This document shows positions 1-64,000 of a DNA stretch of 64,000 bases, in pieces. Under the pieces are notes generated by a model that saw nothing but the letters and a program-made list of their open reading frames with translations, did no database searches and had not been told where the DNA came from. How positions within the stretch are numbered: position 1 is the first letter of the stretch; every line of letters starts with the position of its first letter. This DNA is from Streptomyces sp. HUAS ZL42 (lineage in GTDB: Bacteria > Actinomycetota > Actinomycetes > Streptomycetales > Streptomycetaceae). The stretch lies in NCBI RefSeq assembly GCF_040782645.1, contig NZ_CP160403.1, forward strand, positions 1,550,001 through 1,614,000. The letters run 5' to 3'. Position numbers and translations under genes: made by a program.

Positions 1-73
1 CCAGTCCGACGCCGTGCTACTGGGCGGCGCCGCACACCATCGGGAACGGCTGGCCGGGCTGCTGGGCTGGTGA
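1..73 (+). CDS. 3' end of an unidentified protein (partial)
   Basis: An open frame enters from the left edge and stops at TGA 71-73, giving about 23 C-terminal residues that end HHRERLAGLLGW. It lies 20 bases before the DUF35 gene on the same strand and is probably the preceding gene of the same operon. The tail is too short to assign. CoA-transferase family III proteins often end in a similar short helix and fit the context, but that is a guess. Confidence 0.4.
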   Translation, partial: QSDAVLLGGAAHHRERLAGLLGW

Positions 74-93
74 CGTGGAAGGAGGGACGGGAC

Positions 94-528
94 ATGACCA
101 CGAGGCTCATCGACGAGTCGTTGTTCGAGAACCGGGACTTCGGCGACGGAGAATCACCGCGTCTCGCGGGCGCCCGCTGCTCCGGGTGCGGCACCGTCGT
201 CTTCCCAAGGCAGGACTCGTGCCCCAGGTGTCCGGACGGGGTGATGTCGGTGCGGGTGCTGCCGGTGAGCGGGCGCGTGTGGTCATGGACGCTTCAGTCG
301 TTCCCGCCGAAGCCGCCGTACCGGGCGCCGTCAGGCGGCCACCGGCCCTATCACGTCGGCTATGTGGACCTCGGTGAGGTGCTGGTCGAAGCGCGGCTGG
401 CGGTGCCCCGCGCGGAGATCCGGATCGGGCTGCCGGTCCGGCTCACCACGGTGCCCGCGTACCGGGACGAGGACGGAACCGAGGTGGTGACCTTCGGGTT
501 CCGCCCGGAGCGGGACGGGGAGCGATGA
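94..528 (+). CDS. Zn-ribbon/OB-fold protein (DUF35 family)
   Basis: A 144-residue protein with an N-terminal zinc ribbon (CSGCG and CPRC, about residues 29-46) followed by an OB-fold-like beta domain, the usual DUF35 layout. DUF35 proteins partner thiolase-like enzymes and are thought to bind acyl-CoA. In actinobacterial steroid side-chain degradation, the DUF35 domain of ChsH2 binds the aldolase Ltp2. The ATG at 94 is chosen because AAGGAGG lies 8 bases upstream; an in-frame GTG at 70 has no such site. The stop overlaps the next gene's start (ATGA), as expected for subunits made together. The zinc ligands and fold are seen; the partnership is inferred from family and context. Confidence 0.85.
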   Translation: MTTRLIDESLFENRDFGDGESPRLAGARCSGCGTVVFPRQDSCPRCPDGVMSVRVLPVSGRVWSWTLQSFPPKPPYRAPSGGHRPYHVGYVDLGEVLVEARLAVPRAEIRIGLPVRLTTVPAYRDEDGTEVVTFGFRPERDGER

Positions 529-1679
529 GCCGGCCCGACGACGTGTACGTGGTCGGATGCGGCATGCATCCCTTCGGGCGCGACGAGAGCCTCAGCGCAA
601 TGGACATGGCCGAGCGTGCGGTACGCGAGGCGCTGGCCGACGCCGGCGTCGCCTGGCAGGACATCGGCTACGCGGCCGGCGGCTCCGACGTGTCCGGCAA
701 GCCCGACACCCTGGTGGGCCGTCTGGGCCTGACCGGACTGCCGTTCGTCAACGTGCAGAACGGCTGCGCGACGGGTGCATCCACCGTGCTCGCGGTGGCC
801 AGCGCGCTGCGGGCGGGCGAGGCGTCCCTGGGACTGGCGGTGGGGTTCGACAAGCACGAGCGGGGCGCGTTCCACGTCTCCGCCGCCCGCTACGGCCTGG
901 GCGACTGGTACGCCGAGACCGGCATGATGCTCACGACCCAGTTCTTCGCGCTGAAGACCCAGCGGTACCTGTACGAGCACGGGATCTCGGAGCATGCACT
1001 GGCGATGGTCGCCGCGCGAGCCTTCCGCAACGGCTCGCAGCACCCCCTGGCCTGGCGGCGCAAGCCGCTGACGGAGCGGGAGATACTGGACTCCGCCGAG
1101 GTCAGTCCCCCGCTCACCCAGTACATGTTCTGTTCGCCCGGACAGGGCGCGGCGGCGCTGGTGCTCGCCCTCGGCGACCGTGCGTTCGATCTGTGCGAAC
1201 GGCCGGTCAGGCTGGCGTCGCTGGCCCTCCGGACCCGGCGGTTCGGTTCGTTCGAGGTGTTCTCGCCCTGGCTGCCGCCGGGACCGCACCACAGCCCCAG
1301 CGTCGACGCCGCTCAGGCGGCCTTCCGCACGGCGGGGGTGCGGCCCGCGGACGTACAGGTCGCCCAGTTGCAGGACACCGACAGCGGCTCGGAGCTGATC
1401 CACCTGGCGGAGACCGGGCTGAGCGGTCACGGCGAGCAGGAGGACCTGCTGGCGTCCGGGGCCACCGGTCCCGCGGGCCGCATACCGGTCAACACCGACG
1501 GCGGCTGCCTGGCCGGCGGGGAGCCCGTCGGCGCCTCGGGGTTGCGTCAGTTCCATGAGGTCGTACGGCAGTTGCAGGGCCGGGCGCCCGGTGCGCAGGT
1601 GCCGGGCGCTCCCCGGGTGGGCTTCACCCATGTGTACGGGGCGCCCGGGATCAGCGCGTGCTCGGTCCTGACGGTGTGA
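525..1679 (+). CDS. Thiolase-like protein (lipid-transfer / SCP-x type)
   Basis: 384 residues, the size of SCP-x/lipid-transfer thiolases. Residues 78-85 (QNGCATGA) hold the nucleophile cysteine region, with Cys81. The usual GGHPxGASG loop reads GGEPVGASG, so the histidine is replaced by glutamate, as in non-canonical lipid-transfer members. The C-terminus, around GAPGISACS, differs from the CxG motif of degradative thiolases. With its DUF35 partner it could be a thiolase or a retro-aldolase acting on an acyl-CoA side chain. Start ATG 525 overlaps the DUF35 stop by 4 bases. Family is certain; the reaction is not. Confidence 0.82.
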   Translation: MSRPDDVYVVGCGMHPFGRDESLSAMDMAERAVREALADAGVAWQDIGYAAGGSDVSGKPDTLVGRLGLTGLPFVNVQNGCATGASTVLAVASALRAGEASLGLAVGFDKHERGAFHVSAARYGLGDWYAETGMMLTTQFFALKTQRYLYEHGISEHALAMVAARAFRNGSQHPLAWRRKPLTEREILDSAEVSPPLTQYMFCSPGQGAAALVLALGDRAFDLCERPVRLASLALRTRRFGSFEVFSPWLPPGPHHSPSVDAAQAAFRTAGVRPADVQVAQLQDTDSGSELIHLAETGLSGHGEQEDLLASGATGPAGRIPVNTDGGCLAGGEPVGASGLRQFHEVVRQLQGRAPGAQVPGAPRVGFTHVYGAPGISACSVLTV

Positions 1680-1696
1680 AAGGCGGTGAGCAAGCC

Positions 1697-2401
1697 ATGC
1701 GGCACGGCGACAGAACCGCACTGGTGACCGGCGGGGCAAGCGGAATCGGTCTGGAGATCGGCCGACAGCTCGCGGACCGGGGGCTGCGGGTCCTCATCGG
1801 GGCGCGAAAACCGGCGGCGGCCGAGGAGGCGTGCCGAGCCATCGGCGGGGCGGCCTTGCCGCTGGCCCTGGACGTGACCTCCGCGAAGAGCGTCACCGCG
1901 GCGGTCCGGGAGGCCCGGGAGCTGACCGGCGGGGTCGACGTCCTGGTGAACAACGCGGGAGTGTCTCTGGACGGGGAGCTGCGGCCCCCGTACCTCGACG
2001 AGGACATTCTGCACGCCACATTGGACACCAACCTCACCGGCGCCTGGCGCGTGACGGAGGCCGTCGTCCCGGGCATGGTGGAAGCCGGCTACGGCCGGGT
2101 CGTGAACGTCACCAGCTCGTACGGTTCGCTGGCGCTGATGGACTCCGGCCGGCACCCCGCCTACCGGATCTCCAAGACGGCGCTCAACGCCCTGACCCGT
2201 ATGCTCGCGGCCGAGTTGGCCGGCACGGGAGTCCTGGTCAACGCCGGCGACCCCGGCTGGACCCGCAGCGGTATGGGCGGCCCGTCCGCCCCGCGCGGCC
2301 CGGAGGAGGGCGCGGACACCCCGGTCTGGCTGGCGACCCTTCCCGAGGGCGACGGGACGACGGGCGGGCTGTTCGCCGACCGCAGGCCACTGCCCTGGTG
2401 A
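1697..2401 (+). CDS. SDR family oxidoreductase
   Basis: A 234-residue short-chain dehydrogenase. It shows the NAD(P)-binding TGGASGIG near the N-terminus, NNAG, and the catalytic Tyr/Lys pair in YRISK preceded by a serine segment (VTSSYG). The C-terminus (GLFADRRPLPW) resembles carbonyl-reductase-like SDRs and is related to the SDR at 46988-47710. ATG 1697 was chosen because AAGGCGGTGAG lies just upstream. It follows the thiolase by 17 bases and is probably co-transcribed, oxidising or reducing a hydroxy/oxo intermediate of the same pathway. Substrate unknown. Confidence 0.85.
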   Translation: MRHGDRTALVTGGASGIGLEIGRQLADRGLRVLIGARKPAAAEEACRAIGGAALPLALDVTSAKSVTAAVREARELTGGVDVLVNNAGVSLDGELRPPYLDEDILHATLDTNLTGAWRVTEAVVPGMVEAGYGRVVNVTSSYGSLALMDSGRHPAYRISKTALNALTRMLAAELAGTGVLVNAGDPGWTRSGMGGPSAPRGPEEGADTPVWLATLPEGDGTTGGLFADRRPLPW

Positions 2402-2407
2402 ACCGCG

Positions 2408-3070
2408 TCAGGTGCGTGACCCGGCCTGCTCCGCCGGCTTCTGCTCGGCGGCGACGATGCGCAGCGCCAGCGCCCTGACCGCCTCCAGTACGGACCGGGA
2501 GGGCAGCTGGGACAGTGGTCCTCCCTGCGCCCGCAGCGCGGTGACGAGCATGGTCGTACTGATCAGCGTACGGACCGCGAGCGCCTGTGCGGCGTGCCGG
2601 GCCTTCGCCGCCCGGGGGCTGCGTGTGGTGCCCTCGGGCAGATAGTCGTAGCCGCGCTGGATGTGGCGCTGTTCGAACTCGTCCCGCAGCACCTTCACGT
2701 TGCCGCTGGCGGAGGCGATCTGGACCTGGTACAGACGGGCCTCGTCCGGGTTCTGCTCCACCCAGTCCCACACGGCGTCGATGACCCGGACCAGGCCCTC
2801 CGCATCACCTGGCTCGGACGCCGGCCGGGCCGCCTCCACGACCTCGTTCAGCTGGTCGAAGACCCGGCGCATGGCGAGTTCGAGCAGCTCATCCTTGCCG
2901 TCGAAGTGGTAGTAGACGGCCGTGGAAACCACCTGGGCCTCGTCCGCGATGTCCTGAATACTGGTCTCCGCGAATCCGTTGCGGCCGAACACCCGCACGG
3001 CGGCGGTGATGATGTGCTGCCGCCGCGAGGGTCGGTGGGCGGGCTGCTTGCCGTTCTTCGTGGTGGCCAT
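2408..3070 (-). CDS. TetR/AcrR family transcriptional regulator
   Basis: A 220-residue TetR protein. The N-terminal helix-turn-helix covers about residues 12-60 (FAETSIQDIADEA... STAVYYHFDGKDEL). The C-terminal ligand domain is the kind often seen in fatty-acid or acyl-CoA responsive regulators, but nothing visible fixes its ligand. ATG 3070 has AGGGAG a few bases upstream; a much longer open frame upstream is antisense to the next gene and is rejected. It is divergent from a second TetR gene. The shared 144-base gap contains an inverted repeat with the motif GTTACTGGA. It converges on the SDR with only 6 bases between the stops. Confidence 0.9.
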   Translation of the reverse strand: MATTKNGKQPAHRPSRRQHIITAAVRVFGRNGFAETSIQDIADEAQVVSTAVYYHFDGKDELLELAMRRVFDQLNEVVEAARPASEPGDAEGLVRVIDAVWDWVEQNPDEARLYQVQIASASGNVKVLRDEFEQRHIQRGYDYLPEGTTRSPRAAKARHAAQALAVRTLISTTMLVTALRAQGGPLSQLPSRSVLEAVRALALRIVAAEQKPAEQAGSRT

Positions 3071-3114
3071 GATGCTCCCTGCCGGCTGCCGTGAACGCCG
3101 CGTCCTCGGTCCCT

Positions 3115-3142
3115 GAGTACTGACGATTCTATCCAGTAACTC
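3115..3142. promoter_or_regulatory. Candidate operator between divergent TetR genes
   Basis: GAGTACTGA (3115-3123) and TCCAGTAACTC (3132-3142) form an imperfect inverted repeat with one-base bulges. Read on the minus strand the right arm contains GTTACTGGA, a motif that recurs at 7318 and 23671 before other leftward genes of the island. It lies 63 bases upstream of the leftward TetR start. Autoregulation of the TetR pair is inferred. Confidence 0.45.
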
Positions 3143-3214
3143 CAACCACCCGTCCGCATAATTCCTGCTGCTTGCGCGCCTCTGGAGCGCCGAGATCACG
3201 GCATACTTGACACC

Positions 3215-3820
3215 ATGACGACATCCGGAACCCGCGCCGCTCACCGTCCGTCGCGCAAGCAGTGGGTGATCGAGGCGGCCACGGAGTTGTTCGCCACCCA
3301 GCCGCCGGACGAGGTGACGGTGGCCGACATCGCCGCTCGTGCGGAGATGACCTCGGCGGCGGTGTACTACCACTTCTCCTCCAAGGACCAGGTCCTGGCG
3401 GAAGCGATGCGGGCGTTCGCCGCCGCGCTGCGCGAGCAGCTGGAGGCGCTCACGGACGCCCATGAGCCCGGTTCGGACGTGGGGGCGGCGGTCACCGCAC
3501 TGCTGGCCTGGCTGGGCGAACACCGGTCCGCCGCCACCGTGTTCTTCGTGTCGTCGGCCGGCATGAGCCAGGAAGCGGAGACGCTGCGCCAGGAGAGCCG
3601 AACAGAGTCGCTGAACGAGCTGGTGCGGCTGATCCGCAAGGCCCGCGAGTCCGTCTCCGACGCCGAGGCGGCGGTGATCGGCCTGGGCCTGCTGGCGCTG
3701 CTGGAGACCGCGGCGATCTCGCAGGTCCGGGGCGACGACGTCTACCGGTCGCTGGGACACCGCTTCTTCGTCCGCGAGGTCGGCGATCTCGCCGAGCGGA
3801 TCGCCGACCCCGCCCGATAG
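3215..3820 (+). CDS. TetR/AcrR family transcriptional regulator
   Basis: A 201-residue TetR protein with the HTH at about residues 15-62 (EVTVADIAARAEM, SAAVYYHFSSKDQVL) and a helical ligand-binding domain. It is divergent from the TetR gene at 2408-3070 and shares the YYHF-xx-KD signature. No clear ribosome-binding site precedes ATG 3215, so the transcript may be leaderless. It converges on the E2 gene. Likely a local regulator of the acyl-CoA island; ligand unknown. Confidence 0.9.
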   Translation: MTTSGTRAAHRPSRKQWVIEAATELFATQPPDEVTVADIAARAEMTSAAVYYHFSSKDQVLAEAMRAFAAALREQLEALTDAHEPGSDVGAAVTALLAWLGEHRSAATVFFVSSAGMSQEAETLRQESRTESLNELVRLIRKARESVSDAEAAVIGLGLLALLETAAISQVRGDDVYRSLGHRFFVREVGDLAERIADPAR

Positions 3821-3842
3821 GTCTTGGACCTGCGGCCTCGGC

Positions 3843-5228
3843 TCACACCAGCAGGCGGAGGGGCTTGCGCAGCAACTCCCCCACCGTGCGCAGATATTCG
3901 GCGGCGGGTGCTCCGTCGACGGCGCGGTGGTCGAAGGTGAGGCTCAGGGTGAGCACCCGCGTCCGCAGGGGCCGGTCGTCCACCCACTCGACACCGTCCC
4001 TGAGCCTGCCCACCCCGAGGATCGCGACATTGCCGGGATTGATCACGGGGGTGAAGAAGTCGACGCCGTACCCACCGAGCGAGGTGACGGTGAAGGTGGC
4101 CCCTTCCAGCTGCGCCGGGGAGATCCGCCCCTCGCGGGCGGCCTGGGCCAGGGACCGCGACCGGCGGGCGATCTCGGGCAGCGGCAGCGCCACCGCGTCC
4201 TCGATCACGGGGACCATGAGTCCGCCCGGGACGGCCACGGCGAAGCCCATGTGGACGCCGTCGAGCAGATGGATACCGTCCCCCCGCACCGTCGCGTTGA
4301 GCAGCGGGTGCTCGCGCAGGGCCAGGGCGGCGGCCTTCAGCAGGAAGTCGTTGACGGTGGGCACCGGCAGTTCGCTGTCGGCCCACTCCTCCTTGAGCCG
4401 GTCCCGCAGGGACACCACGGCGTCCATCCGCACCTCGTAGCCGTGCGTCAGCTGTGCCATCTCCTGGAGGCTGGCGTGCATCCTGCGGGCAATGGTGCCG
4501 CGCATTCCGGTGAGCGGGAGGACGTCGCCGGGCTGAGGGGCCGCGTCCCGGCGGGGAGGCGGCGGAGCGACGGCGGCGAGGTCGGACCGGCGGATCCGGC
4601 CGCCCGGCCCGGTGCCGTTCACGTCGGCGAGGTCGATGCCCCGCTCCTTCGCCAGCTTGCGTACCAGCGGCGAGGAGGGAACACCGCCCGCCGGGACGTG
4701 TGCGACGAGTTCGCCGGGACGGGCCGCGAGGAAGTCCTCCACGTCCTCGGACACGATCCGGCCGCCCGGCCCCGTGCCGCGTACGGCGGTGAGGGCGACG
4801 CCGGCGGCCGCGGCGACCCTGCGGGCGTTCGGCGAGGAGAGAAGCCGGTCACCGGTGCCGCTGACGGATGACGCCACGGCAGCACCGCCGGCGTGGGGGG
4901 CCGCACCGCCGCCGTTGAGGGGAGCCACGGCAGCCGTATCCGCGCTGGGCGTCAGCGCACCCGCCGCCCGGGGCGGCTGCTCGCCCTCGGCCAGCAGCCA
5001 GCCGATGAGGGCCCCGGCCGGGACAGTGGCGCCCGCCGGGACCACCGGGTGGAACCGTCCCCCGGCCTCCGCCTCGACGTCCACGTCGACCTTGTCCGTG
5101 GCCAGCCGCAGCAGTGCGTCGCCCTCCGCGACGGCCGCGCCGGCGGGCACCAGCCATTCGTCGATCGTGCCTTCCTGCATGGTCAGGCCGATCTTCGGCA
5201 GCAGAACCTCGACCGCCACGTCGGTCAC
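3843..5228 (-). CDS. 2-oxoacid dehydrogenase E2 (dihydrolipoamide acyltransferase)
   Basis: A 461-residue acyltransferase core of a 2-oxoacid dehydrogenase complex. Domains in order: lipoyl domain (about 5-82, lipoyl-lysine K46 in ATDKVD), an Ala/Gly-rich linker, a peripheral-subunit-binding domain (129-167), a second one (184-220), then the catalytic domain ending with the active-site HRAVDG. Both small domains carry the GTGPGGRI loop. Two such domains in one E2 is unusual; most have one. GTG 5228 overlaps the E1beta stop (GTGA) and has GAAAGG upstream. It is the last gene of the E1alpha-E1beta-E2 operon. No E3 gene is present in the window. Substrate (branched-chain, acetoin-like or other oxoacid) cannot be told from the sequence. 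Confidence 0.92.
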   Translation of the reverse strand: MTDVAVEVLLPKIGLTMQEGTIDEWLVPAGAAVAEGDALLRLATDKVDVDVEAEAGGRFHPVVPAGATVPAGALIGWLLAEGEQPPRAAGALTPSADTAAVAPLNGGGAAPHAGGAAVASSVSGTGDRLLSSPNARRVAAAAGVALTAVRGTGPGGRIVSEDVEDFLAARPGELVAHVPAGGVPSSPLVRKLAKERGIDLADVNGTGPGGRIRRSDLAAVAPPPPRRDAAPQPGDVLPLTGMRGTIARRMHASLQEMAQLTHGYEVRMDAVVSLRDRLKEEWADSELPVPTVNDFLLKAAALALREHPLLNATVRGDGIHLLDGVHMGFAVAVPGGLMVPVIEDAVALPLPEIARRSRSLAQAAREGRISPAQLEGATFTVTSLGGYGVDFFTPVINPGNVAILGVGRLRDGVEWVDDRPLRTRVLTLSLTFDHRAVDGAPAAEYLRTVGELLRKPLRLLV

Positions 5229-6259
5229 GACCTTTCGAGCAGGCGCCGGCAGCCCTGGGCGATGCGGGCGCGATCGGGCACGTACGCCTTCTCCAGGACC
5301 GGCGAGAAGGGCACCGGGGAGAAGGGGGCACCGATGCGCAGGACCGGCGCGTCCAGGTGGTCGAAGACGGCGTCCTGGATCTGGGCGGCGATCTCCGCGC
5401 CGAGCCCGCCGAAGGTGACGGCCTCGTGCACCACGAGCACCCGGTTGGTGCGGCGGACGGAGGCGAACATCGTCTCGGTGTCCAGCGGCTGCACCGTGCG
5501 GGGATCGATCACTTCGATCTGCACGCCCTCGGCCGCGAGTTCGTCGGCCGCCGCCAGGGCTTCTCCCACCATGCGGCCGAGAGCGATCACCGTGACGTCG
5601 GAGCCCTGCCGGGCGGTGTGCGCCCGGCCCAGCGGGATGCCGTAGATCTCCTCGGGCACCTCGCCGGGGCTGCCGAGCAGGACCTTGTTGAGCATGACGA
5701 CGACCGGGTTGTCGTCCCGGATGGCCGAGACGGTCAGGCCCTTGGCGGTGTACGCGTCGCACGGCATCACCACCTTGAGGCCGGGCACGTGGGCCAGCCA
5801 GGCCTCCAGGCTCTGGCTGTGCTGGGCCGCGGCGCCGAGACCCGCCCCGGAGGCGGTGGTGATGGTGAGCGGCACGGACACCGCGCCGCCGAACATGTAC
5901 TTCATCTTCGCCGCCTGGTTGACGATCTGGTCGAGGCAGACGCCGATGAAGTCCATGAACATCAGGTCGACGACGGGGCGCAGACCCCGGGCGGCGGCTC
6001 CCACGCCGAGGCCTACCAGTGCGGCTTCGGAGATCGGGGTGTCGATCATGCGGCGGGGGCCGAACTCGTCGAGCAGGTTGTCGAACATGCGGAAGACGCC
6101 GCCGTATCCGGCCACGTCCTCGCCGGCGACGAAGACGTTCTCGTCCTCGCGCATGGCCTGCGCGAGACCCTCGTTGAAGGCCTTGACGTAGGTCAGCTTG
6201 CGGGAGGCGGCGACCGGGGGGACACCCGGCGCTTGGGTGGTGGTAGTCATGGCGGTCAT
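5225..6259 (-). CDS. 2-oxoacid dehydrogenase E1 component, beta subunit
   Basis: 344 residues, normal for the beta subunit of heterotetrameric E1 (PDH/BCDH/acetoin type). It shows the GEDVAGYGGVF segment, DTPISE, and the C-terminal transketolase-like domain (DPRTVQPLD, VLVVHEA). It pairs with the alpha subunit to bind thiamine diphosphate and decarboxylate a 2-oxoacid onto E2 lipoate. ATG 6259 overlaps the E1alpha stop (ATGA); a second ATG three codons in is possible. Middle gene of the operon. Confidence 0.92.
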   Translation of the reverse strand: MTAMTTTTQAPGVPPVAASRKLTYVKAFNEGLAQAMREDENVFVAGEDVAGYGGVFRMFDNLLDEFGPRRMIDTPISEAALVGLGVGAAARGLRPVVDLMFMDFIGVCLDQIVNQAAKMKYMFGGAVSVPLTITTASGAGLGAAAQHSQSLEAWLAHVPGLKVVMPCDAYTAKGLTVSAIRDDNPVVVMLNKVLLGSPGEVPEEIYGIPLGRAHTARQGSDVTVIALGRMVGEALAAADELAAEGVQIEVIDPRTVQPLDTETMFASVRRTNRVLVVHEAVTFGGLGAEIAAQIQDAVFDHLDAPVLRIGAPFSPVPFSPVLEKAYVPDRARIAQGCRRLLERS

Positions 6260-7260
6260 CCCGAGTAGACGTTGAGCAGCAGGTCGGCGGGTTCGGGCAG
6301 CGGGCTCGCCTCGGCGTACGCGACGGCCTCGGCGATCTCGTCGCGCGTGCGCCGCCATACGCCGTCCAGCTCCGCCCGCGTCGCGGCGCCGTCGGCGACC
6401 GCCCGGGCCTCGATCAGGTCGATGGGGTCGCGGGCCTTCCACTCGGCGACCTCCTCGTCCGAGCGATAGGGATGACGCAGGCCCTTGACGCCCTGGTGGT
6501 CGAAGTAGCGGTAGGTCTTGGCCTCGATCATCATCGGGCCCGCGCCGGACCGGGCCCGTGCGACGGCCTCGGCGGCGGCGCGGTGGACGGCGACGGCGTC
6601 CATGCCGTCGACGATCACGCTGGGCATGCCGTAGGCGGCGGCCCGGTCGGCGACGTCGGTGAGGAGCATGTGCCTGGACTGCGGGGTGAACTCCGCATAA
6701 CCGTTGTTCTCGCAGACGAAGATGACGGGCAGGCCGAGGATCGCGGCCATGTTGGCGCCCTCGTGGAAGGCGCCGATGTTGGTGGCGCCGTCGCCGAAGA
6801 AGGTCACGGCGACGCTGTCCTCGCCCTTGTACCGGGCGGCGAAGGCGGCGCCCACGGCGATCGGGACGCCCGCACCGACGATGCCGTTGGCGCCGAGCAT
6901 GCCGCGGGCGAGGTCGTTGATGTGCATGCTCCCGCCGCGGCCCAGGCATGCGCCGGTGACCCGGCCGTACAGCTCGGCGTACATCTCGCGGAATCCGACG
7001 CCCTTGGCCACGGCATGCCCGTGGCCGCGGTGGGTGGAGGTGATCTGGTCGTCGTCGCGCAGGGCCGCCATCACGCCGGCGGCCACGGCTTCCTGGCCGA
7101 CGTAGAGGTGCAGGAAGCCGGGCAGTTTGCCCGCCTCCATGAGCTTTCCCGCCTCGGTCTCGAAGAGCCGGATGCGCACCATGCGCTCGTGCAGGTCCCT
7201 GATGACCTGTGTGCTGACCTGCGCGGATTTCTTCGACGCCGTTGACGCTCGTTGAGCCAT
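6256..7260 (-). CDS. 2-oxoacid dehydrogenase E1 component, alpha subunit
   Basis: 334 residues with the thiamine-diphosphate motif that begins GDGATNIGAFHEG and ends CENN. It supplies the cofactor half-site and the decarboxylation step. ATG 7260 is preceded by GAAGGGGCGG; an upstream in-frame start lacks this. First gene of the E1alpha-E1beta-E2 operon, so the promoter lies in 7261-7356, where copies of the GTTACTGNA motif are found. Confidence 0.92.
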   Translation of the reverse strand: MAQRASTASKKSAQVSTQVIRDLHERMVRIRLFETEAGKLMEAGKLPGFLHLYVGQEAVAAGVMAALRDDDQITSTHRGHGHAVAKGVGFREMYAELYGRVTGACLGRGGSMHINDLARGMLGANGIVGAGVPIAVGAAFAARYKGEDSVAVTFFGDGATNIGAFHEGANMAAILGLPVIFVCENNGYAEFTPQSRHMLLTDVADRAAAYGMPSVIVDGMDAVAVHRAAAEAVARARSGAGPMMIEAKTYRYFDHQGVKGLRHPYRSDEEVAEWKARDPIDLIEARAVADGAATRAELDGVWRRTRDEIAEAVAYAEASPLPEPADLLLNVYSG

Positions 7261-7317
7261 CGTCCGCCCCTTCGCCCGAGGGAGGTTGCCAAGCAATCGG
7301 ACTTACTTGTGCCGGTC

Positions 7318-7348
7318 TACAGTAACCAGTACCGGGCACCTTACTGAA
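7318..7348. promoter_or_regulatory. Candidate operator of the 2-oxoacid dehydrogenase operon
   Basis: The minus strand reads GTTACTGTA at 7326-7318, and the plus strand reads CTTACTGAA at 7340-7348. The two half-sites point away from each other, 58-88 bases upstream of the E1alpha start. The same motif precedes the TetR gene and the acyl-CoA dehydrogenase gene. Binding by one of the TetR proteins is inferred. Confidence 0.4.
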
Positions 7349-7356
7349 CAGCGTCT

Positions 7357-7812
7357 CTAATTACTATGCCCCGCGCCGGAGTCGCGGCCCCGCGCGTCCA
7401 CCAACTCCACGACGTTGCCTTCGGGATCCGCCCAGAAGCTGATCCGCCGGCCGCGCGCCCGGACGACTACCGGGTCCGACAGAGGCCGGGCGCCCGCGGC
7501 CGGCAGCGCCGCCACCACCGGGCCCATGTCGTCGAAATGGAAGGTGAGATACGACAGCCCCGGACGCCCGGCCGGCAGGGGCGCCGCATATGCCGACCCG
7601 GGCACCGACCGGGGCAGGATCAGCTTGACGCACCCTCCGGCGGGCACCCGCAGCCAGACGACCACCAGCTCGCCGCCGAGCCCGGCCGGGCCCGCGACGG
7701 ACTCCGGTACGCGTGAGCGGCGCTCGGCGCGACAGCCGATCACGTCGCAGTAGAAGCGCTCCATCGGCTCCAGGTCCCGTACCACCAGACCCACCTCGAA
7801 CGGCCGCGTCAT
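7357..7812 (-). CDS. VOC (glyoxalase/dioxygenase fold) protein
   Basis: A 151-residue vicinal-oxygen-chelate protein with the paired beta-alpha-beta-beta-beta layout (FEVGLVVRDLEPMERFYCDVIG, then ISFWADPEGNVVELVD). The final metal-ligand glutamate (VVEL) is present. The usual first histidine is replaced (FEVGL), so the metal site may be incomplete. ATG 7812 is preferred over the ATG two codons upstream because GGGAG is then 8 bases away. It lies upstream of the E1alpha gene on the same strand, separated by a promoter-sized gap. Function within the pathway is unknown. Confidence 0.8.
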   Translation of the reverse strand: MTRPFEVGLVVRDLEPMERFYCDVIGCRAERRSRVPESVAGPAGLGGELVVVWLRVPAGGCVKLILPRSVPGSAYAAPLPAGRPGLSYLTFHFDDMGPVVAALPAAGARPLSDPVVVRARGRRISFWADPEGNVVELVDARGRDSGAGHSN

Positions 7813-7967
7813 GACCATCACTCCCACCCCCACGGGACACCGAGCGGCAACTTCGACACTTTCTATTGACAGACCACACTAAGTCCTGTTGTCGTTTCGG
7901 ACACAGCCCAGCTGTCGCATTCCGAAGCCGGTCACCGGCTCGCGGCTGGGAGGATTGTGAGGACATC

Positions 7968-9293
7968 GTGGTCCAGACCAGTTCGCCGGAGATTCGGGAA
8001 CCAGACGCCGAGCGCAGGACGACGGCCTCGGCTCCCTCCGCCCCCTCGGCCCCGTCGCCCCCCTCGGCCCCCGAATACTCGTCGTGGATCAGCCGGGACC
8101 GGTCCACCGACGCCGCGTCCGTGACGATGCGTCGGGAGGCGGCCGAACTCGTCGAGCGCGTGATGGCGCACTACCGCGACAACACGACGCACGAGGCGGA
8201 CGGCCAGTGGACGGAACCCGTGGCCAACTACCTCGACGCCGACCGCTGGCAGCGCGAGACGGACGCCGTACACCGCAGCGTCCCGTTGCCGCTCGCCATG
8301 TCCTGCGAGCTTCCCGGACCGAACACCTACAAGGCGATCGACGTGCTCGGCATCCCGGTGCTGATCACCCGCGACCGGCAGGGCGCCGTGCACGCGATGA
8401 TCAACGCCTGCCGGCACCGGGGGGCCAAGCTCCTCGAACCCGGCTGCGGAGTGTCGAGGCGGCTGACCTGCCCATACCACTCCTGGTCGTACGATCTGGC
8501 CGGGGAGCTGCGGGGGGTGTACGCCGAGAAGACCTTCGGCGAGGTTCCGCGCGAAGGCCGCAGCCTCGTCAGGCTCCCGGCCGGGGAGCGCGCGGGGATC
8601 GTCTTCGTCTCGCTGGACCCGGCGGCCGAGCCCGACCTGGACGACTGGCTGGGCGATCTGCAGCCCCTGCTGGAAGGCCTCCGGCTCGCGGAGTGCCACC
8701 ACTACTCCACCAACGAGCTGACCAGTCCCAACTGGAAGGTCACGCTCGACGGGTATCTGGAGACGTACCACTTCGCCTCGCTGCACCCGAAGACGGTGTT
8801 CGAGACGAACCTCTCGAACATGATGGCGCATGACACCTGGGGTCCCCACCAGCGCATCGCACCGGCCCTGCGACCCATCGCGCAGGCGGTCGACCTGCCC
8901 CCGGACCAGCGCGACCCCGGGGACTGCGTCGGGCCCATCTACTGGCTCTTCCCGGGCCTGGCGATCGCCGGCGGCTGGCGCCAGAAGATCGCCGTCTCCC
9001 TGGTGCTCCCCCGCACGGCGACCGAGTCGGTGACCCAGCAGATCATCCTGCTGCGTCAGCCGGCGGTCACCGAGGAGGAGCGCCGGGCCGCCGACCGGTT
9101 CGGCGCATGGTTCCACGAGGTGGTCCGCGACGAGGACTACGCGACCACCTACGGAGTCCAGCAGGGCCTGAAGGCCCTGAACGGGACCGACTTCGTCTTC
9201 GGACGCAACGAGCCCGGGCTCCAGCACTTCCACCGCACCATTCACCGACACCTGGACAGTGGCGCCGAAGCAGCCCCCAGAGCCGCCAGGTGA
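7968..9293 (+). CDS. Rieske non-heme iron oxygenase, alpha subunit
   Basis: A roughly 441-residue aromatic-ring-hydroxylating-type oxygenase. The Rieske cluster ligands are CRH and CPYH, 17 residues apart. The mononuclear iron site is in the DGYLETYHFASLH segment (H-x4-H). The first 35 residues are a low-complexity Ala/Pro/Ser stretch not expected in the family, coded by near-repeats of a CCC/TCG-rich unit. GTG 7968 has GAGG upstream; ATG 8126, after the low-complexity part, is an alternative start. The gene is followed after 29 bases by an SDR, as in dihydrodiol-type pathways. Electron partners are likely the ferredoxin at 13589 and the reductase at 27235. Confidence 0.88.
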   Translation: MVQTSSPEIREPDAERRTTASAPSAPSAPSPPSAPEYSSWISRDRSTDAASVTMRREAAELVERVMAHYRDNTTHEADGQWTEPVANYLDADRWQRETDAVHRSVPLPLAMSCELPGPNTYKAIDVLGIPVLITRDRQGAVHAMINACRHRGAKLLEPGCGVSRRLTCPYHSWSYDLAGELRGVYAEKTFGEVPREGRSLVRLPAGERAGIVFVSLDPAAEPDLDDWLGDLQPLLEGLRLAECHHYSTNELTSPNWKVTLDGYLETYHFASLHPKTVFETNLSNMMAHDTWGPHQRIAPALRPIAQAVDLPPDQRDPGDCVGPIYWLFPGLAIAGGWRQKIAVSLVLPRTATESVTQQIILLRQPAVTEEERRAADRFGAWFHEVVRDEDYATTYGVQQGLKALNGTDFVFGRNEPGLQHFHRTIHRHLDSGAEAAPRAAR

Positions 9294-9322
9294 GCAACCA
9301 ACAACACTTGCGGGAGAACACC

Positions 9323-10114
9323 ATGGTGGCTACGGGCAGCCTCGACGGACGTGTCGCGGTGATCACGGGCAGCACGCGCAGCATCGGCCGCGCCATCGCC
9401 GAGGCCTTCCTGGCCGACGGCGCCACGGTCGTCGTCAGCGGCCGCAGCGAGGTCAAGGGAAAGCAGGCCCTGGAGGAGATGGGCGCCGGGGACCGCGCCG
9501 TCTTCCACCCCTGCGACGCCAACAGCCAGGAGGACATCGAAGGCCTCGCCGACTTCGCCGCCGAGCGCTTCGGCCGGCTCGACATCTGGGTCAACAACGT
9601 CGGCGGCAGCTCCGGCTTCGCCCCGATCCACCAGCTCAGCGACGAGGCGTGGCACGACGCCCTCAGGCTGAACGTCAACGGCTACTTCTACGGCACCCGC
9701 CGGGCACTGCCGAAGATGCTGGAAGGCGGCTGGGGCCGCGTCATCAACATCTCCTCCGTCGAGGGCAAGCAGGCCAACAAACCGGGGATCAGCCACTACA
9801 TCACCAACAAGCACGCCATCCACGGGCTCACCAAGGCGACCGCCTTCGAGTACGGCACGCAGGGCATCACCTGCAACGCCATCTGTCCCGGCGCCGTCGA
9901 CACCGACCTGATGCGTGCCGCCGGGCCGGCCGCCGCCGAGGCCGAGGGCATCAGCTACGAGGAATGGCTCAGCCGCTTCGCCGAGCACGCCGCCACGAAG
10001 AAGATCACGACGGTGGAGCAGATCGCGGCCGTCGCCTCGCTGCTCGCGAGCGAGGCCGGGGCCGGTATCACCGGCGCGCTGATCAGCGTCGACGGCGGAA
10101 CGGCACAGTGGTAG
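9323..10114 (+). CDS. SDR family oxidoreductase
   Basis: A 263-residue classical SDR with TGSTRSIG (cofactor loop; the last Gly-rich position matches TGxxxxIG), NNVGG, serine in ISSVEG, the Tyr/Lys pair in YITNK, and the C-terminal SVDGGTAQW. ATG 9323 follows GGGAGAACACC. It sits between the Rieske oxygenase and the PEP-domain protein in one rightward operon, so oxidation of a Rieske product is the natural inference. Confidence 0.9.
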   Translation: MVATGSLDGRVAVITGSTRSIGRAIAEAFLADGATVVVSGRSEVKGKQALEEMGAGDRAVFHPCDANSQEDIEGLADFAAERFGRLDIWVNNVGGSSGFAPIHQLSDEAWHDALRLNVNGYFYGTRRALPKMLEGGWGRVINISSVEGKQANKPGISHYITNKHAIHGLTKATAFEYGTQGITCNAICPGAVDTDLMRAAGPAAAEAEGISYEEWLSRFAEHAATKKITTVEQIAAVASLLASEAGAGITGALISVDGGTAQW

Positions 10115-10145
10115 GCGCGGGTACGGACAGCGGGAGACCTCGGTC

Positions 10146-11882
10146 ATGAAGAGCTGGATCACGGACTGGCAGCGCAGTGAGCGGCTGCCGCACTACACCC
10201 GGGCCAACGCCGGCGAGACCCTGCCGGAACCCGCCAGCCCGCTGGGCTGGACCCTGGTCTGGGGGCGAGGCCTGCAGGGCTGGCGTCACGGCTTCGTCGG
10301 CTTCGGCATCTACCGCGAGGAGGAGGTGGCCGGCCCCCGGCCGCCGTTCGTCGGCATGTTCGGCGGCCACTTCTACCTCAACCTGTCCCACATGCGGCTG
10401 TTCGGCATCCGCATGGGCCAGACGGCGGACCAGATCGACACGGCCTTCGTCGGTCAGCGCTCCGACACGCCGGTGTACGTGGCGCACCCGGACGACCACG
10501 ACGAGGAACTGACCGCCAAGGCGGGCGCGACACTGCAGCGGATGCTCGGCCAGGCCGGCTTCCCCGAGGCCGACGCCGACCGGGAAAGGCTGCGCGCCCT
10601 GCGTCGCTCGCGACCCGACCTGACTCAGCTGTCCGATGCCGAACTGGTGGCGCACGCACGGTCGTTGCTGGACGAGGTGGAGACGACCTTCCAGCGGCAC
10701 GTCGAGTCGTCGCTGCCCGCGTCCGTCGGACCGGCGATCCTCGGCCCGCTGTGCGCGAGCGTGGACCGCCCCGGCTCCCTGCTCGACCTGATCGGCGGTC
10801 TCGGCGACGTCGACTCCGCCTCGCCCTCGACCGGGCTGTGGACGCTCTCCCGCCAGGTGGCGGCCTCGGCCGAGCTGAGCGCACTGTTCGACCGGGGTCC
10901 GGTGGCGGTGGAGCAGGCGCTCGACGGGGCGGCAGGGGACGTGAAGGCGTTCCGTGACTCCTTCGAGGAGTTCCTGGCGGAGTACGGCGACCGCGGCCCC
11001 AACGAGTGGGACATCCATGCGCTGTCCTGGGAGGCGGCACCCGTCCAGGCGCTGGCCCTGGTCGACCGGATCCGGCACAGTTCCGACGACGCCTCCCCGG
11101 CCGCCCGACGAACTCGGCTGGCCGAGGGGCGTGAGCGGACGGCGCGGGAGATCCGGACCATGCTGCCCGAGGACACGCAGCCCATGTTCGACGCCGGCAT
11201 GCACGCCGCGCAGGTGTGGATCCCGGCCCGCGAGCGCACCAAGGGGAACTGCGTCACCGCCGTCAACGAGATCCGCATGGCCGTACGGGAGCTCGGTCGC
11301 CGCGGCGTCGGGGCGGGGCTCTTCACTCGGCCCGAGGACGTGATGATGCTGCTGGACACCGAACTCGACGACTATGTCGCCGCCCCGGAGTCCTTCGGCC
11401 CCCTGATCGCGCGGCGGCTCGAGGAGTATGCGGGCCTGCACGAGCTGGAACCTCCGTTCTTCGTCGCCGACGACGCGCAGACCGAGATCGACAGCTGGCC
11501 GCGACGCGCCGAGGAGCGGACTCCGGCGGCCGTCGAGGGTGATGTGCTCGGTGGGGTGGGGGGCAGCCACGGCACGTACACCGGAAGGGTGCGGGTCGTC
11601 ACCGACCCGGCCTCGTGCGAGGCGCTGGAGCCCGGCGAGGTGCTGGTCGCGCCGATCACGGACGCGGCCTGGACCCCGCTGTTCCTGGTCGCCGGAGCGG
11701 CCGTCGTCGACGTGGGCGCGCTCAACAGCCACGCCGTGGTGGTCTGCCGTGAGCTGGGCATCCCGGCCGTGATCTCCGTCGAGGACGGGACGCGACGGCT
11801 CCGGGACGGCATGGTGATCACGGTCGACGGCACCGCGGGCACGGTCACCGTGGACGGTGTCCCCGCGCCGCTCGGCAGCTGA
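10146..11882 (+). CDS. PEP-utilising (phosphohistidine swivelling) domain protein without ATP-grasp domain
   Basis: A 578-residue protein whose C-terminal 90 residues are a PEP-synthase/PPDK-type swivelling domain with the phospho-accepting histidine in ALNSHAVVVCRELGIPAV. The first about 450 residues are helical and resemble the middle part of rifampicin-phosphotransferase-like or PEP-synthase-like proteins. No ATP-grasp nucleotide-binding domain is seen at the N-terminus and no separate one is encoded nearby. Phenylphosphate synthase splits the same domains over two subunits, so this may be one half of such an activating phosphotransferase. Last gene of the Rieske-SDR operon, followed by a strong terminator. 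The domain is certain, the role open. Confidence 0.8.
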   Translation: MKSWITDWQRSERLPHYTRANAGETLPEPASPLGWTLVWGRGLQGWRHGFVGFGIYREEEVAGPRPPFVGMFGGHFYLNLSHMRLFGIRMGQTADQIDTAFVGQRSDTPVYVAHPDDHDEELTAKAGATLQRMLGQAGFPEADADRERLRALRRSRPDLTQLSDAELVAHARSLLDEVETTFQRHVESSLPASVGPAILGPLCASVDRPGSLLDLIGGLGDVDSASPSTGLWTLSRQVAASAELSALFDRGPVAVEQALDGAAGDVKAFRDSFEEFLAEYGDRGPNEWDIHALSWEAAPVQALALVDRIRHSSDDASPAARRTRLAEGRERTAREIRTMLPEDTQPMFDAGMHAAQVWIPARERTKGNCVTAVNEIRMAVRELGRRGVGAGLFTRPEDVMMLLDTELDDYVAAPESFGPLIARRLEEYAGLHELEPPFFVADDAQTEIDSWPRRAEERTPAAVEGDVLGGVGGSHGTYTGRVRVVTDPASCEALEPGEVLVAPITDAAWTPLFLVAGAAVVDVGALNSHAVVVCRELGIPAVISVEDGTRRLRDGMVITVDGTAGTVTVDGVPAPLGS

Positions 11883-11887
11883 GAACG

Positions 11888-11933
11888 CCGCGGGCCCGTC
11901 GCCTCCTTCCGCACCGGGGCGACGGGCCCGCGG
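11888..11933 (+). terminator. Strong hairpin terminator
   Basis: A perfect 16-bp stem (11888-11903 with 11918-11933) around a 14-base loop, 6 bases after the stop of the PEP-domain gene. No T-run follows, as is common in Streptomyces. Confidence 0.85.
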
Positions 11934-11955
11934 GCATGACCATGAGAGGAAACCC

Positions 11956-12279
11956 GTGGCTCCCGTGACTGAGGAAATCATCGTCGCCGGCTGGATGGAC
12001 TACGAACCCGGCGACCGCGGCACGATGTTGGAGGCCCTCGTCGAGCTGGGCCGGCGGACCCGGGAGGAGGAACCCGGCTGCCTGGACTACGCCATGACCG
12101 CCGATCCCACCGACGAGCGACGTATCCGGGTGTACGAGCACTGGGCCTCCCGGCGGGCCCTCGACGAGCACTTCGCCACCCCGCACATCAAGGACTTCCG
12201 GGCGGCCGTGGCAGGGCTGACCCGGGTCGGGGTCTCCCTGACGGCCCACACCGTCGCGGAATCACGCCCCATGCGGTGA
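11956..12279 (+). CDS. Antibiotic-biosynthesis-monooxygenase (ABM) fold protein
   Basis: A 107-residue dimeric ferredoxin-like fold protein of the ABM/quinol monooxygenase type: IIVAGWMDYEPGDR, EEEPGCLDYAM, and YEHWASRRALDEHFATPH are the usual landmarks. Such proteins act as cofactor-free monooxygenases or as isomerase-like helpers. GTG 11956 has GAGAGGAAA just upstream; it lies behind a terminator, so it must have its own promoter or depend on read-through. The stop codon is inside the downstream bidirectional terminator. Confidence 0.85.
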   Translation: MAPVTEEIIVAGWMDYEPGDRGTMLEALVELGRRTREEEPGCLDYAMTADPTDERRIRVYEHWASRRALDEHFATPHIKDFRAAVAGLTRVGVSLTAHTVAESRPMR

Positions 12280-12310
12280 AGCGGCGCCCCCGCCGGGGGC
12301 GCCGCTTCAC
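12276..12310. terminator. Bidirectional hairpin terminator
   Basis: A perfect 16-bp stem (12276-12291 with 12295-12310) and a 3-base loop. It lies between the convergent ABM and MDR genes, and its left arm includes the ABM stop codon. Confidence 0.85.
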
Positions 12311-12329
12311 CGGGAGCCGTCCAGCCCGA

Positions 12330-13361
12330 TCAGGGGCAGTCGTCCAGCCGGACCAGCATCTTGCCGACGTTGCCGCCGCCGAGCAGGGACAGCAGCGCCC
12401 CCGCGGCGTTCTCCAGGCCGTCCACGACCGTCTCGCGGGCGGTGATCCGGCCCTCGGCGAGCCAGCCCGCGACCCGCTGCTCGAAATCCGGCCGCAGGTC
12501 GTCATGGTCGCGGACGATGAAGCCGCGCAGGGTCAGCCGCTTGAGGACCGCCTGGATCAACTGGTTGATGTCCGCGGGCCGTCGGTCGCCGCCGAACTGC
12601 GACATCATGCCGCACAGGGCGACCCGGCCACCGGTGCGCAGCGCGTGCAGCGCGGCGGCGAGGTGCTCACCGCCGACGTTGTCGAAGTACACGTCGACGC
12701 CGTCGGGGGCCAGCCGGGCCAGCGCGTCGCGCACCGGCTCGGCACGGTAGTCCGCGGCCGCGTCGTAGCCGAACTCCTTCACCAGCAGGGCGCACTTGTC
12801 CGGCCCTCCGGCGGTCCCGATGACGCGCTCCGCGCCCAGCAGGCCCGCGAACTGGCCGGCGGCGCTGCCGACGGCGCCGGCCGCCGCCGAAACCAGGACG
12901 GTGTCGCCCGGACGCAGCTCCGCGATCCGGGTCAGGCCCACGTACGCGGTGAACCCGGTCTGACCGAGCAGGCCCAGCCAGGTGGGCAGCGGGGCGAGTC
13001 GGGTGTCGATGCGGCCGGCGCCGTCGGTGTCCGCCACGTCGAGCACGGCCCGCTCCCGCCAGCCGAGCTGATGGCGTACGTACGTGCCCGGCGGCACCTG
13101 GGCACACCGGCTCTCCTCCACGACGCCGAGGGCACGGCCGTCGAGCGGCGAGCCCGGGGTGAAGTTGTGTGTGTAGTGCTTTTCGGTGCTCTCCAGACGT
13201 CCGCGCATGGACGGGTCGACGCTCATGTAGAGGTTGCGCACGAGCAGCTGCCCCTCCCCCAGGGGCGGCAGCGGGCGTTCCTCGACGGCGAAGTCACCGG
13301 GGAGCGGTTCTCCGTCGGGTCGGCGCACCAGACAGACCACCCGGGTGGTACGGGGCGTCAC
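12330..13361 (-). CDS. Zinc-independent NADP-dependent MDR oxidoreductase (CurA/leukotriene-B4-dehydrogenase type)
   Basis: A 343-residue medium-chain reductase. It shows MSVDPSMRGRL near the N-terminus, the nucleotide-binding loop AAAGAVGSAAGQ, and FDNVGGEHL, all typical of NADPH-dependent double-bond or enone reductases without zinc. GTG 13361 follows GAGGAG. It is 4 bases after a small unknown gene and ends the leftward operon Rieske-ferredoxin-unknown-MDR, suggesting reduction of an unsaturated intermediate. Confidence 0.9.
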   Translation of the reverse strand: MTPRTTRVVCLVRRPDGEPLPGDFAVEERPLPPLGEGQLLVRNLYMSVDPSMRGRLESTEKHYTHNFTPGSPLDGRALGVVEESRCAQVPPGTYVRHQLGWRERAVLDVADTDGAGRIDTRLAPLPTWLGLLGQTGFTAYVGLTRIAELRPGDTVLVSAAAGAVGSAAGQFAGLLGAERVIGTAGGPDKCALLVKEFGYDAAADYRAEPVRDALARLAPDGVDVYFDNVGGEHLAAALHALRTGGRVALCGMMSQFGGDRRPADINQLIQAVLKRLTLRGFIVRDHDDLRPDFEQRVAGWLAEGRITARETVVDGLENAAGALLSLLGGGNVGKMLVRLDDCP

Positions 13362-13365
13362 GGGG

Positions 13366-13581
13366 TCACTCCTCCGGCTGCCGGCTGGTGCGGCGCCGGG
13401 CGAGGCGGCCGACCCAGCCGGCCATCTGGAGGTCGGCGTGGCGCAGTTCGCCCGACTGCCACCGGGCCTGGAAGTCGAAGACGCCCCGCGCCCCTGTCCT
13501 GGGGTCGGTCACCTCGACCAGGCCGTCCTCGGTGAGCCGGTACACATGCCCGGTCAGTGGGTGGATCACTTGCTTGGACAT
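13366..13581 (-). CDS. Small unknown protein in the Rieske operon
   Basis: 71 residues, soluble, beginning MSKQVIHPLTGHVYRL and ending in an Arg-rich tail. No domain recognised. It lies between the ferredoxin (7 bases) and the MDR gene (4 bases), so it is certainly part of the operon. The first 30 residues look like a short beta hairpin repeated around HVYRLTEDGLVEVTD. It may be an accessory subunit of the oxygenase; this is inference from position only. Confidence 0.7.
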   Translation of the reverse strand: MSKQVIHPLTGHVYRLTEDGLVEVTDPRTGARGVFDFQARWQSGELRHADLQMAGWVGRLARRRTSRQPEE

Positions 13582-13588
13582 GAGGGCC

Positions 13589-13903
13589 TCACTCCTGCAC
13601 TCGGCGGCGCACGCCGCTCTTGGTCACGGTCACCGGGCCCTCGACCAGGAGCCGGCAGGCGAGCCGGGTCGAGCCGTCCACCGGCCTGCGCAAGGACTCG
13701 ATGCCCTCGCGCTCCAACGGGCCCACGGGGGAACAGTTCTCGGCGCCCTCCTCGACCCGGACGAAGCAGGTGCGGCAGGTTCCCTTGCCGCCGCAGACGG
13801 TGGGCCAGCGGTAGCCGAGTCGCCGGGCGGCGGTGAACAGGTCCTCGCCGTCGAGGACTTCGAGCTCGACGCCGGAGGGTCTGACCGACACCCGGTGGGT
13901 CAC
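13589..13903 (-). CDS. 2Fe-2S ferredoxin
   Basis: About 104 residues with the plant-type cluster motif CGGKGTCRTC and a later cysteine (LACRL). It carries electrons to an oxygenase, most likely the Rieske protein encoded immediately upstream. GTG 13903 overlaps that gene's stop (GTGA); an ATG at 13915 is also in frame but has no ribosome site. The matching reductase is probably the flavoprotein at 27235-28203, 13 kb away. Confidence 0.9.
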   Translation of the reverse strand: MTHRVSVRPSGVELEVLDGEDLFTAARRLGYRWPTVCGGKGTCRTCFVRVEEGAENCSPVGPLEREGIESLRRPVDGSTRLACRLLVEGPVTVTKSGVRRRVQE

Positions 13904-15306
13904 TTGTCCATCCACTGGTCGAGGGTCCGGTTGAAGTGGCGGATGCGGCTCTCCTGGTAGTTGGCCAGGGTGATGCCCGGCTTGCGCATGGCCTTCAGAC
14001 CCTGTTGGACGTAGGGAAGGTTCTCGCAGTCCTGGTCGAAGACGGGTCCGAGCACGCCGAGTTCGGGGATGTCGGCGAAGAGCATGTCCTCGGGCACCCA
14101 GCGGATCTTCGCCGGAGGCGGCAGCTCGCCGGGCTGCTTCGGGGACGACATGAAGATGATCTCGGCGGTGCAGGAGTCGGGGTCGAGGCCGTTGGGACGG
14201 AACCGGTAGATGATGTTCGACTTGGCGCCGCCCCAGGGGTTGAAATTGGGGAACAGCAAGTAGTTGATGGCGTCCAGCAGTTCGGTGTCGGGGGTCTTGG
14301 AGAAGTCCTGGTGCGTGGTGGCCGCCAGTTGCGCGCGCATCCGCTCGGCGAGGACCTGGCGGGCGGTGCCGCCGGGAGGGATCGCCGGCAGCTCGTCGCC
14401 CTCCTGCCTCACCAGGTCACGGCCCTGGGCGGCGGAGTAGAACGCGCGTGAGTCGTAGAAGGTCTCCAGGACGTCCTCCTCCGTGACGGAGTCCGCCACG
14501 TGCGGGCTGGGCGCGCCCTGGATGTTGATCATCCGGTTCCAGTTCGGCTGGTCCGCCATGACGTCGTACTGCGAGTTGGCGTCGGCGAGCCACGGCAGCA
14601 TCTGCGGGTGTGTGGCGATCACATGGAAGGACTCGATGAACGCGTCCTGGGCGATCTTCCAGTTGCAGGGCAGCACCTTGCCGATGTGCAGCGACTTGTA
14701 GCGGTTCTCCAGCGGCCAGATGTAGTAGTCGTCGAAGGTGCCGCGGTAGCTGTCGAAGGACTCGGCGTACGGGTCCATGTTGATGAAGACGAAGCCGCGC
14801 CAGGTGGCCACCTGGGCCTCGGGAAGTGCGAACTTCTCCGGGGTGACGTGCGGGAAGTCCCAGGCGCAGGGCGGGGTCCGCATCGTGCCGTCGAGGTTCC
14901 AGGCGAACCCGTGGAACGAGCAGCGGAACTCGCTGACGTTGCCGCCGACGGTGCGCAGTTTGCGTCCGCGGTGCAGGCAGACGTTGACGAAGGCGCGGAT
15001 CTCGTCGGGGGCCGTGCGCACGACGATGAGGGAGTCGTCGCCGATCTCGTACACCTCGTGGTCGCCGACCTCGGGAATCTCGCTCTCCAGGCAGGCGAAC
15101 TGCCAGACGCGCCGCCAGACCTGCCGCATCTCGCGTTCGGCCCACTCGCGGGAGGTGAAGCGGGCGGTGTCGATGTCCTCGCTGCCGAGGTGGTCGTTGC
15201 GCTCGAACCTCAGGGCGGGGGGAACGGGGCGGCTGTCCTGGTCGAGGTAGTCCTGGACGCTGGGCCCGGGGCACCGCGCAGTGGCCGGCTCCGACGTTTC
15301 GTCCAT
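13900..15306 (-). CDS. Rieske non-heme iron oxygenase, alpha subunit
   Basis: A 468-residue Rieske oxygenase. The cluster ligands are CLH and CSFH separated by 16 residues. The mononuclear iron site is in the FIESFHVIATH segment (H-x4-H), with the preceding conserved Asp in AQDAF. It is clearly diverged from the oxygenase at 7968-9293, so the two should act on different intermediates. Two adjacent ATGs (15309, 15306) follow GGAGGAG; 15306 has the better spacing. First gene of a leftward four-gene operon with an inverted repeat 28 bases upstream. Confidence 0.9.
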   Translation of the reverse strand: MDETSEPATARCPGPSVQDYLDQDSRPVPPALRFERNDHLGSEDIDTARFTSREWAEREMRQVWRRVWQFACLESEIPEVGDHEVYEIGDDSLIVVRTAPDEIRAFVNVCLHRGRKLRTVGGNVSEFRCSFHGFAWNLDGTMRTPPCAWDFPHVTPEKFALPEAQVATWRGFVFINMDPYAESFDSYRGTFDDYYIWPLENRYKSLHIGKVLPCNWKIAQDAFIESFHVIATHPQMLPWLADANSQYDVMADQPNWNRMINIQGAPSPHVADSVTEEDVLETFYDSRAFYSAAQGRDLVRQEGDELPAIPPGGTARQVLAERMRAQLAATTHQDFSKTPDTELLDAINYLLFPNFNPWGGAKSNIIYRFRPNGLDPDSCTAEIIFMSSPKQPGELPPPAKIRWVPEDMLFADIPELGVLGPVFDQDCENLPYVQQGLKAMRKPGITLANYQESRIRHFNRTLDQWMDK

Positions 15307-15333
15307 CATCTCTCCTCCGGCAGAAACTTTAGA

Positions 15334-15373
15334 GTGAGTGTAGTTACCAGTTGCGGCCGGTAGCAACACTCAC
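15334..15373. promoter_or_regulatory. Large inverted repeat, candidate operator for the Rieske-ferredoxin operon
   Basis: Arms GTGAGTGTAGTTACC (15334-15348) and GGTAGCAACACTCAC (15359-15373) match at 13 of 15 positions around a 10-base spacer. The location, 28 bases upstream of the oxygenase start, is right for repression. The GTTACC half resembles the GTTACTG core seen before three other leftward genes. Confidence 0.55.
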
Positions 15374-15675
15374 ACCGGTGAATGAACCCGTAGCTTCCGA
15401 GGTCACCGCGCGATTCACCCGTGATTCAGGAATTTCTTACGGCGGCCCCCTCCCCAAGCCCGCTGGGGCATGTCACACTCCGACCCACTTGAGACTGTAG
15501 TTCCTCATAAGTTTCTGCATTCCGGGACGATCTCTGCCCGTCCCGGTCCCAGCACCGCGGCGTTCCCGCCCGGGGCCACACAGAATCGATCAGCCTGACT
15601 GGAGCCGACCGCCGCGGACGCGGCAGCGACGCGGGTCGCGACAGTGCAGGCGTCACACCACGGGAGTGCTCAACG
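15374..15675. other. Intergenic region between the divergent Rieske operon and ABC importer
   Basis: About 300 bases without a convincing gene. It must hold the promoter of the ABC importer operon. TTGAGA at about 15489 is a possible -35 element, but no clear -10 follows at the right distance. No riboswitch or hairpin terminator was recognised. Confidence 0.4.
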
Positions 15676-16818
15676 ATGAGTTCCAGACCCCGTCGCGCGG
15701 TCCGCCGCGCCCTCACCGCGATCGTGCCCGCCACCTCCCTGCTCGCCCTCGCGGCGTGCGGCGCCGGTACCACTCCGGCCGCCGACCCGACGAGGGCGGC
15801 GGCGCCCGGCTCCCCCGGCCTGACGGCGGCCCGCACAGCCCTGGAGAAGTACTCCGAGCGCCCGGCCACGATCTCCGTGACCCAGCCCGTCGGCAAGGCG
15901 ATCCCCAGGGGCAAGAAGATCGACTTCATCCTCTGCGGCGTCCAGTCCTGCAAGGACCTCGCCGACTTCTTCACCGAGGCGGCCGAGGAACTGGGCTGGC
16001 AGGTGAAGCAGATCGCCACCCAGGGCACCCCGGAGTCCGTCCAGGCCGCCTACGAGCAGGCCGTACGTGACAAGCCGGACGCCGTCGTCGCCTCCGGCTT
16101 CCCGCGCGTCGTCTACGCCAAGCAGCTGGCCCGGCTCAAGGCAGCCGGCATCCCCGTCATCCAGTCGAACGCCGACGACGTGACGGGCGAGGGCGTCTCC
16201 CTGCTGAAGAACGGGCCGGACGACGTCGGCGTCCAGGGCGAGATGCTCGCTTCATGGGTGGTGTCGAACAGCGGCGCCAAGGCCGACACCGTCTACTTCG
16301 ATCTGCCCGCCTACACGATCCTGAAGCCCGTCAAGGACTCCTTCGCGGCCAAGTACGAGGAGTGGTGCGACGGTTGCGCGCTGGACCAGGTGGACGTGCC
16401 GATCACCGCGGTGGGCAAGGACATGCCGGACCGCGTGGTGTCGTACCTCCGGTCGCACCCGAAGGTGACCCATGTCGTCTTCTCCCTGGGCCTGCTCAAC
16501 GTGGGCGTGCCGGCCGCTCTGAAAACCGCCGGCATCACCGGCAGGCGCATCGTCGTCAACGTCGGTGACGCGCAGAACTACCAGTACATCCAGAGTGGTC
16601 TCACCGACGGCGCGATGGCGCTGAACTCCCACGAGACGGCCTGGCTCCAGGCCGACGCGCTCGCCCGGCACTTCACCGGCCAGTCCATGGCCGTGGACCA
16701 GAAGGCGGCGCTGCCCAACATGCTCGTCACCAAGGACAACCTGCCCTCGGCCGACGGCGACTTCCCGATCGTCGAGGACTATCAGAAGCAGTTCAAGGCG
16801 CTGTGGGGGCTGAGTTGA
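15676..16818 (+). CDS. Sugar-type ABC transporter substrate-binding lipoprotein
   Basis: A 380-residue periplasmic-binding protein of the RbsB-like family. It has a basic start, a hydrophobic segment and the lipobox LAAC (Cys28), so it is anchored outside the membrane. Residues about 76-370 show the two-domain fold (KIDFILCGVQSCKDL, DAVVASGFP, VIQSNADDV, VVNVGDAQN). It contains extra cysteines (CGVQSC, WCDGC) that could form disulfides. Followed directly by the ATPase and permease genes. The ligand is unknown, and the context suggests it need not be a simple sugar. Confidence 0.9.
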   Translation: MSSRPRRAVRRALTAIVPATSLLALAACGAGTTPAADPTRAAAPGSPGLTAARTALEKYSERPATISVTQPVGKAIPRGKKIDFILCGVQSCKDLADFFTEAAEELGWQVKQIATQGTPESVQAAYEQAVRDKPDAVVASGFPRVVYAKQLARLKAAGIPVIQSNADDVTGEGVSLLKNGPDDVGVQGEMLASWVVSNSGAKADTVYFDLPAYTILKPVKDSFAAKYEEWCDGCALDQVDVPITAVGKDMPDRVVSYLRSHPKVTHVVFSLGLLNVGVPAALKTAGITGRRIVVNVGDAQNYQYIQSGLTDGAMALNSHETAWLQADALARHFTGQSMAVDQKAALPNMLVTKDNLPSADGDFPIVEDYQKQFKALWGLS

Positions 16819-18326
16819 CCGGGCCGGTGCTACGGGTGGCCGCCCTGTCGAAGAGGTTCGGCGGCACCCAGGCACTCAAGGACGTCGACCTGGAGGTCGC
16901 GCCCGGCGAGATCCACGCCCTGATCGGGCCCAACGGCTCCGGCAAGTCCACGCTCATCAAGATCCTCGCCGGCTACCACCACGCGGAGCCGGGTGCGGTG
17001 GCCGAACTCGACGGCGAGCCCTTCGACCTGGGCCATGTCACCGCTTCCCGGCACGACCGGCTCCGCTTCGTCCACCAGGAGCTGGGGCTGGTGGGCGAGC
17101 TGAGCGCCATCGACAACCTGGCGCTCAGCCACGGTTTCGCGCGCACGGCCTTCGGCAACATCCGCTGGCGCGAGATGGAGCGGCGGACGACCGCGCTCGT
17201 CGAACGGTTCGGCCTCGGCATCGACGTGCGCCGGCCCCTGGCGACGGCGACCCCCGTCCAGCGCACGGTGGTGGCCATCGCCGCCGCCCTGCACGGCTGG
17301 GAGGGCCGCCGCGGCGTCCTGGTGCTCGACGAGCCCACCGCCGTACTGCCGCCCGGCGAGGTGGCCCGCCTGTTCGACATCGTGCGGGAGGTCCGCGACG
17401 CCGGCGCCTCCGTCCTGTACATCTCGCACCGGATGGACGAGATCTTCGCGCTCGCCGACCGGGTCACCGTGATCCGCGGCGGACGCCGGATCGCCACGCG
17501 CCCGGTCGCCGAGCTCACTCCTCGTTCGCTGGCGGAACTGATGGCGGGCGAGGAGATGGACACCGACCACCGTCCCGCACTCCCTTCCGGTCCTGCCGCC
17601 CCCGTGCTGGAGGTCCGCGACCTTTGGGCCGGGCCACTACGGGGAGTCGGCTTCGACCTGGCCGGGGGCGAGCGCCTGGGCATCACCGGGCTGGTCGGCT
17701 CCGGCCACGAGATCGTGCCGTACGCGGTGTGCGGGGCCCATGGCGGGCCGGTGCGCGGCAGACTGCGGCTGCCGGACCACTCCGAGCGGTGGACCGAGGC
17801 GCGTGACGCCGGCGGCCTGGGCCTTCCCCTGGTCCCTGCCGACCGGGCGGGCGAGGGAGTGATCGGCGGTTTCTCGGTCGGCGAGAACCTCACTCTCCCC
17901 CTGCTGGAGCGGATGCGCGCCCGTTCCGGGCGGCTGCGGCGACGACGCGAGTCCGCCCTGGCAGACGACTGGATCCGGCGGGTCGGCGTCCGAACGGCCG
18001 GACGCGGAGCGCGGATCACCACGCTGAGCGGCGGCAACCAGCAGAAGGTCGTCATGGCCCGCTGCCTGGCCCAGCACCCTCCGGTGCTGGCGATGTGCGA
18101 ACCCACGGCGGGAGTGGACATCGCCACCCGCCTGCAGCTGTACGACCTGATAGAGCGTCAGGCCGGTGCGGGCATGGGCGTCATCGTGTCCTCTTCTGAC
18201 ACGCAGGATCTGCTCGCGCTGTGCACCCGCGTCCTGGTGGTCCGGGACGGCCGGATCGCACGGGAGATCAGCGGCCGGGAAGTCACCGAGTCCGCGCTCG
18301 TGCACGCCATGGAAGGAACCGACTGA
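16815..18326 (+). CDS. Sugar-type ABC transporter ATP-binding protein (RbsA/MglA-like, tandem domains)
   Basis: About 503 residues with two nucleotide-binding domains. The first has Walker A GPNGSGKST and Walker B LVLDEPTA. The second keeps the signature LSGGNQQK but has degenerate Walker motifs (GLVGSGHE; LAMCEPTAGVD), the usual asymmetry of this family. The start is uncertain: TTG 16815 overlaps the preceding stop (TTGA) with GGGGG upstream, and GTG 16803 is also in frame. Confidence 0.9.
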   Translation: MTGPVLRVAALSKRFGGTQALKDVDLEVAPGEIHALIGPNGSGKSTLIKILAGYHHAEPGAVAELDGEPFDLGHVTASRHDRLRFVHQELGLVGELSAIDNLALSHGFARTAFGNIRWREMERRTTALVERFGLGIDVRRPLATATPVQRTVVAIAAALHGWEGRRGVLVLDEPTAVLPPGEVARLFDIVREVRDAGASVLYISHRMDEIFALADRVTVIRGGRRIATRPVAELTPRSLAELMAGEEMDTDHRPALPSGPAAPVLEVRDLWAGPLRGVGFDLAGGERLGITGLVGSGHEIVPYAVCGAHGGPVRGRLRLPDHSERWTEARDAGGLGLPLVPADRAGEGVIGGFSVGENLTLPLLERMRARSGRLRRRRESALADDWIRRVGVRTAGRGARITTLSGGNQQKVVMARCLAQHPPVLAMCEPTAGVDIATRLQLYDLIERQAGAGMGVIVSSSDTQDLLALCTRVLVVRDGRIAREISGREVTESALVHAMEGTD

Positions 18327-18357
18327 CATGAGCCCTGGAAGGAACCGACCGACATGA
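18310..18357 (+). repeat. Duplicated ribosome-site/start segment with a 9-codon ORF
   Basis: A 22-base segment, TGGAAGGAACCGACTGACAT plus GA, occurs at 18310-18331 and again at 18336-18357 with one mismatch. The first copy gives an ATG at 18328 that opens a 9-codon frame (MSPGRNRPT) whose stop overlaps the permease ATG at 18354. The duplication therefore created a tiny coupled leader between the ATPase and permease genes. Confidence 0.6.
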
Positions 18358-19451
18358 CGTCCACCCCGACCCGGGCGGGCGAGCTCCCGCCCTCCGCACC
18401 GGAGACATCCGCGGTGTCCCTGCCTGGGACACCCGTCCGACGGGCGGCGGCGGCCCTGTCGTTCCGGAACATCGGCGCCGTGTACGTGTGGCTGGTCATC
18501 GTCGTGCTCTTCTCCGTCTGGGCGCCGGACACGTTCCCGACCGCCGTCACGGTCAAGCAGGTACTGAACGGCAACGCCGTGGCGGGCCTCGTCGCACTCA
18601 GCGTCGTCCCACCCCTGGCCGCACGTGTCTTCGACCTCTCGGTCGCCTACACCATGTCGCTCACCAGCGTGCTGACCGCGCGTTTCCTGGTCTCCGCCGG
18701 ACTCGGACCCGGCACGGCCATCGCCCTGGCGATGACCGCGGCGCTGCTGATCGGGGTCGTCAACGGAATCGTGGTGGTGGTCCTGCGCGTCGACTCGTTC
18801 ATCGCCACCCTGGCCACCGGAGCGCTGATCCAGTCCCTGATCACCATGGTCACCAACGACAGTTCCATCACCGGCGTGCAGTTGCTGGCCAGGCCGTTCG
18901 CGGACATCGCCCAGCTGGACGCGGGCGGCATCACCCTGCCGGTGCTGTATCTGCTGCTCGCCGCCCTCGCCATCTGGTTCGTGCTGGAACACACCGCCAC
19001 CGGGCGCCGGTTGTACGCCACCGGTTTCAACGCCGACGCGGCCCGGCTGCAGGGCGTGCGCACCGACCGGCTGCGCTTTGTGACCCTGGTGGCCTCGGCG
19101 CTGCTCTCCGGTCTCGCCGGCGTCGTCTTCGCGTCCTCGGTGGGATCCGGATCGCCGACCGCGGGCACCCCGTACCTGCTGTCGGCCTACGCCGCCGCCT
19201 TCGTGGGGGCCACCCAGTTGCGCGCGGGCCGCTTCAACGCCTGGGGGACGGTACTCGCGGTACTCCTGCTCGGCACGGGCATCACCGGACTCGGGCTCGC
19301 CACCAGCGCGCAGTGGGCCGCGAGCCTGTTCACCGGTTCGGTCCTCATCGTGGCGCTGGTCCTCACGGGTGGCCGGATCGCCCTGCCCGCCGTTCTGCGC
19401 CGCCGGACGGGGTCCCGTCCTCAGCCGACCACCAGCAGGGAGGTCCGATGA
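18354..19451 (+). CDS. Sugar-type ABC transporter permease (RbsC-like)
   Basis: A 365-residue membrane protein with about eight to ten hydrophobic segments, the first at roughly residues 43-60 after a polar N-terminal extension of about 40 residues. The family landmark of this permease class is visible (RRLYATGFNADAARLQGV, the coupling loop). It completes the SBP-ATPase-permease importer. Its stop overlaps the alcohol dehydrogenase start. Confidence 0.9.
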   Translation: MTSTPTRAGELPPSAPETSAVSLPGTPVRRAAAALSFRNIGAVYVWLVIVVLFSVWAPDTFPTAVTVKQVLNGNAVAGLVALSVVPPLAARVFDLSVAYTMSLTSVLTARFLVSAGLGPGTAIALAMTAALLIGVVNGIVVVVLRVDSFIATLATGALIQSLITMVTNDSSITGVQLLARPFADIAQLDAGGITLPVLYLLLAALAIWFVLEHTATGRRLYATGFNADAARLQGVRTDRLRFVTLVASALLSGLAGVVFASSVGSGSPTAGTPYLLSAYAAAFVGATQLRAGRFNAWGTVLAVLLLGTGITGLGLATSAQWAASLFTGSVLIVALVLTGGRIALPAVLRRRTGSRPQPTTSREVR

Positions 19452-20494
19452 TGAAGGCAGTTCAGTACCGGCGGGTGGGGCACGCCCCCGAGGTCGTGGA
19501 GGTCCCGGTGCCTGCACCCGGCCCGGGCCAGGTGCTGCTCAAGGTGACGGCGGCGGGGCTGTGTCACTCCGATCTGGCGGTGATGGGCTGGCCCGGGGAG
19601 CAGTTCCCCTACGCGCTGCCGATGACACTCGGTCACGAGGGTGCCGGGACGGTCGCGGCGGTGGGCGCCGGTGTCACCGCCGTGGTGGTGGGCGAGGCTG
19701 CGGCGGTGTACGGCCCGTGGGGCTGCGGGCGCTGTCACAAGTGCGCCGAGGGCAGGGAGAACTGCTGTCCGCACGCCGCCGGGCTCGGCATCCTGCCGCC
19801 GGGTCTCGGCTCGCCCGGTGCCCTGGCGGAGTACATGCTGGTGGACTCGGCCCGCCACCTGGTCCCGCTGAGCGGAGTCGACCCTGTCCAGGCCGCGCCC
19901 CTCACCGACGCCGGGCTGACCCCGTATCACGCGATCCGCAGATCGCTGCCGAAGCTGCTGCCCGGCAGCACGGCGGTGGTGATCGGCGTCGGCGGTCTGG
20001 GGCATCTCGCCGTGCAGCTGTTGCGCGCGCTGACCCCGGCCCGGGTGGTCGCCCTCGACGTGGGCAAGGACAAGCTGGAGCTGGCACGCGAGGTCGGCGC
20101 CCACGAGGTGCTCCTCTCCGACGGCGAGGCGGCCGCACGGCTCCGGGAACTCACCGGCGGGACGGGAGCGGAGGTCGTCCTGGACTTCGTCGGAGCCGAG
20201 GCGACCCTGGCGGTCGCCGCCGCGTCGGTGGCGGTGGAGGGCGACGTCACCGTCGTCGGCCTCGGCGGAGGGACGCTGGCCGTCGGCTTCGGGGGCGGGC
20301 TGCCGTTCGAGGTGTCGGCCTCCTTCCCCTACTGGGGCAGCCGCACGGAGCTCATGGAAGTCCTCGAACTCGCGCGGCGGGGTCTCGTCTCCGCCCACGT
20401 CGAGACCTTCACGCTGGAGCAGGCGCCCGAGGCGTACGAGCGTCTGCACGCCGGGGAGATCAGCGGCCGCGCGGTGGTACTGCCGTACGCCTGA
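19448..20494 (+). CDS. Zinc-dependent NAD(P) alcohol dehydrogenase
   Basis: A 348-residue MDR alcohol dehydrogenase. The catalytic zinc motifs are GLCHSD and GHEGAG, and the structural zinc cysteines are in CGRCHKCAEGRENCC. The cofactor loop is GVGGLGHLAVQ. Adjacent ATGs at 19448 and 19451 follow AGGGAGG; the first overlaps the permease stop (ATGA). Co-transcription with the importer suggests it acts early on the imported compound, oxidising an alcohol. Confidence 0.92.
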   Translation: MMKAVQYRRVGHAPEVVEVPVPAPGPGQVLLKVTAAGLCHSDLAVMGWPGEQFPYALPMTLGHEGAGTVAAVGAGVTAVVVGEAAAVYGPWGCGRCHKCAEGRENCCPHAAGLGILPPGLGSPGALAEYMLVDSARHLVPLSGVDPVQAAPLTDAGLTPYHAIRRSLPKLLPGSTAVVIGVGGLGHLAVQLLRALTPARVVALDVGKDKLELAREVGAHEVLLSDGEAAARLRELTGGTGAEVVLDFVGAEATLAVAAASVAVEGDVTVVGLGGGTLAVGFGGGLPFEVSASFPYWGSRTELMEVLELARRGLVSAHVETFTLEQAPEAYERLHAGEISGRAVVLPYA

Positions 20495-20532
20495 GCCGTG
20501 ATTCCCGCAGGGCCGGCGCCCGAGCCTCACTC

Positions 20533-20743
20533 AGAGCCTGTGTCACATACCCGGTCGGATCAGCGCACGCCGTCTGGTGCGTGCGATCGTAAGGCGCTGG
20601 AGCCGCCCTCGATGGGGGTGCCCCCACGCGAGCCGGGCGAAGCCGGTTCGCGCGAGGGGAAGCAGCCACGTGGGCGTTGCGGCAACACGGCGAGCGCGCG
20701 TGCCAGGCGGCATGCGCCAGGCCGGGGATGTGACACAGGCTCT
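20533..20743. mobile_element. 211-bp MITE-like element with 16-bp terminal inverted repeats
   Basis: AGAGCCTGTGTCACAT (20533-20548) is exactly inverted at 20728-20743, and the match continues with one mismatch for four more bases. CTC flanks both ends and may be a 3-bp target duplication. The interior has no gene but contains nested hairpins around CCCCCACGCGAGC. It sits between the convergent alcohol dehydrogenase and ThuA genes, one base from the ThuA stop codon. It is probably a non-autonomous derivative of an insertion sequence. Confidence 0.6.
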
Positions 20744-20744
20744 C

Positions 20745-21542
20745 TCAGGCGCCGGCCTGCCCCCCTTGCGGACTTCGCGCACCCACCATCCGCTCCACAC
20801 AGCGCCGGAGCACCGTCAGAAACTGCGGTGTCCGCCACGGCCCCACGTCCACGCGCCCGGTGTCGTCCACGCCCAGGTCCTGCAGGTCGTAGCGGCCCCG
20901 GCAGTGGCCGAGGGTGAAGTAGCAGACCTCGCCGAGGCCGTGCCGCTTGAGATACAGCACCGGTCGGGGCGCGTGGTCGAGGGCCGCCGCGTCGCCCTCG
21001 GCGAAACCGCGGCACGGCCCCGTGTACTCGGTGTGCAGCAGTACGTCCAGCTCCCCGTGCAGCTCGCACACGTACAGCTCGTCGGTGACCGTGAACGGCC
21101 CGATCCCGGCGACCAGCGGATGGTCGGGCCGGGTCACCCGCACCTCGTACGGCTCGATCGGCGGGTGGGCCAGGAACTGGCTGCCCAGCACCTCCGCCAG
21201 TTCCCCGAGGAGCCGTGGAGTCGTGAACACCCGCGGCCCGCCATTCGCCGACGGCTCGATCACCGCGTTGGTGCCGTGCAGGGCGAGCCAGCGCCCGCCC
21301 CGCTCGACGAACCGCGCCAGTGCGGCCCGCTGCGCCGGGCGGGGCCGGACGTCGCAGGTGTAGGTGACCAGCAGGTCGGCCTGGTCGAGGGCGGCCAGGC
21401 AGTCGTAGTCCTGGTACACCGTCGTGCGCACCCGCGGATGCTCATCGAGCAGTTCCAGCAGCCGCAGCCGCGCGTGGTCAAAGTCGTGCCACCGGCCGCC
21501 GCAGACCAGTACGGCGTCCAGGCGGCCGGCCGGGCCCGCCAC
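20745..21542 (-). CDS. ThuA-like (glutamine-amidotransferase fold) protein
   Basis: A 265-residue ThuA-family protein. It shows VLVCGGRWHDF at the N-terminus, DLLVTYTCD, GGRWLALHG, and the later GEVCYFTLGHCRGRYD typical of the family, which adopts a class-I amidotransferase fold but usually lacks the catalytic cysteine. ThuA proteins occur in sugar-modification gene sets. GTG 21542 lies 3 bases after the SDR stop with no ribosome site, so translation is probably coupled. Role here unknown. Confidence 0.82.
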   Translation of the reverse strand: MAGPAGRLDAVLVCGGRWHDFDHARLRLLELLDEHPRVRTTVYQDYDCLAALDQADLLVTYTCDVRPRPAQRAALARFVERGGRWLALHGTNAVIEPSANGGPRVFTTPRLLGELAEVLGSQFLAHPPIEPYEVRVTRPDHPLVAGIGPFTVTDELYVCELHGELDVLLHTEYTGPCRGFAEGDAAALDHAPRPVLYLKRHGLGEVCYFTLGHCRGRYDLQDLGVDDTGRVDVGPWRTPQFLTVLRRCVERMVGARSPQGGQAGA

Positions 21543-21545
21543 GGC

Positions 21546-22310
21546 TCAGTACTGGACGCGGGTGAGCAGCCCGCCGTCCACCACGAGGTTGACCCCGACG
21601 CAGAAGGAGCCGGTCCGCCCGAGCAGGAACGCCACCCCCGCGGCCACGTCCTCCGCGGTGCCGTAGCGGCCGATCGGCAGCTTGGCGAGTACCTCCTCGT
21701 ACACCTCGGGTCGGCTGGTGCGGATGGTCTCCCAGGCGCCGCCGGGGAAGTCGATCGGGCCGGGCGAGACGGTGTTGACGCGGATGCCCTTCGGCGCGAG
21801 GGCGTGCGCGAGGGCAGAGGCGTGCTGGACGACGGCCGCCTTGAGCGCGGAGTAGGAGTTCGCCCCGGCCGGACGCGCGGTGTCGGAGGCGTTGGTGGTG
21901 CCGATGGCCACGACGGCGGCCCGGTCGGAGGCCTCCAGGTGCGGCAGGGCCGCCTCGACGAGTCCCGCGAACGGGACCAGGTCGCCACGCAGGCTGGCTT
22001 CCCACGACTCGGGGCCCTTGACGTTGCCCGCCGACACGTTGGACACCAGCAGGTCCAGGCCGCCGAGTTCACCGGCCGAGCGCTCCACGAAGCGTGCGAG
22101 GGCGGCCGGGTCGGTGACGTCGACCGGTTCCGCGAACACCGTGGCACCCTCGCCGCGCAGCTCGGCAGCGGCTTTGGCGAGTTGCTCCTCGCCCCGGGCG
22201 CAGAGCGCCAGCGCGCAGCCCTCGGCCGCCAGGGTCGCGGCGATCGCCCGGCCGATGCCCCGGCTCGCGCCGGTCACCAGCGCCTTCGCGCCTGTCAGTC
22301 CCAGATCCAT
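21546..22310 (-). CDS. SDR family oxidoreductase
   Basis: A 254-residue SDR with TGASRGIG, the Tyr/Lys pair in YSALK, and DGGLL near the C-terminus. The NNAG position reads SNVSAG. ATG 22310 is chosen because GAAGGAG lies just upstream. A longer frame would add two 8-residue repeats that are coded by the tandem DNA repeat in the leader. It heads the SDR-ThuA pair and lies 86 bases downstream of the acyl-CoA dehydrogenase gene. Confidence 0.88.
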   Translation of the reverse strand: MDLGLTGAKALVTGASRGIGRAIAATLAAEGCALALCARGEEQLAKAAAELRGEGATVFAEPVDVTDPAALARFVERSAGELGGLDLLVSNVSAGNVKGPESWEASLRGDLVPFAGLVEAALPHLEASDRAAVVAIGTTNASDTARPAGANSYSALKAAVVQHASALAHALAPKGIRVNTVSPGPIDFPGGAWETIRTSRPEVYEEVLAKLPIGRYGTAEDVAAGVAFLLGRTGSFCVGVNLVVDGGLLTRVQY

Positions 22311-22325
22311 CGATGTCACTCCTTC

Positions 22326-22372
22326 GTGATGGCCAAAAACGTCCCGGTTGTGATTGCCAAAAAGGTCCCGGT
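22326..22372. repeat. Two 23-bp direct repeats in the SDR leader
   Basis: Repeat 1 is 22326-22348 and repeat 2 is 22350-22372; they agree at 21 of 23 positions and have a 24-base period. Core: GCCAAAAA, then GTCCCGGT. The position, 16-62 bases before the SDR start, suits a regulator-binding pair or leader element. Confidence 0.6.
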
Positions 22373-22396
22373 CGGTCAACTGCCGGAAGAGGCCCC

Positions 22397-23638
22397 TCAG
22401 TTACCGGGCAGCTGAGAGAACGGCGCCCGGTCTGCCCGCGGCTCAGACGGCAGCTTCAGCACCCGCTCGCCGATCAGGTTGCGCTGGATCTGATCGGTGC
22501 CTCCGGCCAGCCGGTAGCCGGGGGCGCCGAGGAGATGCTGTGTCCAGGCGAAGGTGCCCGGTTCCCCGGTGTCGGCGCTGATCCGCGCTCCCATCAGCTC
22601 GGCGGCGACCTGTCCCGTGCGGGTGAGCAGGTCGGAGGCCATCAGTTTGGTCAACGACGCCTCCGGGCCCGGCCGGCCGCCTGCGGCACTCGTCCTGGCG
22701 ACGCGGTCGACGGTGGCCGCTCGCAGGGCGGCACGTACGTACAAATCGGCGAGGCGCTGACGCACCAGCGGGTCTGCGGTCCGGCCGAGGGAGCGGGCGA
22801 GGTCGAGAACGTCCGAGAAGGTGCCGCCCTTGCGGCGGTTGCCGGTGCCGGAGGCGGTCCGCTCGAAGGCGAGGGTGGTGGTGGCGACCTCCCAGCCCTG
22901 GCCCGGGCGCCCGATCCGGAGCCGGTCCGGCACGCGTACGTCGCTCAGGAAGACCTCGTTGAAGGAGGCGCCGCCGCTCATCTGACGGATGGGGCGCACC
23001 TCCACGCCGGGGGCGTCCATCGGGACCAGGAAGGCGGTGATGCCGGCCTGTTTGACGACGTCGGGGTCGGTGCGGGCGAGCAGCAGACCGTAGTCGGCGA
23101 ACCGGGCGCCCGAGGTCCACATCTTCTGACCGTCGATCACCCAGTCTCCCCCACTCTCCTTCCGAGCGCGGGTGCGCAGGGCCGCGAGGTCGGATCCGGC
23201 ACCGGGCTCGCTGAAGAGCTGGCAGGCCAGCAGGTCGGTACGCAGGAACCCGCGTGCGTAGTGATGGCGCTGCTCGGCCGTCCCGAACAGGGAGACGGCC
23301 ATCGCGACCAGACGCACGGTGACGCTGATCAGCTCGGTGGACGGTGGCACCTCGAAGGCGGACTCCTCCTGGGCGAAGGCCGCCGCGTGGGCGGCGGTCA
23401 GGCCCGCGCCGCCCTTGTCCGCGGGAAGGGTCAGCGCCTGGTAGCCGGCGTCGAAGCGGGCCCGCTGGTAGCGACGGCAGCGCTCCAGCAGCAGGCGTTC
23501 CTCGTTCTCCGGGAGGTTGTGGAACACGGCGAGGTCGGCGGCCTCTGCGTCGGACTCCGGCGCCCGCGCCGGTTCGAGCACGGTGGCCAGCCACTGCCGA
23601 ACCTGCGTGCGCCAGGCGTCCGGATCGGGCTGGGACAT
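22397..23638 (-). CDS. Acyl-CoA dehydrogenase
   Basis: 413 residues with the family landmarks QLFSEPGAGSDLA, KMWTSGA (FAD/substrate region), and the C-terminal GGTDQIQRNLIGERVL. The medium-chain-type catalytic glutamate (YEGT) is absent; the helix-G glutamate in LAFERT is present and may act instead, as in long-chain and isovaleryl-type enzymes. ATG 23638 follows GAGGAGG. It is divergent from the acyl-CoA ligase gene, and GTTACTGAA lies 33 bases upstream. It should introduce the alpha-beta double bond in an acyl-CoA of this pathway. Confidence 0.92.
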   Translation of the reverse strand: MSQPDPDAWRTQVRQWLATVLEPARAPESDAEAADLAVFHNLPENEERLLLERCRRYQRARFDAGYQALTLPADKGGAGLTAAHAAAFAQEESAFEVPPSTELISVTVRLVAMAVSLFGTAEQRHHYARGFLRTDLLACQLFSEPGAGSDLAALRTRARKESGGDWVIDGQKMWTSGARFADYGLLLARTDPDVVKQAGITAFLVPMDAPGVEVRPIRQMSGGASFNEVFLSDVRVPDRLRIGRPGQGWEVATTTLAFERTASGTGNRRKGGTFSDVLDLARSLGRTADPLVRQRLADLYVRAALRAATVDRVARTSAAGGRPGPEASLTKLMASDLLTRTGQVAAELMGARISADTGEPGTFAWTQHLLGAPGYRLAGGTDQIQRNLIGERVLKLPSEPRADRAPFSQLPGN

Positions 23639-23670
23639 GGCTCCTCCTCGGACACTTACAAGATGGCGGA

Positions 23671-23679
23671 TTCAGTAAC
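23671..23679 (-). promoter_or_regulatory. GTTACTGNA motif before the acyl-CoA dehydrogenase gene
   Basis: The minus strand reads GTTACTGAA here. Together with 3132-3140 (GTTACTGGA) and 7318-7326 (GTTACTGTA) it makes three occurrences, each 30-70 bases before a leftward gene of the island. The same gap also holds inverted CAAGATGG/CCATCTTG arms. Confidence 0.4.
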
Positions 23680-23833
23680 GGGCAGCGGGACGTGCGTCCC
23701 TCTCACTGCTGGACCATGCAGGAATGGCTCCATCTTGGATCAGAGTGTTCCTTACTTTCTTGATAAACGCTACAGTCTCTGCATTCCCTCTCCCCTCGAA
23801 TCGGGAGAGGACCGAGGAGCCGCCGGAGGAGCC

Positions 23834-25372
23834 ATGTCGCTGCTGCCACTCGACCGTCGCGCCCAGGAGACAGCCGACGAACCCGCCCTGGCGGACGACC
23901 TGGACGTGCTGTCCTGGTCCGGACTCGTCGACCAGGTCGCACGGGCGGCGGCACGGCTGCTGGAGTTGGCGCCCGGCCCCGACGACCGGATCGCCGTCCT
24001 CGGCGACAACGCGATCCCGACGCTGGTGGCCCATCTTGCCGGTCTGCGGGCCGGGGTCGGGACCGTGGCCACCTCGCGGAACCTGACGTCGGGGGAACTC
24101 GTCGACCAGATCATCGACGCGGGCGTGACCGGGATCATCGCCGGACCGGTCGGCGCGGGTGCCGCCCTCGACGCGGCCCGGGAACTGGGCCTGCCGCTGG
24201 TGACGCACTCGGCCGCGGCGATCGGGCACGCCTTCGACTGGGACCTGTGGCTGGCGGCCGCACCCGCCGGACGCACCCTCCCCGCGGACCGGCCCGCCCG
24301 GCCTCCGCTCGTCTACACCTCGGGAACCACGGGACGGGCGCGCGGCACCGAGGTGCGCTGGGTGAGCGGCCCGGTCGCCGACGCCTCCGCCTATCTCGCC
24401 GCGATGGCCGCCCGGCCCGGATTCCCGCCGGGCCCGCACCTGGTGTGCGGCCCCCTGCAGCACAACGCACCACTGACCTCTGTGCGGCACCTGACGGCCG
24501 GTCAGCCGGTGGTCGTGCTCGGCAGATTCGACGCGGAGACGTTCCTCGGCAGTGTGCAGAAGTGGCAGGTCGCCTCGACGGTGATGGTGCCCACCCACTT
24601 CCAACGGCTGCTCGCCCTACCGGAAGAGGTGCGCGCCCGGTACGACGTCTCCAGTCTTCGGCAGGTCTCGCACACCGGCTCCGCGTGTCCACCGGACGTG
24701 AAGCGGGCCATGATCGACTGGTTCGGTCCGGTGCTGACCGAGTCGTACGGCGCCAGCGAGGCGGGAACCGTGGCCCGCATCAGCAGCGCCGAGTGGCTGG
24801 CGCACCCGGGCTCGGTCGGGCGCGTCCGGCCCCCGTTCGAGGTTCTGGTCACCGACGAGGACGGCCGGCGACTGCCGCCCGGCGAACGCGGGCTGCTGGC
24901 CTTCCGCGCGCCCGACGACCAGGGCGTCCGCTACCACGCGGACCCGGAGAAGACCAAGGCCGCCTATGTCTCCCCCGGCGTCTTCACGCTCGGCGACATC
25001 GGCTATGTCGACTCGGACGGCTACATCTTCATCACCGACCGGGCCGCGGACGTCGTGGTCTCCGGCGGCGTCAACCTCTACCCGGCAGAGAGCGAGGCCG
25101 TACTGCGGCAGCACCCGGCGGTCACCGAGGTGGCGGTCATCGGGGTACCCGACCCGGACTTCGGTGAATCCCTGCGGGCGCTGGTCGTGGCGACGGCGGA
25201 CGAGCCGTCGGCCGATGAACTGGACCGGTTCTGCCGCCAGCGGCTGGCCGCCTACAAGTGCCCCAAGGCCTACGAGTTCGTCCCGGAACTCGTACGCAAC
25301 GCCATGGGCAAGCTCGACAAACGCGCGATGCGCCGACCTTACTGGCGCTCCGAGCGCACCATCGCCGGCTAG
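23834..25372 (+). CDS. Acyl-CoA synthetase / AMP-dependent ligase
   Basis: 512 residues. Motifs in order: YTSGTTGRARGT (ATP phosphate loop), ESYGASEAG, GDIGYVD, and the C-terminal catalytic lysine in NAMGKLDK. It activates a carboxylic acid to its acyl-CoA. ATG 23834 follows GGAGGAG; upstream in-frame sequence is antisense to the acyl-CoA dehydrogenase and is not used. First gene of the rightward operon with the phosphatase, thiolase and reductase genes. The substrate acid is unknown. Confidence 0.92.
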   Translation: MSLLPLDRRAQETADEPALADDLDVLSWSGLVDQVARAAARLLELAPGPDDRIAVLGDNAIPTLVAHLAGLRAGVGTVATSRNLTSGELVDQIIDAGVTGIIAGPVGAGAALDAARELGLPLVTHSAAAIGHAFDWDLWLAAAPAGRTLPADRPARPPLVYTSGTTGRARGTEVRWVSGPVADASAYLAAMAARPGFPPGPHLVCGPLQHNAPLTSVRHLTAGQPVVVLGRFDAETFLGSVQKWQVASTVMVPTHFQRLLALPEEVRARYDVSSLRQVSHTGSACPPDVKRAMIDWFGPVLTESYGASEAGTVARISSAEWLAHPGSVGRVRPPFEVLVTDEDGRRLPPGERGLLAFRAPDDQGVRYHADPEKTKAAYVSPGVFTLGDIGYVDSDGYIFITDRAADVVVSGGVNLYPAESEAVLRQHPAVTEVAVIGVPDPDFGESLRALVVATADEPSADELDRFCRQRLAAYKCPKAYEFVPELVRNAMGKLDKRAMRRPYWRSERTIAG

Positions 25373-25390
25373 CACGAAGAAGGACCACCC

Positions 25391-25996
25391 ATGACCGAAC
25401 TGCTCCTCATCCGGCACGGCCTCCCCCAAGCGGGCGTGTACGACCCCGGGTTGTCGCCGGAGGGCACCGCGCAGGCCGAACGCCTCGCCGCCTGGCTCGT
25501 GCACGAGGACATCGACGCCCTGTACACCAGCCCGTTCCAGCGGGCCCGGCAGACGGCGGCGCCCCTGGAACGGCTCACCGGCATGACCGCCACCGTGCTG
25601 GACGACCTGCGCGAGTGGGACACCGACGTCTCGCACCCCTACACGCCACCGGAGCAGATCGACGCGGACGACCCCCGGTCGGTGGCGCTCGCCGAGGGAC
25701 GGTACGAGGACTTCGTGCCCGAGCTGGACTGGGACGCCTTCCGGGCCCGGGCGGTGCGCGCGATGGACACCATGCTGGACGCTCACCCCGGCGAGCGGGT
25801 CGCGGCCGTGTGCCACGGCGGCATCACCAACACCTACCTGGCGACGGTGCTCGGCCTGCCCACGATGTTCTGGTTCCACCCCGGCTACACGTCCGTCAGC
25901 CGGGTGCGGCGCATGCCCGGCGGCCGGATCGTTCTGCACTCGGTGAACGAGACGGCCCACATGATCGCCGAACGCGCCGTCGACGCGGTCGCCTGA
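25391..25996 (+). CDS. Histidine phosphatase (phosphoglycerate mutase-like)
   Basis: 201 residues with the branch-1 phosphatase motif LIRHG at the N-terminus, SPFQRARQTA, and the second catalytic histidine in AVCHGG. ATG 25391 follows GAAGAAGGA, 18 bases after the ligase stop. A phosphatase in an acyl-CoA operon is uncommon; together with the PEP-domain protein it hints at a phosphorylated intermediate, which is inference. Confidence 0.88.
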   Translation: MTELLLIRHGLPQAGVYDPGLSPEGTAQAERLAAWLVHEDIDALYTSPFQRARQTAAPLERLTGMTATVLDDLREWDTDVSHPYTPPEQIDADDPRSVALAEGRYEDFVPELDWDAFRARAVRAMDTMLDAHPGERVAAVCHGGITNTYLATVLGLPTMFWFHPGYTSVSRVRRMPGGRIVLHSVNETAHMIAERAVDAVA

Positions 25997-26024
25997 CCCC
26001 GCCCACACCCAGGAGGTCCCGGTC

Positions 26025-27215
26025 ATGCCCGGATCCGTCATCGTCGCCGGAGCCAGGACGCCCATCGGCAGGCTGATGGGCGCCCTGAGCACCCTGCCCG
26101 CGGTCGACCTCGGCGCCCACGCCATCGGCGCGGCCCTGTCCGCCGCCCACCTGGACCCGGCGGCCGTGCAGGCCGTCGTCATGGGACATGTCGTGCAGGC
26201 CGGGGCCGGCCCCAACTCCGCCCGGCAGGCCGCGATCCGCGCCGGCATACCGTTCTCCGTCCCCGCGAGCACCGTCAACAAGCTCTGCCTGTCCGGTCTG
26301 CATGCCATCGCCCTGGCCGACCTCATGATCGCCTCCGGCCGTCACGAGGTGGTCGTCGCCGGTGGCATGGAGTCCATGTCGGGCGCCCCGCATCTGCTGC
26401 GTGCGGCTCGCATCGGCTGGACGTACGGTTCGGCCGCCGTGGAGGACGCCCTCGACCGCGACGCCCTGGTCTGCGCCTTCGACGGCGTCTCCATGGGCGC
26501 GGCCACCGAGCGTTACCAGCAGCCGTTCGCCCTGACCCGGGAGGAACAGGACGAGTACAGCGCGCGGTCCCATCAAAGGGCCGCCCACGCCCAGGAGTCG
26601 GGCGCGTTGTCCGAGGAGATCACCCCCGTCACCGTCGCCGGACGCCGGGGCGAGACGGTGGTGGACACCGACGAGGGCGTACGGCCGGAAAGCACCGCCG
26701 AGGGCCTCGGGCGCCTGAAGCCGGCCTTCTCGGGCGCGGGCACCATCACCGCGGGCAACTCGTCACAGCTGTCCGACGGCGCCGCGGCCGTCGTCGTGAT
26801 GAGCGCGGAGCGCGCCCGGCGGGAGGGCCTGACGCCGCTCGCCGAGATCGGCGCCTACGGCACGGTCGCGGGACCCGATCCCTCGCTCCTCGTGCAGCCG
26901 GCCGGCGCGGTCCGCGACGCCCTGTCCCGGGACGGCCGGCTGAAGGCCGCCGACCTCGACCTGTTCGAGATCAACGAGGCGTTCGCGGGAGTGGCCCTGG
27001 CTTCCGTGCGGGAGCTGGACATCCCTCTGGACAAGGTGAACGTCAACGGCGGAGCGATCGCACTCGGGCACCCGGTCGGCATGACCGGGGCCCGATTGGT
27101 GCTGACTCTCGCGGCGGAACTGCGGCGGCGCGGAGGCGGCAGCGGAGCGGCGGCCCTGTGCGGGGGCGGCGGCCAGGGCGACGCGCTGTTGCTGCATGTA
27201 CCGACGCAGGCCTGA
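26025..27215 (+). CDS. Thiolase (acetyl-CoA acetyltransferase type)
   Basis: 396 residues, complete degradative/biosynthetic thiolase. Nucleophile Cys88 is in NKLCLSG, the catalytic histidine is in GHPVGMTGAR, and the C-terminal CGGGGQGDA cysteine is present. It cleaves or forms 3-oxoacyl-CoA. ATG 26025 follows AGGAGGT. It complements the 3-hydroxyacyl-CoA dehydrogenase at 31587. Confidence 0.93.
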   Translation: MPGSVIVAGARTPIGRLMGALSTLPAVDLGAHAIGAALSAAHLDPAAVQAVVMGHVVQAGAGPNSARQAAIRAGIPFSVPASTVNKLCLSGLHAIALADLMIASGRHEVVVAGGMESMSGAPHLLRAARIGWTYGSAAVEDALDRDALVCAFDGVSMGAATERYQQPFALTREEQDEYSARSHQRAAHAQESGALSEEITPVTVAGRRGETVVDTDEGVRPESTAEGLGRLKPAFSGAGTITAGNSSQLSDGAAAVVVMSAERARREGLTPLAEIGAYGTVAGPDPSLLVQPAGAVRDALSRDGRLKAADLDLFEINEAFAGVALASVRELDIPLDKVNVNGGAIALGHPVGMTGARLVLTLAAELRRRGGGSGAAALCGGGGQGDALLLHVPTQA

Positions 27216-27234
27216 GACGCGGAGCTGAACCACC

Positions 27235-28203
27235 ATGAACGACCGACTGCCCCCGGCCCCGACCGACCTCACGGTGGCTGCCCGCACCCTCGCCGCCGAC
27301 GGCGTGGTCTCCCTCACCCTTCGCCGCCCTGACGGCGGTCCGCTCCCCTCCTGGACGCCGGGCGCCCACATCGACGTACTCCTGGACAGCACCGACGGCG
27401 ATCTGATCCGTCAGTACTCCCTGTGCGGACACCCGGCCGAACTCGGGGCCTGGCAGATCGCCGTGCTGCGCGAGCCAGGGGGCCGCGGCGGCTCCGCGTA
27501 CATCCACGACCACCTGCGCGAAGGCGCCACCGTGCGAGTCCGCGGACCGCGGAACAACTTCCCGCTGCGGCCCGCCGCGCGCCATCTGTTCATAGCCGGC
27601 GGTGTCGGTATCACGCCCATCCTTCCCATGGTCGAGGCCGCCGAGGCGGCGGGGGCGGACTGGCGTCTGCTCTACGGCGGCCGCACCCGCGCCTCCATGG
27701 CGTTCCTGGACCGCCTCGCCCCGCACGGTGACCGTGTGCTCATCCGCCCGCAGGACGAGTACGGCCTGCTGGACCTCGCCGCCCACCTCGGCGAGCCCGA
27801 AGAGAACACCCTGGTGCACGCCTGCGGTCCCGAACCCCTGCTGCAGGCGGTGCAGGAGCAGTGTGCGGGTTGGCCGCCCGGCACCCTGGGCGTCGAGCGG
27901 TTCGCCCCGGCACGGACGGCCGAACCCGGCCCGACCGAGACCTTCGAGCTGGAGCTCGCCCGTTCCGGGCTCACCCTCACCGTGCCCCCGGACCGTTCGG
28001 TGCTCGAAGCCGTGGAGGCGGCCGGCGTCACGGTCGACTTCTCCTGCCGGGAAGGCACGTGCGGTACCTGCGAGACCGACGTGCTCGACGGCAGGCCCGA
28101 CCACCGCGATTCGCTGCTGACCGAGGAGGAGCGGGCCGCCGGCGACACCATGCTCATCTGCGTCTCTCGCTCGTGCGGCCCCCGCCTGGTCCTCGACCTG
28201 TGA
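27235..28203 (+). CDS. Phthalate-dioxygenase-reductase-like flavoprotein with C-terminal 2Fe-2S ferredoxin
   Basis: 322 residues in the order flavin domain (RQYSLCG), NAD domain (GGVGITP; HACGPEPLL), and plant-type 2Fe-2S domain (CREGTCGTC with a last cysteine in LICVSRSC). Such one-piece reductases pass electrons from NADH to Rieske oxygenases. No oxygenase is adjacent, so it probably serves one or both of the Rieske proteins at 7968 and 13900. Last gene of the ligase operon. Confidence 0.92.
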   Translation: MNDRLPPAPTDLTVAARTLAADGVVSLTLRRPDGGPLPSWTPGAHIDVLLDSTDGDLIRQYSLCGHPAELGAWQIAVLREPGGRGGSAYIHDHLREGATVRVRGPRNNFPLRPAARHLFIAGGVGITPILPMVEAAEAAGADWRLLYGGRTRASMAFLDRLAPHGDRVLIRPQDEYGLLDLAAHLGEPEENTLVHACGPEPLLQAVQEQCAGWPPGTLGVERFAPARTAEPGPTETFELELARSGLTLTVPPDRSVLEAVEAAGVTVDFSCREGTCGTCETDVLDGRPDHRDSLLTEEERAAGDTMLICVSRSCGPRLVLDL

Positions 28204-28224
28204 TGGCGATCACCTCCAGCAATT

Positions 28225-28242
28225 TACTAGGACGTCCTAGTA
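28225..28242. promoter_or_regulatory. 18-bp perfect palindrome before icmF
   Basis: TACTAGGACGTCCTAGTA is a perfect palindrome 43 bases upstream of the icmF start and 21 bases after the preceding stop. The AT-containing ends could overlap a -10 element (TAGTAT). It is a strong candidate operator for the mutase/dehydrogenase pair. The cognate regulator is not identifiable here. Confidence 0.6.
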
Positions 28243-28285
28243 TCTCTTCGTCCTGCACCACCCCGCCCTGCCCGGGAAGGCCCTC

Positions 28286-31200
28286 ATGAGCGATCTGCAT
28301 CGACCCGTGCACCCCGTCCGCCTGGTCACCGCTTCAGCTCTGTTCGACGGGCATGACGCCTCGATCAACATCATGCGGCGCATCTTCCAGGCCCAGGGCG
28401 CCGAGGTGATCCACCTCGGACACAACCGGTCGGTGCGGGAGGTCGTGGACGCGGCACTGGAGGAGGACGCACACGGTGTGGCGGTCTCGTCCTACCAGGG
28501 CGGGCACGTGGAGTACTTCGAGTACCTGGTCGAGTCGCTGCGTCGGCAGGGAGCGGAGCACATCCGGGTGGTGGGTGGCGGGGGCGGCGTCATCGTGCCC
28601 GACGAGATCGCCAGGTTGCGCGGGAGCGGGGTGACCATCTTCTCCCCGGAGGACGGGCAGCGGATGGGGCTCGCCGGGATGGTCAACTCGGTGGTGCGCG
28701 ACTGCGACTTCGACCTCTGGGACTGCAGGCCGACCGATGCGGCCGCCGTGCTCGCCGGTGACCGGTTCGCGATCGCCCGCGCCATCACCGGCGCCGAACT
28801 CGGCAAGCTGCCCACGGGCTTCCTGGAGCGGCTGCGTGCCGCCGCGGCCCGGGTCGTACCGGTGCTCGGCATCACCGGCACCGGCGGCTCGGGCAAGTCC
28901 TCGCTGACCGACGAACTCGTGCGCCGATTCCGTGTCGACCAGCAGGACAATCCCCCAGCTACCGCTGGGAGGTGCCCCCAGCGGATCGCGGTGATCGCGG
29001 TCGACCCGACGCGCCGCCGTGGCGGCGGCGCCCTGCTCGGTGACCGGATCCGGATGAACTCCCTGGACGGGGACCGGGTGTTCTTCCGGAGCCTGGCCAC
29101 CCGCGGCAGCAATGAGCTGCCCCGGCACCTGTCCGATGTGATCGACGTCGTGAAGGCCGCCGGGTTCGACCTGGTGATCGTCGAGACGCCGGGCATCGGC
29201 CAGGGCGACGCGGCGATCGTGCCGTTCGCCGACACCTCGCTGTACGTGATGACGCCCGAGTTCGGCGCCGCCTCGCAGCTCGAGAAGATCGACATGCTCG
29301 ACTTCGCCGATGTCGTGGCGATCAACAAGTTCGAGCGGCGCGGCGCCAAGGACGCGCTGCGCGACGTGGGCCGCCAACTGGTCCGCAACCGCGAGGCGTT
29401 CGACATGCGGCCCGAGGACATGCCGGTGTACGGCACCTCGGCGGCGACCTTCAACGACGACGGCGTCACCGCGCTCTATCAGCACCTGCGGACCGACCTG
29501 GCCGAGAAGGGGCTGCCGCTGTCCGAGGGCGCGCTGATACCGGTCGGCGTGCGCCACTCCTCAGGCATCCGGCAGGTGGTTCCCGCGGACCGGGTGCGCT
29601 ACCTCGCCGAGATCACCGACACCGTCCGTACGTACCACGCGGAGACCGGGCGGCTGGCCGAGGCGGCCCGGCGGGTGCAGCGCCTGGAGACGGTCAGGGG
29701 CGAGCTCGTCGAGGCGGGCTCCGAAGCCGGGAACGTTCAGGCGCTGCTCGAGGACGCCCACGAGCGGCTCCCGCTCGACGTCAGGGAACAGATCGACAAC
29801 TGGCCCGCTGTCATCGCCTCCTACTCCGGCGACGAGCAGGTCGTGAAGATCCGAGACCGGGAGATCCGCACCAAGCTCACCCGCGAGTCCCTGTCCGGCA
29901 ACAAGATCCCCCGAGTCGCCCTGCCCCGCTTCACCGACCACGGCGAACTGGTGCGCTTCTGGCGTGCCGAGAACCTGCCCGGCCACTTCCCCTTCACGGC
30001 CGGGGTGTTCCCCTTCAAGCGCGACGGCGAGGACCCGGCACGGATGTTCGCCGGCGAGGGCGACCCGTTCCGCACCAACCGCCGCTTCAAGATGCTCTCC
30101 GAGGGCCAGCCGGCCACCCGGCTGTCCACCGCCTTCGACTCCGTCACCCTCTACGGCCGCGACCCCGACGAACGCCCCGACATCTACGGCAAGGTCGGCA
30201 CCTCCGGTGTCTCGGTGGCCACCTTGGAGGACATGAAGGCGCTCTACGACGGCTTCGACCTCGTCGCGCCGACGACCTCGGTCTCCATGACCATCAACGG
30301 ACCCGCGCCGACCATCCTGGCGTTCTTCCTCCACACCGCGATCGACCAGCAGACCGAGAAGTTCCGCGTCGTCGAGGGGCGCGCACCCTCGCCCGAGGAG
30401 GCGGCGGAGCTGCGTGCCCACGCGCTGGCGCATGTGCGCGGCACCGTGCAGGCCGACATCCTCAAGGAGGACCAGGGTCAGAACACCTGCCTGTTCTCCA
30501 CCGAGTTCAGCCTGCGGATGATGGCGGACATCCAGGAGTGGTTCATCGCCCACCAGGTCCGCAACTTCTACTCGGTGTCCATCTCCGGCTACCACATCGC
30601 CGAGGCCGGCGCGAACCCCATCAGCCAGCTCGCCTTCACCCTCGCCAACGGCTTCACCTATGTCGAGGCCTACCTCGCCCGGGGCATGCACATCGACGAC
30701 TTCGCCCCCAACCTGTCGTTCTTCTTCTCCAACGGCATGGACCCCGAGTACTCGGTCCTCGGCCGGGTCGCCCGCCGGATCTGGGCGGTGGCGATGAAGG
30801 AGAAGTACGGCGCGAACGACCGCTCACAGAAGCTGAAGTACCACGTCCAGACCTCGGGCCGGTCCCTGCACGCGCAGGAGATGGACTTCAACGACATCCG
30901 CACCACGCTCCAGGCGCTCATCGCGATCTACGACAACTGCAACAGCCTGCACACCAACGCCTACGACGAGGCTGTGACCACCCCCACCGAGGAGTCCGTG
31001 CGGCGGGCCCTGGGCATCCAGCTGATCATCAACCGTGAGTGGGGCCTGGCGATGAACGAGAACCCCCTCCAGGGCTCGTTCATCATCGACGAGCTCACCG
31101 ATCTGGTGGAGGCGGCCGTCCTCACCGAGTTCGAGCGGATCAGCGAACGCGGTGGTGTGCTCGGCGCCATGGAGACCGGCTACCAACGCGGCCGCATCCA

Positions 31201-31540
31201 GGACGAGTCGATGCTCTACGAGCGGCGCAAGCACGACGGCACCCTGCCCCTCATCGGTGTCAACACCTTCCGCGACCCGCACGCCGACACCGCCGAACCC
31301 GCCGTCCTCGAACTCGCCCGCGCCACCGAGGACGAGAAGCAGTCCCAGCTGGAGCGGGTCCGGGACTTCCAGGCCCGCCACCAGGAACGCGCCCACGCCG
31401 CCCTGGCGGCCCTCAAGGAGGCGGCGGTCAGCGGGGACAACGTCTTCGCCGTCCTCATGGACGCCGCCCGCGTCTGCTCGCTTCAGCAGATCACCGAGGC
31501 CTTCTTCGAGGTCGGCGGCCAGTACCGCCGCAACGTCTGA
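28286..31540 (+). CDS. icmF: Fused isobutyryl-CoA mutase IcmF
   Basis: 1084 residues in the IcmF order. An N-terminal B12 domain has DGHDASI with His23 as cobalt ligand and SSYQGGH. A MeaB-like G-protein chaperone follows, with Walker A GITGTGGSGKSS at about 195-206. The mutase TIM barrel is C-terminal. In the barrel the substrate loop reads GVFPFKRDGED; phenylalanine there is the isobutyryl/isovaleryl-type residue, whereas methylmalonyl-CoA mutases have tyrosine and 2-hydroxyisobutyryl-CoA mutase isoleucine. It interconverts isobutyryl-CoA with butyryl-CoA, or pivalyl- with isovaleryl-CoA. A dispersed 30-bp repeat is inserted in frame at residues 222-232. It heads a two-gene operon with a 3-hydroxyacyl-CoA dehydrogenase. 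Confidence 0.95.
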   Translation: MSDLHRPVHPVRLVTASALFDGHDASINIMRRIFQAQGAEVIHLGHNRSVREVVDAALEEDAHGVAVSSYQGGHVEYFEYLVESLRRQGAEHIRVVGGGGGVIVPDEIARLRGSGVTIFSPEDGQRMGLAGMVNSVVRDCDFDLWDCRPTDAAAVLAGDRFAIARAITGAELGKLPTGFLERLRAAAARVVPVLGITGTGGSGKSSLTDELVRRFRVDQQDNPPATAGRCPQRIAVIAVDPTRRRGGGALLGDRIRMNSLDGDRVFFRSLATRGSNELPRHLSDVIDVVKAAGFDLVIVETPGIGQGDAAIVPFADTSLYVMTPEFGAASQLEKIDMLDFADVVAINKFERRGAKDALRDVGRQLVRNREAFDMRPEDMPVYGTSAATFNDDGVTALYQHLRTDLAEKGLPLSEGALIPVGVRHSSGIRQVVPADRVRYLAEITDTVRTYHAETGRLAEAARRVQRLETVRGELVEAGSEAGNVQALLEDAHERLPLDVREQIDNWPAVIASYSGDEQVVKIRDREIRTKLTRESLSGNKIPRVALPRFTDHGELVRFWRAENLPGHFPFTAGVFPFKRDGEDPARMFAGEGDPFRTNRRFKMLSEGQPATRLSTAFDSVTLYGRDPDERPDIYGKVGTSGVSVATLEDMKALYDGFDLVAPTTSVSMTINGPAPTILAFFLHTAIDQQTEKFRVVEGRAPSPEEAAELRAHALAHVRGTVQADILKEDQGQNTCLFSTEFSLRMMADIQEWFIAHQVRNFYSVSISGYHIAEAGANPISQLAFTLANGFTYVEAYLARGMHIDDFAPNLSFFFSNGMDPEYSVLGRVARRIWAVAMKEKYGANDRSQKLKYHVQTSGRSLHAQEMDFNDIRTTLQALIAIYDNCNSLHTNAYDEAVTTPTEESVRRALGIQLIINREWGLAMNENPLQGSFIIDELTDLVEAAVLTEFERISERGGVLGAMETGYQRGRIQDESMLYERRKHDGTLPLIGVNTFRDPHADTAEPAVLELARATEDEKQSQLERVRDFQARHQERAHAALAALKEAAVSGDNVFAVLMDAARVCSLQQITEAFFEVGGQYRRNV
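28951..28980. repeat. 30-bp dispersed Streptomyces repeat inserted in icmF
   Basis: The segment begins TCCCCCAGCTACCGCTGGGA and ends GGTGCCCCCA. It contains a CCCAGC/GCTGGG hairpin. From memory this sequence is abundant in Streptomyces intergenic regions. Its 30-base length keeps the frame, adding residues NPPATAGRCPQ between the P-loop and the IAVDPTRRRGGG segment of the G domain. Confidence 0.7.
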
Positions 31541-31586
31541 CCCAGCCCCGCACACCACACGCAGCGACCCTCAGAGAGGACCTCAG

Positions 31587-32447
31587 ATGGATCCCGTCAC
31601 CCGGCTCGGCGTCGTCGGATGCGGCCTCATGGGCTCCGGCATCGCCGAAGTCGCCGCCCGCAGCGGCATCGACGTCCGTGTGGCCGAGGCCACGCCGGAC
31701 GGGCTCGAGGCGGGCCGCCGCCGACTCACCACCTCCCTGGACCGAGGCGTACGGCGCGGCAAGCTCAGCGAGGAGCAGCGAGACCAGGCCCTCGCCAGGC
31801 TTGCCTTCACCCGTGACCTCAGCGACATGGCCGACCGTCAGTTCGTCATCGAGGCCGTCGCCGAGAACCGCGACATCAAGGCCGATGTCCTGCGCACCCT
31901 GGACAAGGCAGTCGAGGACCCTGCGGCAGTCCTGGCCACCAACACCTCCTCGATCCCCGTCGTCGATCTCGCCGTGGTCACCGAGCGGCCCGCGCGGGTC
32001 ATCGGCATGCACTTCTTCAACCCTGTGCCCGTGCAGCAATTGGTCGAACTCATACCCGCTCTCGTCACCAGCACGGACACCGTGCAGCGCACCCGCGCCT
32101 TGGCCGAGCAGCTGGGCAAACAGGCCATCCAGGCCCCCGACCGCTCCGGCTTCGTCGTCAACGCCCTCCTGGTGCCCTACCTTCTCGGCGCGGTACGGAT
32201 GGTGGAGTCGGGCTCCGCGCAGCCGGAAGACATCGATCGGGGCATGGAGCTCGGATGCGCCCACCCCATGGGGCCCTTGCGCCTGCTCGACCTCATCGGC
32301 CTCGACACCGCCCAGGCCGTGGCGGAGTCGTTGTACGAGGAGTTCAAGGAGCCGCTGTACGCGCCCCCCGCCCTCCTGCGCCGTATGGTCGCCGCCGGTC
32401 ACCTCGGTCGCAAGAGCGGCCGCGGTTTCCACACGTACGACACCTGA
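31587..32447 (+). CDS. 3-hydroxyacyl-CoA (3-hydroxybutyryl-CoA) dehydrogenase
   Basis: 286 residues with the N-terminal NAD loop GCGLMGSG, NTSSIPV, and the catalytic-histidine segment MHFFNPVP. Size and layout match short 3-hydroxybutyryl-CoA dehydrogenases. ATG 31587 follows GAGAGGA. It is 46 bases after icmF, suggesting that the mutase product is beta-oxidised as a straight-chain C4 acyl-CoA. Confidence 0.93.
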   Translation: MDPVTRLGVVGCGLMGSGIAEVAARSGIDVRVAEATPDGLEAGRRRLTTSLDRGVRRGKLSEEQRDQALARLAFTRDLSDMADRQFVIEAVAENRDIKADVLRTLDKAVEDPAAVLATNTSSIPVVDLAVVTERPARVIGMHFFNPVPVQQLVELIPALVTSTDTVQRTRALAEQLGKQAIQAPDRSGFVVNALLVPYLLGAVRMVESGSAQPEDIDRGMELGCAHPMGPLRLLDLIGLDTAQAVAESLYEEFKEPLYAPPALLRRMVAAGHLGRKSGRGFHTYDT

Positions 32448-32701
32448 ACAAGGGCTTCCGGTCGCGGGCGGGGCGGTCGGCAAGCGGAGACTCGGCTGCG
32501 ACACATGCCGACCGTTTGCTGACGAACCGTCAGGACGATGCGATCGCGTACGGCGTCGCGACAGAAAGGGCGCGCGCGGCCGCGCGGATGTAAAGGTCCT
32601 GCGTTCCGCACGCCATACTCGCGCCCCGATCCCTCCTCACCTGGCACTATGGGGGCGAACGGAGATCCACCGTTCCGTGTCGCAGTGGGGGGCCAGGGGC
32701 A
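32448..32701. other. Intergenic region with a 9-bp inverted repeat
   Basis: CGGTCGGCA (32474-32482) and TGCCGACCG (32506-32514) form a perfect 9-bp inverted repeat with a 23-base loop, 26 bases after the dehydrogenase stop. It may end the icmF operon. The remainder holds no convincing gene and marks the right border of the catabolic island. Confidence 0.35.
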
Positions 32702-33301
32702 GTGCCACATCGGAATTCAGCTGACGATCACCTGCACGCCCTTCACCAGCAGGGCTGGGAGGCGGCGTGTTCGCTCCACCGACACCTGCGCAGCGGAGGA
32801 GAGTTGGCCCCGATCGCCACTCCAGGCGTGCTGCTCGAAGCGGGGGAGACCGCATACGGCGACGTATCGGCGGACTACGCGCGCTTCTATGGCACGAATG
32901 TGACCTACAACCAGCGCTCGGGCTTCTACTTCGGGTCACCGATGTTCGTCGCCGCCGGGCTGGTCGGGGACGCGCTCGCCAACAACAGCGCCCGCAACCG
33001 GGCGCAGGCGATGGCTCAGGCGCAGTGGCGAGACTTCTCCCCCTGCCGCGCGATACTCACCGACCGTCGTATGTTGCTGCACGTCGCGGCCGAGAACCGT
33101 TGGGTGACGCTTCGGCACCACGAGATCATCAGCTTTCTGCCCGTGCTCGAACAGTGGGCGTTGTTCACCGACTACCAGCAGTGGGAGCCGATGCGGCTGG
33201 CCGGGCCGACCGTGCCATGGTTGACCGCCGCGACGATCTCTGTGCTCAACCGGGGCCGGTCCGAGTACCAGCAGCTTTCTCCACTGCCGCTGCCGGACTG
33301 A
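32702..33301 (+). CDS. Unknown protein with PH-like features
   Basis: A 199-residue soluble protein with no signal peptide. The C-terminal half (CRAILTDRRMLLHV, WVTLRHHEIISFLP, LAGPTVPWLTA) has the spacing of bacterial PH-like domains, in which a Trp-initiated strand pair follows an LTDxR motif. The N-terminal half contains a glycine-rich stretch (FVAAGLVGDALANN). GTG 32702 is tentative. It converges on the kinase gene. No function can be assigned. Confidence 0.7.
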   Translation: MPHRNSADDHLHALHQQGWEAACSLHRHLRSGGELAPIATPGVLLEAGETAYGDVSADYARFYGTNVTYNQRSGFYFGSPMFVAAGLVGDALANNSARNRAQAMAQAQWRDFSPCRAILTDRRMLLHVAAENRWVTLRHHEIISFLPVLEQWALFTDYQQWEPMRLAGPTVPWLTAATISVLNRGRSEYQQLSPLPLPD

Positions 33302-33355
33302 TGTGCCCGCCCGTCGAGCCGGGTGAGTCGGACCGGAACCCGGAGGCTCTGTCGG

Positions 33356-34972
33356 TCACTTGCTGCGCTGCAGCGTTGCGGTGTCCCCCGCACTCGTCAC
33401 CTTGTAGCGCAGACTGCCGTCGCCCGAGGGGGTCAGGACGATGTCGACTTCGTCGACGCAGTTCAACGGGCTGCTCTCCTTGGTGATCTCCTCACGGACC
33501 TGTACCGAATACCCGGTGTCCAGGGTGAGGATCCATCGGCCGCTGCACGCCAGCGACGGGTAGTCGACCGTGGCCACCTGGTCACCGAGCTTCCCGCCCG
33601 TGTAGTCCACCTTGATCGAGTAGAGATCGCTGTCCGGCTCGCGCACGTTGCCGGTCCACTTGCCCTCGTAGGCGGCAGGGGACGCCTTCGGAGACTTCGT
33701 GGAGGAAGCCGCCCCGGACGCCCCCGAGTTGGCCGAGTTCTCCTTCTCTTGGAGGCCGGGAAGCGTCACGGCCAGGACGATGGCGAGCACGACGACGGCG
33801 GCCAGAGTGAGCAGCACGGGGCCCACCCGGCTTCTGCGGCGGCCGCCTGGCCGGAAGCCGCCCGGTACCGGCGGCATCGGCGGCGTGGCCATTGTGGTCC
33901 GTGGTGTCGGCATCGACGGCATGGGTGCCGGCGTGGGTACCGGGGGCATCGGTACCGGCGTCGGAGTGCCCGGCGGAGGAGGCGGGACGCGCCCGCCCTG
34001 CATGGTCGGCAGGGCGTGCACGTTGTCCCCGCCACGGCCCGCGGCCGGGTTGTCGACCTGGGTCGGCGGCGGCGCCTCCTCGAGGTCGAGGAGGCTGGAG
34101 GCGTGCCGGCCGAGCTCCGCTGTCAGGGCGCCCGGAAGCCACGCGTCCGAGGTGGCATCCGCCGTGGCCGCCTCAGCCGTCGCCACGATCTCGGACAGCG
34201 GAATTCGGTTCTCGGGCTGCTTGGCGAGGCACCGCCCCACGAGCTCGGCCAGCGGCTCGGGCATCCCCTCGAGGTCCGGCTCGTCCTCGGTCACCCGCAG
34301 CATGATCGCGTGGGCGCCGCTGTCCGGGCCACCGAATGCCTGTCGGCCCGTGGCGGCGAACACCAGCACCAGGCCGAGGCTGAACACGTCGCTCAGCCCG
34401 GTGATCTCGCTGCCGAGGATCTGCTCGGGCGACATGTACCCCGGAGAGCCGACCATCGCGCCGGTGCGGGTCAGCACGCTGGCGTCCGCCGCGCGGGCGA
34501 CACCGAAGTCGATCACCCGGGGTCCGTTGACCGTCAGCATGACGTTCGACGGCTTGAGGTCCCGGTGCACCAGCCCGCAGCCGTGGATGCTCTGCAGCGC
34601 ACGCGCCAGACCGGAGGCCAGGTGCCACACCGACTGCTCCGGCAGCGGCCCGTAGATCTCGGTCACCGCCCGGTGCAGCGTCGGGCCGGCGACGTACCCG
34701 GTGGCAACCCAGGGCGTGTCCGCCTCGGTGTCGGCGTCCAGGACCGGGGCCGTCCACTCCCCGCCCACCCGCCGCGCCGCGGCCACCTCCGCGCGGAACC
34801 GGCGGCGGAACTCCGCGTCGTACGCCAACTGCGCATGGACCAGCTTCACGGCGACCGTGCGCCCCCGCTGCGAGCGCCCGAGGAACACCTGCCCCATGCC
34901 CCCGGCCCCGAGCCGTCGGAGCAACCGGTAGTCCCCGACCTGCGTGGGATCGCCGGGCCGCAAGTTCTCCAT
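33356..34972 (-). CDS. Membrane Ser/Thr protein kinase
   Basis: 538 residues. The kinase domain covers about 14-270: GAGGMG loop, VAVK with K43, HRDLKPSN, DFG, SPGYMSPEQ. A Pro-rich linker follows (MPPVPTPAPMPSMPTP), then one membrane helix (about 385-406) and a 130-residue external domain with two cysteines that lacks PASTA repeats. ATG 34972 has GGGGA upstream; a longer frame is less likely. Divergent from the LuxR-family gene. It is likely a sensor kinase of Hanks type; its signal is unknown. Confidence 0.93.
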   Translation of the reverse strand: MENLRPGDPTQVGDYRLLRRLGAGGMGQVFLGRSQRGRTVAVKLVHAQLAYDAEFRRRFRAEVAAARRVGGEWTAPVLDADTEADTPWVATGYVAGPTLHRAVTEIYGPLPEQSVWHLASGLARALQSIHGCGLVHRDLKPSNVMLTVNGPRVIDFGVARAADASVLTRTGAMVGSPGYMSPEQILGSEITGLSDVFSLGLVLVFAATGRQAFGGPDSGAHAIMLRVTEDEPDLEGMPEPLAELVGRCLAKQPENRIPLSEIVATAEAATADATSDAWLPGALTAELGRHASSLLDLEEAPPPTQVDNPAAGRGGDNVHALPTMQGGRVPPPPPGTPTPVPMPPVPTPAPMPSMPTPRTTMATPPMPPVPGGFRPGGRRRSRVGPVLLTLAAVVVLAIVLAVTLPGLQEKENSANSGASGAASSTKSPKASPAAYEGKWTGNVREPDSDLYSIKVDYTGGKLGDQVATVDYPSLACSGRWILTLDTGYSVQVREEITKESSPLNCVDEVDIVLTPSGDGSLRYKVTSAGDTATLQRSK

Positions 34973-35386
34973 GATCGTTTCGTCCCCCTGTTTCCCTCGC
35001 CCGAGTGCCCGCACTACCCCGCGCCGAGTGCTGCGGACAGTTGTGCTCGGCTCAGCGTGGCACTACAGCCCGACGCTCATTACAACATCACAGGTTGCGC
35101 CTGGGGGCGTCACGGGTGGATCACGCCGCGATCGAGCGACGTCGGCCGAGGTGTGGTGACGGCGGTGATGGCCGACAACGGTGATCGCGGGCGGATGAGC
35201 CGCGCCTCGGCCGTCCTCGGCAGAGCCAGGACTCGCGGCGGCCGGCCGTGCGCCACTTGTGGCAACCGCCACTTCCCGGCGGCCGGCCGTGCGCCACTGC
35301 TCGCCCCGTATGCCCCTGACCTTAGGGTTGGCCGTGGGACGGAGATCGACGGGGGCGGGCAGGGTCGCCGGTGGGGGGACACGAGC
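34973..35386. other. 414-bp divergent intergenic region with a 22-bp direct repeat
   Basis: The only structure seen is an exact 22-base direct repeat at 35236-35257 and 35277-35298 (CGGCGGCCGGCCGTGCGCCA then CT), with a 41-base period. The region must hold promoters for the kinase and the LuxR-family regulator. Open frames here have no family resemblance. Confidence 0.5.
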
Positions 35387-38248
35387 GTGGCACGACTGGT
35401 GGGCAGATCAGCGGAACTCGCACAGCTCGACGCCCTGTTCGCCGGCCTGGGGCGTTCCTCCGCCCCCGCGGTCGTCGACATCGCCGGTGAACCCGGCATC
35501 GGGAAGAGCCGGTTGCTCGCCGAGGCGTGCGCCCGGGCCGGGCGGGCCGGGTTCACCGTGCTGCGGGGTCTGGCCACGGAGTACGAACAGCACCTCCCCT
35601 TCCAGGCGTTCACCGACGCGTTCGCCGACGCCGATCCCGGCACACCGGACGCCGATCCCGCACTGGCCGAAGCGGTCTCGGTGCTGCACGGCATCCGGCA
35701 TGCGCCGGGCGACGCGTCCGGCTCAGGCGCCGCCGCCCGCTTCGGCCGGCACCGTGCGATCGCCGCGCTCCTCTCACGTCTGGGCGAGCGCGGTCTGGTG
35801 CTGGCCATCGACGATCTGCACTGGGCGGATCCCGCGTCACGGGAACTCGTGGACCACCTGGTCCGCCACCCCGTACGCGGCCGGGTCCTTCTGGTCCTGG
35901 CCCGTCGGGCCCGGCAGACACCGACGTCCCTGACCGCGGCGCTGACACGCGGCGCCGACAGCGGGGCCGTGCTCCACCTCGCACTGGAGCCGCTCCCGGA
36001 GCAGGAGGCCATCAGTGGGCTGGCCTGCGACCTTCCCGAGGACAGGGCCAGGCGGCTGTACGCCGCCAGCGACGGCAACCCCCTCTATCTGCTCTCCCTG
36101 TTGCACGCGTACCGCAACGGGGCGCCGCTGCCCGGCATCACCGGCCACGCCGACGCCATCGACACGGCGGGTGTCCCCGGCGGACTCGCGGCGCTGCTGC
36201 TGGACGAGTTGACCGCGCTGAGCGAACGGCAGCTCCGGATCGTCGAAGCGGTGGCGGTGCTCGGCGACCACGCCGGGACCGCCATGCTGGCCGTCACGAC
36301 CGGGCTCCCGGTCCAGGACGTGGAGGACGCGACCGGCGCCCTGGTGGCCCGGGACGTGCTGCGTGCCGGGCCGGGTGGCCGGTGGGCACTGCGCCACCCG
36401 CTGGTCAGGGCGCTGGTCTACGAGAACGCCGCGCCGGGGCGGCGTGCCGAGGTCCATCGCCGCGCCGCGCGGGAACTGGCCCGCCGCGGCTTTCCCGCCA
36501 CCGAGCGGGCCCACCATGTCGAACGGGCGCTGACCGGCTGGGATCCCGAGGCCGCGGCCGTGTTGAGCGAGGCCGCGGCGCGGTTCGCGTCGACCGCGCC
36601 GGCCACCGCCGCCCACCTGCTGGACGTCGTCCTCGCCCACCTGCCGCACACCCCCGATCACGTCAGGCGGCGCGCCGAACTCGTCCTGGCACGCGCCCGT
36701 GCCCTCGGCGTCAGCGGGAATCTCCGGGAGAGCCGCGACCTGTTGCACAGCCTGATCGAGGCGTCGGGCAGGGACCATCCCGAGCTGCGGGCGGAGGCCG
36801 TCGCCCAGTGTGCCGTGATGGAGCGGCACCTCGGCCACTCCCCCGAGGCCACCGCCCTGCTGCGCAGGGAGCTGTCCCGCCGTCCCGGCCCGTCCCCCCG
36901 TCAGACGGTCTCCCTGCGGCTCGCGCTCGGCATGTCGGCCCTGCTGACCGCGTGCTATCCGCAGGCACGTGCGGACGTCGCGGAGGCGGTCGCCGTCGCG
37001 CGCTGCGACGACGACCCGACGGGTGAGGCGGCGGCTCTGGCCCTGGCGGCGCTGGGAGAGGCGTACGAGGGCGAGACGGCAGCGGCCCTCCGGTTCGCCG
37101 ACGCCGCGCGCTCGCTCGCGGACGCGCTGACGGATCCCGACCTCACGGAACTGTGCGAGTCGCTGGTCTGGCTGGCCTGGGCGGAGACGCTGCTGGAGCG
37201 CTACGGCGACGCCGAACGGCACATCACCCGGGGACTCGACATCGTCCGCCGGAGCGGACAGGTCCATGTCCTGCCGCATCTGCTGACGAGCCGGGCCTTC
37301 GTCCACCTCACCACCGGCCGACTGCCGTCCGCGCTGGAGGCGGCCGAGGAGGCGGAGTCCGTCGCGCGGGCTGCCGGCAGCAGCGACCTGCTGGCCTTCA
37401 CCCTCGCCATCAAGACGCTGGCGCTGCTGTTGGCCCGTCCGCTGGGGAACGCCGAGGCCCTGGCCACCGGTGAGGAGGCCGTCGCGGCAGCCGGCGGGAG
37501 CAAGGGCTGGTGGGCCGCCCTGGCCTGGTGCATGCTCGGGCACGCGACGTACGTCAGCGGCGACCCGCACCGCGCCCAGGAAGCCATCCTGACGGCCGGC
37601 GGTGGCCCTGAACTGCCGCTGCTGCAGCCGTCGATCCGTCCGGGCCAGCTGGACACCCTCACCGTCGTGGCTCTCGCCGCGGGAGACGCCGAGCAGGCCG
37701 GACGCTGGGCCGCCCAGGCGGCTCGCGAGGCCGACCGGCTCGGTCTGGGCGGGCAGCGGGCAGCCGCCCTGCGCGCCGAAGCCGCGCTGGCCGAGCACCG
37801 GGGCGACCTCGGCAAGGCCACACGACTCCTCGACTCGGCCGCGCGGGAGTACGCCCACTGCGGCCAGACCCTGTGGGAGTCGTACTCCCTGTTGCGTGCG
37901 GCGCCCTTGGTGCAGCGTGCCGGGCAGGGGCCGCGCGCCGCCGCGATGTGGCACCGCGCCCACCGGCTGGCCGTCGGCGGTGGCGCACGACTGCTGGTGG
38001 ACCTGGCCGAGTTGATCCGCCCTCAGGTGCTGGCCGAGGCGCCGGATGTTCCGGCCGAGCTGGCCGAACTGACCGCCCGGGAGCTGGAGGTGGCGGCGCT
38101 GGTGGCGGAGGGTCTGAGCAACCAGGACATCGCCGCACGGCTCCATCTCAGCCGCCGTACGGTCGAAACCCACCTGTCCTCGATCTACCGCAAGGCGTCG
38201 GTACCGTCCCGCACGGCTCTGGCCGCTCTCGCGTGGAAGATTACGTAA
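35387..38248 (+). CDS. Large ATP-binding LuxR-family (LAL) regulator
   Basis: 953 residues. An N-terminal AAA-like ATPase has Walker A GEPGIGKSR and Walker B LAIDDLHWAD. A long TPR-like helical region follows, and a C-terminal LuxR HTH (ELTARELEVAALVAEGLSN, DIAARLHLSRRTVETHL). This is the MalT/LAL architecture of signal-integrating activators. GTG 35387 follows GTGGGGGGA. No target is obvious; the divergent kinase is a possible partner. Confidence 0.92.
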   Translation: MARLVGRSAELAQLDALFAGLGRSSAPAVVDIAGEPGIGKSRLLAEACARAGRAGFTVLRGLATEYEQHLPFQAFTDAFADADPGTPDADPALAEAVSVLHGIRHAPGDASGSGAAARFGRHRAIAALLSRLGERGLVLAIDDLHWADPASRELVDHLVRHPVRGRVLLVLARRARQTPTSLTAALTRGADSGAVLHLALEPLPEQEAISGLACDLPEDRARRLYAASDGNPLYLLSLLHAYRNGAPLPGITGHADAIDTAGVPGGLAALLLDELTALSERQLRIVEAVAVLGDHAGTAMLAVTTGLPVQDVEDATGALVARDVLRAGPGGRWALRHPLVRALVYENAAPGRRAEVHRRAARELARRGFPATERAHHVERALTGWDPEAAAVLSEAAARFASTAPATAAHLLDVVLAHLPHTPDHVRRRAELVLARARALGVSGNLRESRDLLHSLIEASGRDHPELRAEAVAQCAVMERHLGHSPEATALLRRELSRRPGPSPRQTVSLRLALGMSALLTACYPQARADVAEAVAVARCDDDPTGEAAALALAALGEAYEGETAAALRFADAARSLADALTDPDLTELCESLVWLAWAETLLERYGDAERHITRGLDIVRRSGQVHVLPHLLTSRAFVHLTTGRLPSALEAAEEAESVARAAGSSDLLAFTLAIKTLALLLARPLGNAEALATGEEAVAAAGGSKGWWAALAWCMLGHATYVSGDPHRAQEAILTAGGGPELPLLQPSIRPGQLDTLTVVALAAGDAEQAGRWAAQAAREADRLGLGGQRAAALRAEAALAEHRGDLGKATRLLDSAAREYAHCGQTLWESYSLLRAAPLVQRAGQGPRAAAMWHRAHRLAVGGGARLLVDLAELIRPQVLAEAPDVPAELAELTARELEVAALVAEGLSNQDIAARLHLSRRTVETHLSSIYRKASVPSRTALAALAWKIT

Positions 38249-38336
38249 CCCACTTACGGGTTTCTACTGAGGCTGCTTCCCCCGCGGCCGTCTACGTTCG
38301 AGGAGTCGGACAACGCGAGCGAGTCGAGGGGACTGT

Positions 38337-39155
38337 GTGAGAGGCAACACCTCAGGCGTACGGGGGAGTTGGGTGACCGTCCTGGTGGCGGGGAGCCTGC
38401 TGGCCGGGTGTTCGGCGCAGGACGCGGAGGGCGGGCCTTCCGGGCGGACGGCGTCGCCCTCGCGCGGCGCTTCGCAGGAAGCCGAGGCGTCCCCTTCGGT
38501 CGGATCGACGGACGCCTCCGTGTTCACACCGGACGCGGCGCTCGTCCCCAGGACCCCGGAGAGCGGGCAGAGACTGGCCGACTCCGTCGTGCTCGCCCCG
38601 AGCGACTGGGGCCGGGGCTTCGTCGCACAGAAGCCGGCCGGGAGCACTCCGGGCACCTGGGCCGTGCTGGACGGCAGCTGCCGCTGGCAACGGGAGAAGC
38701 TTCCCCGCGGGGTGCTGGGCAGCGTGTCCCACTACAGCCGGCTGTCGGCGAGCGGCGGCAAGGGGGCCGTCAAGGTGACGGCCGCGGCCACGGTGCACGG
38801 CTCCGCCCTGAGCGCAGACGAACAGCTGAGCACCACCCTCGAGGAAGTGCTGCGCTGCCCGGAACAGCAGCCTCGGGCCGACGAGCGCATCACGGGTCTG
38901 ATGTCGCTCGGCACCCCCTTCGGCGCCCGCGAGCAGCAGTACGCCGATGACTCCGTGCTGGAGGCCGGGGACTACGTCGAGAAGGACGGCGACTCCCAGC
39001 CGTACCGATGGATGGTCGCCCGGCTCGGCACGGTCGTCGTGGCCGTCTCCGTGACCGGTGCGGAGGGTCGCACGCAGCAGGAACTCGATCAACTGGGCAC
39101 CAGTGCCCTGGCTCAGATGCTGACGCGCGTTCAGCAGCGGCTGAAGGGGAAGTGA
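38337..39155 (+). CDS. Lipoprotein of unknown function
   Basis: A 272-residue exported lipoprotein with lipobox LLAGC (Cys25), followed by a Ser/Ala-rich linker and a globular domain from about residue 75. Two cysteines (GSCRW, LRCPE) may form a disulfide. Its stop overlaps the start of the kinase/binding-protein fusion (TGATG), so the three genes 38337-43583 form one operon. It may be an external ligand-delivery or sensing partner of the kinases. Confidence 0.85.
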   Translation: MRGNTSGVRGSWVTVLVAGSLLAGCSAQDAEGGPSGRTASPSRGASQEAEASPSVGSTDASVFTPDAALVPRTPESGQRLADSVVLAPSDWGRGFVAQKPAGSTPGTWAVLDGSCRWQREKLPRGVLGSVSHYSRLSASGGKGAVKVTAAATVHGSALSADEQLSTTLEEVLRCPEQQPRADERITGLMSLGTPFGAREQQYADDSVLEAGDYVEKDGDSQPYRWMVARLGTVVVAVSVTGAEGRTQQELDQLGTSALAQMLTRVQQRLKGK

Positions 39156-41398
39156 TGGATCCGCTGCGTACTTCGGACCCGGCCAGGCTGGCGGGTTACC
39201 GGCTGCTCGGGCGGCTCGGCGCGGGCGGCATGGGTGTGGTGTACCTGGCCCGCTCGGCGGGCGGAACGCTGGTCGCGCTGAAGGTGATCCAGGCCGAGTA
39301 CGCCGAGGACGCCGACTTCCGGGAGCGGTTCCGGCGCGAGGCGGACACCGCCCGCCGGATGACCAGCCCGTGGGTGGCGTCCCTCGTGGACGCGGACCCC
39401 GAGGCGGCGGAACCCTGGCTGGCCACCTCCTTCGTGCCGGGGCCCTCGCTCGGTGAGGCCGTCGCCGCGCACGGGCCGCTGCCCGTACGCAGCCTCCGCC
39501 TTCTGGGAGCGCGGCTCGCCGAGGCGCTGCGGGACCTCCACGCCGTCGGTCTCGTGCACCGGGACGTCAAGCCGGGCAATGTGCTCCTCGCGCTCGACGG
39601 ACCACGGCTGATCGACTTCGGGGTGGCCCGCGATCCGGAGGACACCGCGCTCACGTCGACCGGCGTCGTGGTCGGCACCCCCGGCTTCCTGGCGCCCGAA
39701 CAAGCCCGAGGCGGACGGGACTTGGGACCGGCGGGCGACATCTTCTCGCTGGGCTGTGTGCTGGCCTACGCGGCCACCGGCCGCCCTCCGTTCGGCACCG
39801 GCTCACTCGACGCCCTGCTGTACCGCGCGGTGCACGACGCGCCGGATCTCGAGGGTGCGCCGGAGGAGCTCGCCGAGGTGCTGGGCGACTGCCTTCAGAA
39901 GGATCCACAGCTGCGGCCCACGGCCGAGGCGCTGTCGGAGGCCCTCGCGGCCGCGGCCTCCGCTCCCGACCCACGTGAGGCCCTGCGGCGGCCGGACGGC
40001 CAAGTCCCCGACGACGAAGCCTGGTTGCCCGAGCCGCTGACCCGGCTGATCGCCGAGCGGTCGGCCGCCGGGCTCGCGCTGCCCGGCATCGACGACACCG
40101 AGGTCGACGCCACGGCGGGCGACTCCGGCACGGCGGACGGCGCGGCGACGACCGCCTCCCCGGGCGGGCGTGCCGCCGGCAGACGCCGTTTCCTCCAGCT
40201 GGCCGGTGGCGCGGCGGTCGTCACGGCCGGGGGCGGCCTGGCCGCCTGGGCGGCGCTCTCAGGAGACGGGGCCGGCGGGGGCAACGCTTCCGGCACGGCC
40301 CCGACGGCCTCCGGACCCGTGCACACCATCGGGCTGCACGCCGACCTGAGCGGTGACCAGAAGGCGGTCGGCCGGGCTCAGGAGCGGGGTCTGCGGCTCG
40401 CGGTCGAGGAGTTCAACGCCCGTGCGGACCGGACGTTCACGCTCGCCGTGAAGACCGTGGACGACGGCGGCGATCCGGACCGGGCGCGCGCCGCGGCCAA
40501 GCAGTTGGTCGCCGACCGTTCGGTTCTGGCCGTGATCGGTCCCACCACGGACGCCACCGCCCAGGCCGCGCTCGCGACGTACGACGCCGCGTGGCTACCC
40601 GTCATCGCCGTCTCCCCCGGAGCCACCGTGCTTGCGGTCATGGGCAGCCGGTCCCTCCTGCACGCCCGGGTGACGGACACGATCCTGCCGTTCCATCTCA
40701 GCGCGTATCTGCGCGGCACCGCGAAGTCCCGCACGATCGGGATCGTCGACGACCGGGCGGCGGACGCGTACGCCTGGGAGATCAGCAGCACGCTCAGCCG
40801 GGTCCTGAGGGACGACAGACAGCCGTCCGTGCCGAAGGTGGTCAGCGCCTTGCGGACCGACTTCGGGCCGACCCTCGACGCCCTTCTCGACGGCGGCGCG
40901 GACTCCGTGGTCTTCGCCGGCTACCACGAGCGGGCCGCGCTGCTGGCCAGGGAGCTGAAGAACCGCGGCTTCCCGGGGGCCCGCACCGCCGCCCAGGGGG
41001 TGCTGGACACCCGGTTCCTGTCCGCCGCCGGGGACGCGGCCGAGGGCTGGGTGGTGGTCGCCCCCGTCATGGACGGCTCCGTCGCTCCCGAGGCCAAGGC
41101 GTTCGCGGCCGCGTACCGCAAGCGGTTCGACGCCGAGCCGGAGCGGTACGCCGTCGAGGCGTACGACGTGGCCCGGCTGACCGCGCAGAGTCTGAGCGAG
41201 CCGGCCGCCGGGCGCGCGACCCGGCAGAACCTGACGACGGCGCTGCGCTCGGCCACGTACAAGGGGATCACCAAGAACTTCGCGTTCGACAAGAAGACCG
41301 GAGCCCTGGTCATCGACGGCAGCGGGGTCTACCTCTGGAAGGTCACCGGCGGACGGTTCGCGTACCAGGGCGTGGCGCCGTTCCAGGTGTCCACCTGA
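39155..41398 (+). CDS. Ser/Thr kinase fused to ABC-type substrate-binding domain (copy 1)
   Basis: 747 residues. The kinase domain is about 14-270: GAGGMG, K43 in VALKV, HRDVKPGN, DFG, GTPGFLAPEQ. At about 343 the Tat-like sequence RRRFLQLAGGAAVV starts the single membrane segment. Residues about 385-745 are a branched-chain-amino-acid-type periplasmic binding domain (IGLHADLSGDQ, VIGPTTDAT, ATYKGITKNFAFD). The layout suggests external ligand sensing and internal phosphorylation. ATG 39155 overlaps the lipoprotein stop. Combined kinase/binding-domain proteins are known in Streptomyces, but the ligands are not. Confidence 0.93.
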   Translation: MDPLRTSDPARLAGYRLLGRLGAGGMGVVYLARSAGGTLVALKVIQAEYAEDADFRERFRREADTARRMTSPWVASLVDADPEAAEPWLATSFVPGPSLGEAVAAHGPLPVRSLRLLGARLAEALRDLHAVGLVHRDVKPGNVLLALDGPRLIDFGVARDPEDTALTSTGVVVGTPGFLAPEQARGGRDLGPAGDIFSLGCVLAYAATGRPPFGTGSLDALLYRAVHDAPDLEGAPEELAEVLGDCLQKDPQLRPTAEALSEALAAAASAPDPREALRRPDGQVPDDEAWLPEPLTRLIAERSAAGLALPGIDDTEVDATAGDSGTADGAATTASPGGRAAGRRRFLQLAGGAAVVTAGGGLAAWAALSGDGAGGGNASGTAPTASGPVHTIGLHADLSGDQKAVGRAQERGLRLAVEEFNARADRTFTLAVKTVDDGGDPDRARAAAKQLVADRSVLAVIGPTTDATAQAALATYDAAWLPVIAVSPGATVLAVMGSRSLLHARVTDTILPFHLSAYLRGTAKSRTIGIVDDRAADAYAWEISSTLSRVLRDDRQPSVPKVVSALRTDFGPTLDALLDGGADSVVFAGYHERAALLARELKNRGFPGARTAAQGVLDTRFLSAAGDAAEGWVVVAPVMDGSVAPEAKAFAAAYRKRFDAEPERYAVEAYDVARLTAQSLSEPAAGRATRQNLTTALRSATYKGITKNFAFDKKTGALVIDGSGVYLWKVTGGRFAYQGVAPFQVST

Positions 41399-41408
41399 TG
41401 GGGCGCTG

Positions 41409-43583
41409 ATGGAGCCGTTGCGCGGCTCCGACCCGGCCAGGATCGCCGGCTACCGGGTGCTGCGCCGGCTCGGCGCGGGCGGCATGGGTGTGGTGTACCT
41501 GGCCCGCTCCACGGGCGGTTCGCTCGCCGCGCTCAAGGTCATCCGCGCCGCGCACGCGGACGACCCGGGTTTCCGTGCCCGCTTCCGCCGTGAGGTGGAG
41601 ACGGCGGGCCGGGTCACGAGCCCCTGGGTGGTGCCGCTGCTGGAGGCGGACCCGGACGCGGAGTCGCCGTGGCTCGCCACGGCGTTCGTGCCGGGCCCCT
41701 CCCTCGCGGAGGCCGTGGAGGAGTACGGGCCGCTGCCGCACGACTCGGTCCGGGTCCTGGGAGCCCGTCTCGCCGAGGCGCTGGACGCCGTGCACGCGGC
41801 GGGTCTGGTGCACCGGGACGTCAAGCCCGGCAATGTGCTGCTCGCGGTCGACGGACCGCGAATGATCGACTTCGGTATCGCGCGGATGCCGGAGGACACC
41901 GCGCTCACCGCCAGCGGGATGGTGGTCGGCTCCCCCGGGTTCCTCTCCCCCGAGCAGGCCCAGGGACGGGGCAGGGAGATCGGCCCGGCCAGTGACGTCT
42001 TCTCGCTCGGCTGTCTGCTGGCTTACGCGGCGACGGCCGAACGCCCCTTCGGCCGGGGATCCGCGGCCGAGGCGCTCGTGCGTACCGTCCGCGACGAACC
42101 GGACCTGGACGGCGTGCCGGGCACGCTGGTGCCGCTGCTGCGCGCCTGCCTGGCGAAGGATCCCCGTTCCCGGCCCGTCGTGGCCGACATCCGGCGGACC
42201 CTGAGCGGGGCCGGGGCTCAGAGCGATGCCTGGTTGCCCGAATCCCTCACCCGGCTGATCGCGCGCCGGTCCGCCGTCGTCCTCGCCCTGCCGGACGTCG
42301 AGGCGACCGAGGTGACCGGAGCGACGGCGGCCGACGTGACTGCCGGCGCCGACCCGGTCCCCGGCCGGGGCTCCACGCGACGCCGCTTCCTCGTGCTGGG
42401 CTCGGCGGCCGGGGTCCTGGCGGCTGGCGGAACGGCGGCCTGGTGGACGGCGGATCGCCGCAGCCGTACTCCGGCACAGGACAGTGGCGGCAGCCTTCCG
42501 CGGCTGGTCATCGCCCTGCACGCCGATCTGAGCGGCGGCGAGCGTACGACGGGCCGCGCCCAGGAGAACGGCGTCCGGCTCGCCGTCGATCACCTCAACT
42601 CACGGGCCGGCCGCGGCTTCGAGCTGGCGCTCCAGGTGCACGACGACGCCGGCAGCACGACCCGTGCGGAACAGGTCGCGCGGCAACTGGCGGCCGACAC
42701 CCGGGTCAGGGCGGTGATCGGGCCCACCACCGACGCCTGCGCGAGGGCCGCCCTCGACACCTATGTGCAGGCCCTGCTCCCGATGGTGTCCGTGTCGGTC
42801 GGACTGCGCGACGAGTCCGCCCTCTCCTCCCGGGTGTACGCGGCCACCCGCCCGCAGGACGGCACCCTGGCCGCTCCGATCGTGGCCCATCTCGTCCGCA
42901 CGGCCGGGGCACGCGAGACGGTCCTGGTCGACGACGCCGCGGAGGGCGACTTCAGCTGGGAGATCTGCACCCGCGTCAGCGAGGCCCTGCGATCCGGCTC
43001 GCATTCCACCACCCGGCGCACCCTCGCCGCCGAGGACGACACGGCCGGCGACTTCCGTGCCCTCGCCGAAGGGGTGACCGATTCGGGAGCGGACGCCGTG
43101 GTGTTCGCCGGAGGGTACGCACGCGCCGCGAAACTGGCGCTTGCGCTGCGGTCCGCCGGCTATTCCGGTACCCGGCTGGCCACGCAGCGCGCCATGGACC
43201 CGCGCTTCCTCACCACGGCGGGCGACGCCGCCGAGGGCTGGGTCTTCTCCACCACCTTCCTCGATCCGACCCGCGTGACGGCCGCGAAGTCCTTCGTGAC
43301 CGCCTACCGCAAACGCTTCTCCGGCGCCGCCCCGCCCTGGTATTCCGCGGAGGCCTACGACGCGACGCTGTTCGTGGCCCGGGCCATGACCGCGCTCGGC
43401 GCGTCCCGCGCGGAACGGGGTGCGATCGTGGGCCGGCTGCGCGAGACCGACTACCGGGGGATCACCAAGCGGCTGCACTACACGGCGTCCGGCACCGGCT
43501 ACACCATGGACGGCCTGCACCTGTTCCGGGCGTCGGCCGGCCGTTTCCGGTATCTCGGCCAGTACCAGGACGCCACCGCCTGA
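41409..43583 (+). CDS. Ser/Thr kinase fused to ABC-type substrate-binding domain (copy 2)
   Basis: 724 residues, a paralogue of the preceding gene with the same order: kinase (GAGGMG, AALKV, HRDVKPGN, DFG), Tat-like membrane segment at about 324 (RRRFLVLGSAAGV), then the binding domain (VIALHADLSGGE, VIGPTTDAC, TDYRGITKRLHY). The membrane and ligand domains are more diverged than the kinase domains, as expected if the two sense different ligands. It starts 10 bases after copy 1 and ends at a hairpin. Confidence 0.93.
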   Translation: MEPLRGSDPARIAGYRVLRRLGAGGMGVVYLARSTGGSLAALKVIRAAHADDPGFRARFRREVETAGRVTSPWVVPLLEADPDAESPWLATAFVPGPSLAEAVEEYGPLPHDSVRVLGARLAEALDAVHAAGLVHRDVKPGNVLLAVDGPRMIDFGIARMPEDTALTASGMVVGSPGFLSPEQAQGRGREIGPASDVFSLGCLLAYAATAERPFGRGSAAEALVRTVRDEPDLDGVPGTLVPLLRACLAKDPRSRPVVADIRRTLSGAGAQSDAWLPESLTRLIARRSAVVLALPDVEATEVTGATAADVTAGADPVPGRGSTRRRFLVLGSAAGVLAAGGTAAWWTADRRSRTPAQDSGGSLPRLVIALHADLSGGERTTGRAQENGVRLAVDHLNSRAGRGFELALQVHDDAGSTTRAEQVARQLAADTRVRAVIGPTTDACARAALDTYVQALLPMVSVSVGLRDESALSSRVYAATRPQDGTLAAPIVAHLVRTAGARETVLVDDAAEGDFSWEICTRVSEALRSGSHSTTRRTLAAEDDTAGDFRALAEGVTDSGADAVVFAGGYARAAKLALALRSAGYSGTRLATQRAMDPRFLTTAGDAAEGWVFSTTFLDPTRVTAAKSFVTAYRKRFSGAAPPWYSAEAYDATLFVARAMTALGASRAERGAIVGRLRETDYRGITKRLHYTASGTGYTMDGLHLFRASAGRFRYLGQYQDATA

Positions 43584-43591
43584 ACGCCACG

Positions 43592-43608
43592 CGCCCCACG
43601 GAGGGGCG
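43592..43608. terminator. Short hairpin at a convergent junction
   Basis: CGCCCC (43592-43597) pairs with GGGGCG (43603-43608) across a 5-base loop, between the convergent kinase-fusion and ABC exporter genes. Confidence 0.55.
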
Positions 43609-43614
43609 AGGGCC

Positions 43615-45522
43615 CTACGCCACCGCCTCCCCCGCCGCCGCGATCTCCGTCACGTCGCCCGGCTTCCGCTCGAACTGCGTCCGGTACAGCTCCGCGTAGC
43701 GTCCCCCGGCCGCCAGCAGTTCCTCGTGCGTGCCGCGTTCGACGATCCGGCCGGACTCGACGACCAGGATCAGGTCCGCCGCGCGCACCGTGGACAGACG
43801 GTGCGCGATCACGACCGCGGTGCGGCCCTGGAGCGCCTCCGTGAGCGCCTCCTGGACGGCCGCCTCCGAGGTGTTGTCGAGGTGGGCGGTGGCCTCGTCG
43901 AGGATGACGACGCGCTGGCGGGCCAGCAGCAGACGGGCGATGGTCATCCGCTGGCGTTCTCCGCCGGAGAGGCGGTAGCCGCGTTCGCCCACGACCGTGT
44001 CCAGTCCGTCGGGCAGGGAGTTGACCAGGTCGTCGAGGCGGGCCCGGCGCAGTGCGTCCCGGAGTTCGGGCTCGGTCGCCGTGGGGCGGGCCAGGAGCAG
44101 GTTCGCGCGGACCGTGTCGTGGAAGAGGTGGCCGTCCTGGGTGACCATGCCGAGGGTGTCGCGCAGGGAGGCCGCGCTCAGGTCGCGGACGTCGACGCCG
44201 CCGAGACGTACGGCGCCCTCGTCGACGTCGTACAGACGCGGAAGCAGCTGCGCGACCGTCGACTTGCCCGCGCCGGACGAGCCGACCAGGGCGACGGTCT
44301 GTCCGGGTTCGGCGCGGAAGGAGACGCCGTGCAGGACCTCCGCGCCGTCCCGGGTGTCGAGGGTGGCGACCTCTTCGAGGGAGGCGAGGGAGACCTTGTC
44401 GGCGGACGGGTAGCCGAAGCGGACGTTGTCGAACTCGACGGCGACCGGGCCGGCCGGGACCTCGCGTGCGTCCGGTTTCTCCTCGATGAGGGGTTCCAGG
44501 TCGAGCACCTCGAAGACGCGCTCGAAGCTGACCAGGGCGCTCATCACCTCGACGCGCGCGCCGGCCAGCGAGGTGAGCGGCGCGTAGAGGCGGGTGAGGA
44601 GCAGGGCGAGCGACACGACGGCGCCCGGCTCGAGGGTGCCGCGCAGGGCGAACCAGCCGCCGAGGCCGTAGACGAGGGCGAGGGCAAGGGCGGAGACGAG
44701 GGTCAGGGAGGTGATGAACGCCGACTGCGCGGTCGCCGTCCGTACGCCGATGTCCCGCACCCGCCGGGCCCGCGCCGCGAACTCCGCCGACTCCTCCTCC
44801 GGCCGCCCGAACAGCTTGACCAGTGTGGCGCCGGGCGCCGAGAAGCGTTCGGTCATGCGGGTGCCCATGGCCGCGTTCAGCTGGGCCGCCTCCCGCTGCA
44901 TCCTGGCCATGCGGCTGCCCATGCGCCGCGCCGGGATCACGAACACGGGCAGCAGGACCAGCGACAGCAGGGTGATCTGCCAGGACAGGGTGAGCATGAC
45001 CGCGAGGGTGAGCAGCAGCGTGACCAGGTTGCTGACCACACCGGACAGGGTGTTGCTGAACGCGCGCTGGGCGCCGATCACGTCGTTGTTGAGACGGGAG
45101 ACGAGCGCCCCCGTACGAGTGCGTGTGAAGAACGCGACCGGCATGCGCTGCACATGATCGAACACAGCCGTCCGCAGATCGAGGATGAGGCCCTCCCCGA
45201 GCGTGGCCGAGAGCCGTCTGCCGAGGATGCCGAGGGCCGCCTCGAGGAACGCGATCAGCGCGATCAGCAGGGCGAGTCGTACGACCGTCCCCTCGTCGCC
45301 GCCCGACACGATCGCGTCGACGACACGCCCGGCCAGTACGGGCGTCGCGACGGCCAGCAGGGCCGTCACCACCCCGAGCACGACGAAGAGCGCGATCCGG
45401 CGGCGGTGCGGGCGGGCGAACGCGCCGATGCGGCGCAGTGTGGTGCGGTCGAAGGGGCGGCGCTCCTGCTGCGCGTTCATCACGCTGTGCAGCTGCATCC
45501 AGGCGGTGGTCTCCATGCTCAT
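43615..45522 (-). CDS. ABC exporter, fused permease and ATPase (SoxR-type regulated)
   Basis: 635 residues. The N-terminal membrane domain has six helices (about 40-330), and the C-terminal ATPase has Walker A GSSGAGKST, signature LSGGERQR and Walker B VVILDEATA. This is the half-transporter layout of drug/lipid exporters. It would act as a homodimer or with another half-transporter. ATG 45522 lies 7 bases after the -10 element, so the transcript is probably leaderless, and there is no ribosome site. The promoter carries a SoxR box, so redox-active antibiotics should induce it. Confidence 0.93.
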   Translation of the reverse strand: MSMETTAWMQLHSVMNAQQERRPFDRTTLRRIGAFARPHRRRIALFVVLGVVTALLAVATPVLAGRVVDAIVSGGDEGTVVRLALLIALIAFLEAALGILGRRLSATLGEGLILDLRTAVFDHVQRMPVAFFTRTRTGALVSRLNNDVIGAQRAFSNTLSGVVSNLVTLLLTLAVMLTLSWQITLLSLVLLPVFVIPARRMGSRMARMQREAAQLNAAMGTRMTERFSAPGATLVKLFGRPEEESAEFAARARRVRDIGVRTATAQSAFITSLTLVSALALALVYGLGGWFALRGTLEPGAVVSLALLLTRLYAPLTSLAGARVEVMSALVSFERVFEVLDLEPLIEEKPDAREVPAGPVAVEFDNVRFGYPSADKVSLASLEEVATLDTRDGAEVLHGVSFRAEPGQTVALVGSSGAGKSTVAQLLPRLYDVDEGAVRLGGVDVRDLSAASLRDTLGMVTQDGHLFHDTVRANLLLARPTATEPELRDALRRARLDDLVNSLPDGLDTVVGERGYRLSGGERQRMTIARLLLARQRVVILDEATAHLDNTSEAAVQEALTEALQGRTAVVIAHRLSTVRAADLILVVESGRIVERGTHEELLAAGGRYAELYRTQFERKPGDVTEIAAAGEAVA

Positions 45523-45529
45523 GGAGACG

Positions 45530-45560
45530 AACTTAGAACCTCAAGCATCATTGAGGTCAA
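45530..45560 (-). promoter_or_regulatory. SoxR-regulated promoter
   Basis: On the minus strand: TTGACC (-35, 45560-45555), a 19-base spacer, and TAAGTT (-10, 45535-45530). The spacer overlaps CCTCAAGCATCATTGAGG (plus strand 45539-45556), which matches the SoxR consensus CCTCAAG-N4-CTTGAGG at 13 of 14 fixed positions. A 19-bp spacer is the hallmark of MerR-family activation. From memory, the S. coelicolor SoxR regulon includes the ABC transporter SCO7008. Confidence 0.85.
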
Positions 45561-45594
45561 TGTCCGCCGTCCCGTCCCCTGCGCGAAGGATCCG

Positions 45595-46623
45595 ATGACC
45601 GTACGTAATGTGGCGTCCCCGCTCCCGCAACCCGCAGTTGGCGAGGTGCGGAAAACCTCTCCGGATGTGACAGCGGTACAACTCCCCCAACGGCGGAACC
45701 TCCCCGTCCGCCAGATCCTGTGCCTGCTCCCGCTCCTGCTCGTCACCGGAGTCGCGGTCCAGCACCGGTCCGTTCTCGCCGAGGGCTTCGGCCATCTGCG
45801 GACGGCCCAGTGGCCGTGGCTGCTGGCCGCGGCCAGCGCGACCTGTATGACCTGGGTGGCGGCGGCCTTCACCCGCCAGGGCGCCGTCGTGGAGCGGCTG
45901 CCCCGGCGGCGGCTGCTCGCCACGCAGTTCGCGGCGGGCGCCGCCAACCATCTGCTGCCGACCGGGCTCGGCGCGAGCGCGGTCAATCTGCGCTTCATGA
46001 CGGTGTGCGGGGTGCCGCTCGCCCGCTCCTCCGCCGCCCTCGCGCTGTACCTGCTCGCGGAGTGCGTCGGCCGTCTGGGTCTGCTCGCCGTGCTGCTCGT
46101 CGCCTTCCCCGGCGCGCTGCGGCTCGGCACGCTCCTCCCCGCGGGGGCTCTCGGCCCGCTGCTGCTCGCCGTCGCCGCCGTCGCGGTCGTGGCGGCGGCC
46201 GTGCTCGGGGGCGTACGACGGCTGCGTACGGCCGCGTGCTCCTTCCTGCGCACCGCGCTGGGCGAGGCGCGCTCCGTGCACACCCGTCCGGCGCGGGCGC
46301 TGGCCCTGTGGGGCGGTTCGCTGGCGTTTCCCGCGCTGCAGGCCGCCGGACTGGCCGCGGTGGGGCAGGCGCTGGGCCTGCCGGTGCCGCCGGCACACAT
46401 GGCGGTGGCCTATCTGGCGGCGACCGTCGCCGTCGCCCTCGTGCCCACTCCGGGCGGGCTCGGCTCGGTGGAGGCGGCGCTGATCGTGGCACTGGTGGCG
46501 GCGGGCGGCCCGGCGGCCGTGGCCACGGCGGTAGTCCTGGCCTACCGGATCATCACGGTCTGGCTGCCGCTGGTACCGGGTGCGTTGACGCTGGGAGCGC
46601 TGGTGCGGCTGAAGGTGATCTGA
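45595..46623 (+). CDS. Flippase-like / lysylphosphatidylglycerol-synthase TM-domain protein
   Basis: A 342-residue membrane protein with about eight helices starting near residue 38. The family motif PTPGGLGSVEAAL, near residue 290, marks the UPF0104/AglD-like group. It lacks the soluble aminoacyl-transferase domain of full MprF. ATG 45595 follows GAAGGA, and the gene is divergent from the ABC exporter and shares its SoxR-box gap. Its 3' end, PGALTLGALVRLKVI, is echoed in diverged form in the tandem repeat downstream. Confidence 0.85.
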   Translation: MTVRNVASPLPQPAVGEVRKTSPDVTAVQLPQRRNLPVRQILCLLPLLLVTGVAVQHRSVLAEGFGHLRTAQWPWLLAAASATCMTWVAAAFTRQGAVVERLPRRRLLATQFAAGAANHLLPTGLGASAVNLRFMTVCGVPLARSSAALALYLLAECVGRLGLLAVLLVAFPGALRLGTLLPAGALGPLLLAVAAVAVVAAAVLGGVRRLRTAACSFLRTALGEARSVHTRPARALALWGGSLAFPALQAAGLAAVGQALGLPVPPAHMAVAYLAATVAVALVPTPGGLGSVEAALIVALVAAGGPAAVATAVVLAYRIITVWLPLVPGALTLGALVRLKVI

Positions 46624-47092
46624 CACAGCCTGGTGAGGTCGTCACCACAACAGCGGCTCGCCGTCCCGGAAGAAACCACCCGTCGGGCCGCCGTCGGGCA
46701 GGGTGGCCGCCCAGACGATCCCGACGGCGCCCTCGGGCACGGGACGTGCCAGGCGCGATGACGCCGGGAGCGCTGGCACCGCTGAAAGTGATCTGACACA
46801 GCCTGGTGAGGTCGTCACCACAACAGCGGCTCGCCGTCCCGGAAGAAACCACCCGTCGGGCCGCCGTCGGGCAGGGTGGCCGCCCAAACGATCCCGACGG
46901 CGCCCTCGGGCACGGGACGTGCCAGGCGCGATGACGCCGGGAGCGCTGGCACCGCTGAAAGTGATCTGACACAGCCTGGTGAGGTCGTCACCACAACAGC
47001 GGCTCGCCGTCCCGGAAGAAACCACCCGTCGGGCCGCCGTCGGGCAGGGTGGCCGCCCAAACGATCCCGACGGCGCCCTCGGGCACGGGACG
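46621..47092. repeat. 173-bp tandem repeat at a convergent gene junction
   Basis: Copies start at 46621, 46794 and 46967. The first two are complete, and the third is 126 bases and runs into the SDR coding region. Copy 1 differs from copies 2 and 3 by one base (cccaGacg versus cccaAacg). Each unit contains the last about 125 bases of the SDR gene plus 47 bases that resemble the end of the flippase-like gene at about 81 percent. A short GGTGA/TCACC hairpin recurs in each unit and may terminate transcription. Confidence 0.9.
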
Positions 47093-47710
47093 GCCTCCGC
47101 CGCCCATGTCGGTGGCGGTCCAGCCGGGGCAGACGGCGTTGACGAGCACGCCGTGGCCGCGCAGCTCACCGGCGAGCAGCCGGGTGAGGGCGTTGAGGGC
47201 GGCCTTGGAGACGCTGTACGCGGGCGTGCCGCCGGTCATCCCCGCCAGCGACCCGCCCTCGCTGCTGACGTTGACCACCCTGGGGTGCGGACTGCGCTCG
47301 AGGAGCGGCAGCAGGGCCTGCGTGACCTGCCAGGCCCCGAACAGGTTGGTGTCCAGCGCCCGGCGGACCTCGTCGAGATCCGCAGTCCGGGCCCGGGCCC
47401 AGGTGTCGTAGAGGATCGCCGCGTTGTTGACGAGCACGTCGGCACGGCCGAGATGCCGGGTCACCCACTCGGCCATGGCGACGACGCTCGCCTCGTCGGC
47501 CACGTCGAGCTGCACGGCGGTCACCCACCGCCCTCCGGGATCCAGCTGTGCGGCGGCCGCCCGGCCCTTCTCGAGGTCGCGGGAGCCGAGGACGACTCGG
47601 TGCCCGCGCTCGGCGAGCTGCCGTACGACCTCGTACCCAAGGCCGCGGTTGGCGCCGGTCACCACCGCGACGGGCGACGACTCCGGGCCGCCGGTGTGTG
47701 CGACTGCCAT
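46988..47710 (-). CDS. SDR family oxidoreductase (carbonyl-reductase-like)
   Basis: A 240-residue SDR with TGANRGLG, NNAA, the serine in VSSEGG and the Tyr/Lys pair in YSVSK. The C-terminus (GGFFRDGEPLLW) matches the carbonyl-reductase-like group and the SDR at 1697-2401. ATG 47710 follows AGGGAG. Its last about 105 coding bases, together with the downstream flank, are duplicated twice downstream; those copies lack the rest of the gene and are not functional. Confidence 0.9.
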   Translation of the reverse strand: MAVAHTGGPESSPVAVVTGANRGLGYEVVRQLAERGHRVVLGSRDLEKGRAAAAQLDPGGRWVTAVQLDVADEASVVAMAEWVTRHLGRADVLVNNAAILYDTWARARTADLDEVRRALDTNLFGAWQVTQALLPLLERSPHPRVVNVSSEGGSLAGMTGGTPAYSVSKAALNALTRLLAGELRGHGVLVNAVCPGWTATDMGGGGRPVPEGAVGIVWAATLPDGGPTGGFFRDGEPLLW

Positions 47711-47943
47711 CGGGAACTCCCTGGGTCCACGACCATTGTGTCCGAGAAGCACCCTTCGCCACCCTGCCCCCTACGAACTCCCGTGCCGGATACGGCAGGA
47801 TGAACGGTCGCGCCGCTTGTCGTCCCGTACAGGTCCCGGCGCGATCGCACATCCCGGAATCGAACAGGTGACATCGTGACGAGACATCACATCCGGCCGT
47901 CGGCGGACCATTGGACCGCGGATCGTCTCCCCGGAGGTGACCG

Positions 47944-49038
47944 GTGAACCGTGCCCTGACCCTGCACGACCTGATCCTCGCCGGAGTCGCCGTGGCCGCC
48001 GGTCTGGTGGCGGGGTTCCTGCTGCGCATGCTGCTGCGCTGGCTGGGCAAGCACGCCGACCGCACCCGCTGGAGCGGGGACGACGTCATCGTGGACGCCC
48101 TGCGCACGGTGGTGCCGTGGGCGGCGATCGCGGCCGGCGCGGCGTCCGCCGCCGCGGTGCTGCCGCTGACCAGGACGGTCCAGCGCAACGTCAACCAGAT
48201 CCTCACCGTGCTGCTCATCTTCGTGGTCACGGTGACGGCGGCCCGGCTCGTCGCCGGCCTCGTGCGGACGGTCACCCAGTCCCGCTCCGGGGTCGCCGGG
48301 TCGGCCACGATCTTCGTGAACATCACCCGGGTTCTGGTCCTGGCGATCGGCTTCCTGGTGGTGCTGCAGACACTGGGCATCTCCATAGCACCGCTGCTCA
48401 CCGCGCTCGGTGTCGGCGGTCTGGCCGTCGCGCTCGCCCTGCAGGACACGCTCGCCAACCTCTTCGCGGGCATCCACATCCTGGCCTCCAAGACCGTCCA
48501 GCCCGGTGACTACATCCGGCTGAGCAGCGGCGAGGAGGGCTACGTCGAGGACATCAACTGGCGTCAGACGACGGTCCGGGCGCTGTCCAACAACCTGGTC
48601 GTCATCCCCAACGGGGAGCTCGCGAAGTCGAACATGACCAACTTCATGCGTCCCGAGCAGCAGTTGACCATCCTGGTGCAGGTGGGCGTCGCCTACGACA
48701 GTGACCTCGACCATGTCGAGCAGGTGACCACGGAGGTCATCGCCGAGGTGATGACCGAGATCACCGGCGCGGTCCCCGACCACGAACCGGCGATCCGCTT
48801 CCACACCTTCGGCGACTCCCGGATCGGCTTCACGGTCATCCTGGGCGTCGGCGAGTTCAGCGACCAGTACCGGATCAAGCACGAGTTCATCAAGCGCCTG
48901 CACAAGCGCTACCGCGAGGAGGGCATCCGCATTCCGGCCCCGACGCGGACGGTGGCGCTGCAGCAGGGGTCGGTGGCGATCCCGCAGCAGCGGATCGTCG
49001 AGGAGGCGGACGGAGTGTCCCCCGCCCGCCTCGACTGA
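47944..49038 (+). CDS. MscS-family mechanosensitive channel
   Basis: 364 residues with three to four membrane helices (about 8-30, 60-80, 90-110, 125-150). The pore-lining helix has the Gly/Ala pattern LGVGGLAVALALQDTLANLFAG, and the beta domain follows (VQPGDYIRL, VVIPNGELAKSNMTNF). It releases solutes on osmotic downshift. GTG 47944 follows GGAGGTGA. Divergent from the SDR; regulation unknown. Confidence 0.93.
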   Translation: MNRALTLHDLILAGVAVAAGLVAGFLLRMLLRWLGKHADRTRWSGDDVIVDALRTVVPWAAIAAGAASAAAVLPLTRTVQRNVNQILTVLLIFVVTVTAARLVAGLVRTVTQSRSGVAGSATIFVNITRVLVLAIGFLVVLQTLGISIAPLLTALGVGGLAVALALQDTLANLFAGIHILASKTVQPGDYIRLSSGEEGYVEDINWRQTTVRALSNNLVVIPNGELAKSNMTNFMRPEQQLTILVQVGVAYDSDLDHVEQVTTEVIAEVMTEITGAVPDHEPAIRFHTFGDSRIGFTVILGVGEFSDQYRIKHEFIKRLHKRYREEGIRIPAPTRTVALQQGSVAIPQQRIVEEADGVSPARLD

Positions 49039-51769
<2,731 letters not shown>

Positions 51770-51801
51770 CGCGAGGGTCCTTGTGACCCGTTCCCTTACT
51801 G

Positions 51802-51832
51802 CGCCCCGGTCGGCAGCTGCCCGGCCGGGGCG
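51802..51832 (+). terminator. Hairpin terminator after idh
   Basis: CGCCCCGG (51802-51809) pairs with CCGGGGCG (51825-51832) 33 bases after the stop, with further pairing possible in the loop. Confidence 0.7.
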
Positions 51833-51915
51833 GAGCGCTTCCGTCCGGGAGGATCGCCGGATGACGGTCCGGGGTGTACCGGTGTTCCTTTTGCAGGGCG
51901 AATGTGCCCGCGCTT

Positions 51916-52257
51916 TCACCAGTCCCGTGTCGCGATGAGTTCCTCGACGTCCGCGTCCGTGAAGCCGTAGGCCTGGGCGACGAACCAGAAGTCCTCGGCT
52001 ATCTCCTCGCGGGCCACGGTCTCGATCTCGCTGTCGGCCTCCTCGAAGGCCGCCTGAAGGTCGTTGAACTCCTCGGTGGCCGCCTGAGTCAGGACGTAGA
52101 GCGCGGCCAGGTCGGCGGGCCGCTCGGCCTCGACGCGCGCGCACAGCCGCAGCAGGATGTCCCGGCCCCGGTCCACCACGCGATCGGGGTAGTAGTCGCT
52201 CCGGTACAGCCCCTTGAGAAACTTGTGTGCGGTCACCTGCTGGTTGCTGACGGGCAT
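51916..52257 (-). CDS. DUF5713 family protein
   Basis: A 113-residue acidic helical protein. KFLKGLYRSDYYPDRVVDRGRDILLRLC is the typical family core, followed by the acidic FNDLQAAFEEADSEIETVAREE. No catalytic motif. ATG 52257 follows GAGGAAG. Convergent with idh and divergent from the amidohydrolase gene. Function unknown. Confidence 0.8.
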   Translation of the reverse strand: MPVSNQQVTAHKFLKGLYRSDYYPDRVVDRGRDILLRLCARVEAERPADLAALYVLTQAATEEFNDLQAAFEEADSEIETVAREEIAEDFWFVAQAYGFTDADVEELIATRDW

Positions 52258-52341
52258 GCGGCTTCCTCGACGTGGGAGACGGATCCGATGTGGCACCTTG
52301 ATCATGCATCACGCCACTGACAACGCCCCGGGAGCAGCCTC

Positions 52342-53139
52342 ATGACCCCTGCCGCACCGTCCTTCGCGTTCCTGGCCGGAGCCGCGGAATCGCCGGTGAT
52401 CCTTCATGTGCCGCACTCCGCACGGGAGATACCGGCCGCGGTGCGTGAGGGCATCGTGCTCCACGACGAGGCGCTGGAGCGGGAGCTCGATCACATCACC
52501 GACGCGCACACCGCGGAGATCGCGGAAGAGGCGGCCGGGTCGTCGGCCGTGGCGCCCTGGCGGTTCGTCAACCGGCTCTCCCGGCTGGTCGTCGACCCGG
52601 AGCGGTTCCCGGACGAGCGGGAGGAGATGCGGGCCGTGGGAATGGGCGCGGTCTACACGCGGACCACGCACCGGACCGTGCTGCGACCGGAGGACACCGA
52701 CGCCGATCCCTTGGTCGCGCGCTACTTCCGGCCTTACGCACAGGCCATGACGGATGCCGTGGCCGGCCGGCTGGCCGCGGCCGGGCGAGCGGTGATCATC
52801 GACGTGCACTCCTATCCGAGCGAAGCGCTGCCCTACGAGCTGCACGGGGAGGGGCCCCGGCCGCCGGTCTGCCTCGGCACCGACTCGTTCCACACTCCGC
52901 CCGAGCTGGTGGCGGCCGCGCGGGAGGCGTTCGCGGAGTGCGGGGAGTCCGGACTGGACAGCCCGTTCAGCGGGACGTACGTGCCGCTCGACTTCTACGG
53001 CAAGGAGCCGCGCGTGACCGCCCTGATGGTGGAGATCCGCCGGGACACGTACATGACCGAGCCGGGCGGCCCCGCCGGCCCCGGCCTCACCCGCCTCGCC
53101 TCGGCCCTGGCACGGCTGGTCGACGCCCTGTCGCGTTGA
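52342..53139 (+). CDS. N-formylglutamate amidohydrolase-like protein
   Basis: 265 residues with ILHVPHSAREIP, ELDHITDAHT, NRLSRLVVDPERF and IIDVHSYPSEALPY, the zinc-site landmarks of the HutG/FGase family. It could hydrolyse N-formylglutamate or a related formyl/acyl amino acid. No other histidine-degradation genes are nearby, so the substrate is uncertain. Confidence 0.88.
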   Translation: MTPAAPSFAFLAGAAESPVILHVPHSAREIPAAVREGIVLHDEALERELDHITDAHTAEIAEEAAGSSAVAPWRFVNRLSRLVVDPERFPDEREEMRAVGMGAVYTRTTHRTVLRPEDTDADPLVARYFRPYAQAMTDAVAGRLAAAGRAVIIDVHSYPSEALPYELHGEGPRPPVCLGTDSFHTPPELVAAAREAFAECGESGLDSPFSGTYVPLDFYGKEPRVTALMVEIRRDTYMTEPGGPAGPGLTRLASALARLVDALSR

Positions 53140-53167
53140 CCTCGCGGATCATGCCGCAGACGGAGCC

Positions 53168-53689
53168 CTAGGCGCGCAGCCACTCCGTGACGACCACCTC
53201 GTCGCCGGTGCGCAGTCGGAGGGCGAAGGGGCCGGTGGGTGGGGCGTCGCTGGTGAAGCGGCCCATGGAGTCCGCCGTCAGGGTCACGCCCGTCTGGGGG
53301 CCGCTGAGGACCTCGATGCCGGCCGTCTGTGGTGGGAGCACCTGACCCATCAGGCCCTCGGCCGTCACTTCGACGTCGACGGTCAGCTGGCCCGTGTGGA
53401 ACGTCAGCATCCGCGGAACGTCCGTCGCTCCCCTCACCGGGATGGCGTCGACCAGCGAGTCGAACGTCAGCTCGGCGATACGGGCGTCGAGGTCGTGCAG
53501 CGCGTACGCCTCGACGGCGATCCGGCGCAGTTCGGCCGGCACGGGGTCCAGGATCGCGGCGGCCTGGCGGAGTTCGTGCTCCAGGCGGCCCACGTCGAAC
53601 TCCGCGTCGGCGAAGGTCTCGTCGTCGGCTTCGTCGAACGCGTCGTCGTGGTCGAAGACGTCGTCGTTCGTTGCGTTCATGTCGTTCAC
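53168..53689 (-). CDS. Unknown protein encoded with the sigma factor
   Basis: A 173-residue soluble protein with a very acidic start (DDVFDHDDAFDEADDETFADAE), then a helical segment (ILDPVPAELRRIAVEAYALHDLDARI), then a beta-rich domain. No zinc-binding anti-sigma motif or membrane segment is seen. GTG 53689 overlaps the sigma factor stop (GTGA) and has GGGGAG upstream. By position it is the natural partner or antagonist of the sigma factor. Confidence 0.75.
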   Translation of the reverse strand: MNDMNATNDDVFDHDDAFDEADDETFADAEFDVGRLEHELRQAAAILDPVPAELRRIAVEAYALHDLDARIAELTFDSLVDAIPVRGATDVPRMLTFHTGQLTVDVEVTAEGLMGQVLPPQTAGIEVLSGPQTGVTLTADSMGRFTSDAPPTGPFALRLRTGDEVVVTEWLRA

Positions 53690-54345
53690 AGCACTCCCCG
53701 TGCGTCGAGTCGGGCCCGCAGGCGGCGCAGACATCGCTGGCGCAACGGCCCGATGCTGCCCACGGCGATGCCCAGCGCGGCGGACACCTCCTGGTAGCTG
53801 GGCGGGGGCGAGGCCATCAGGACGCGCAGCAACTGACGGCAGCGTTCCCCGAGTTCCTCGAACTCCTGCCACACGTACCGGATGCGCTCGGTCTCGGCGG
53901 CCGCCTCCTCCGAATCCAGCAGCGACTGCTCGGGCGTACGGTCCTCGCTGGCCCGGTCCAGGACCTGAGGATCGTCGGTGAGGGTCAGCCGCCTTAAGCT
54001 CTTGAGCACCTTCAGGCTCTCGTGGCGCGCGGTGCTCGCCAGCCACGATCCCGCCTTGTCCGGCTCACGGATCCGCCCCAGGTGCTGGGCGAAGCGGAAC
54101 CACACGGTCTGGTACACCTCGTGCGCGTCGGCGTCGGAGAGCCGGTGCGCGCGTACGACGGACCACACCAGTGGGCTCAGCCCCTCCACCAGCGCCTTCC
54201 AGGCCGCCGCGTCGCCGCCGACTGCGGACTGGACGAGCACGCCGACATCTCCACGCTCCACGGCCCCACCCCTCGAGTACGGCAAGTCATCGTACGCCGT
54301 GGCCGGGGCCGCTTCCGCCTTCGTACCGGAGTGAAGAGCGCTCAT
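53686..54345 (-). CDS. Sigma-70 family (ECF-like) RNA polymerase sigma factor
   Basis: A 219-residue two-domain sigma factor. Region 2 is around VWSVVRAHRLSDADAHEVYQT (about residues 50-110), and region 4 is near the C-terminus (CRQLLRVLMA... SYQEVSAALGIAVGSIGPLRQ). ATG 54345 overlaps the subtilase stop (ATGA). The protease-sigma-unknown order suggests that the sigma factor drives its own module. Confidence 0.9.
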   Translation of the reverse strand: MSALHSGTKAEAAPATAYDDLPYSRGGAVERGDVGVLVQSAVGGDAAAWKALVEGLSPLVWSVVRAHRLSDADAHEVYQTVWFRFAQHLGRIREPDKAGSWLASTARHESLKVLKSLRRLTLTDDPQVLDRASEDRTPEQSLLDSEEAAAETERIRYVWQEFEELGERCRQLLRVLMASPPPSYQEVSAALGIAVGSIGPLRQRCLRRLRARLDARGVL

Positions 54346-55760
54346 GCGGGCGTGACCGGAACCGGGCGCCAGGTGTACGGACGCAGCGCCGGTACGTGCG
54401 CCCCGCGCACCTCCGCGAACTCGGTGTTCGCGGCGAGCAGTTGCCTCGCCGCCACGCGCGGGTCGGTCTCCTTGTTCGCCGTCATGTGGGCGGCGACCAG
54501 ACCGGCGGCGACAGGGGTGGCGAACGAGGTGCCGCTCCAGTGCGCGAATCCCTCGAACATCACCTGGTCCGGCTTGGCGGAGGCCCCGTCGTCGCTCAAC
54601 ACACCGGTGTGCCGCGGGTACTGGCAGGTGCAGTGGTAGGCGAAGCCGAAGCGGCAGGCGTCGTACGTGGAATGCCGGTAGACGTACGGGACGGGCGCGT
54701 CGAAGCCGGTGAGGGAGCTGACGAGGCGCTCGCCGGGGGCGTAGACCTTCACCCATGCGCCGTGGTTGCTGAAGCAGGCGCCGAACTCGCCGTCGCTGCG
54801 CAGGGCGCCGACCGACAGGACCACGTCCGCGTAGTCGGGCAGGGAGGCGTAGGCGGCCGGCCAGAACGGTGTGGCACTGGCGTTGTTGCCGGCGGCGGCC
54901 ACCAGCAGGGTGTGCCGGCTGCGCAGCTCCTGCATGAAGGCGTCCACGCCGAGCAGGCCGTCGACGCGGCCGTTGGGCGTGCCGGCGGAGAGGCTGAGGA
55001 TGTCCGGCCAGCCGCTCTCCTCGACGGTGTCGAAGAGGAGCTCGCCGAACTGGTCCTCCAGGACGGCGCCCGCGTCGTTGAGCGTGTTGCGCACCGTGAT
55101 GTCGGTGTTGGGCGCGACGGCGGCGAGGAGCCCCGCGATGAACGTGCCGTGCCCGACGTACTGCTGGAGGATCCCGTTGTCGTCGGTCTCCTTGATCTGG
55201 CCGTCGCCCTCGGTGTGGGCCAGCAGCGGGTACGAGCGGTAGTCGTGCGTCAGGCCGTTGTCGATGACGAGGACGCCGACGGCGGTGTCCTGGTCGTACG
55301 CGCCCTCGGCGGCAGCGGGGTTCGGCGGGAGGGCGACCGGGGCGGGCGCCGGCTCGTCGCCGGGGCAGGAGTTGACCGCGATGCCCACCACGTGGTTGCG
55401 GCTGACCAGCCGGCGTCCCCGGCGTCCCTCCTGCTCCCTGAGCGCGCGCAGCGCACCGGCGACGGCCCGGTCCCCGTGCCGGTCGCCGTGTCCGGGGTCG
55501 CCCACCTGGATGCGGGTGATGCCGGAGCGGTTGGTCTCCGGGCTCGCGCGGCGCACATGGTCCGCCACCAGCCCGGTGGCCGCCGTGAAGTGCTCGCGGA
55601 CGGTGTCCTCGACGGTCCGGGCCTCCTCGCCGTCGCGGGCGAGCACGACGCCCTTCTCGTAGATGAACTCGGCGGCGTCGTCCGGCCCCAGCGCCAGGGG
55701 CACGTCGGGCATCGAGCGCTGGATCTGATCGAACTGCTCGTGGAATCGGTGAGGTGCCAT
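54342..55760 (-). CDS. S8 (subtilisin-like) serine peptidase without signal peptide
   Basis: 472 residues with the full triad: Asp167 (VLVIDNG), His204 (GHGTFIAG) and Ser412 (GTSFATP). The N-terminus (MAPHRFHEQFDQIQRS) is not a signal peptide, and there is no transmembrane tail, so the enzyme should be cytoplasmic. The first about 130 residues are an extra domain that could be an adaptor or inhibitor region. ATG 55760 follows GGGGGAGGA. First gene of the protease-sigma-unknown operon, divergent from the TPR-CHAT gene. Confidence 0.92.
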   Translation of the reverse strand: MAPHRFHEQFDQIQRSMPDVPLALGPDDAAEFIYEKGVVLARDGEEARTVEDTVREHFTAATGLVADHVRRASPETNRSGITRIQVGDPGHGDRHGDRAVAGALRALREQEGRRGRRLVSRNHVVGIAVNSCPGDEPAPAPVALPPNPAAAEGAYDQDTAVGVLVIDNGLTHDYRSYPLLAHTEGDGQIKETDDNGILQQYVGHGTFIAGLLAAVAPNTDITVRNTLNDAGAVLEDQFGELLFDTVEESGWPDILSLSAGTPNGRVDGLLGVDAFMQELRSRHTLLVAAAGNNASATPFWPAAYASLPDYADVVLSVGALRSDGEFGACFSNHGAWVKVYAPGERLVSSLTGFDAPVPYVYRHSTYDACRFGFAYHCTCQYPRHTGVLSDDGASAKPDQVMFEGFAHWSGTSFATPVAAGLVAAHMTANKETDPRVAARQLLAANTEFAEVRGAHVPALRPYTWRPVPVTPA

Positions 55761-55905
55761 GGCGTGTCCTCCCCCTGAGGCGGTGGTACTCAGTCAGTCA
55801 GAGCCGCGGAGCGTCCGCTTGATACAGCTGATGCGTAACCGGTGCTTCCACCGCTGCGGCGCCAAACCGGTGTGTCGTGCAGACGCGAGCACTACCATCC
55901 GTGGA

Positions 55906-58509
55906 GTGACAGCGGGAAGCAACTCGGTTCTCGAACTGCTGCCGATGGTGTTCGCCGCCCCGAACGACGCGCTGACGCGGGCGCAGGAGCTGCTGGACAC
56001 CGATCCGCCGCCGTTGCACGCCTCGGTCGCCCACCAGGTGATCGGCATCTGGCAGCGGGACTGGGGCGACATGCGGCTCGCCCTGGAGCATCTGCGGCGT
56101 GCCCGGGACCTGGCGGCGCGGGCGGAGTCGGCCGAGCGGGAGGCGGACGTGCTCGCCGCGCTGGGCGTGGCGCTGGTGCACGCGGGCCGCACCCGGCAGG
56201 GGCTGGCCGCGCTCGACCGCGGTGTCACCATCGGTACGGGCCACACCCGCGCGCGCGTCCTGTTCCGGCGGGCCTACGCCTGGTGGGTGCTCGGCCATCA
56301 TCGCGAGGCGCTGGAGGACGTGCGCAGGGCCACACCCGTGCTGCGGCAGGCGGACGACGTCATCTGGACGGCGCGGGCACTGACGCTGCGCGCCACGGTG
56401 CACCTCGCGCTGGGCGCCGTGGACCGCGCCGACGCCGACTTCACCGCGGCGGAGAGGCTGTGGGACACCACGGGCCAGGAGCACGACAAGGCAGACGCCG
56501 TGGAGAGCCGGGGCCTGGCCGCGTTCCGCTCGGGCGACATCCCTGCGGCGCTGCGCCTGCTCGACGAGGCCGCGGAGCGGTACGCCAAGCTCGGCACACC
56601 GACGTTCATGCTCAACATCCGGCGCTGCGAGGTGCTGATGGCCGCCGGGCTGGCACCCGAGGCGCTGGCCGAGGCGGACGCGGCGATCGGGGTGCTCGAC
56701 GGAATCGGCGGACAGTCCACCCGCAAGGCGGAGCTGCTGCTGGCCGCCGCCCGCGCGGCGCGCAGGGCGGGCGATCCGCACACCGCGATCGCCCGTGCCG
56801 ACCTGGCCGTACGGCTGTTCGCCGGACAGCGGCGCTCCTGGTGGGAGACGCATGCCCGGCTGGTGCTGATCGAGGCGCGGGTCGCCGCGGGGCGCGGCTC
56901 GGGGCGGCTGGTGGCCGACGCGGCCGCGGTGGCCGACCGGCTCGCGTCCTTCGGCGCGCCGGCCGCGCCGGAGGCGTCGCTGCTGGCCGGGCGGATCGCG
57001 CTCGCCCTGGGCTGGACCGCCGACGCGGAGCGGCATCTGGCCGTCGCGGCCCGCAGCCGGCGCGGCGGTCCGCCGTTGGCGCGGATGACGGGCTGGGCCG
57101 CTCAGGCCCTGTCGGCGCAGGTCGCGGGATCGAGCCGGGGTGTCCTCGAGGCATGCCGGCGTGGACTCGATGTGCTCGACGACCACCGGATGACGCTCGG
57201 CGCCTCGGAGTTGCGCGCCCGAGCCACCGAACAGGGCGCGGAACTGGCCGCGCTGGCGCAGCGGGCGAGCCTGGCGGGCGGTGGTCCACGGCGGTTGCTG
57301 GAGTGGAGCGAGCGCTGGCGGGCCACGGTGCTGTCCGCGCCGCCCACCCGGCCGCCCGCCGATCCGGCGCTGCTGAGCGGCCTGACCGCGTTCCGGGAGA
57401 TCGCCTCCCGCGCGGAGGAGGCCCGCAGGGACGGCCGGCCGGTGCCGGCGCTGGAGCGGGAACAGCGGCGTCTGGAGCGGGAGGTACGCTCCCGGACCCT
57501 GCACATCCGCGGCGACGCGCCCGGCGACGGGGACCGGTTCGACGTGAGCCGGCTGCTGGAGCGGCTGGGCGAGGCGCGGCTGGTCGAACTCGCCGTGCTC
57601 GACGGGCGCGTTCAGGTGCTGCTGTGCGGGCAGGGGCGGGTGCGGCGGTTCGAGGCCGGGCTGCTGGCCGAGGCGGAGACCGAGGCCGAGCACGTACAGG
57701 CGGGGCTGCGGCGGCTGGCCCACCCGGGGGCGGAGGGCCGGCTGCCCGTGGTGGAGGCCGCCGGGCGCCGTCTGGAGGAGCTGCTGCTCGGTCCGGCGGC
57801 GGCCCATCTGGGCACCGGCCCGGTCGTGGTCGTACCGCCGGGGCGGTTGCACCGGGTGCCGTGGGCGCTGCTGCCGTCCCTGCGGGAGCGGGTGCTCAGC
57901 GTGTCGCCGTCGGCGAGCAGCTGGCTGCGCGCCCGGGAGACCGAACCGCCGACGGGCGGCGGGCACGTCCTGGTGCGGGGACCGGGCCTGGCGACGGGCG
58001 GTGCCGAGGTGCCCGAACTTGCCCAGTGGTACGGCGGGCCGACGGTCCTGGAGGACGACGACGCGCGCGTGCCCCGCGTCCTGGAGGAGCTCGACGGCGC
58101 GGCACTGGCCCACATCGCCGCGCACGGCACGTTCCGCGCCGACAGCCCGCTCTTCTCGTCCCTGCGGATGGCCGACGGGCCGATCGTCGTGCACGACTTC
58201 GAGCGCCTCGATCGCACCCCGTACCGGATCATCCTGTCCTGCTGCGACACCGCCCGGTTCGCCTCGGTCGGCGCCGACGAACTCCTCGGTCTGGTCACGG
58301 CCCTGCTGCCGCTGGGCACGGCGGGCGTGGTGGCGTGCAGCGCGCCGGTCAACGACGCGGCGGTGGTGCCGCTGATGCTCGCCCTGCACAAGGGGCTGAG
58401 CGCCGGCCTGTCGCTGGCGGAGGCGCTGCGCGACGCGCGGGCGGCGCTGCCGGGCGACGCGACGCACCAGGCGACGGGGTGGGCGTTCACGGCGTTCGGG
58501 GCGGCGTGA
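55906..58509 (+). CDS. TPR-CHAT caspase-like peptidase
   Basis: 867 residues. About residues 10-480 are helical TPR-like repeats, followed by a CHAT domain with the dyad His740 (HIAAHGTF) and Cys780 (LSCCDTA). CHAT peptidases are caspase relatives that in bacteria act in conflict and cell-death systems. GTG 55906 has no clear ribosome site; leaderless translation is possible. The motif CGCTTGATACAG (55816-55827) recurs upstream of the LuxR/metzincin pair. It converges on the LuxR-type gene with 8 bases between stops. Confidence 0.88.
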   Translation: MTAGSNSVLELLPMVFAAPNDALTRAQELLDTDPPPLHASVAHQVIGIWQRDWGDMRLALEHLRRARDLAARAESAEREADVLAALGVALVHAGRTRQGLAALDRGVTIGTGHTRARVLFRRAYAWWVLGHHREALEDVRRATPVLRQADDVIWTARALTLRATVHLALGAVDRADADFTAAERLWDTTGQEHDKADAVESRGLAAFRSGDIPAALRLLDEAAERYAKLGTPTFMLNIRRCEVLMAAGLAPEALAEADAAIGVLDGIGGQSTRKAELLLAAARAARRAGDPHTAIARADLAVRLFAGQRRSWWETHARLVLIEARVAAGRGSGRLVADAAAVADRLASFGAPAAPEASLLAGRIALALGWTADAERHLAVAARSRRGGPPLARMTGWAAQALSAQVAGSSRGVLEACRRGLDVLDDHRMTLGASELRARATEQGAELAALAQRASLAGGGPRRLLEWSERWRATVLSAPPTRPPADPALLSGLTAFREIASRAEEARRDGRPVPALEREQRRLEREVRSRTLHIRGDAPGDGDRFDVSRLLERLGEARLVELAVLDGRVQVLLCGQGRVRRFEAGLLAEAETEAEHVQAGLRRLAHPGAEGRLPVVEAAGRRLEELLLGPAAAHLGTGPVVVVPPGRLHRVPWALLPSLRERVLSVSPSASSWLRARETEPPTGGGHVLVRGPGLATGGAEVPELAQWYGGPTVLEDDDARVPRVLEELDGAALAHIAAHGTFRADSPLFSSLRMADGPIVVHDFERLDRTPYRIILSCCDTARFASVGADELLGLVTALLPLGTAGVVACSAPVNDAAVVPLMLALHKGLSAGLSLAEALRDARAALPGDATHQATGWAFTAFGAA

Positions 58510-58517
58510 GGGACACC

Positions 58518-60323
58518 TCAGGCCGACCGGTACCGCGGCGGCTCCTCCATCAGCCAGGTCAGCTCGCCCCGGTTGCTCGCCCCGAGGCGGGTGTAGGCGC
58601 TGTACAGGTGGTTGCCGACGGTGCGGATCGACAGGGTGAGGCGTTCCGCGATCTGCCGGTTGCTCAGGCCGGCGGCCGCGAGGGTGACGGTCTGCCGCTG
58701 GCGGGCGGTGAGTTCGCCCAGGACCAGGCCGGAGAGGGCCGGGGTGCGGGCGCCCTGGCAGCGGCGGGCGAGGGCCACGGCACGCGTGCGTGAGGTGCGG
58801 GCGGCGCTCGGGTCGCGGTGGGCCCGTACGGCCTGGGCGTGCGCCTCGGCCGCGAAGAGCAGGAAGCCGCGCTCCTCCAGGGCCCGTGCCGCCCGGTCCA
58901 GGGCGGGCCCGTCACCGCGGGCGAGCGCGTCGGCGTGCCGGGCGAACACGCCGTCGGCCGGAAGCCGGTCCACGGCGAGCTCGGCAGCGCCCAGGCGTAC
59001 GGCGTCGTACGCGCTGTCCTCGTCGACCGCCGCCAGCGCTCCCTCGAGGTCGCCCCGCGCTGCGGCAAGCCAGACGGCGGCGCCGGACGGGTCCCCGTGG
59101 GCGGTGGGCATCTCGCCCAACTGGGCTGTGCTCAAGGCGAGTTCGACGCGGCAGGAATCGTCGCCCGGGGTGTTGCGCAGTCCCTCCCGCGCCCACGCCG
59201 CCGCCTCCCGCAGCTCGCCCCGCAGACGCGCGAACCGCGCGCGCACGGCCGCGTATCCGGCCGGCACCGGTGCGCCCTGCTCCGCGAGCCACTCCCCCAC
59301 CCAGGTCGCCGGCAGGCGGACGTCGTCCCGCTCGACGCGGTTCTCCAGGACCGCCTGCTCGGCCTTGAGGGCCAGGGCGCGGTCGTCCGGTGTGCCGGCG
59401 AGCCGCCTTGCCCGCAGCCTTCCGGCCGCGGCCCGCAGCGCCGGGCCGTGCAGGGGGTGGGTGAGGCGGACGGTGCCGTGGTCGTCGGTGCGGATCAGGC
59501 CGTCGCTTTCGAGGCGTTCGAGGATGCGCAGGTCGAGCGTGTCGATGTCCAGCGGGAGGGGTTCGGCGAAGGCGAGGCGGTCGAGGGTCTCCCGCTCGTC
59601 GGCGTCGATGCGGTCGAGGACCGGCGCGGTGCGCTCCCGTACGGTCGCGGTGAGCGGCACCGGGCCCCGCCACGCCCACGTGTCCGCGTCCGGGACGCGG
59701 GTGAGCCGCTCGCGCACCGCGCCCAGCAGCTCGCGCAGCAGCCTCAGGTCGCCCTCGCACAGACGGTGCAGGCGGTTGACGGTGAGGGGTTCGATGCCGG
59801 ACAGCAGTCGTGCCGTCTCCTCGTGGGGCAGCGGTTCGAGGACGAGACGCGGCAGCAGCTCGCCGGTCCACAGCCGGGACACCGCGCCGGGCGCCGGGGT
59901 GCCGTCCGTCGCGACGACGATCAGCCGGGTGCGGCCGTGCACGGCGAGCTGGTGGACCAGGGCGGCGGAGGCGTCGTCGAGGAGGTGGGCGTCGTCGACC
60001 AGCAACAGCCTGACCCCGCAGAGCAGTTGGACCGCGCGGTGCAGGGAGACCGGCTCGGGCAGCAGGTGGGTGAACGCGGCGAACGGGATGTGGCGGGTCT
60101 CGGGCGTCCCGGCGGCCCGGGCGCAGTCGGTCCCGCGGACCGCCTCGGTGACGAGCCGGGTCTTGCCGCAACCCGCGGGTCCGGTCACCACGATGCCGGT
60201 GCGGCCCGCGGCCGAGGACCGGCGGACCAGCTCCAGTTCCTCCTCCCGGCCGGTGAAGGGCCAGGGCAGCTCGAGTGTCTTCGCGTCCCGTTCGAAAATC
60301 GTCACGGGAGATAGAGCGCCCAT
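58518..60323 (-). CDS. LuxR-family regulator with N-terminal ATPase domain
   Basis: About 601 residues: P-loop ATPase (GPAGCGKTR, LLLVDDAHLLDDASA), a helical middle, and a C-terminal LuxR HTH (LTARQRQTVTLAAAGLSN, QIAERLTLSIRTVGNHL). Smaller than the LAL protein at 35387 but with the same logic. ATG 60323 or GTG 60329 are both possible starts. Divergent from the metzincin gene and convergent with the TPR-CHAT gene, so it is a likely regulator of this module. Confidence 0.88.
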   Translation of the reverse strand: MGALSPVTIFERDAKTLELPWPFTGREEELELVRRSSAAGRTGIVVTGPAGCGKTRLVTEAVRGTDCARAAGTPETRHIPFAAFTHLLPEPVSLHRAVQLLCGVRLLLVDDAHLLDDASAALVHQLAVHGRTRLIVVATDGTPAPGAVSRLWTGELLPRLVLEPLPHEETARLLSGIEPLTVNRLHRLCEGDLRLLRELLGAVRERLTRVPDADTWAWRGPVPLTATVRERTAPVLDRIDADERETLDRLAFAEPLPLDIDTLDLRILERLESDGLIRTDDHGTVRLTHPLHGPALRAAAGRLRARRLAGTPDDRALALKAEQAVLENRVERDDVRLPATWVGEWLAEQGAPVPAGYAAVRARFARLRGELREAAAWAREGLRNTPGDDSCRVELALSTAQLGEMPTAHGDPSGAAVWLAAARGDLEGALAAVDEDSAYDAVRLGAAELAVDRLPADGVFARHADALARGDGPALDRAARALEERGFLLFAAEAHAQAVRAHRDPSAARTSRTRAVALARRCQGARTPALSGLVLGELTARQRQTVTLAAAGLSNRQIAERLTLSIRTVGNHLYSAYTRLGASNRGELTWLMEEPPRYRSA

Positions 60324-60399
60324 ACTCACGCCTGATACAGAGTGACTTGAGTAGACCCCGACTCAGGCGCCCGGCACCGGCCGACGGCAGGCTGTTCGC

Positions 60400-61485
60400 A
60401 TGACCGGACGCTACTGCTCCCTCGCGCAGCAGCCGGCCCCCGCGTTCGCACCGGGGCTGGCCGCCGAGCGGCTCAGTGCGCTCATCGGCGGAAGGCCGAT
60501 GTGGGTCAACGGCACCGTTCTGCACTACTACTTCTTCGACGGCGACGCCGACGGATCCGTGATCCCCGTGCCGGGGACCGGCGCGACCCGCCAGGTGTCG
60601 TGGGCCGGCGCCAAGGAGCAGCGGGACGTGGTGCGCGAGTGCTTCCGGGAGTGGCAGGACCTCGGCATCGGCCTGTCCTTCGCCGAGGTGGGTGACCGCT
60701 CGGAGGCCGAACTGCGCATAGGGTTCCAGCTCGGCGACGGCTCCTGGTCGGCCGTGGGCCGGGACGCGCTCCGGATCGGCCTGAACGAGCGCACCATGAA
60801 CTTCGGCTGGGACCTGACCGCGCCCGGGGAGCGCGGGACGGCACTGCACGAGATCGGGCACGCGCTCGGCATGCTGCACGAGCATCAGAGCCCGTTCGCC
60901 GGCATCCACTGGGACGACGAGGCCGTGTACGCCGATCTGGCGGGCCCGCCGAACTTCTGGAGCCGCGACAAGACGTTCTTCAACATCCTGCGCAAGCTGG
61001 ACCCGGCCGAGGTCAACGGCTCGGTGTGGGACCCGTTGTCCGTCATGGAGTACCCCTTCTCGTCGGGGCTGATCCTCGAGCCGGAGCAGTTCCGCGGCGG
61101 TCTGAACCCGCCCGGCACGCTCTCGCCCCTCGACAAGGATTTCGTGCTGCGCTGGTATCCGCCGCTCGATCCGCCGCGGCCGCCCGCGCTGGTGCCGTTC
61201 CGCTCGGCGCCGCTGCGCCTGGCCCCGGGTGAGCAGGCCGACTTCGTGATCGAGCCGCCGGAGACCCGCGAGTACTCGGTGGGCACGTTCGGCGAGAGCG
61301 ACACCGTGGTCGTGGTGTTCGAGGAACGGGACGGCGAGCCCCGCTTCCTCGCCGGCCAGGACGACGGCGGCACCCCGCGCAACGCCACGATCAGGGCCCG
61401 GCTCGTCAAGGGCCGCCGCTACTTCGTCCGTGTACGCCTGTACTCCGGCTGGGGTCCGGGCGAGACGGCGGTCATGTGCTGGTGA
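60400..61485 (+). CDS. Metzincin (M12A/astacin-like) metallopeptidase without signal peptide
   Basis: 361 residues. The zinc motif HEIGHALGMLH is at 150-160 (H150, E151, H154, H160), with the Met-turn in SVMEYP near 214. The N-terminus (MTGRYCSLAQQPAPAFAP) is not a signal peptide, so a cytoplasmic location is inferred. A C-terminal beta domain (about 270-361) resembles a carbohydrate- or target-binding module (LRLAPGEQADFVI, RYFVRVRLYSGWG). Divergent from the LuxR-type gene and ended by a strong hairpin. Confidence 0.9.
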   Translation: MTGRYCSLAQQPAPAFAPGLAAERLSALIGGRPMWVNGTVLHYYFFDGDADGSVIPVPGTGATRQVSWAGAKEQRDVVRECFREWQDLGIGLSFAEVGDRSEAELRIGFQLGDGSWSAVGRDALRIGLNERTMNFGWDLTAPGERGTALHEIGHALGMLHEHQSPFAGIHWDDEAVYADLAGPPNFWSRDKTFFNILRKLDPAEVNGSVWDPLSVMEYPFSSGLILEPEQFRGGLNPPGTLSPLDKDFVLRWYPPLDPPRPPALVPFRSAPLRLAPGEQADFVIEPPETREYSVGTFGESDTVVVVFEERDGEPRFLAGQDDGGTPRNATIRARLVKGRRYFVRVRLYSGWGPGETAVMCW

Positions 61486-61540
61486 CAGCACTGACCGGCC
61501 TTGCACGGACGCCAGGACCACAGTCCGGCGCCGGGGGAGC

Positions 61541-61582
61541 GGCCGGGGACGTCACCTTCGGGGGAGGGTGACGTCCCCGGCC
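61541..61582 (+). terminator. Strong hairpin terminator after the metzincin gene
   Basis: A perfect 16-bp stem (61541-61556 with 61567-61582) around a 10-base loop, 56 bases after the stop. Confidence 0.8.
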
Positions 61583-61583
61583 C

Positions 61584-61748
61584 ATGCCATACGGGCCGGA
61601 GCCCGACTGGCGGCAGATCCACGACCGGGAGTACGAGCCCTGGAACCGGGAGCGCGTAGTCGTCGACACGGCAGGAACGGCTCCAGCGGGGTCGCCGGCC
61701 GGGCTGCCGGCAGACGCCGGTCTGAGTAGCCGCGCTCACCGCCGCTGA
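61584..61748 (+). pseudogene. Fragment resembling the C-terminus of a P-loop kinase-like protein
   Basis: A 54-residue open frame from ATG 61584 reads WRQIHDREYEPWNRERVVVDTAG, like the C-terminal end of small nucleoside/shikimate-kinase-like proteins (Y-x-P-W ... IDTAG). It has no P-loop and no ribosome site, and starts just after a terminator. It is probably a remnant. The remainder of 61486-61835 holds no other gene. Confidence 0.3.
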
Positions 61749-61835
61749 GTACCGGTGCCGAGGCCGGCTCCCCGGAAGCGGCGTACACCTGACCGCAGGG
61801 GGCGATCCGCCCCGCCGTCGGGAGGAGGCGTCTCA

Positions 61836-62000
61836 TCATGCGTTCACTGCGACAGGCATCGGTGCGGTACGCGCGAGCGCCTCCAGGTCCCGGTAGACGG
61901 TGCGGAGCGACACCTCGAGCTCTGCGGCCAGTTGACGTGCCGTCATCTGGCCACGGGACTGCAGACACAGAAGCAACGACAGCAGACGGTCCGCTCTCAT
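61836..62000 (-). pseudogene. Truncated YafY/DeoR-type HTH regulator
   Basis: A 54-residue frame: MRADRLLSLLLCLQSRGQMT, ARQLAAELEVSLRTVYRDLE, then ALARTAPMPVAVNA and a stop. This is the complete N-terminal winged HTH of YafY-family regulators, which normally continue for about 250 residues with a WYL domain. ATG 62000 has GAGGAAG upstream. The protein loses its sensor domain; it could still bind DNA. A palindrome lies 27 bases upstream. Confidence 0.7.
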
Positions 62001-62026
62001 CGGGCGATCACTTCCTCACCGTACGA

Positions 62027-62043
62027 CTGACACAAGATGTCAG
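62027..62043. promoter_or_regulatory. Palindromic operator between the HTH fragment and 62100 gene
   Basis: CTGACACAAGATGTCAG is a perfect dyad with 6-bp arms and a 5-base centre. It lies between the divergent truncated regulator and the unknown gene at 62100. TGACA-N5-TGTCA is, from memory, the kind of site bound by YafY-type regulators. Confidence 0.55.
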
Positions 62044-62099
62044 CCATGGGGCCGTAGCGTCACCTCACACACCGGCGAACAGCCCCAGGGAGACAGCGC

Positions 62100-62471
62100 G
62101 TGATCAGCGGATACGTCATCGGCGAAAGCCTCCGGCCAGGCTCCGAGTTCGAGCCCCGCGGCCTGCGTCTGCGCAGAGTCGGCCGACTCGACGTCTCCTC
62201 CAGCGCCACCGACGCCCAGCCCGACCGATGGACGCTCGTCGAATGGGAGGCCGACGACGAGGACGCCGACCGGATCGCCGAGGCGCTCGCCGCCGTGCTG
62301 GAGCCGGAGAACGGGTGGTACGCCGACTTCACCGTCGGGGACGAGCGGGTCGTCGTGTTCGCCGGGAAGGTCTTCCGCTACCGGCGCGGCGACGAGGCGG
62401 GCCGCGCCGAAGCGGTCGCGTACGGGCGGTCGGCGGGGACGCCCGGGCACCAGCTCGACTGGGAGGAGTGA
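62100..62471 (+). CDS. Unknown protein divergent from the truncated regulator
   Basis: A 123-residue acidic soluble protein with no signal peptide or membrane segment (ISGYVIGESLRPGSEFEPRG, later GWYADFTVGDERVVVFAGKVFRY). No family recognised. GTG 62100 follows AGGGAGA. The palindrome 57 bases upstream suggests control by a YafY-type regulator. The 170 bases after the stop hold no convincing gene. Confidence 0.75.
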   Translation: MISGYVIGESLRPGSEFEPRGLRLRRVGRLDVSSSATDAQPDRWTLVEWEADDEDADRIAEALAAVLEPENGWYADFTVGDERVVVFAGKVFRYRRGDEAGRAEAVAYGRSAGTPGHQLDWEE

Positions 62472-62647
62472 CCAGGTCGCAGAGACTACGGCCGCACGGA
62501 CCACGAAGGCTCCGGCGGCCACCGCCCACAAGGCCCCCCGACAAGGCCGGCCCGGAAGACCACACCCAGACGATCAAGGGCGCCGCCGCCAAGTCCGCAT
62601 CGACCCGGACGGCTTCCCGCCACAAGGCGTGATCGGGCCCGGCCGTG

Positions 62648-62678
62648 CGAAAGGGCCCGCCTGAGTGCGGGCCCTTCG
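62648..62678. terminator. Hairpin terminator at a convergent junction
   Basis: AAGGGCCCGC (62651-62660) pairs with GCGGGCCCTT (62667-62676) across a 6-base loop, and the stem extends to 62648-62678 with one bulge. It serves the convergent genes on both sides. Confidence 0.75.
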
Positions 62679-62699
62679 TAGTACCGGGACGGTTTCCGT

Positions 62700-63146
62700 T
62701 CACAGGTCGCGCGGTGGCCGGTCGAACGGGTCAGGGGCGTCCTCCTGCCGGACCACGCACAGGGCCCAGATGATGAACGCCGAGAAGGCGATCATCACGA
62801 TCGACCAGACCGGGTAGTACGGCAGGTCGAGGAAGTTGGCGATGATGACGAGTCCCGCGATGGCCACCCCGGAGACGCGGGCCCACGTAGCCACCTGGAA
62901 GAGTCCGATGCTGACGAGCACGGCGAAGGCCCCCAGGACGACGTGGATCCAGCCCCAGCCGGTGAGGTCGAACTCGAAGACGTAGTTGCGGGTCGTGACG
63001 AAGATGTCGTCCTCGGCGATCCCCATGATGCCCCGGAAGATGTCGAGCACGCCCACGATCGTGAGCATCACGGCTGCGAAGACCGTCAGTCCCGCAGCCC
63101 ATCGGTGCTTGGCCGTCGGTGCTTGCGCGCGGTGCGTCGCGGTCAT
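62700..63146 (-). CDS. Small four-helix membrane protein (DUF7144-like)
   Basis: 148 residues with four hydrophobic segments (about 17-37, 66-88, 90-108, 115-134), and GIAEDDIFVTTRNYVFEFDLTGWGW between helices 1 and 2. Such proteins are common in Streptomyces and of unknown function. ATG 63146 follows GAGGCAG. Same strand as the SHOCT gene but with its own leader. Confidence 0.82.
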   Translation of the reverse strand: MTATHRAQAPTAKHRWAAGLTVFAAVMLTIVGVLDIFRGIMGIAEDDIFVTTRNYVFEFDLTGWGWIHVVLGAFAVLVSIGLFQVATWARVSGVAIAGLVIIANFLDLPYYPVWSIVMIAFSAFIIWALCVVRQEDAPDPFDRPPRDL

Positions 63147-63179
63147 CGTGCTGCCTCGTTTCGGTCTCGTGCGGTGTCC

Positions 63180-63635
63180 TCAGTGACCGGAGGGGTCGGG
63201 GCCCGGGCGGCCCGACGCGCCGGAGCCGCTCAGTACCAGTTCCTTCGCCCTGCGGTACTCGTCGTCCGTGATGTCGCCGCGGGCGCGGATCTCGGACAGC
63301 TTGGCGAGTTCGTCGGCGCTGCTGGTCCCGCCCTTGGCGGTGTCCCGGACGTAGCTGTCGAAGGCCTGCTGCTGCGCCTGCGCCTGCGCCATCTCGCGGC
63401 GGCCCATGTCCTTCCCGCGGGAGACGACGTAGACGAAGACTCCCAGGAAGGGCAGGACGATGCAGAACACCAGCCAGCCGGCCTTGCCCCAGCCGCTCAT
63501 GGTGTCGTCACGGAAGATGTCCACGACGACCCGGAAGAGCAGGACGAACCACAGGATCCACAGGAAGAACCACAGCATCGTCAGGAAGGCGCTCGCCAGC
63601 GGGAAGTCGTAGGCGAGATACGTCTGCGCGCTCAT
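63180..63635 (-). CDS. SHOCT-domain membrane protein with PLDc_N-like helices
   Basis: 151 residues: two N-terminal membrane helices (about 15-40, 50-68; the second is followed by GVFVYVVSRGKDMGRRE), a Gln-rich coiled segment, and a C-terminal SHOCT motif (ELAKLSEIRARGDITDDEYRRAK). Function unknown. ATG 63635 follows GGAGGAG. Confidence 0.85.
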   Translation of the reverse strand: MSAQTYLAYDFPLASAFLTMLWFFLWILWFVLLFRVVVDIFRDDTMSGWGKAGWLVFCIVLPFLGVFVYVVSRGKDMGRREMAQAQAQQQAFDSYVRDTAKGGTSSADELAKLSEIRARGDITDDEYRRAKELVLSGSGASGRPGPDPSGH

Positions 63636-63761
63636 GTGTCTCCTCCATTCCGGGCGCTCGCCCGGCAGCCGTTCCGTGCCGTCTTCAGCGTGCCCACGGC
63701 ACGGGCCCGGCGGCCTCACCCGGGGCGGGTGATCGGAGGGGCCGCGCTCTCCCCGCGAAGG

Positions 63762-63959
63762 TCACTCCGGGAGCTGGCGCATCTCCACGACCCGCAGTCC
63801 CAGCGACTGGCAGCGGGCCAGCAGCCCGTACAGGTGGGCCTCGTCGACGACGGGTCCGAACAGGACGGTCTGGCTGGACATCACCACGTGGTCCAGCTCG
63901 GGGAAGGCCTCGGCCATCGTCTCCGACATGTGGCCGTCGACACGGATCTCGTAGCGCAT
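63762..63959 (-). CDS. Small unknown protein
   Basis: A 65-residue protein (MRYEIRVDGHMSETMAEAFP) with a predicted beta-alpha-beta pattern. No domain is recognised, but the codon pattern and ribosome site (GGGAGAG) support a real gene. First of three leftward small genes, separated by about 125 and 33 bases. Confidence 0.7.
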   Translation of the reverse strand: MRYEIRVDGHMSETMAEAFPELDHVVMSSQTVLFGPVVDEAHLYGLLARCQSLGLRVVEMRQLPE

Positions 63960-64000
63960 GAGCTGCTCTCCCGCAGGCGGGCTGTGCCCTACCCTGCGAT

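Follow-up and report, generated by a model that had tools for sequence, protein, structure and literature searches.

A co-inherited subtilase, ECF sigma factor, acidic protein and TPR-CHAT protease in Streptomyces and its relatives: a predicted proteolysis-gated sigma switch

Genes at the locus and their inheritance

Why would proteases that are seemingly not exported be encoded around a sigma factor, and which of the neighboring genes belong with them? The question is raised by positions 53168 to 61485 of a 64-kb window, the whole stretch of Streptomyces sp. HUAS ZL42 DNA that was analyzed. A first-pass annotation counted seven adjacent genes here, three of them for peptidases, and proposed a protease cascade inside the cell, equipped with a sigma factor of its own; the count is six. 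On the minus strand, the S8 subtilase gene (54342..55760), equivalent to SCO6995 by gene order, is the first of an operon that continues with an ECF sigma factor (53686..54345) and an acidic protein of 173 aa and pI 4.1 (53168..53689), and the coordinates confirm the reported 4-base overlap at each junction. The plus strand encodes an 867-aa TPR-CHAT cysteine protease (55906..58509) from a conserved GTG, ahead of which the open frame begins at 55759. A LuxR-type ATPase regulator (58518..60305, minus strand, conserved GTG start at 60305) and a metzincin-like zinc protein annotated as a beta-glucuronidase (60400..61485, plus strand) complete the set. By gene order, the S. coelicolor counterparts of CHAT, sigma and the acidic protein would be SCO6994, SCO6996 and SCO6997. 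Pfam matches among the six proteins were Peptidase_S8, CHAT with TPR, Sigma70_r2, GerE and Astacin/M10. The catalytic motifs described earlier are all present, namely Asp167/His204/Ser412 in the subtilase, His740/Cys780 in the CHAT protein (numbered from the GTG at 55906) and HEIGHALGMLH at residues 150–160 of the metzincin-like protein, which also has the Met-turn SVMEY. By a Kyte-Doolittle scan, none of the six proteins begins with a strongly hydrophobic stretch, in keeping with the reported lack of signal peptides.

The subtilase, ECF sigma factor, acidic protein and TPR-CHAT protease are a co-inherited, widely conserved quartet. Among 296 genomes of the class, the acidic protein was found in 99, the CHAT subfamily in 100 and both in 97, with five genomes discordant (counts that ignore phylogeny); two of the three CHAT-only genomes carry a weak acidic gene adjoining CHAT. 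Of 80 named Streptomyces loci, 76 carry the full quartet, as do 35 of 60 distant regions, with its gene order shuffled, and an S8 gene adjoins CHAT in 16 of 18 regions fetched around CHAT matches that have no linked acidic match. Catalytic residues are intact in every aligned non-Streptomyces relative, both for CHAT (His 74/74, Cys 74/74) and for S8 (Asp 72/72, His 72/72, Ser 73/73). For these four families the idea of a protease module that stays inside the cell and includes a sigma factor of its own was supported, with CHAT and subtilase linked to the sigma factor and acidic protein across the class.

It did not extend to the last two genes. These are an opposed pair matching the NCBIfam equivalogs AbsR1 (SCO6992 family, 740.8 bits) and AbsR2 (SCO6993 family, 1019.6 bits), in the same arrangement as the published pair; a link to a protease-sigma cassette is not described in the available portions of that literature. 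What had been called an ATPase sensor is therefore the regulator AbsR2, and the count of three peptidases is doubtful: the metzincin corresponds to AbsR1, and purified SCO6992 had beta-glucuronidase activity and no protease activity in the portion of PMC9705864 available. AbsR1 and AbsR2 accompany the quartet in only part of Streptomyces, as far as searched, and neither was detected at E<=1e-60 in any of 24 genomes of other genera, the outcome named beforehand as counting against linkage of all six families; a single six-gene module was therefore rejected. Within Streptomyces, AbsR2 is present in 11 of 13 module-bearing genomes vs 1 of 24 module-lacking ones. Separately, at locus L219, from another family, a weaker LuxR match of 273 bits adjoins CHAT.

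A shared promoter-like element and a predicted small RNA

Although absent from those 24 other-genus genomes, absR2 is tied to the quartet through a common promoter-like element, GTATCA-N16-CTC, which is apparently new. The copy TGTATCA-N16-CTC lies upstream of the subtilase operon (55801..55826, minus strand) and again 8 bases before the AbsR2 start (60314..60339, minus strand). In Streptomyces loci the form GTATCA-N15..17-CTC was found upstream of S8 in 79 of 88 and of AbsR2 in 62 of 63, and was essentially confined to these genes (CHAT 0/87, sigma 0/89, acidic protein 0/91, AbsR1 1/58), the motif having been derived from the same loci as those counted; the strict CTCT form occurs in only 17 of 63 AbsR2 loci. 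Genome-wide, module-bearing Streptomyces (n = 47) average 3.11 sites vs 1.03 in module-lacking ones (n = 103), phylogeny being ignored, and a reversed-pattern control gave 2.43 vs 2.12; at least two sites also occur in 28 of the 103 module-lacking genomes. Outside Streptomyces, the N16-17 CTCT motif was near S8 or sigma in 6 of 78 loci vs 11 of 907 control genes, and in a Catenulispora-like group it is present but further upstream, so that the sigma factor may have a different promoter specificity elsewhere. Scans of the window region for consensus sigma-70 promoters and terminators found none.

We infer that the sigma factor reads this element. That the element is instead the site of another regulator is quite improbable: motif counts cannot name a protein, and the AbsR2 site also carries a conserved GAGTA and a flanking TACTCA, but the two blocks keep a nearly fixed spacing immediately upstream of starts, sites are enriched in module-bearing Streptomyces, and the element occurs in Catenulispora-like genomes with the sigma factor and no AbsR2 at E<=1e-60. 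Moreover, the footprints of SCO6993 on its own promoter were published as other sequences, according to the available part of that report. A conserved -10-like element, TACCAT (55893..55898, plus strand), lies just upstream of the CHAT start, with ACTACCATC present in 71 of 87 aligned regions, which suggests housekeeping, leaderless transcription.

A third site has no gene downstream and instead precedes an unannotated RNA composed of repeats of ACGGGGGA and a terminal hairpin, a predicted and previously unrecognized G-repeat RNA that is apparently new. The copy in the HUAS ZL42 genome was found by a relaxed CTC search, which also returned three other sites outside the locus to which no module connection was made. 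A hairpin model detected the RNA in 21 of 47 module-bearing vs 1 of 103 module-lacking Streptomyces (phylogeny ignored), or 17 of 43 vs 1 of 103 when its four seeds, which had been sought solely in module-bearing genomes, are excluded; sites in module-lacking genomes were checked for RNA through the model search alone, and the model found no RNA in 26 of the 47 module-bearing genomes. In the hairpin 97.2% of cells pair, and both sides change in 3 of 19 pairs, a value reached by 26 of 500 shuffles; covariation is weak because most pairs never vary. An Rfam search of L345 at gathering score gave no match. Weak matches to the first model (33–37 bits) in eight other genomes were taken as noise; four of these genomes have no module or belong to other genera without a nearby promoter motif.

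Of 40 extra strict-motif sites fetched from module-bearing genomes, 14 fall within predicted genes, 10 have a predicted start within 250 bases and 16 have neither; the G-repeat RNA recurs among them (G033, G013, G027), as does AbsR2 on another contig (G014). Fourteen further site regions from module-bearing genomes, selected visually for a recurrent or G-rich appearance, comprised five new G-repeat RNAs missed by the model, one known RNA, three sites before an HNH-like gene, two before a nitronate-monooxygenase-like gene, two hairpins without repeats and one site with no start close by. The gene names given here, like the 'chitinase-like' label, are our presumptive readings of the sequences.

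The acidic protein and its possible protease

How might such a sigma factor be controlled? It has a conserved motif in its C-terminal region (VGSIGPxRxRCL) and probably belongs to group ECF54, whose members are reported near subtilase, CHAT and carboxypeptidase-type proteins (Huang 2015; Casas-Pastor 2021, as cited in the available part of PMC8999054), the context also found here; the regulation by proteolysis is described there as mainly actinobacterial. Some homologs of the acidic protein are named by NCBI after a carboxypeptidase regulatory-like domain, and it is most likely this protein, not an enzyme, that appears in the ECF54 context as a "carboxypeptidase". It consists of a disordered acidic tail (residues 1–32), helices (33–46 and 52–79), a linker (80–92) and a beta-domain (93–167). 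Arg86 in the linker is invariant in 97 of 97 homologs, and residues 84–86 are the sole run of at least three residues with pLDDT below 50 in the model. This non-enzymatic architecture, in which a disordered linker carrying the invariant arginine connects helices to a beta-domain, is apparently new. Its gene lies directly 3' of the sigma gene in nearly all loci, the position usually taken by an anti-sigma gene, and we consider the protein a candidate sigma inhibitor and CHAT substrate.

The published proposal for ECF54 differs. From the same gene context it has proteases hold the sigma factor inactive by degrading it directly, with no anti-sigma factor (PMC8999054, as far as its available text goes); the acidic protein would then be an adaptor or chaperone. 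The lack of a known anti-sigma fold among the matches listed for the acidic protein, whose helices were not queried separately, is consistent with this proposal, but the position of the gene after sigma, the invariant linker Arg and the probable identity of the "carboxypeptidase" as a non-enzyme make it unlikely.

The CHAT model (pLDDT 89.2; runs of at least three residues below 50 only at residues 1–4 and 782–791, the latter just past Cys780) has a separase/Csx29-like fold. Its top PDB matches were human separase, at E 6e-16, and Csx29 bound to Csx30, at E 2.4e-15; whole-length TM-scores were low (query-normalized 0.30–0.53 among the listed rows), and identity was about 14%. Some of the listed structures are separase complexes with securin, and the acidic protein is co-inherited with CHAT even when unlinked, which would fit the acidic protein acting on CHAT as a securin-like inhibitor or a pseudosubstrate, the sigma factor being controlled otherwise. 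When the two pairs lie apart, however, the acidic gene stays with sigma and CHAT with S8, so that this alternative is distinctly unlikely.

Csx29 cuts the sigma inhibitor Csx30, according to the available part of PMC10028731, and the CASP/Craspase system (Csx29, Csx30, CASP-sigma) shares with this locus a TPR-CHAT protein of similar fold with intact His and Cys, an ECF sigma factor encoded alongside and a partner protein. It differs in that a subtilase is added here and there is no cas gene among the six, Cas7-11 not being found by Pfam, NCBIfam or PADLOC; the likeness is in the protease and sigma genes. The CHAT model also matched DdvA (PDB 8rw5, 8rot; E 5.4e-15), by its title a transmembrane anti-sigma factor, whereas this locus encodes the protease and the candidate inhibitor as two proteins, neither of which has a predicted N-terminal membrane segment. 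Human separase, the best structural match, is a eukaryotic cohesin protease without a sigma factor.

An anti-phage or programmed-death role, as the first-pass annotation had suggested, is very improbable. Type III-E CRISPR combines a TPR-CHAT protease with a sigma factor, some of the predicted caspase conflict systems come with ECF sigma genes (PMC8195603; both from partial sources), and S8 weakly matched a generic PADLOC subtilase model (39.8 bits; LuxR also scored 31 bits with a generic model). Against this, CHAT, sigma, the acidic protein and AbsR1, searched as single proteins at E<=0.01, had no PADLOC match, and the 20 neighbor proteins scanned in relatives are for the most part metabolic or cell-division proteins or members of unknown families (DUF3071, enoyl-CoA hydratase, thymidine kinase, isocitrate dehydrogenase). 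As outputs, an antibiotic repressor and a small RNA are predicted, and SCO6992, SCO6993 and SCO6995 are tied to antibiotic production in S. coelicolor in the portions of the literature available.

A model for sigma release by proteolysis

We favor, with middling confidence, a proteolysis-gated sigma switch, probably ECF54, that would resemble the Craspase output without CRISPR; its binding, cleavage and transcription steps are predictions. The computed support is co-inheritance, intact catalytic residues, the common promoter-like element and co-occurrence of the RNA; what we infer is that the acidic protein is the inhibitor, CHAT the cleaver and Arg86 the site, together with the parts played by subtilase and RNA. 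TPR-CHAT, made from a seemingly housekeeping promoter, would detect a cue via its TPR superhelix and cut the acidic protein in the disordered linker, most likely after Arg86; separase likewise cuts after Arg. The cut would split the N-terminal helices from the beta-domain and free the ECF sigma factor to act at TGTATCA-N16-CTC promoters. Transcription of its own subtilase-sigma-inhibitor operon would provide amplification, with the subtilase as a second protease, and in Streptomyces the sigma factor would also drive the antibiotic repressor gene absR2 and the unlinked G-repeat small RNA. More tentatively, the quartet could be an old, class-wide, CRISPR-free Craspase-like circuit in which a separase-type protease, by cutting a dedicated sigma inhibitor at one conserved Arg, lets sigma drive the operon, the repressor and a new family of G-repeat RNAs that might sequester an RNA-binding protein or ribosomes in the manner of a sponge.

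Under this model an uncharacterized sigma group would become a circuit open to testing, for which substrate, cut site and promoter are all named. The model also suggests that a sigma factor can be under caspase-like control in a setting other than CRISPR. Relative to the published ECF54 context it adds the promoter-like element, the absR2 link and the small RNA; it would give the antibiotic regulator absR2 an upstream input and predicts that the module is accompanied by a family of small RNAs so far undescribed.

Gene layout and product identities

The cassette at 53168-61485 contains six genes, rather than the seven adjacent genes counted by the first-pass annotation. The subtilase (S8), ECF sigma factor and 173-residue acidic protein, a candidate sigma inhibitor, are encoded on the minus strand, and their coordinates bear out the successive 4-base overlaps described earlier. 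The residue positions given at that time (S8 Asp167/His204/Ser412, CHAT His740/Cys780 and metzincin HEIGHALGMLH) were correct on re-checking. The TPR-CHAT gene runs in the opposite direction from GTG 55906; its frame is open from 55759, and conservation across Streptomyces becomes strong at 55906, not at 55759. Beyond it lie a LuxR-type ATPase gene (58518-60305, minus strand), whose product is AbsR2 by NCBIfam (1019.6 bits), and a metzincin-like gene (60400-61485, plus strand), whose product is AbsR1 (740.8 bits). AbsR1 carries the NCBIfam label beta-glucuronidase despite its metzincin zinc motif and Met-turn. The available text on S. coelicolor describes SCO6992 (AbsR1) as raising antibiotic production, binding zinc and having beta-glucuronidase but no protease activity (PMC9705864), SCO6993 (AbsR2) as a repressor of actII-ORF4 and redD (PMC9628970), and SCO6996 by name as a sigma factor (PMC9739823). 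The FGase gene (51916-53139) lies within seven genes of the cassette in 72/92 Streptomyces loci, often with DUF5713.

Joint inheritance of the module

Of 61 relatives, 31 encode a homologue of the acidic protein. Beyond the own genome there were 34 matches, and 32 of them, inspected with flanks, showed the complete quartet of subtilase, sigma factor, acidic protein and CHAT protease at 12/12 Streptomyces loci and 17/20 others. A search with the sigma motif GSIGP[TLM]RxRC gave 587 confirmed matches; of the 80 best, all at named Streptomyces loci, 76 held the whole quartet and 51 all six genes, loci cut by contig ends included. Sixty more distant regions comprised 35 with all four genes, 11 with sigma-acidic-CHAT, 11 with sigma-acidic only and three other mixtures. 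Gene order at quartet loci is variable, and the succession from sigma to acidic gene is almost constant.

In a set of 296 genomes from the class, 99 encode the acidic protein (E<=1e-5), 100 this CHAT subfamily (E<=1e-40) and 97 both (Fisher p 7e-72, kinship ignored); a weak acidic gene adjoins CHAT in two of the three CHAT-only genomes. Within the own genus, 11/28 genomes of this draw had both and 17/28 neither. Eighteen regions were inspected in which a CHAT match lacked a linked acidic match: in 16 an S8 gene adjoins CHAT, and the remaining two are the CHAT-only cases just mentioned, with their weak sigma-acidic pair. Together with the near-constant sigma-acidic succession, this means that the conserved unit consists of a sigma-acidic pair and an S8-CHAT pair. 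Six CHAT matches (G278, G329, G206, G113, G315, G298) each contain one in-frame stop codon, through decay or sequencing error, and a tandem pair of S8-like frames stands beside an unlinked CHAT gene at L233 and L241, perhaps also L234.

The suggested linkage of all six families in relatives thus holds for the quartet and, outside Streptomyces, fails for the LuxR and metzincin genes, since AbsR1 and AbsR2 each occur in 12/61 relatives, every one a member of the own genus. Within it AbsR2 accompanies the acidic gene in 11/13 genomes, versus 1/24 without it, and the sole exception (G001) is 79% complete.

A promoter-like element and a predicted small RNA

Alignment of 87 intergenic regions revealed conserved GTATCA and CTCT blocks upstream of S8, usually 16 bases apart. 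The pattern GTATCA-N16-CTCT has exactly two sites in the 9.87-Mb own genome, before the subtilase and AbsR2 genes of this locus, and its reversed-pattern control also has two. The form GTATCA-N15..17-CTC precedes S8 in 79/88 and AbsR2 in 62/63 Streptomyces loci (strict N16-CTCT form, 74/88 and 17/63), AbsR1 in 1/58, and CHAT, sigma, acidic and FGase genes in 0/87, 0/89, 0/91 and 0/87, compared with 136/18,400 random 200-base stretches from the same loci. The motif was derived from the loci in which it was counted, and for this reason tests elsewhere matter. TGTATCA-N16-CTC averages 3.11 sites in 47 Streptomyces genomes with the acidic gene versus 1.03 in 103 without (Mann-Whitney p 1e-15), with two or more sites in 46/47 versus 28/103; the reversed control gave 2.43 versus 2.12 (p 0.08). 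Seven Catenulispora-like genomes, in which AbsR2 was not found at E<=1e-60, carry a well conserved TGTATCAGG...CTCTTGTAAGTGAGCGGG ~230-400 bases upstream of the predicted S8 start. Support across distant loci overall is thinner (6/78 versus 11/907 control genes).

A third site of the own genome, in the relaxed form (G000:C1:1975966-1975991), lies downstream of what we take to be a chitinase-like gene, and no suitable reading frame was found downstream of it. Instead, about nine ACGGGGGA-type repeats and a hairpin, TCGGGTCGGTCGGCCGCTGTCACGGGGAGCGACCGACC, follow, and the whole (G000:C1:1975966-1976156, or L345:1967-2157, outside the window) is a predicted RNA gene; an Rfam search of L345 gave no match. 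The same layout recurs in G033, G013 and G027. These four seeds were picked by inspecting sites in module-bearing genomes, and a covariance model of their hairpins alone, promoter excluded, returned two new strong matches (G001 and G007), each with the element directly upstream. The resulting six-hairpin model matched 22 of 150 Streptomyces genomes, 21/47 module-bearing and 1/103 module-lacking (Fisher p 1e-11); the counts are 17/43 versus 1/103 without the four seeds (p 9e-10) and 16/42 versus 0/102 without all six model sequences (p 2e-10), kinship being ignored throughout. The lone module-lacking genome with a match is G001, which has AbsR2 preceded by the same element.

The element was located upstream of the hairpin in 18/22 loci by script and in three by inspection (one with TTC instead of CTC), and the contig of the remaining locus stops at the hairpin. 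All 21 assessable loci therefore carry it, or 17/17 without the four seeds, which do so by construction. Five further module-bearing genomes have element and repeats with different hairpins. Folding of the own-genome RNA gave z -3.5; the stem hardly varies, which leaves little covariation. These observations suggest that the G-repeat RNA is a gene accompanying the module in Streptomyces.

Other leaders of this general look were also seen. In the Catenulispora-like loci (L046-L052), ~230-400 bases upstream of S8, what separates the sigma-type site from the subtilase is a long, G-rich leader that contains hairpin-like repeats, and its CGGGGGA runs resemble those of the Streptomyces RNA. A Jiangella-like family (L175, L180, L189, L200, L202, L232) has G-rich stem-loop-like sequences in the sigma leader (GTGACGGG...CCCGTCAC and similar). 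In three module-bearing Streptomyces (L381, L382, L383) TGTATCA-N16-CTC has a conserved spacer, GTGGTCGAAAACA, and precedes a presumably HNH-like gene; in two module-bearing genomes (L387, L388) what follows it is a hairpin whose loop is G-rich, the repeats being absent.

The TPR-CHAT protease and a possible circuit

The predicted CHAT structure (pLDDT 89.2, pTM 0.85) combines a TPR superhelix and a CHAT domain, and its only stretches with pLDDT below 50 are residues 1-4 and 782-791. The latter stretch directly follows Cys780, a placement that would suit a protease in need of activation. The best PDB match is human separase (E 6e-16, query TM-score 0.38), and Csx29 in complex with Csx30 (E 2.4e-15, 0.43) and the anti-sigma factor DdvA (E 5.4e-15, 0.44) were also matched, all with low whole-length scores. 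Csx30 is described, in the available text, as a CASP-sigma inhibitor cut by Csx29 (PMC10028731); the structural likeness and this cleavage support a similar way of working, not membership in that type III-E CRISPR system.

The available account of ECF54, the group that probably contains this sigma factor, already places its genes beside carboxypeptidase, subtilase and CHAT genes and puts forward a proteolytic control that involves no anti-sigma factor (PMC8999054). A literature search, whose reach ended short of the primary ECF54 papers, turned up nothing on the invariant Arg of the linker (Arg86 of the acidic protein), on the promoter-like element, on a link to absR2 or on the RNA, and these four features are apparently new.

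For the steps beyond co-inheritance we infer the simplest account, such that CHAT would be produced constitutively and, triggered by some cue, would cleave the acidic protein in its linker to release the sigma factor. The released sigma would raise expression of the subtilase, of itself and its inhibitor, and also of the AbsR2 repressor and the G-repeat RNA, while the subtilase may remove the cut inhibitor or target further proteins.
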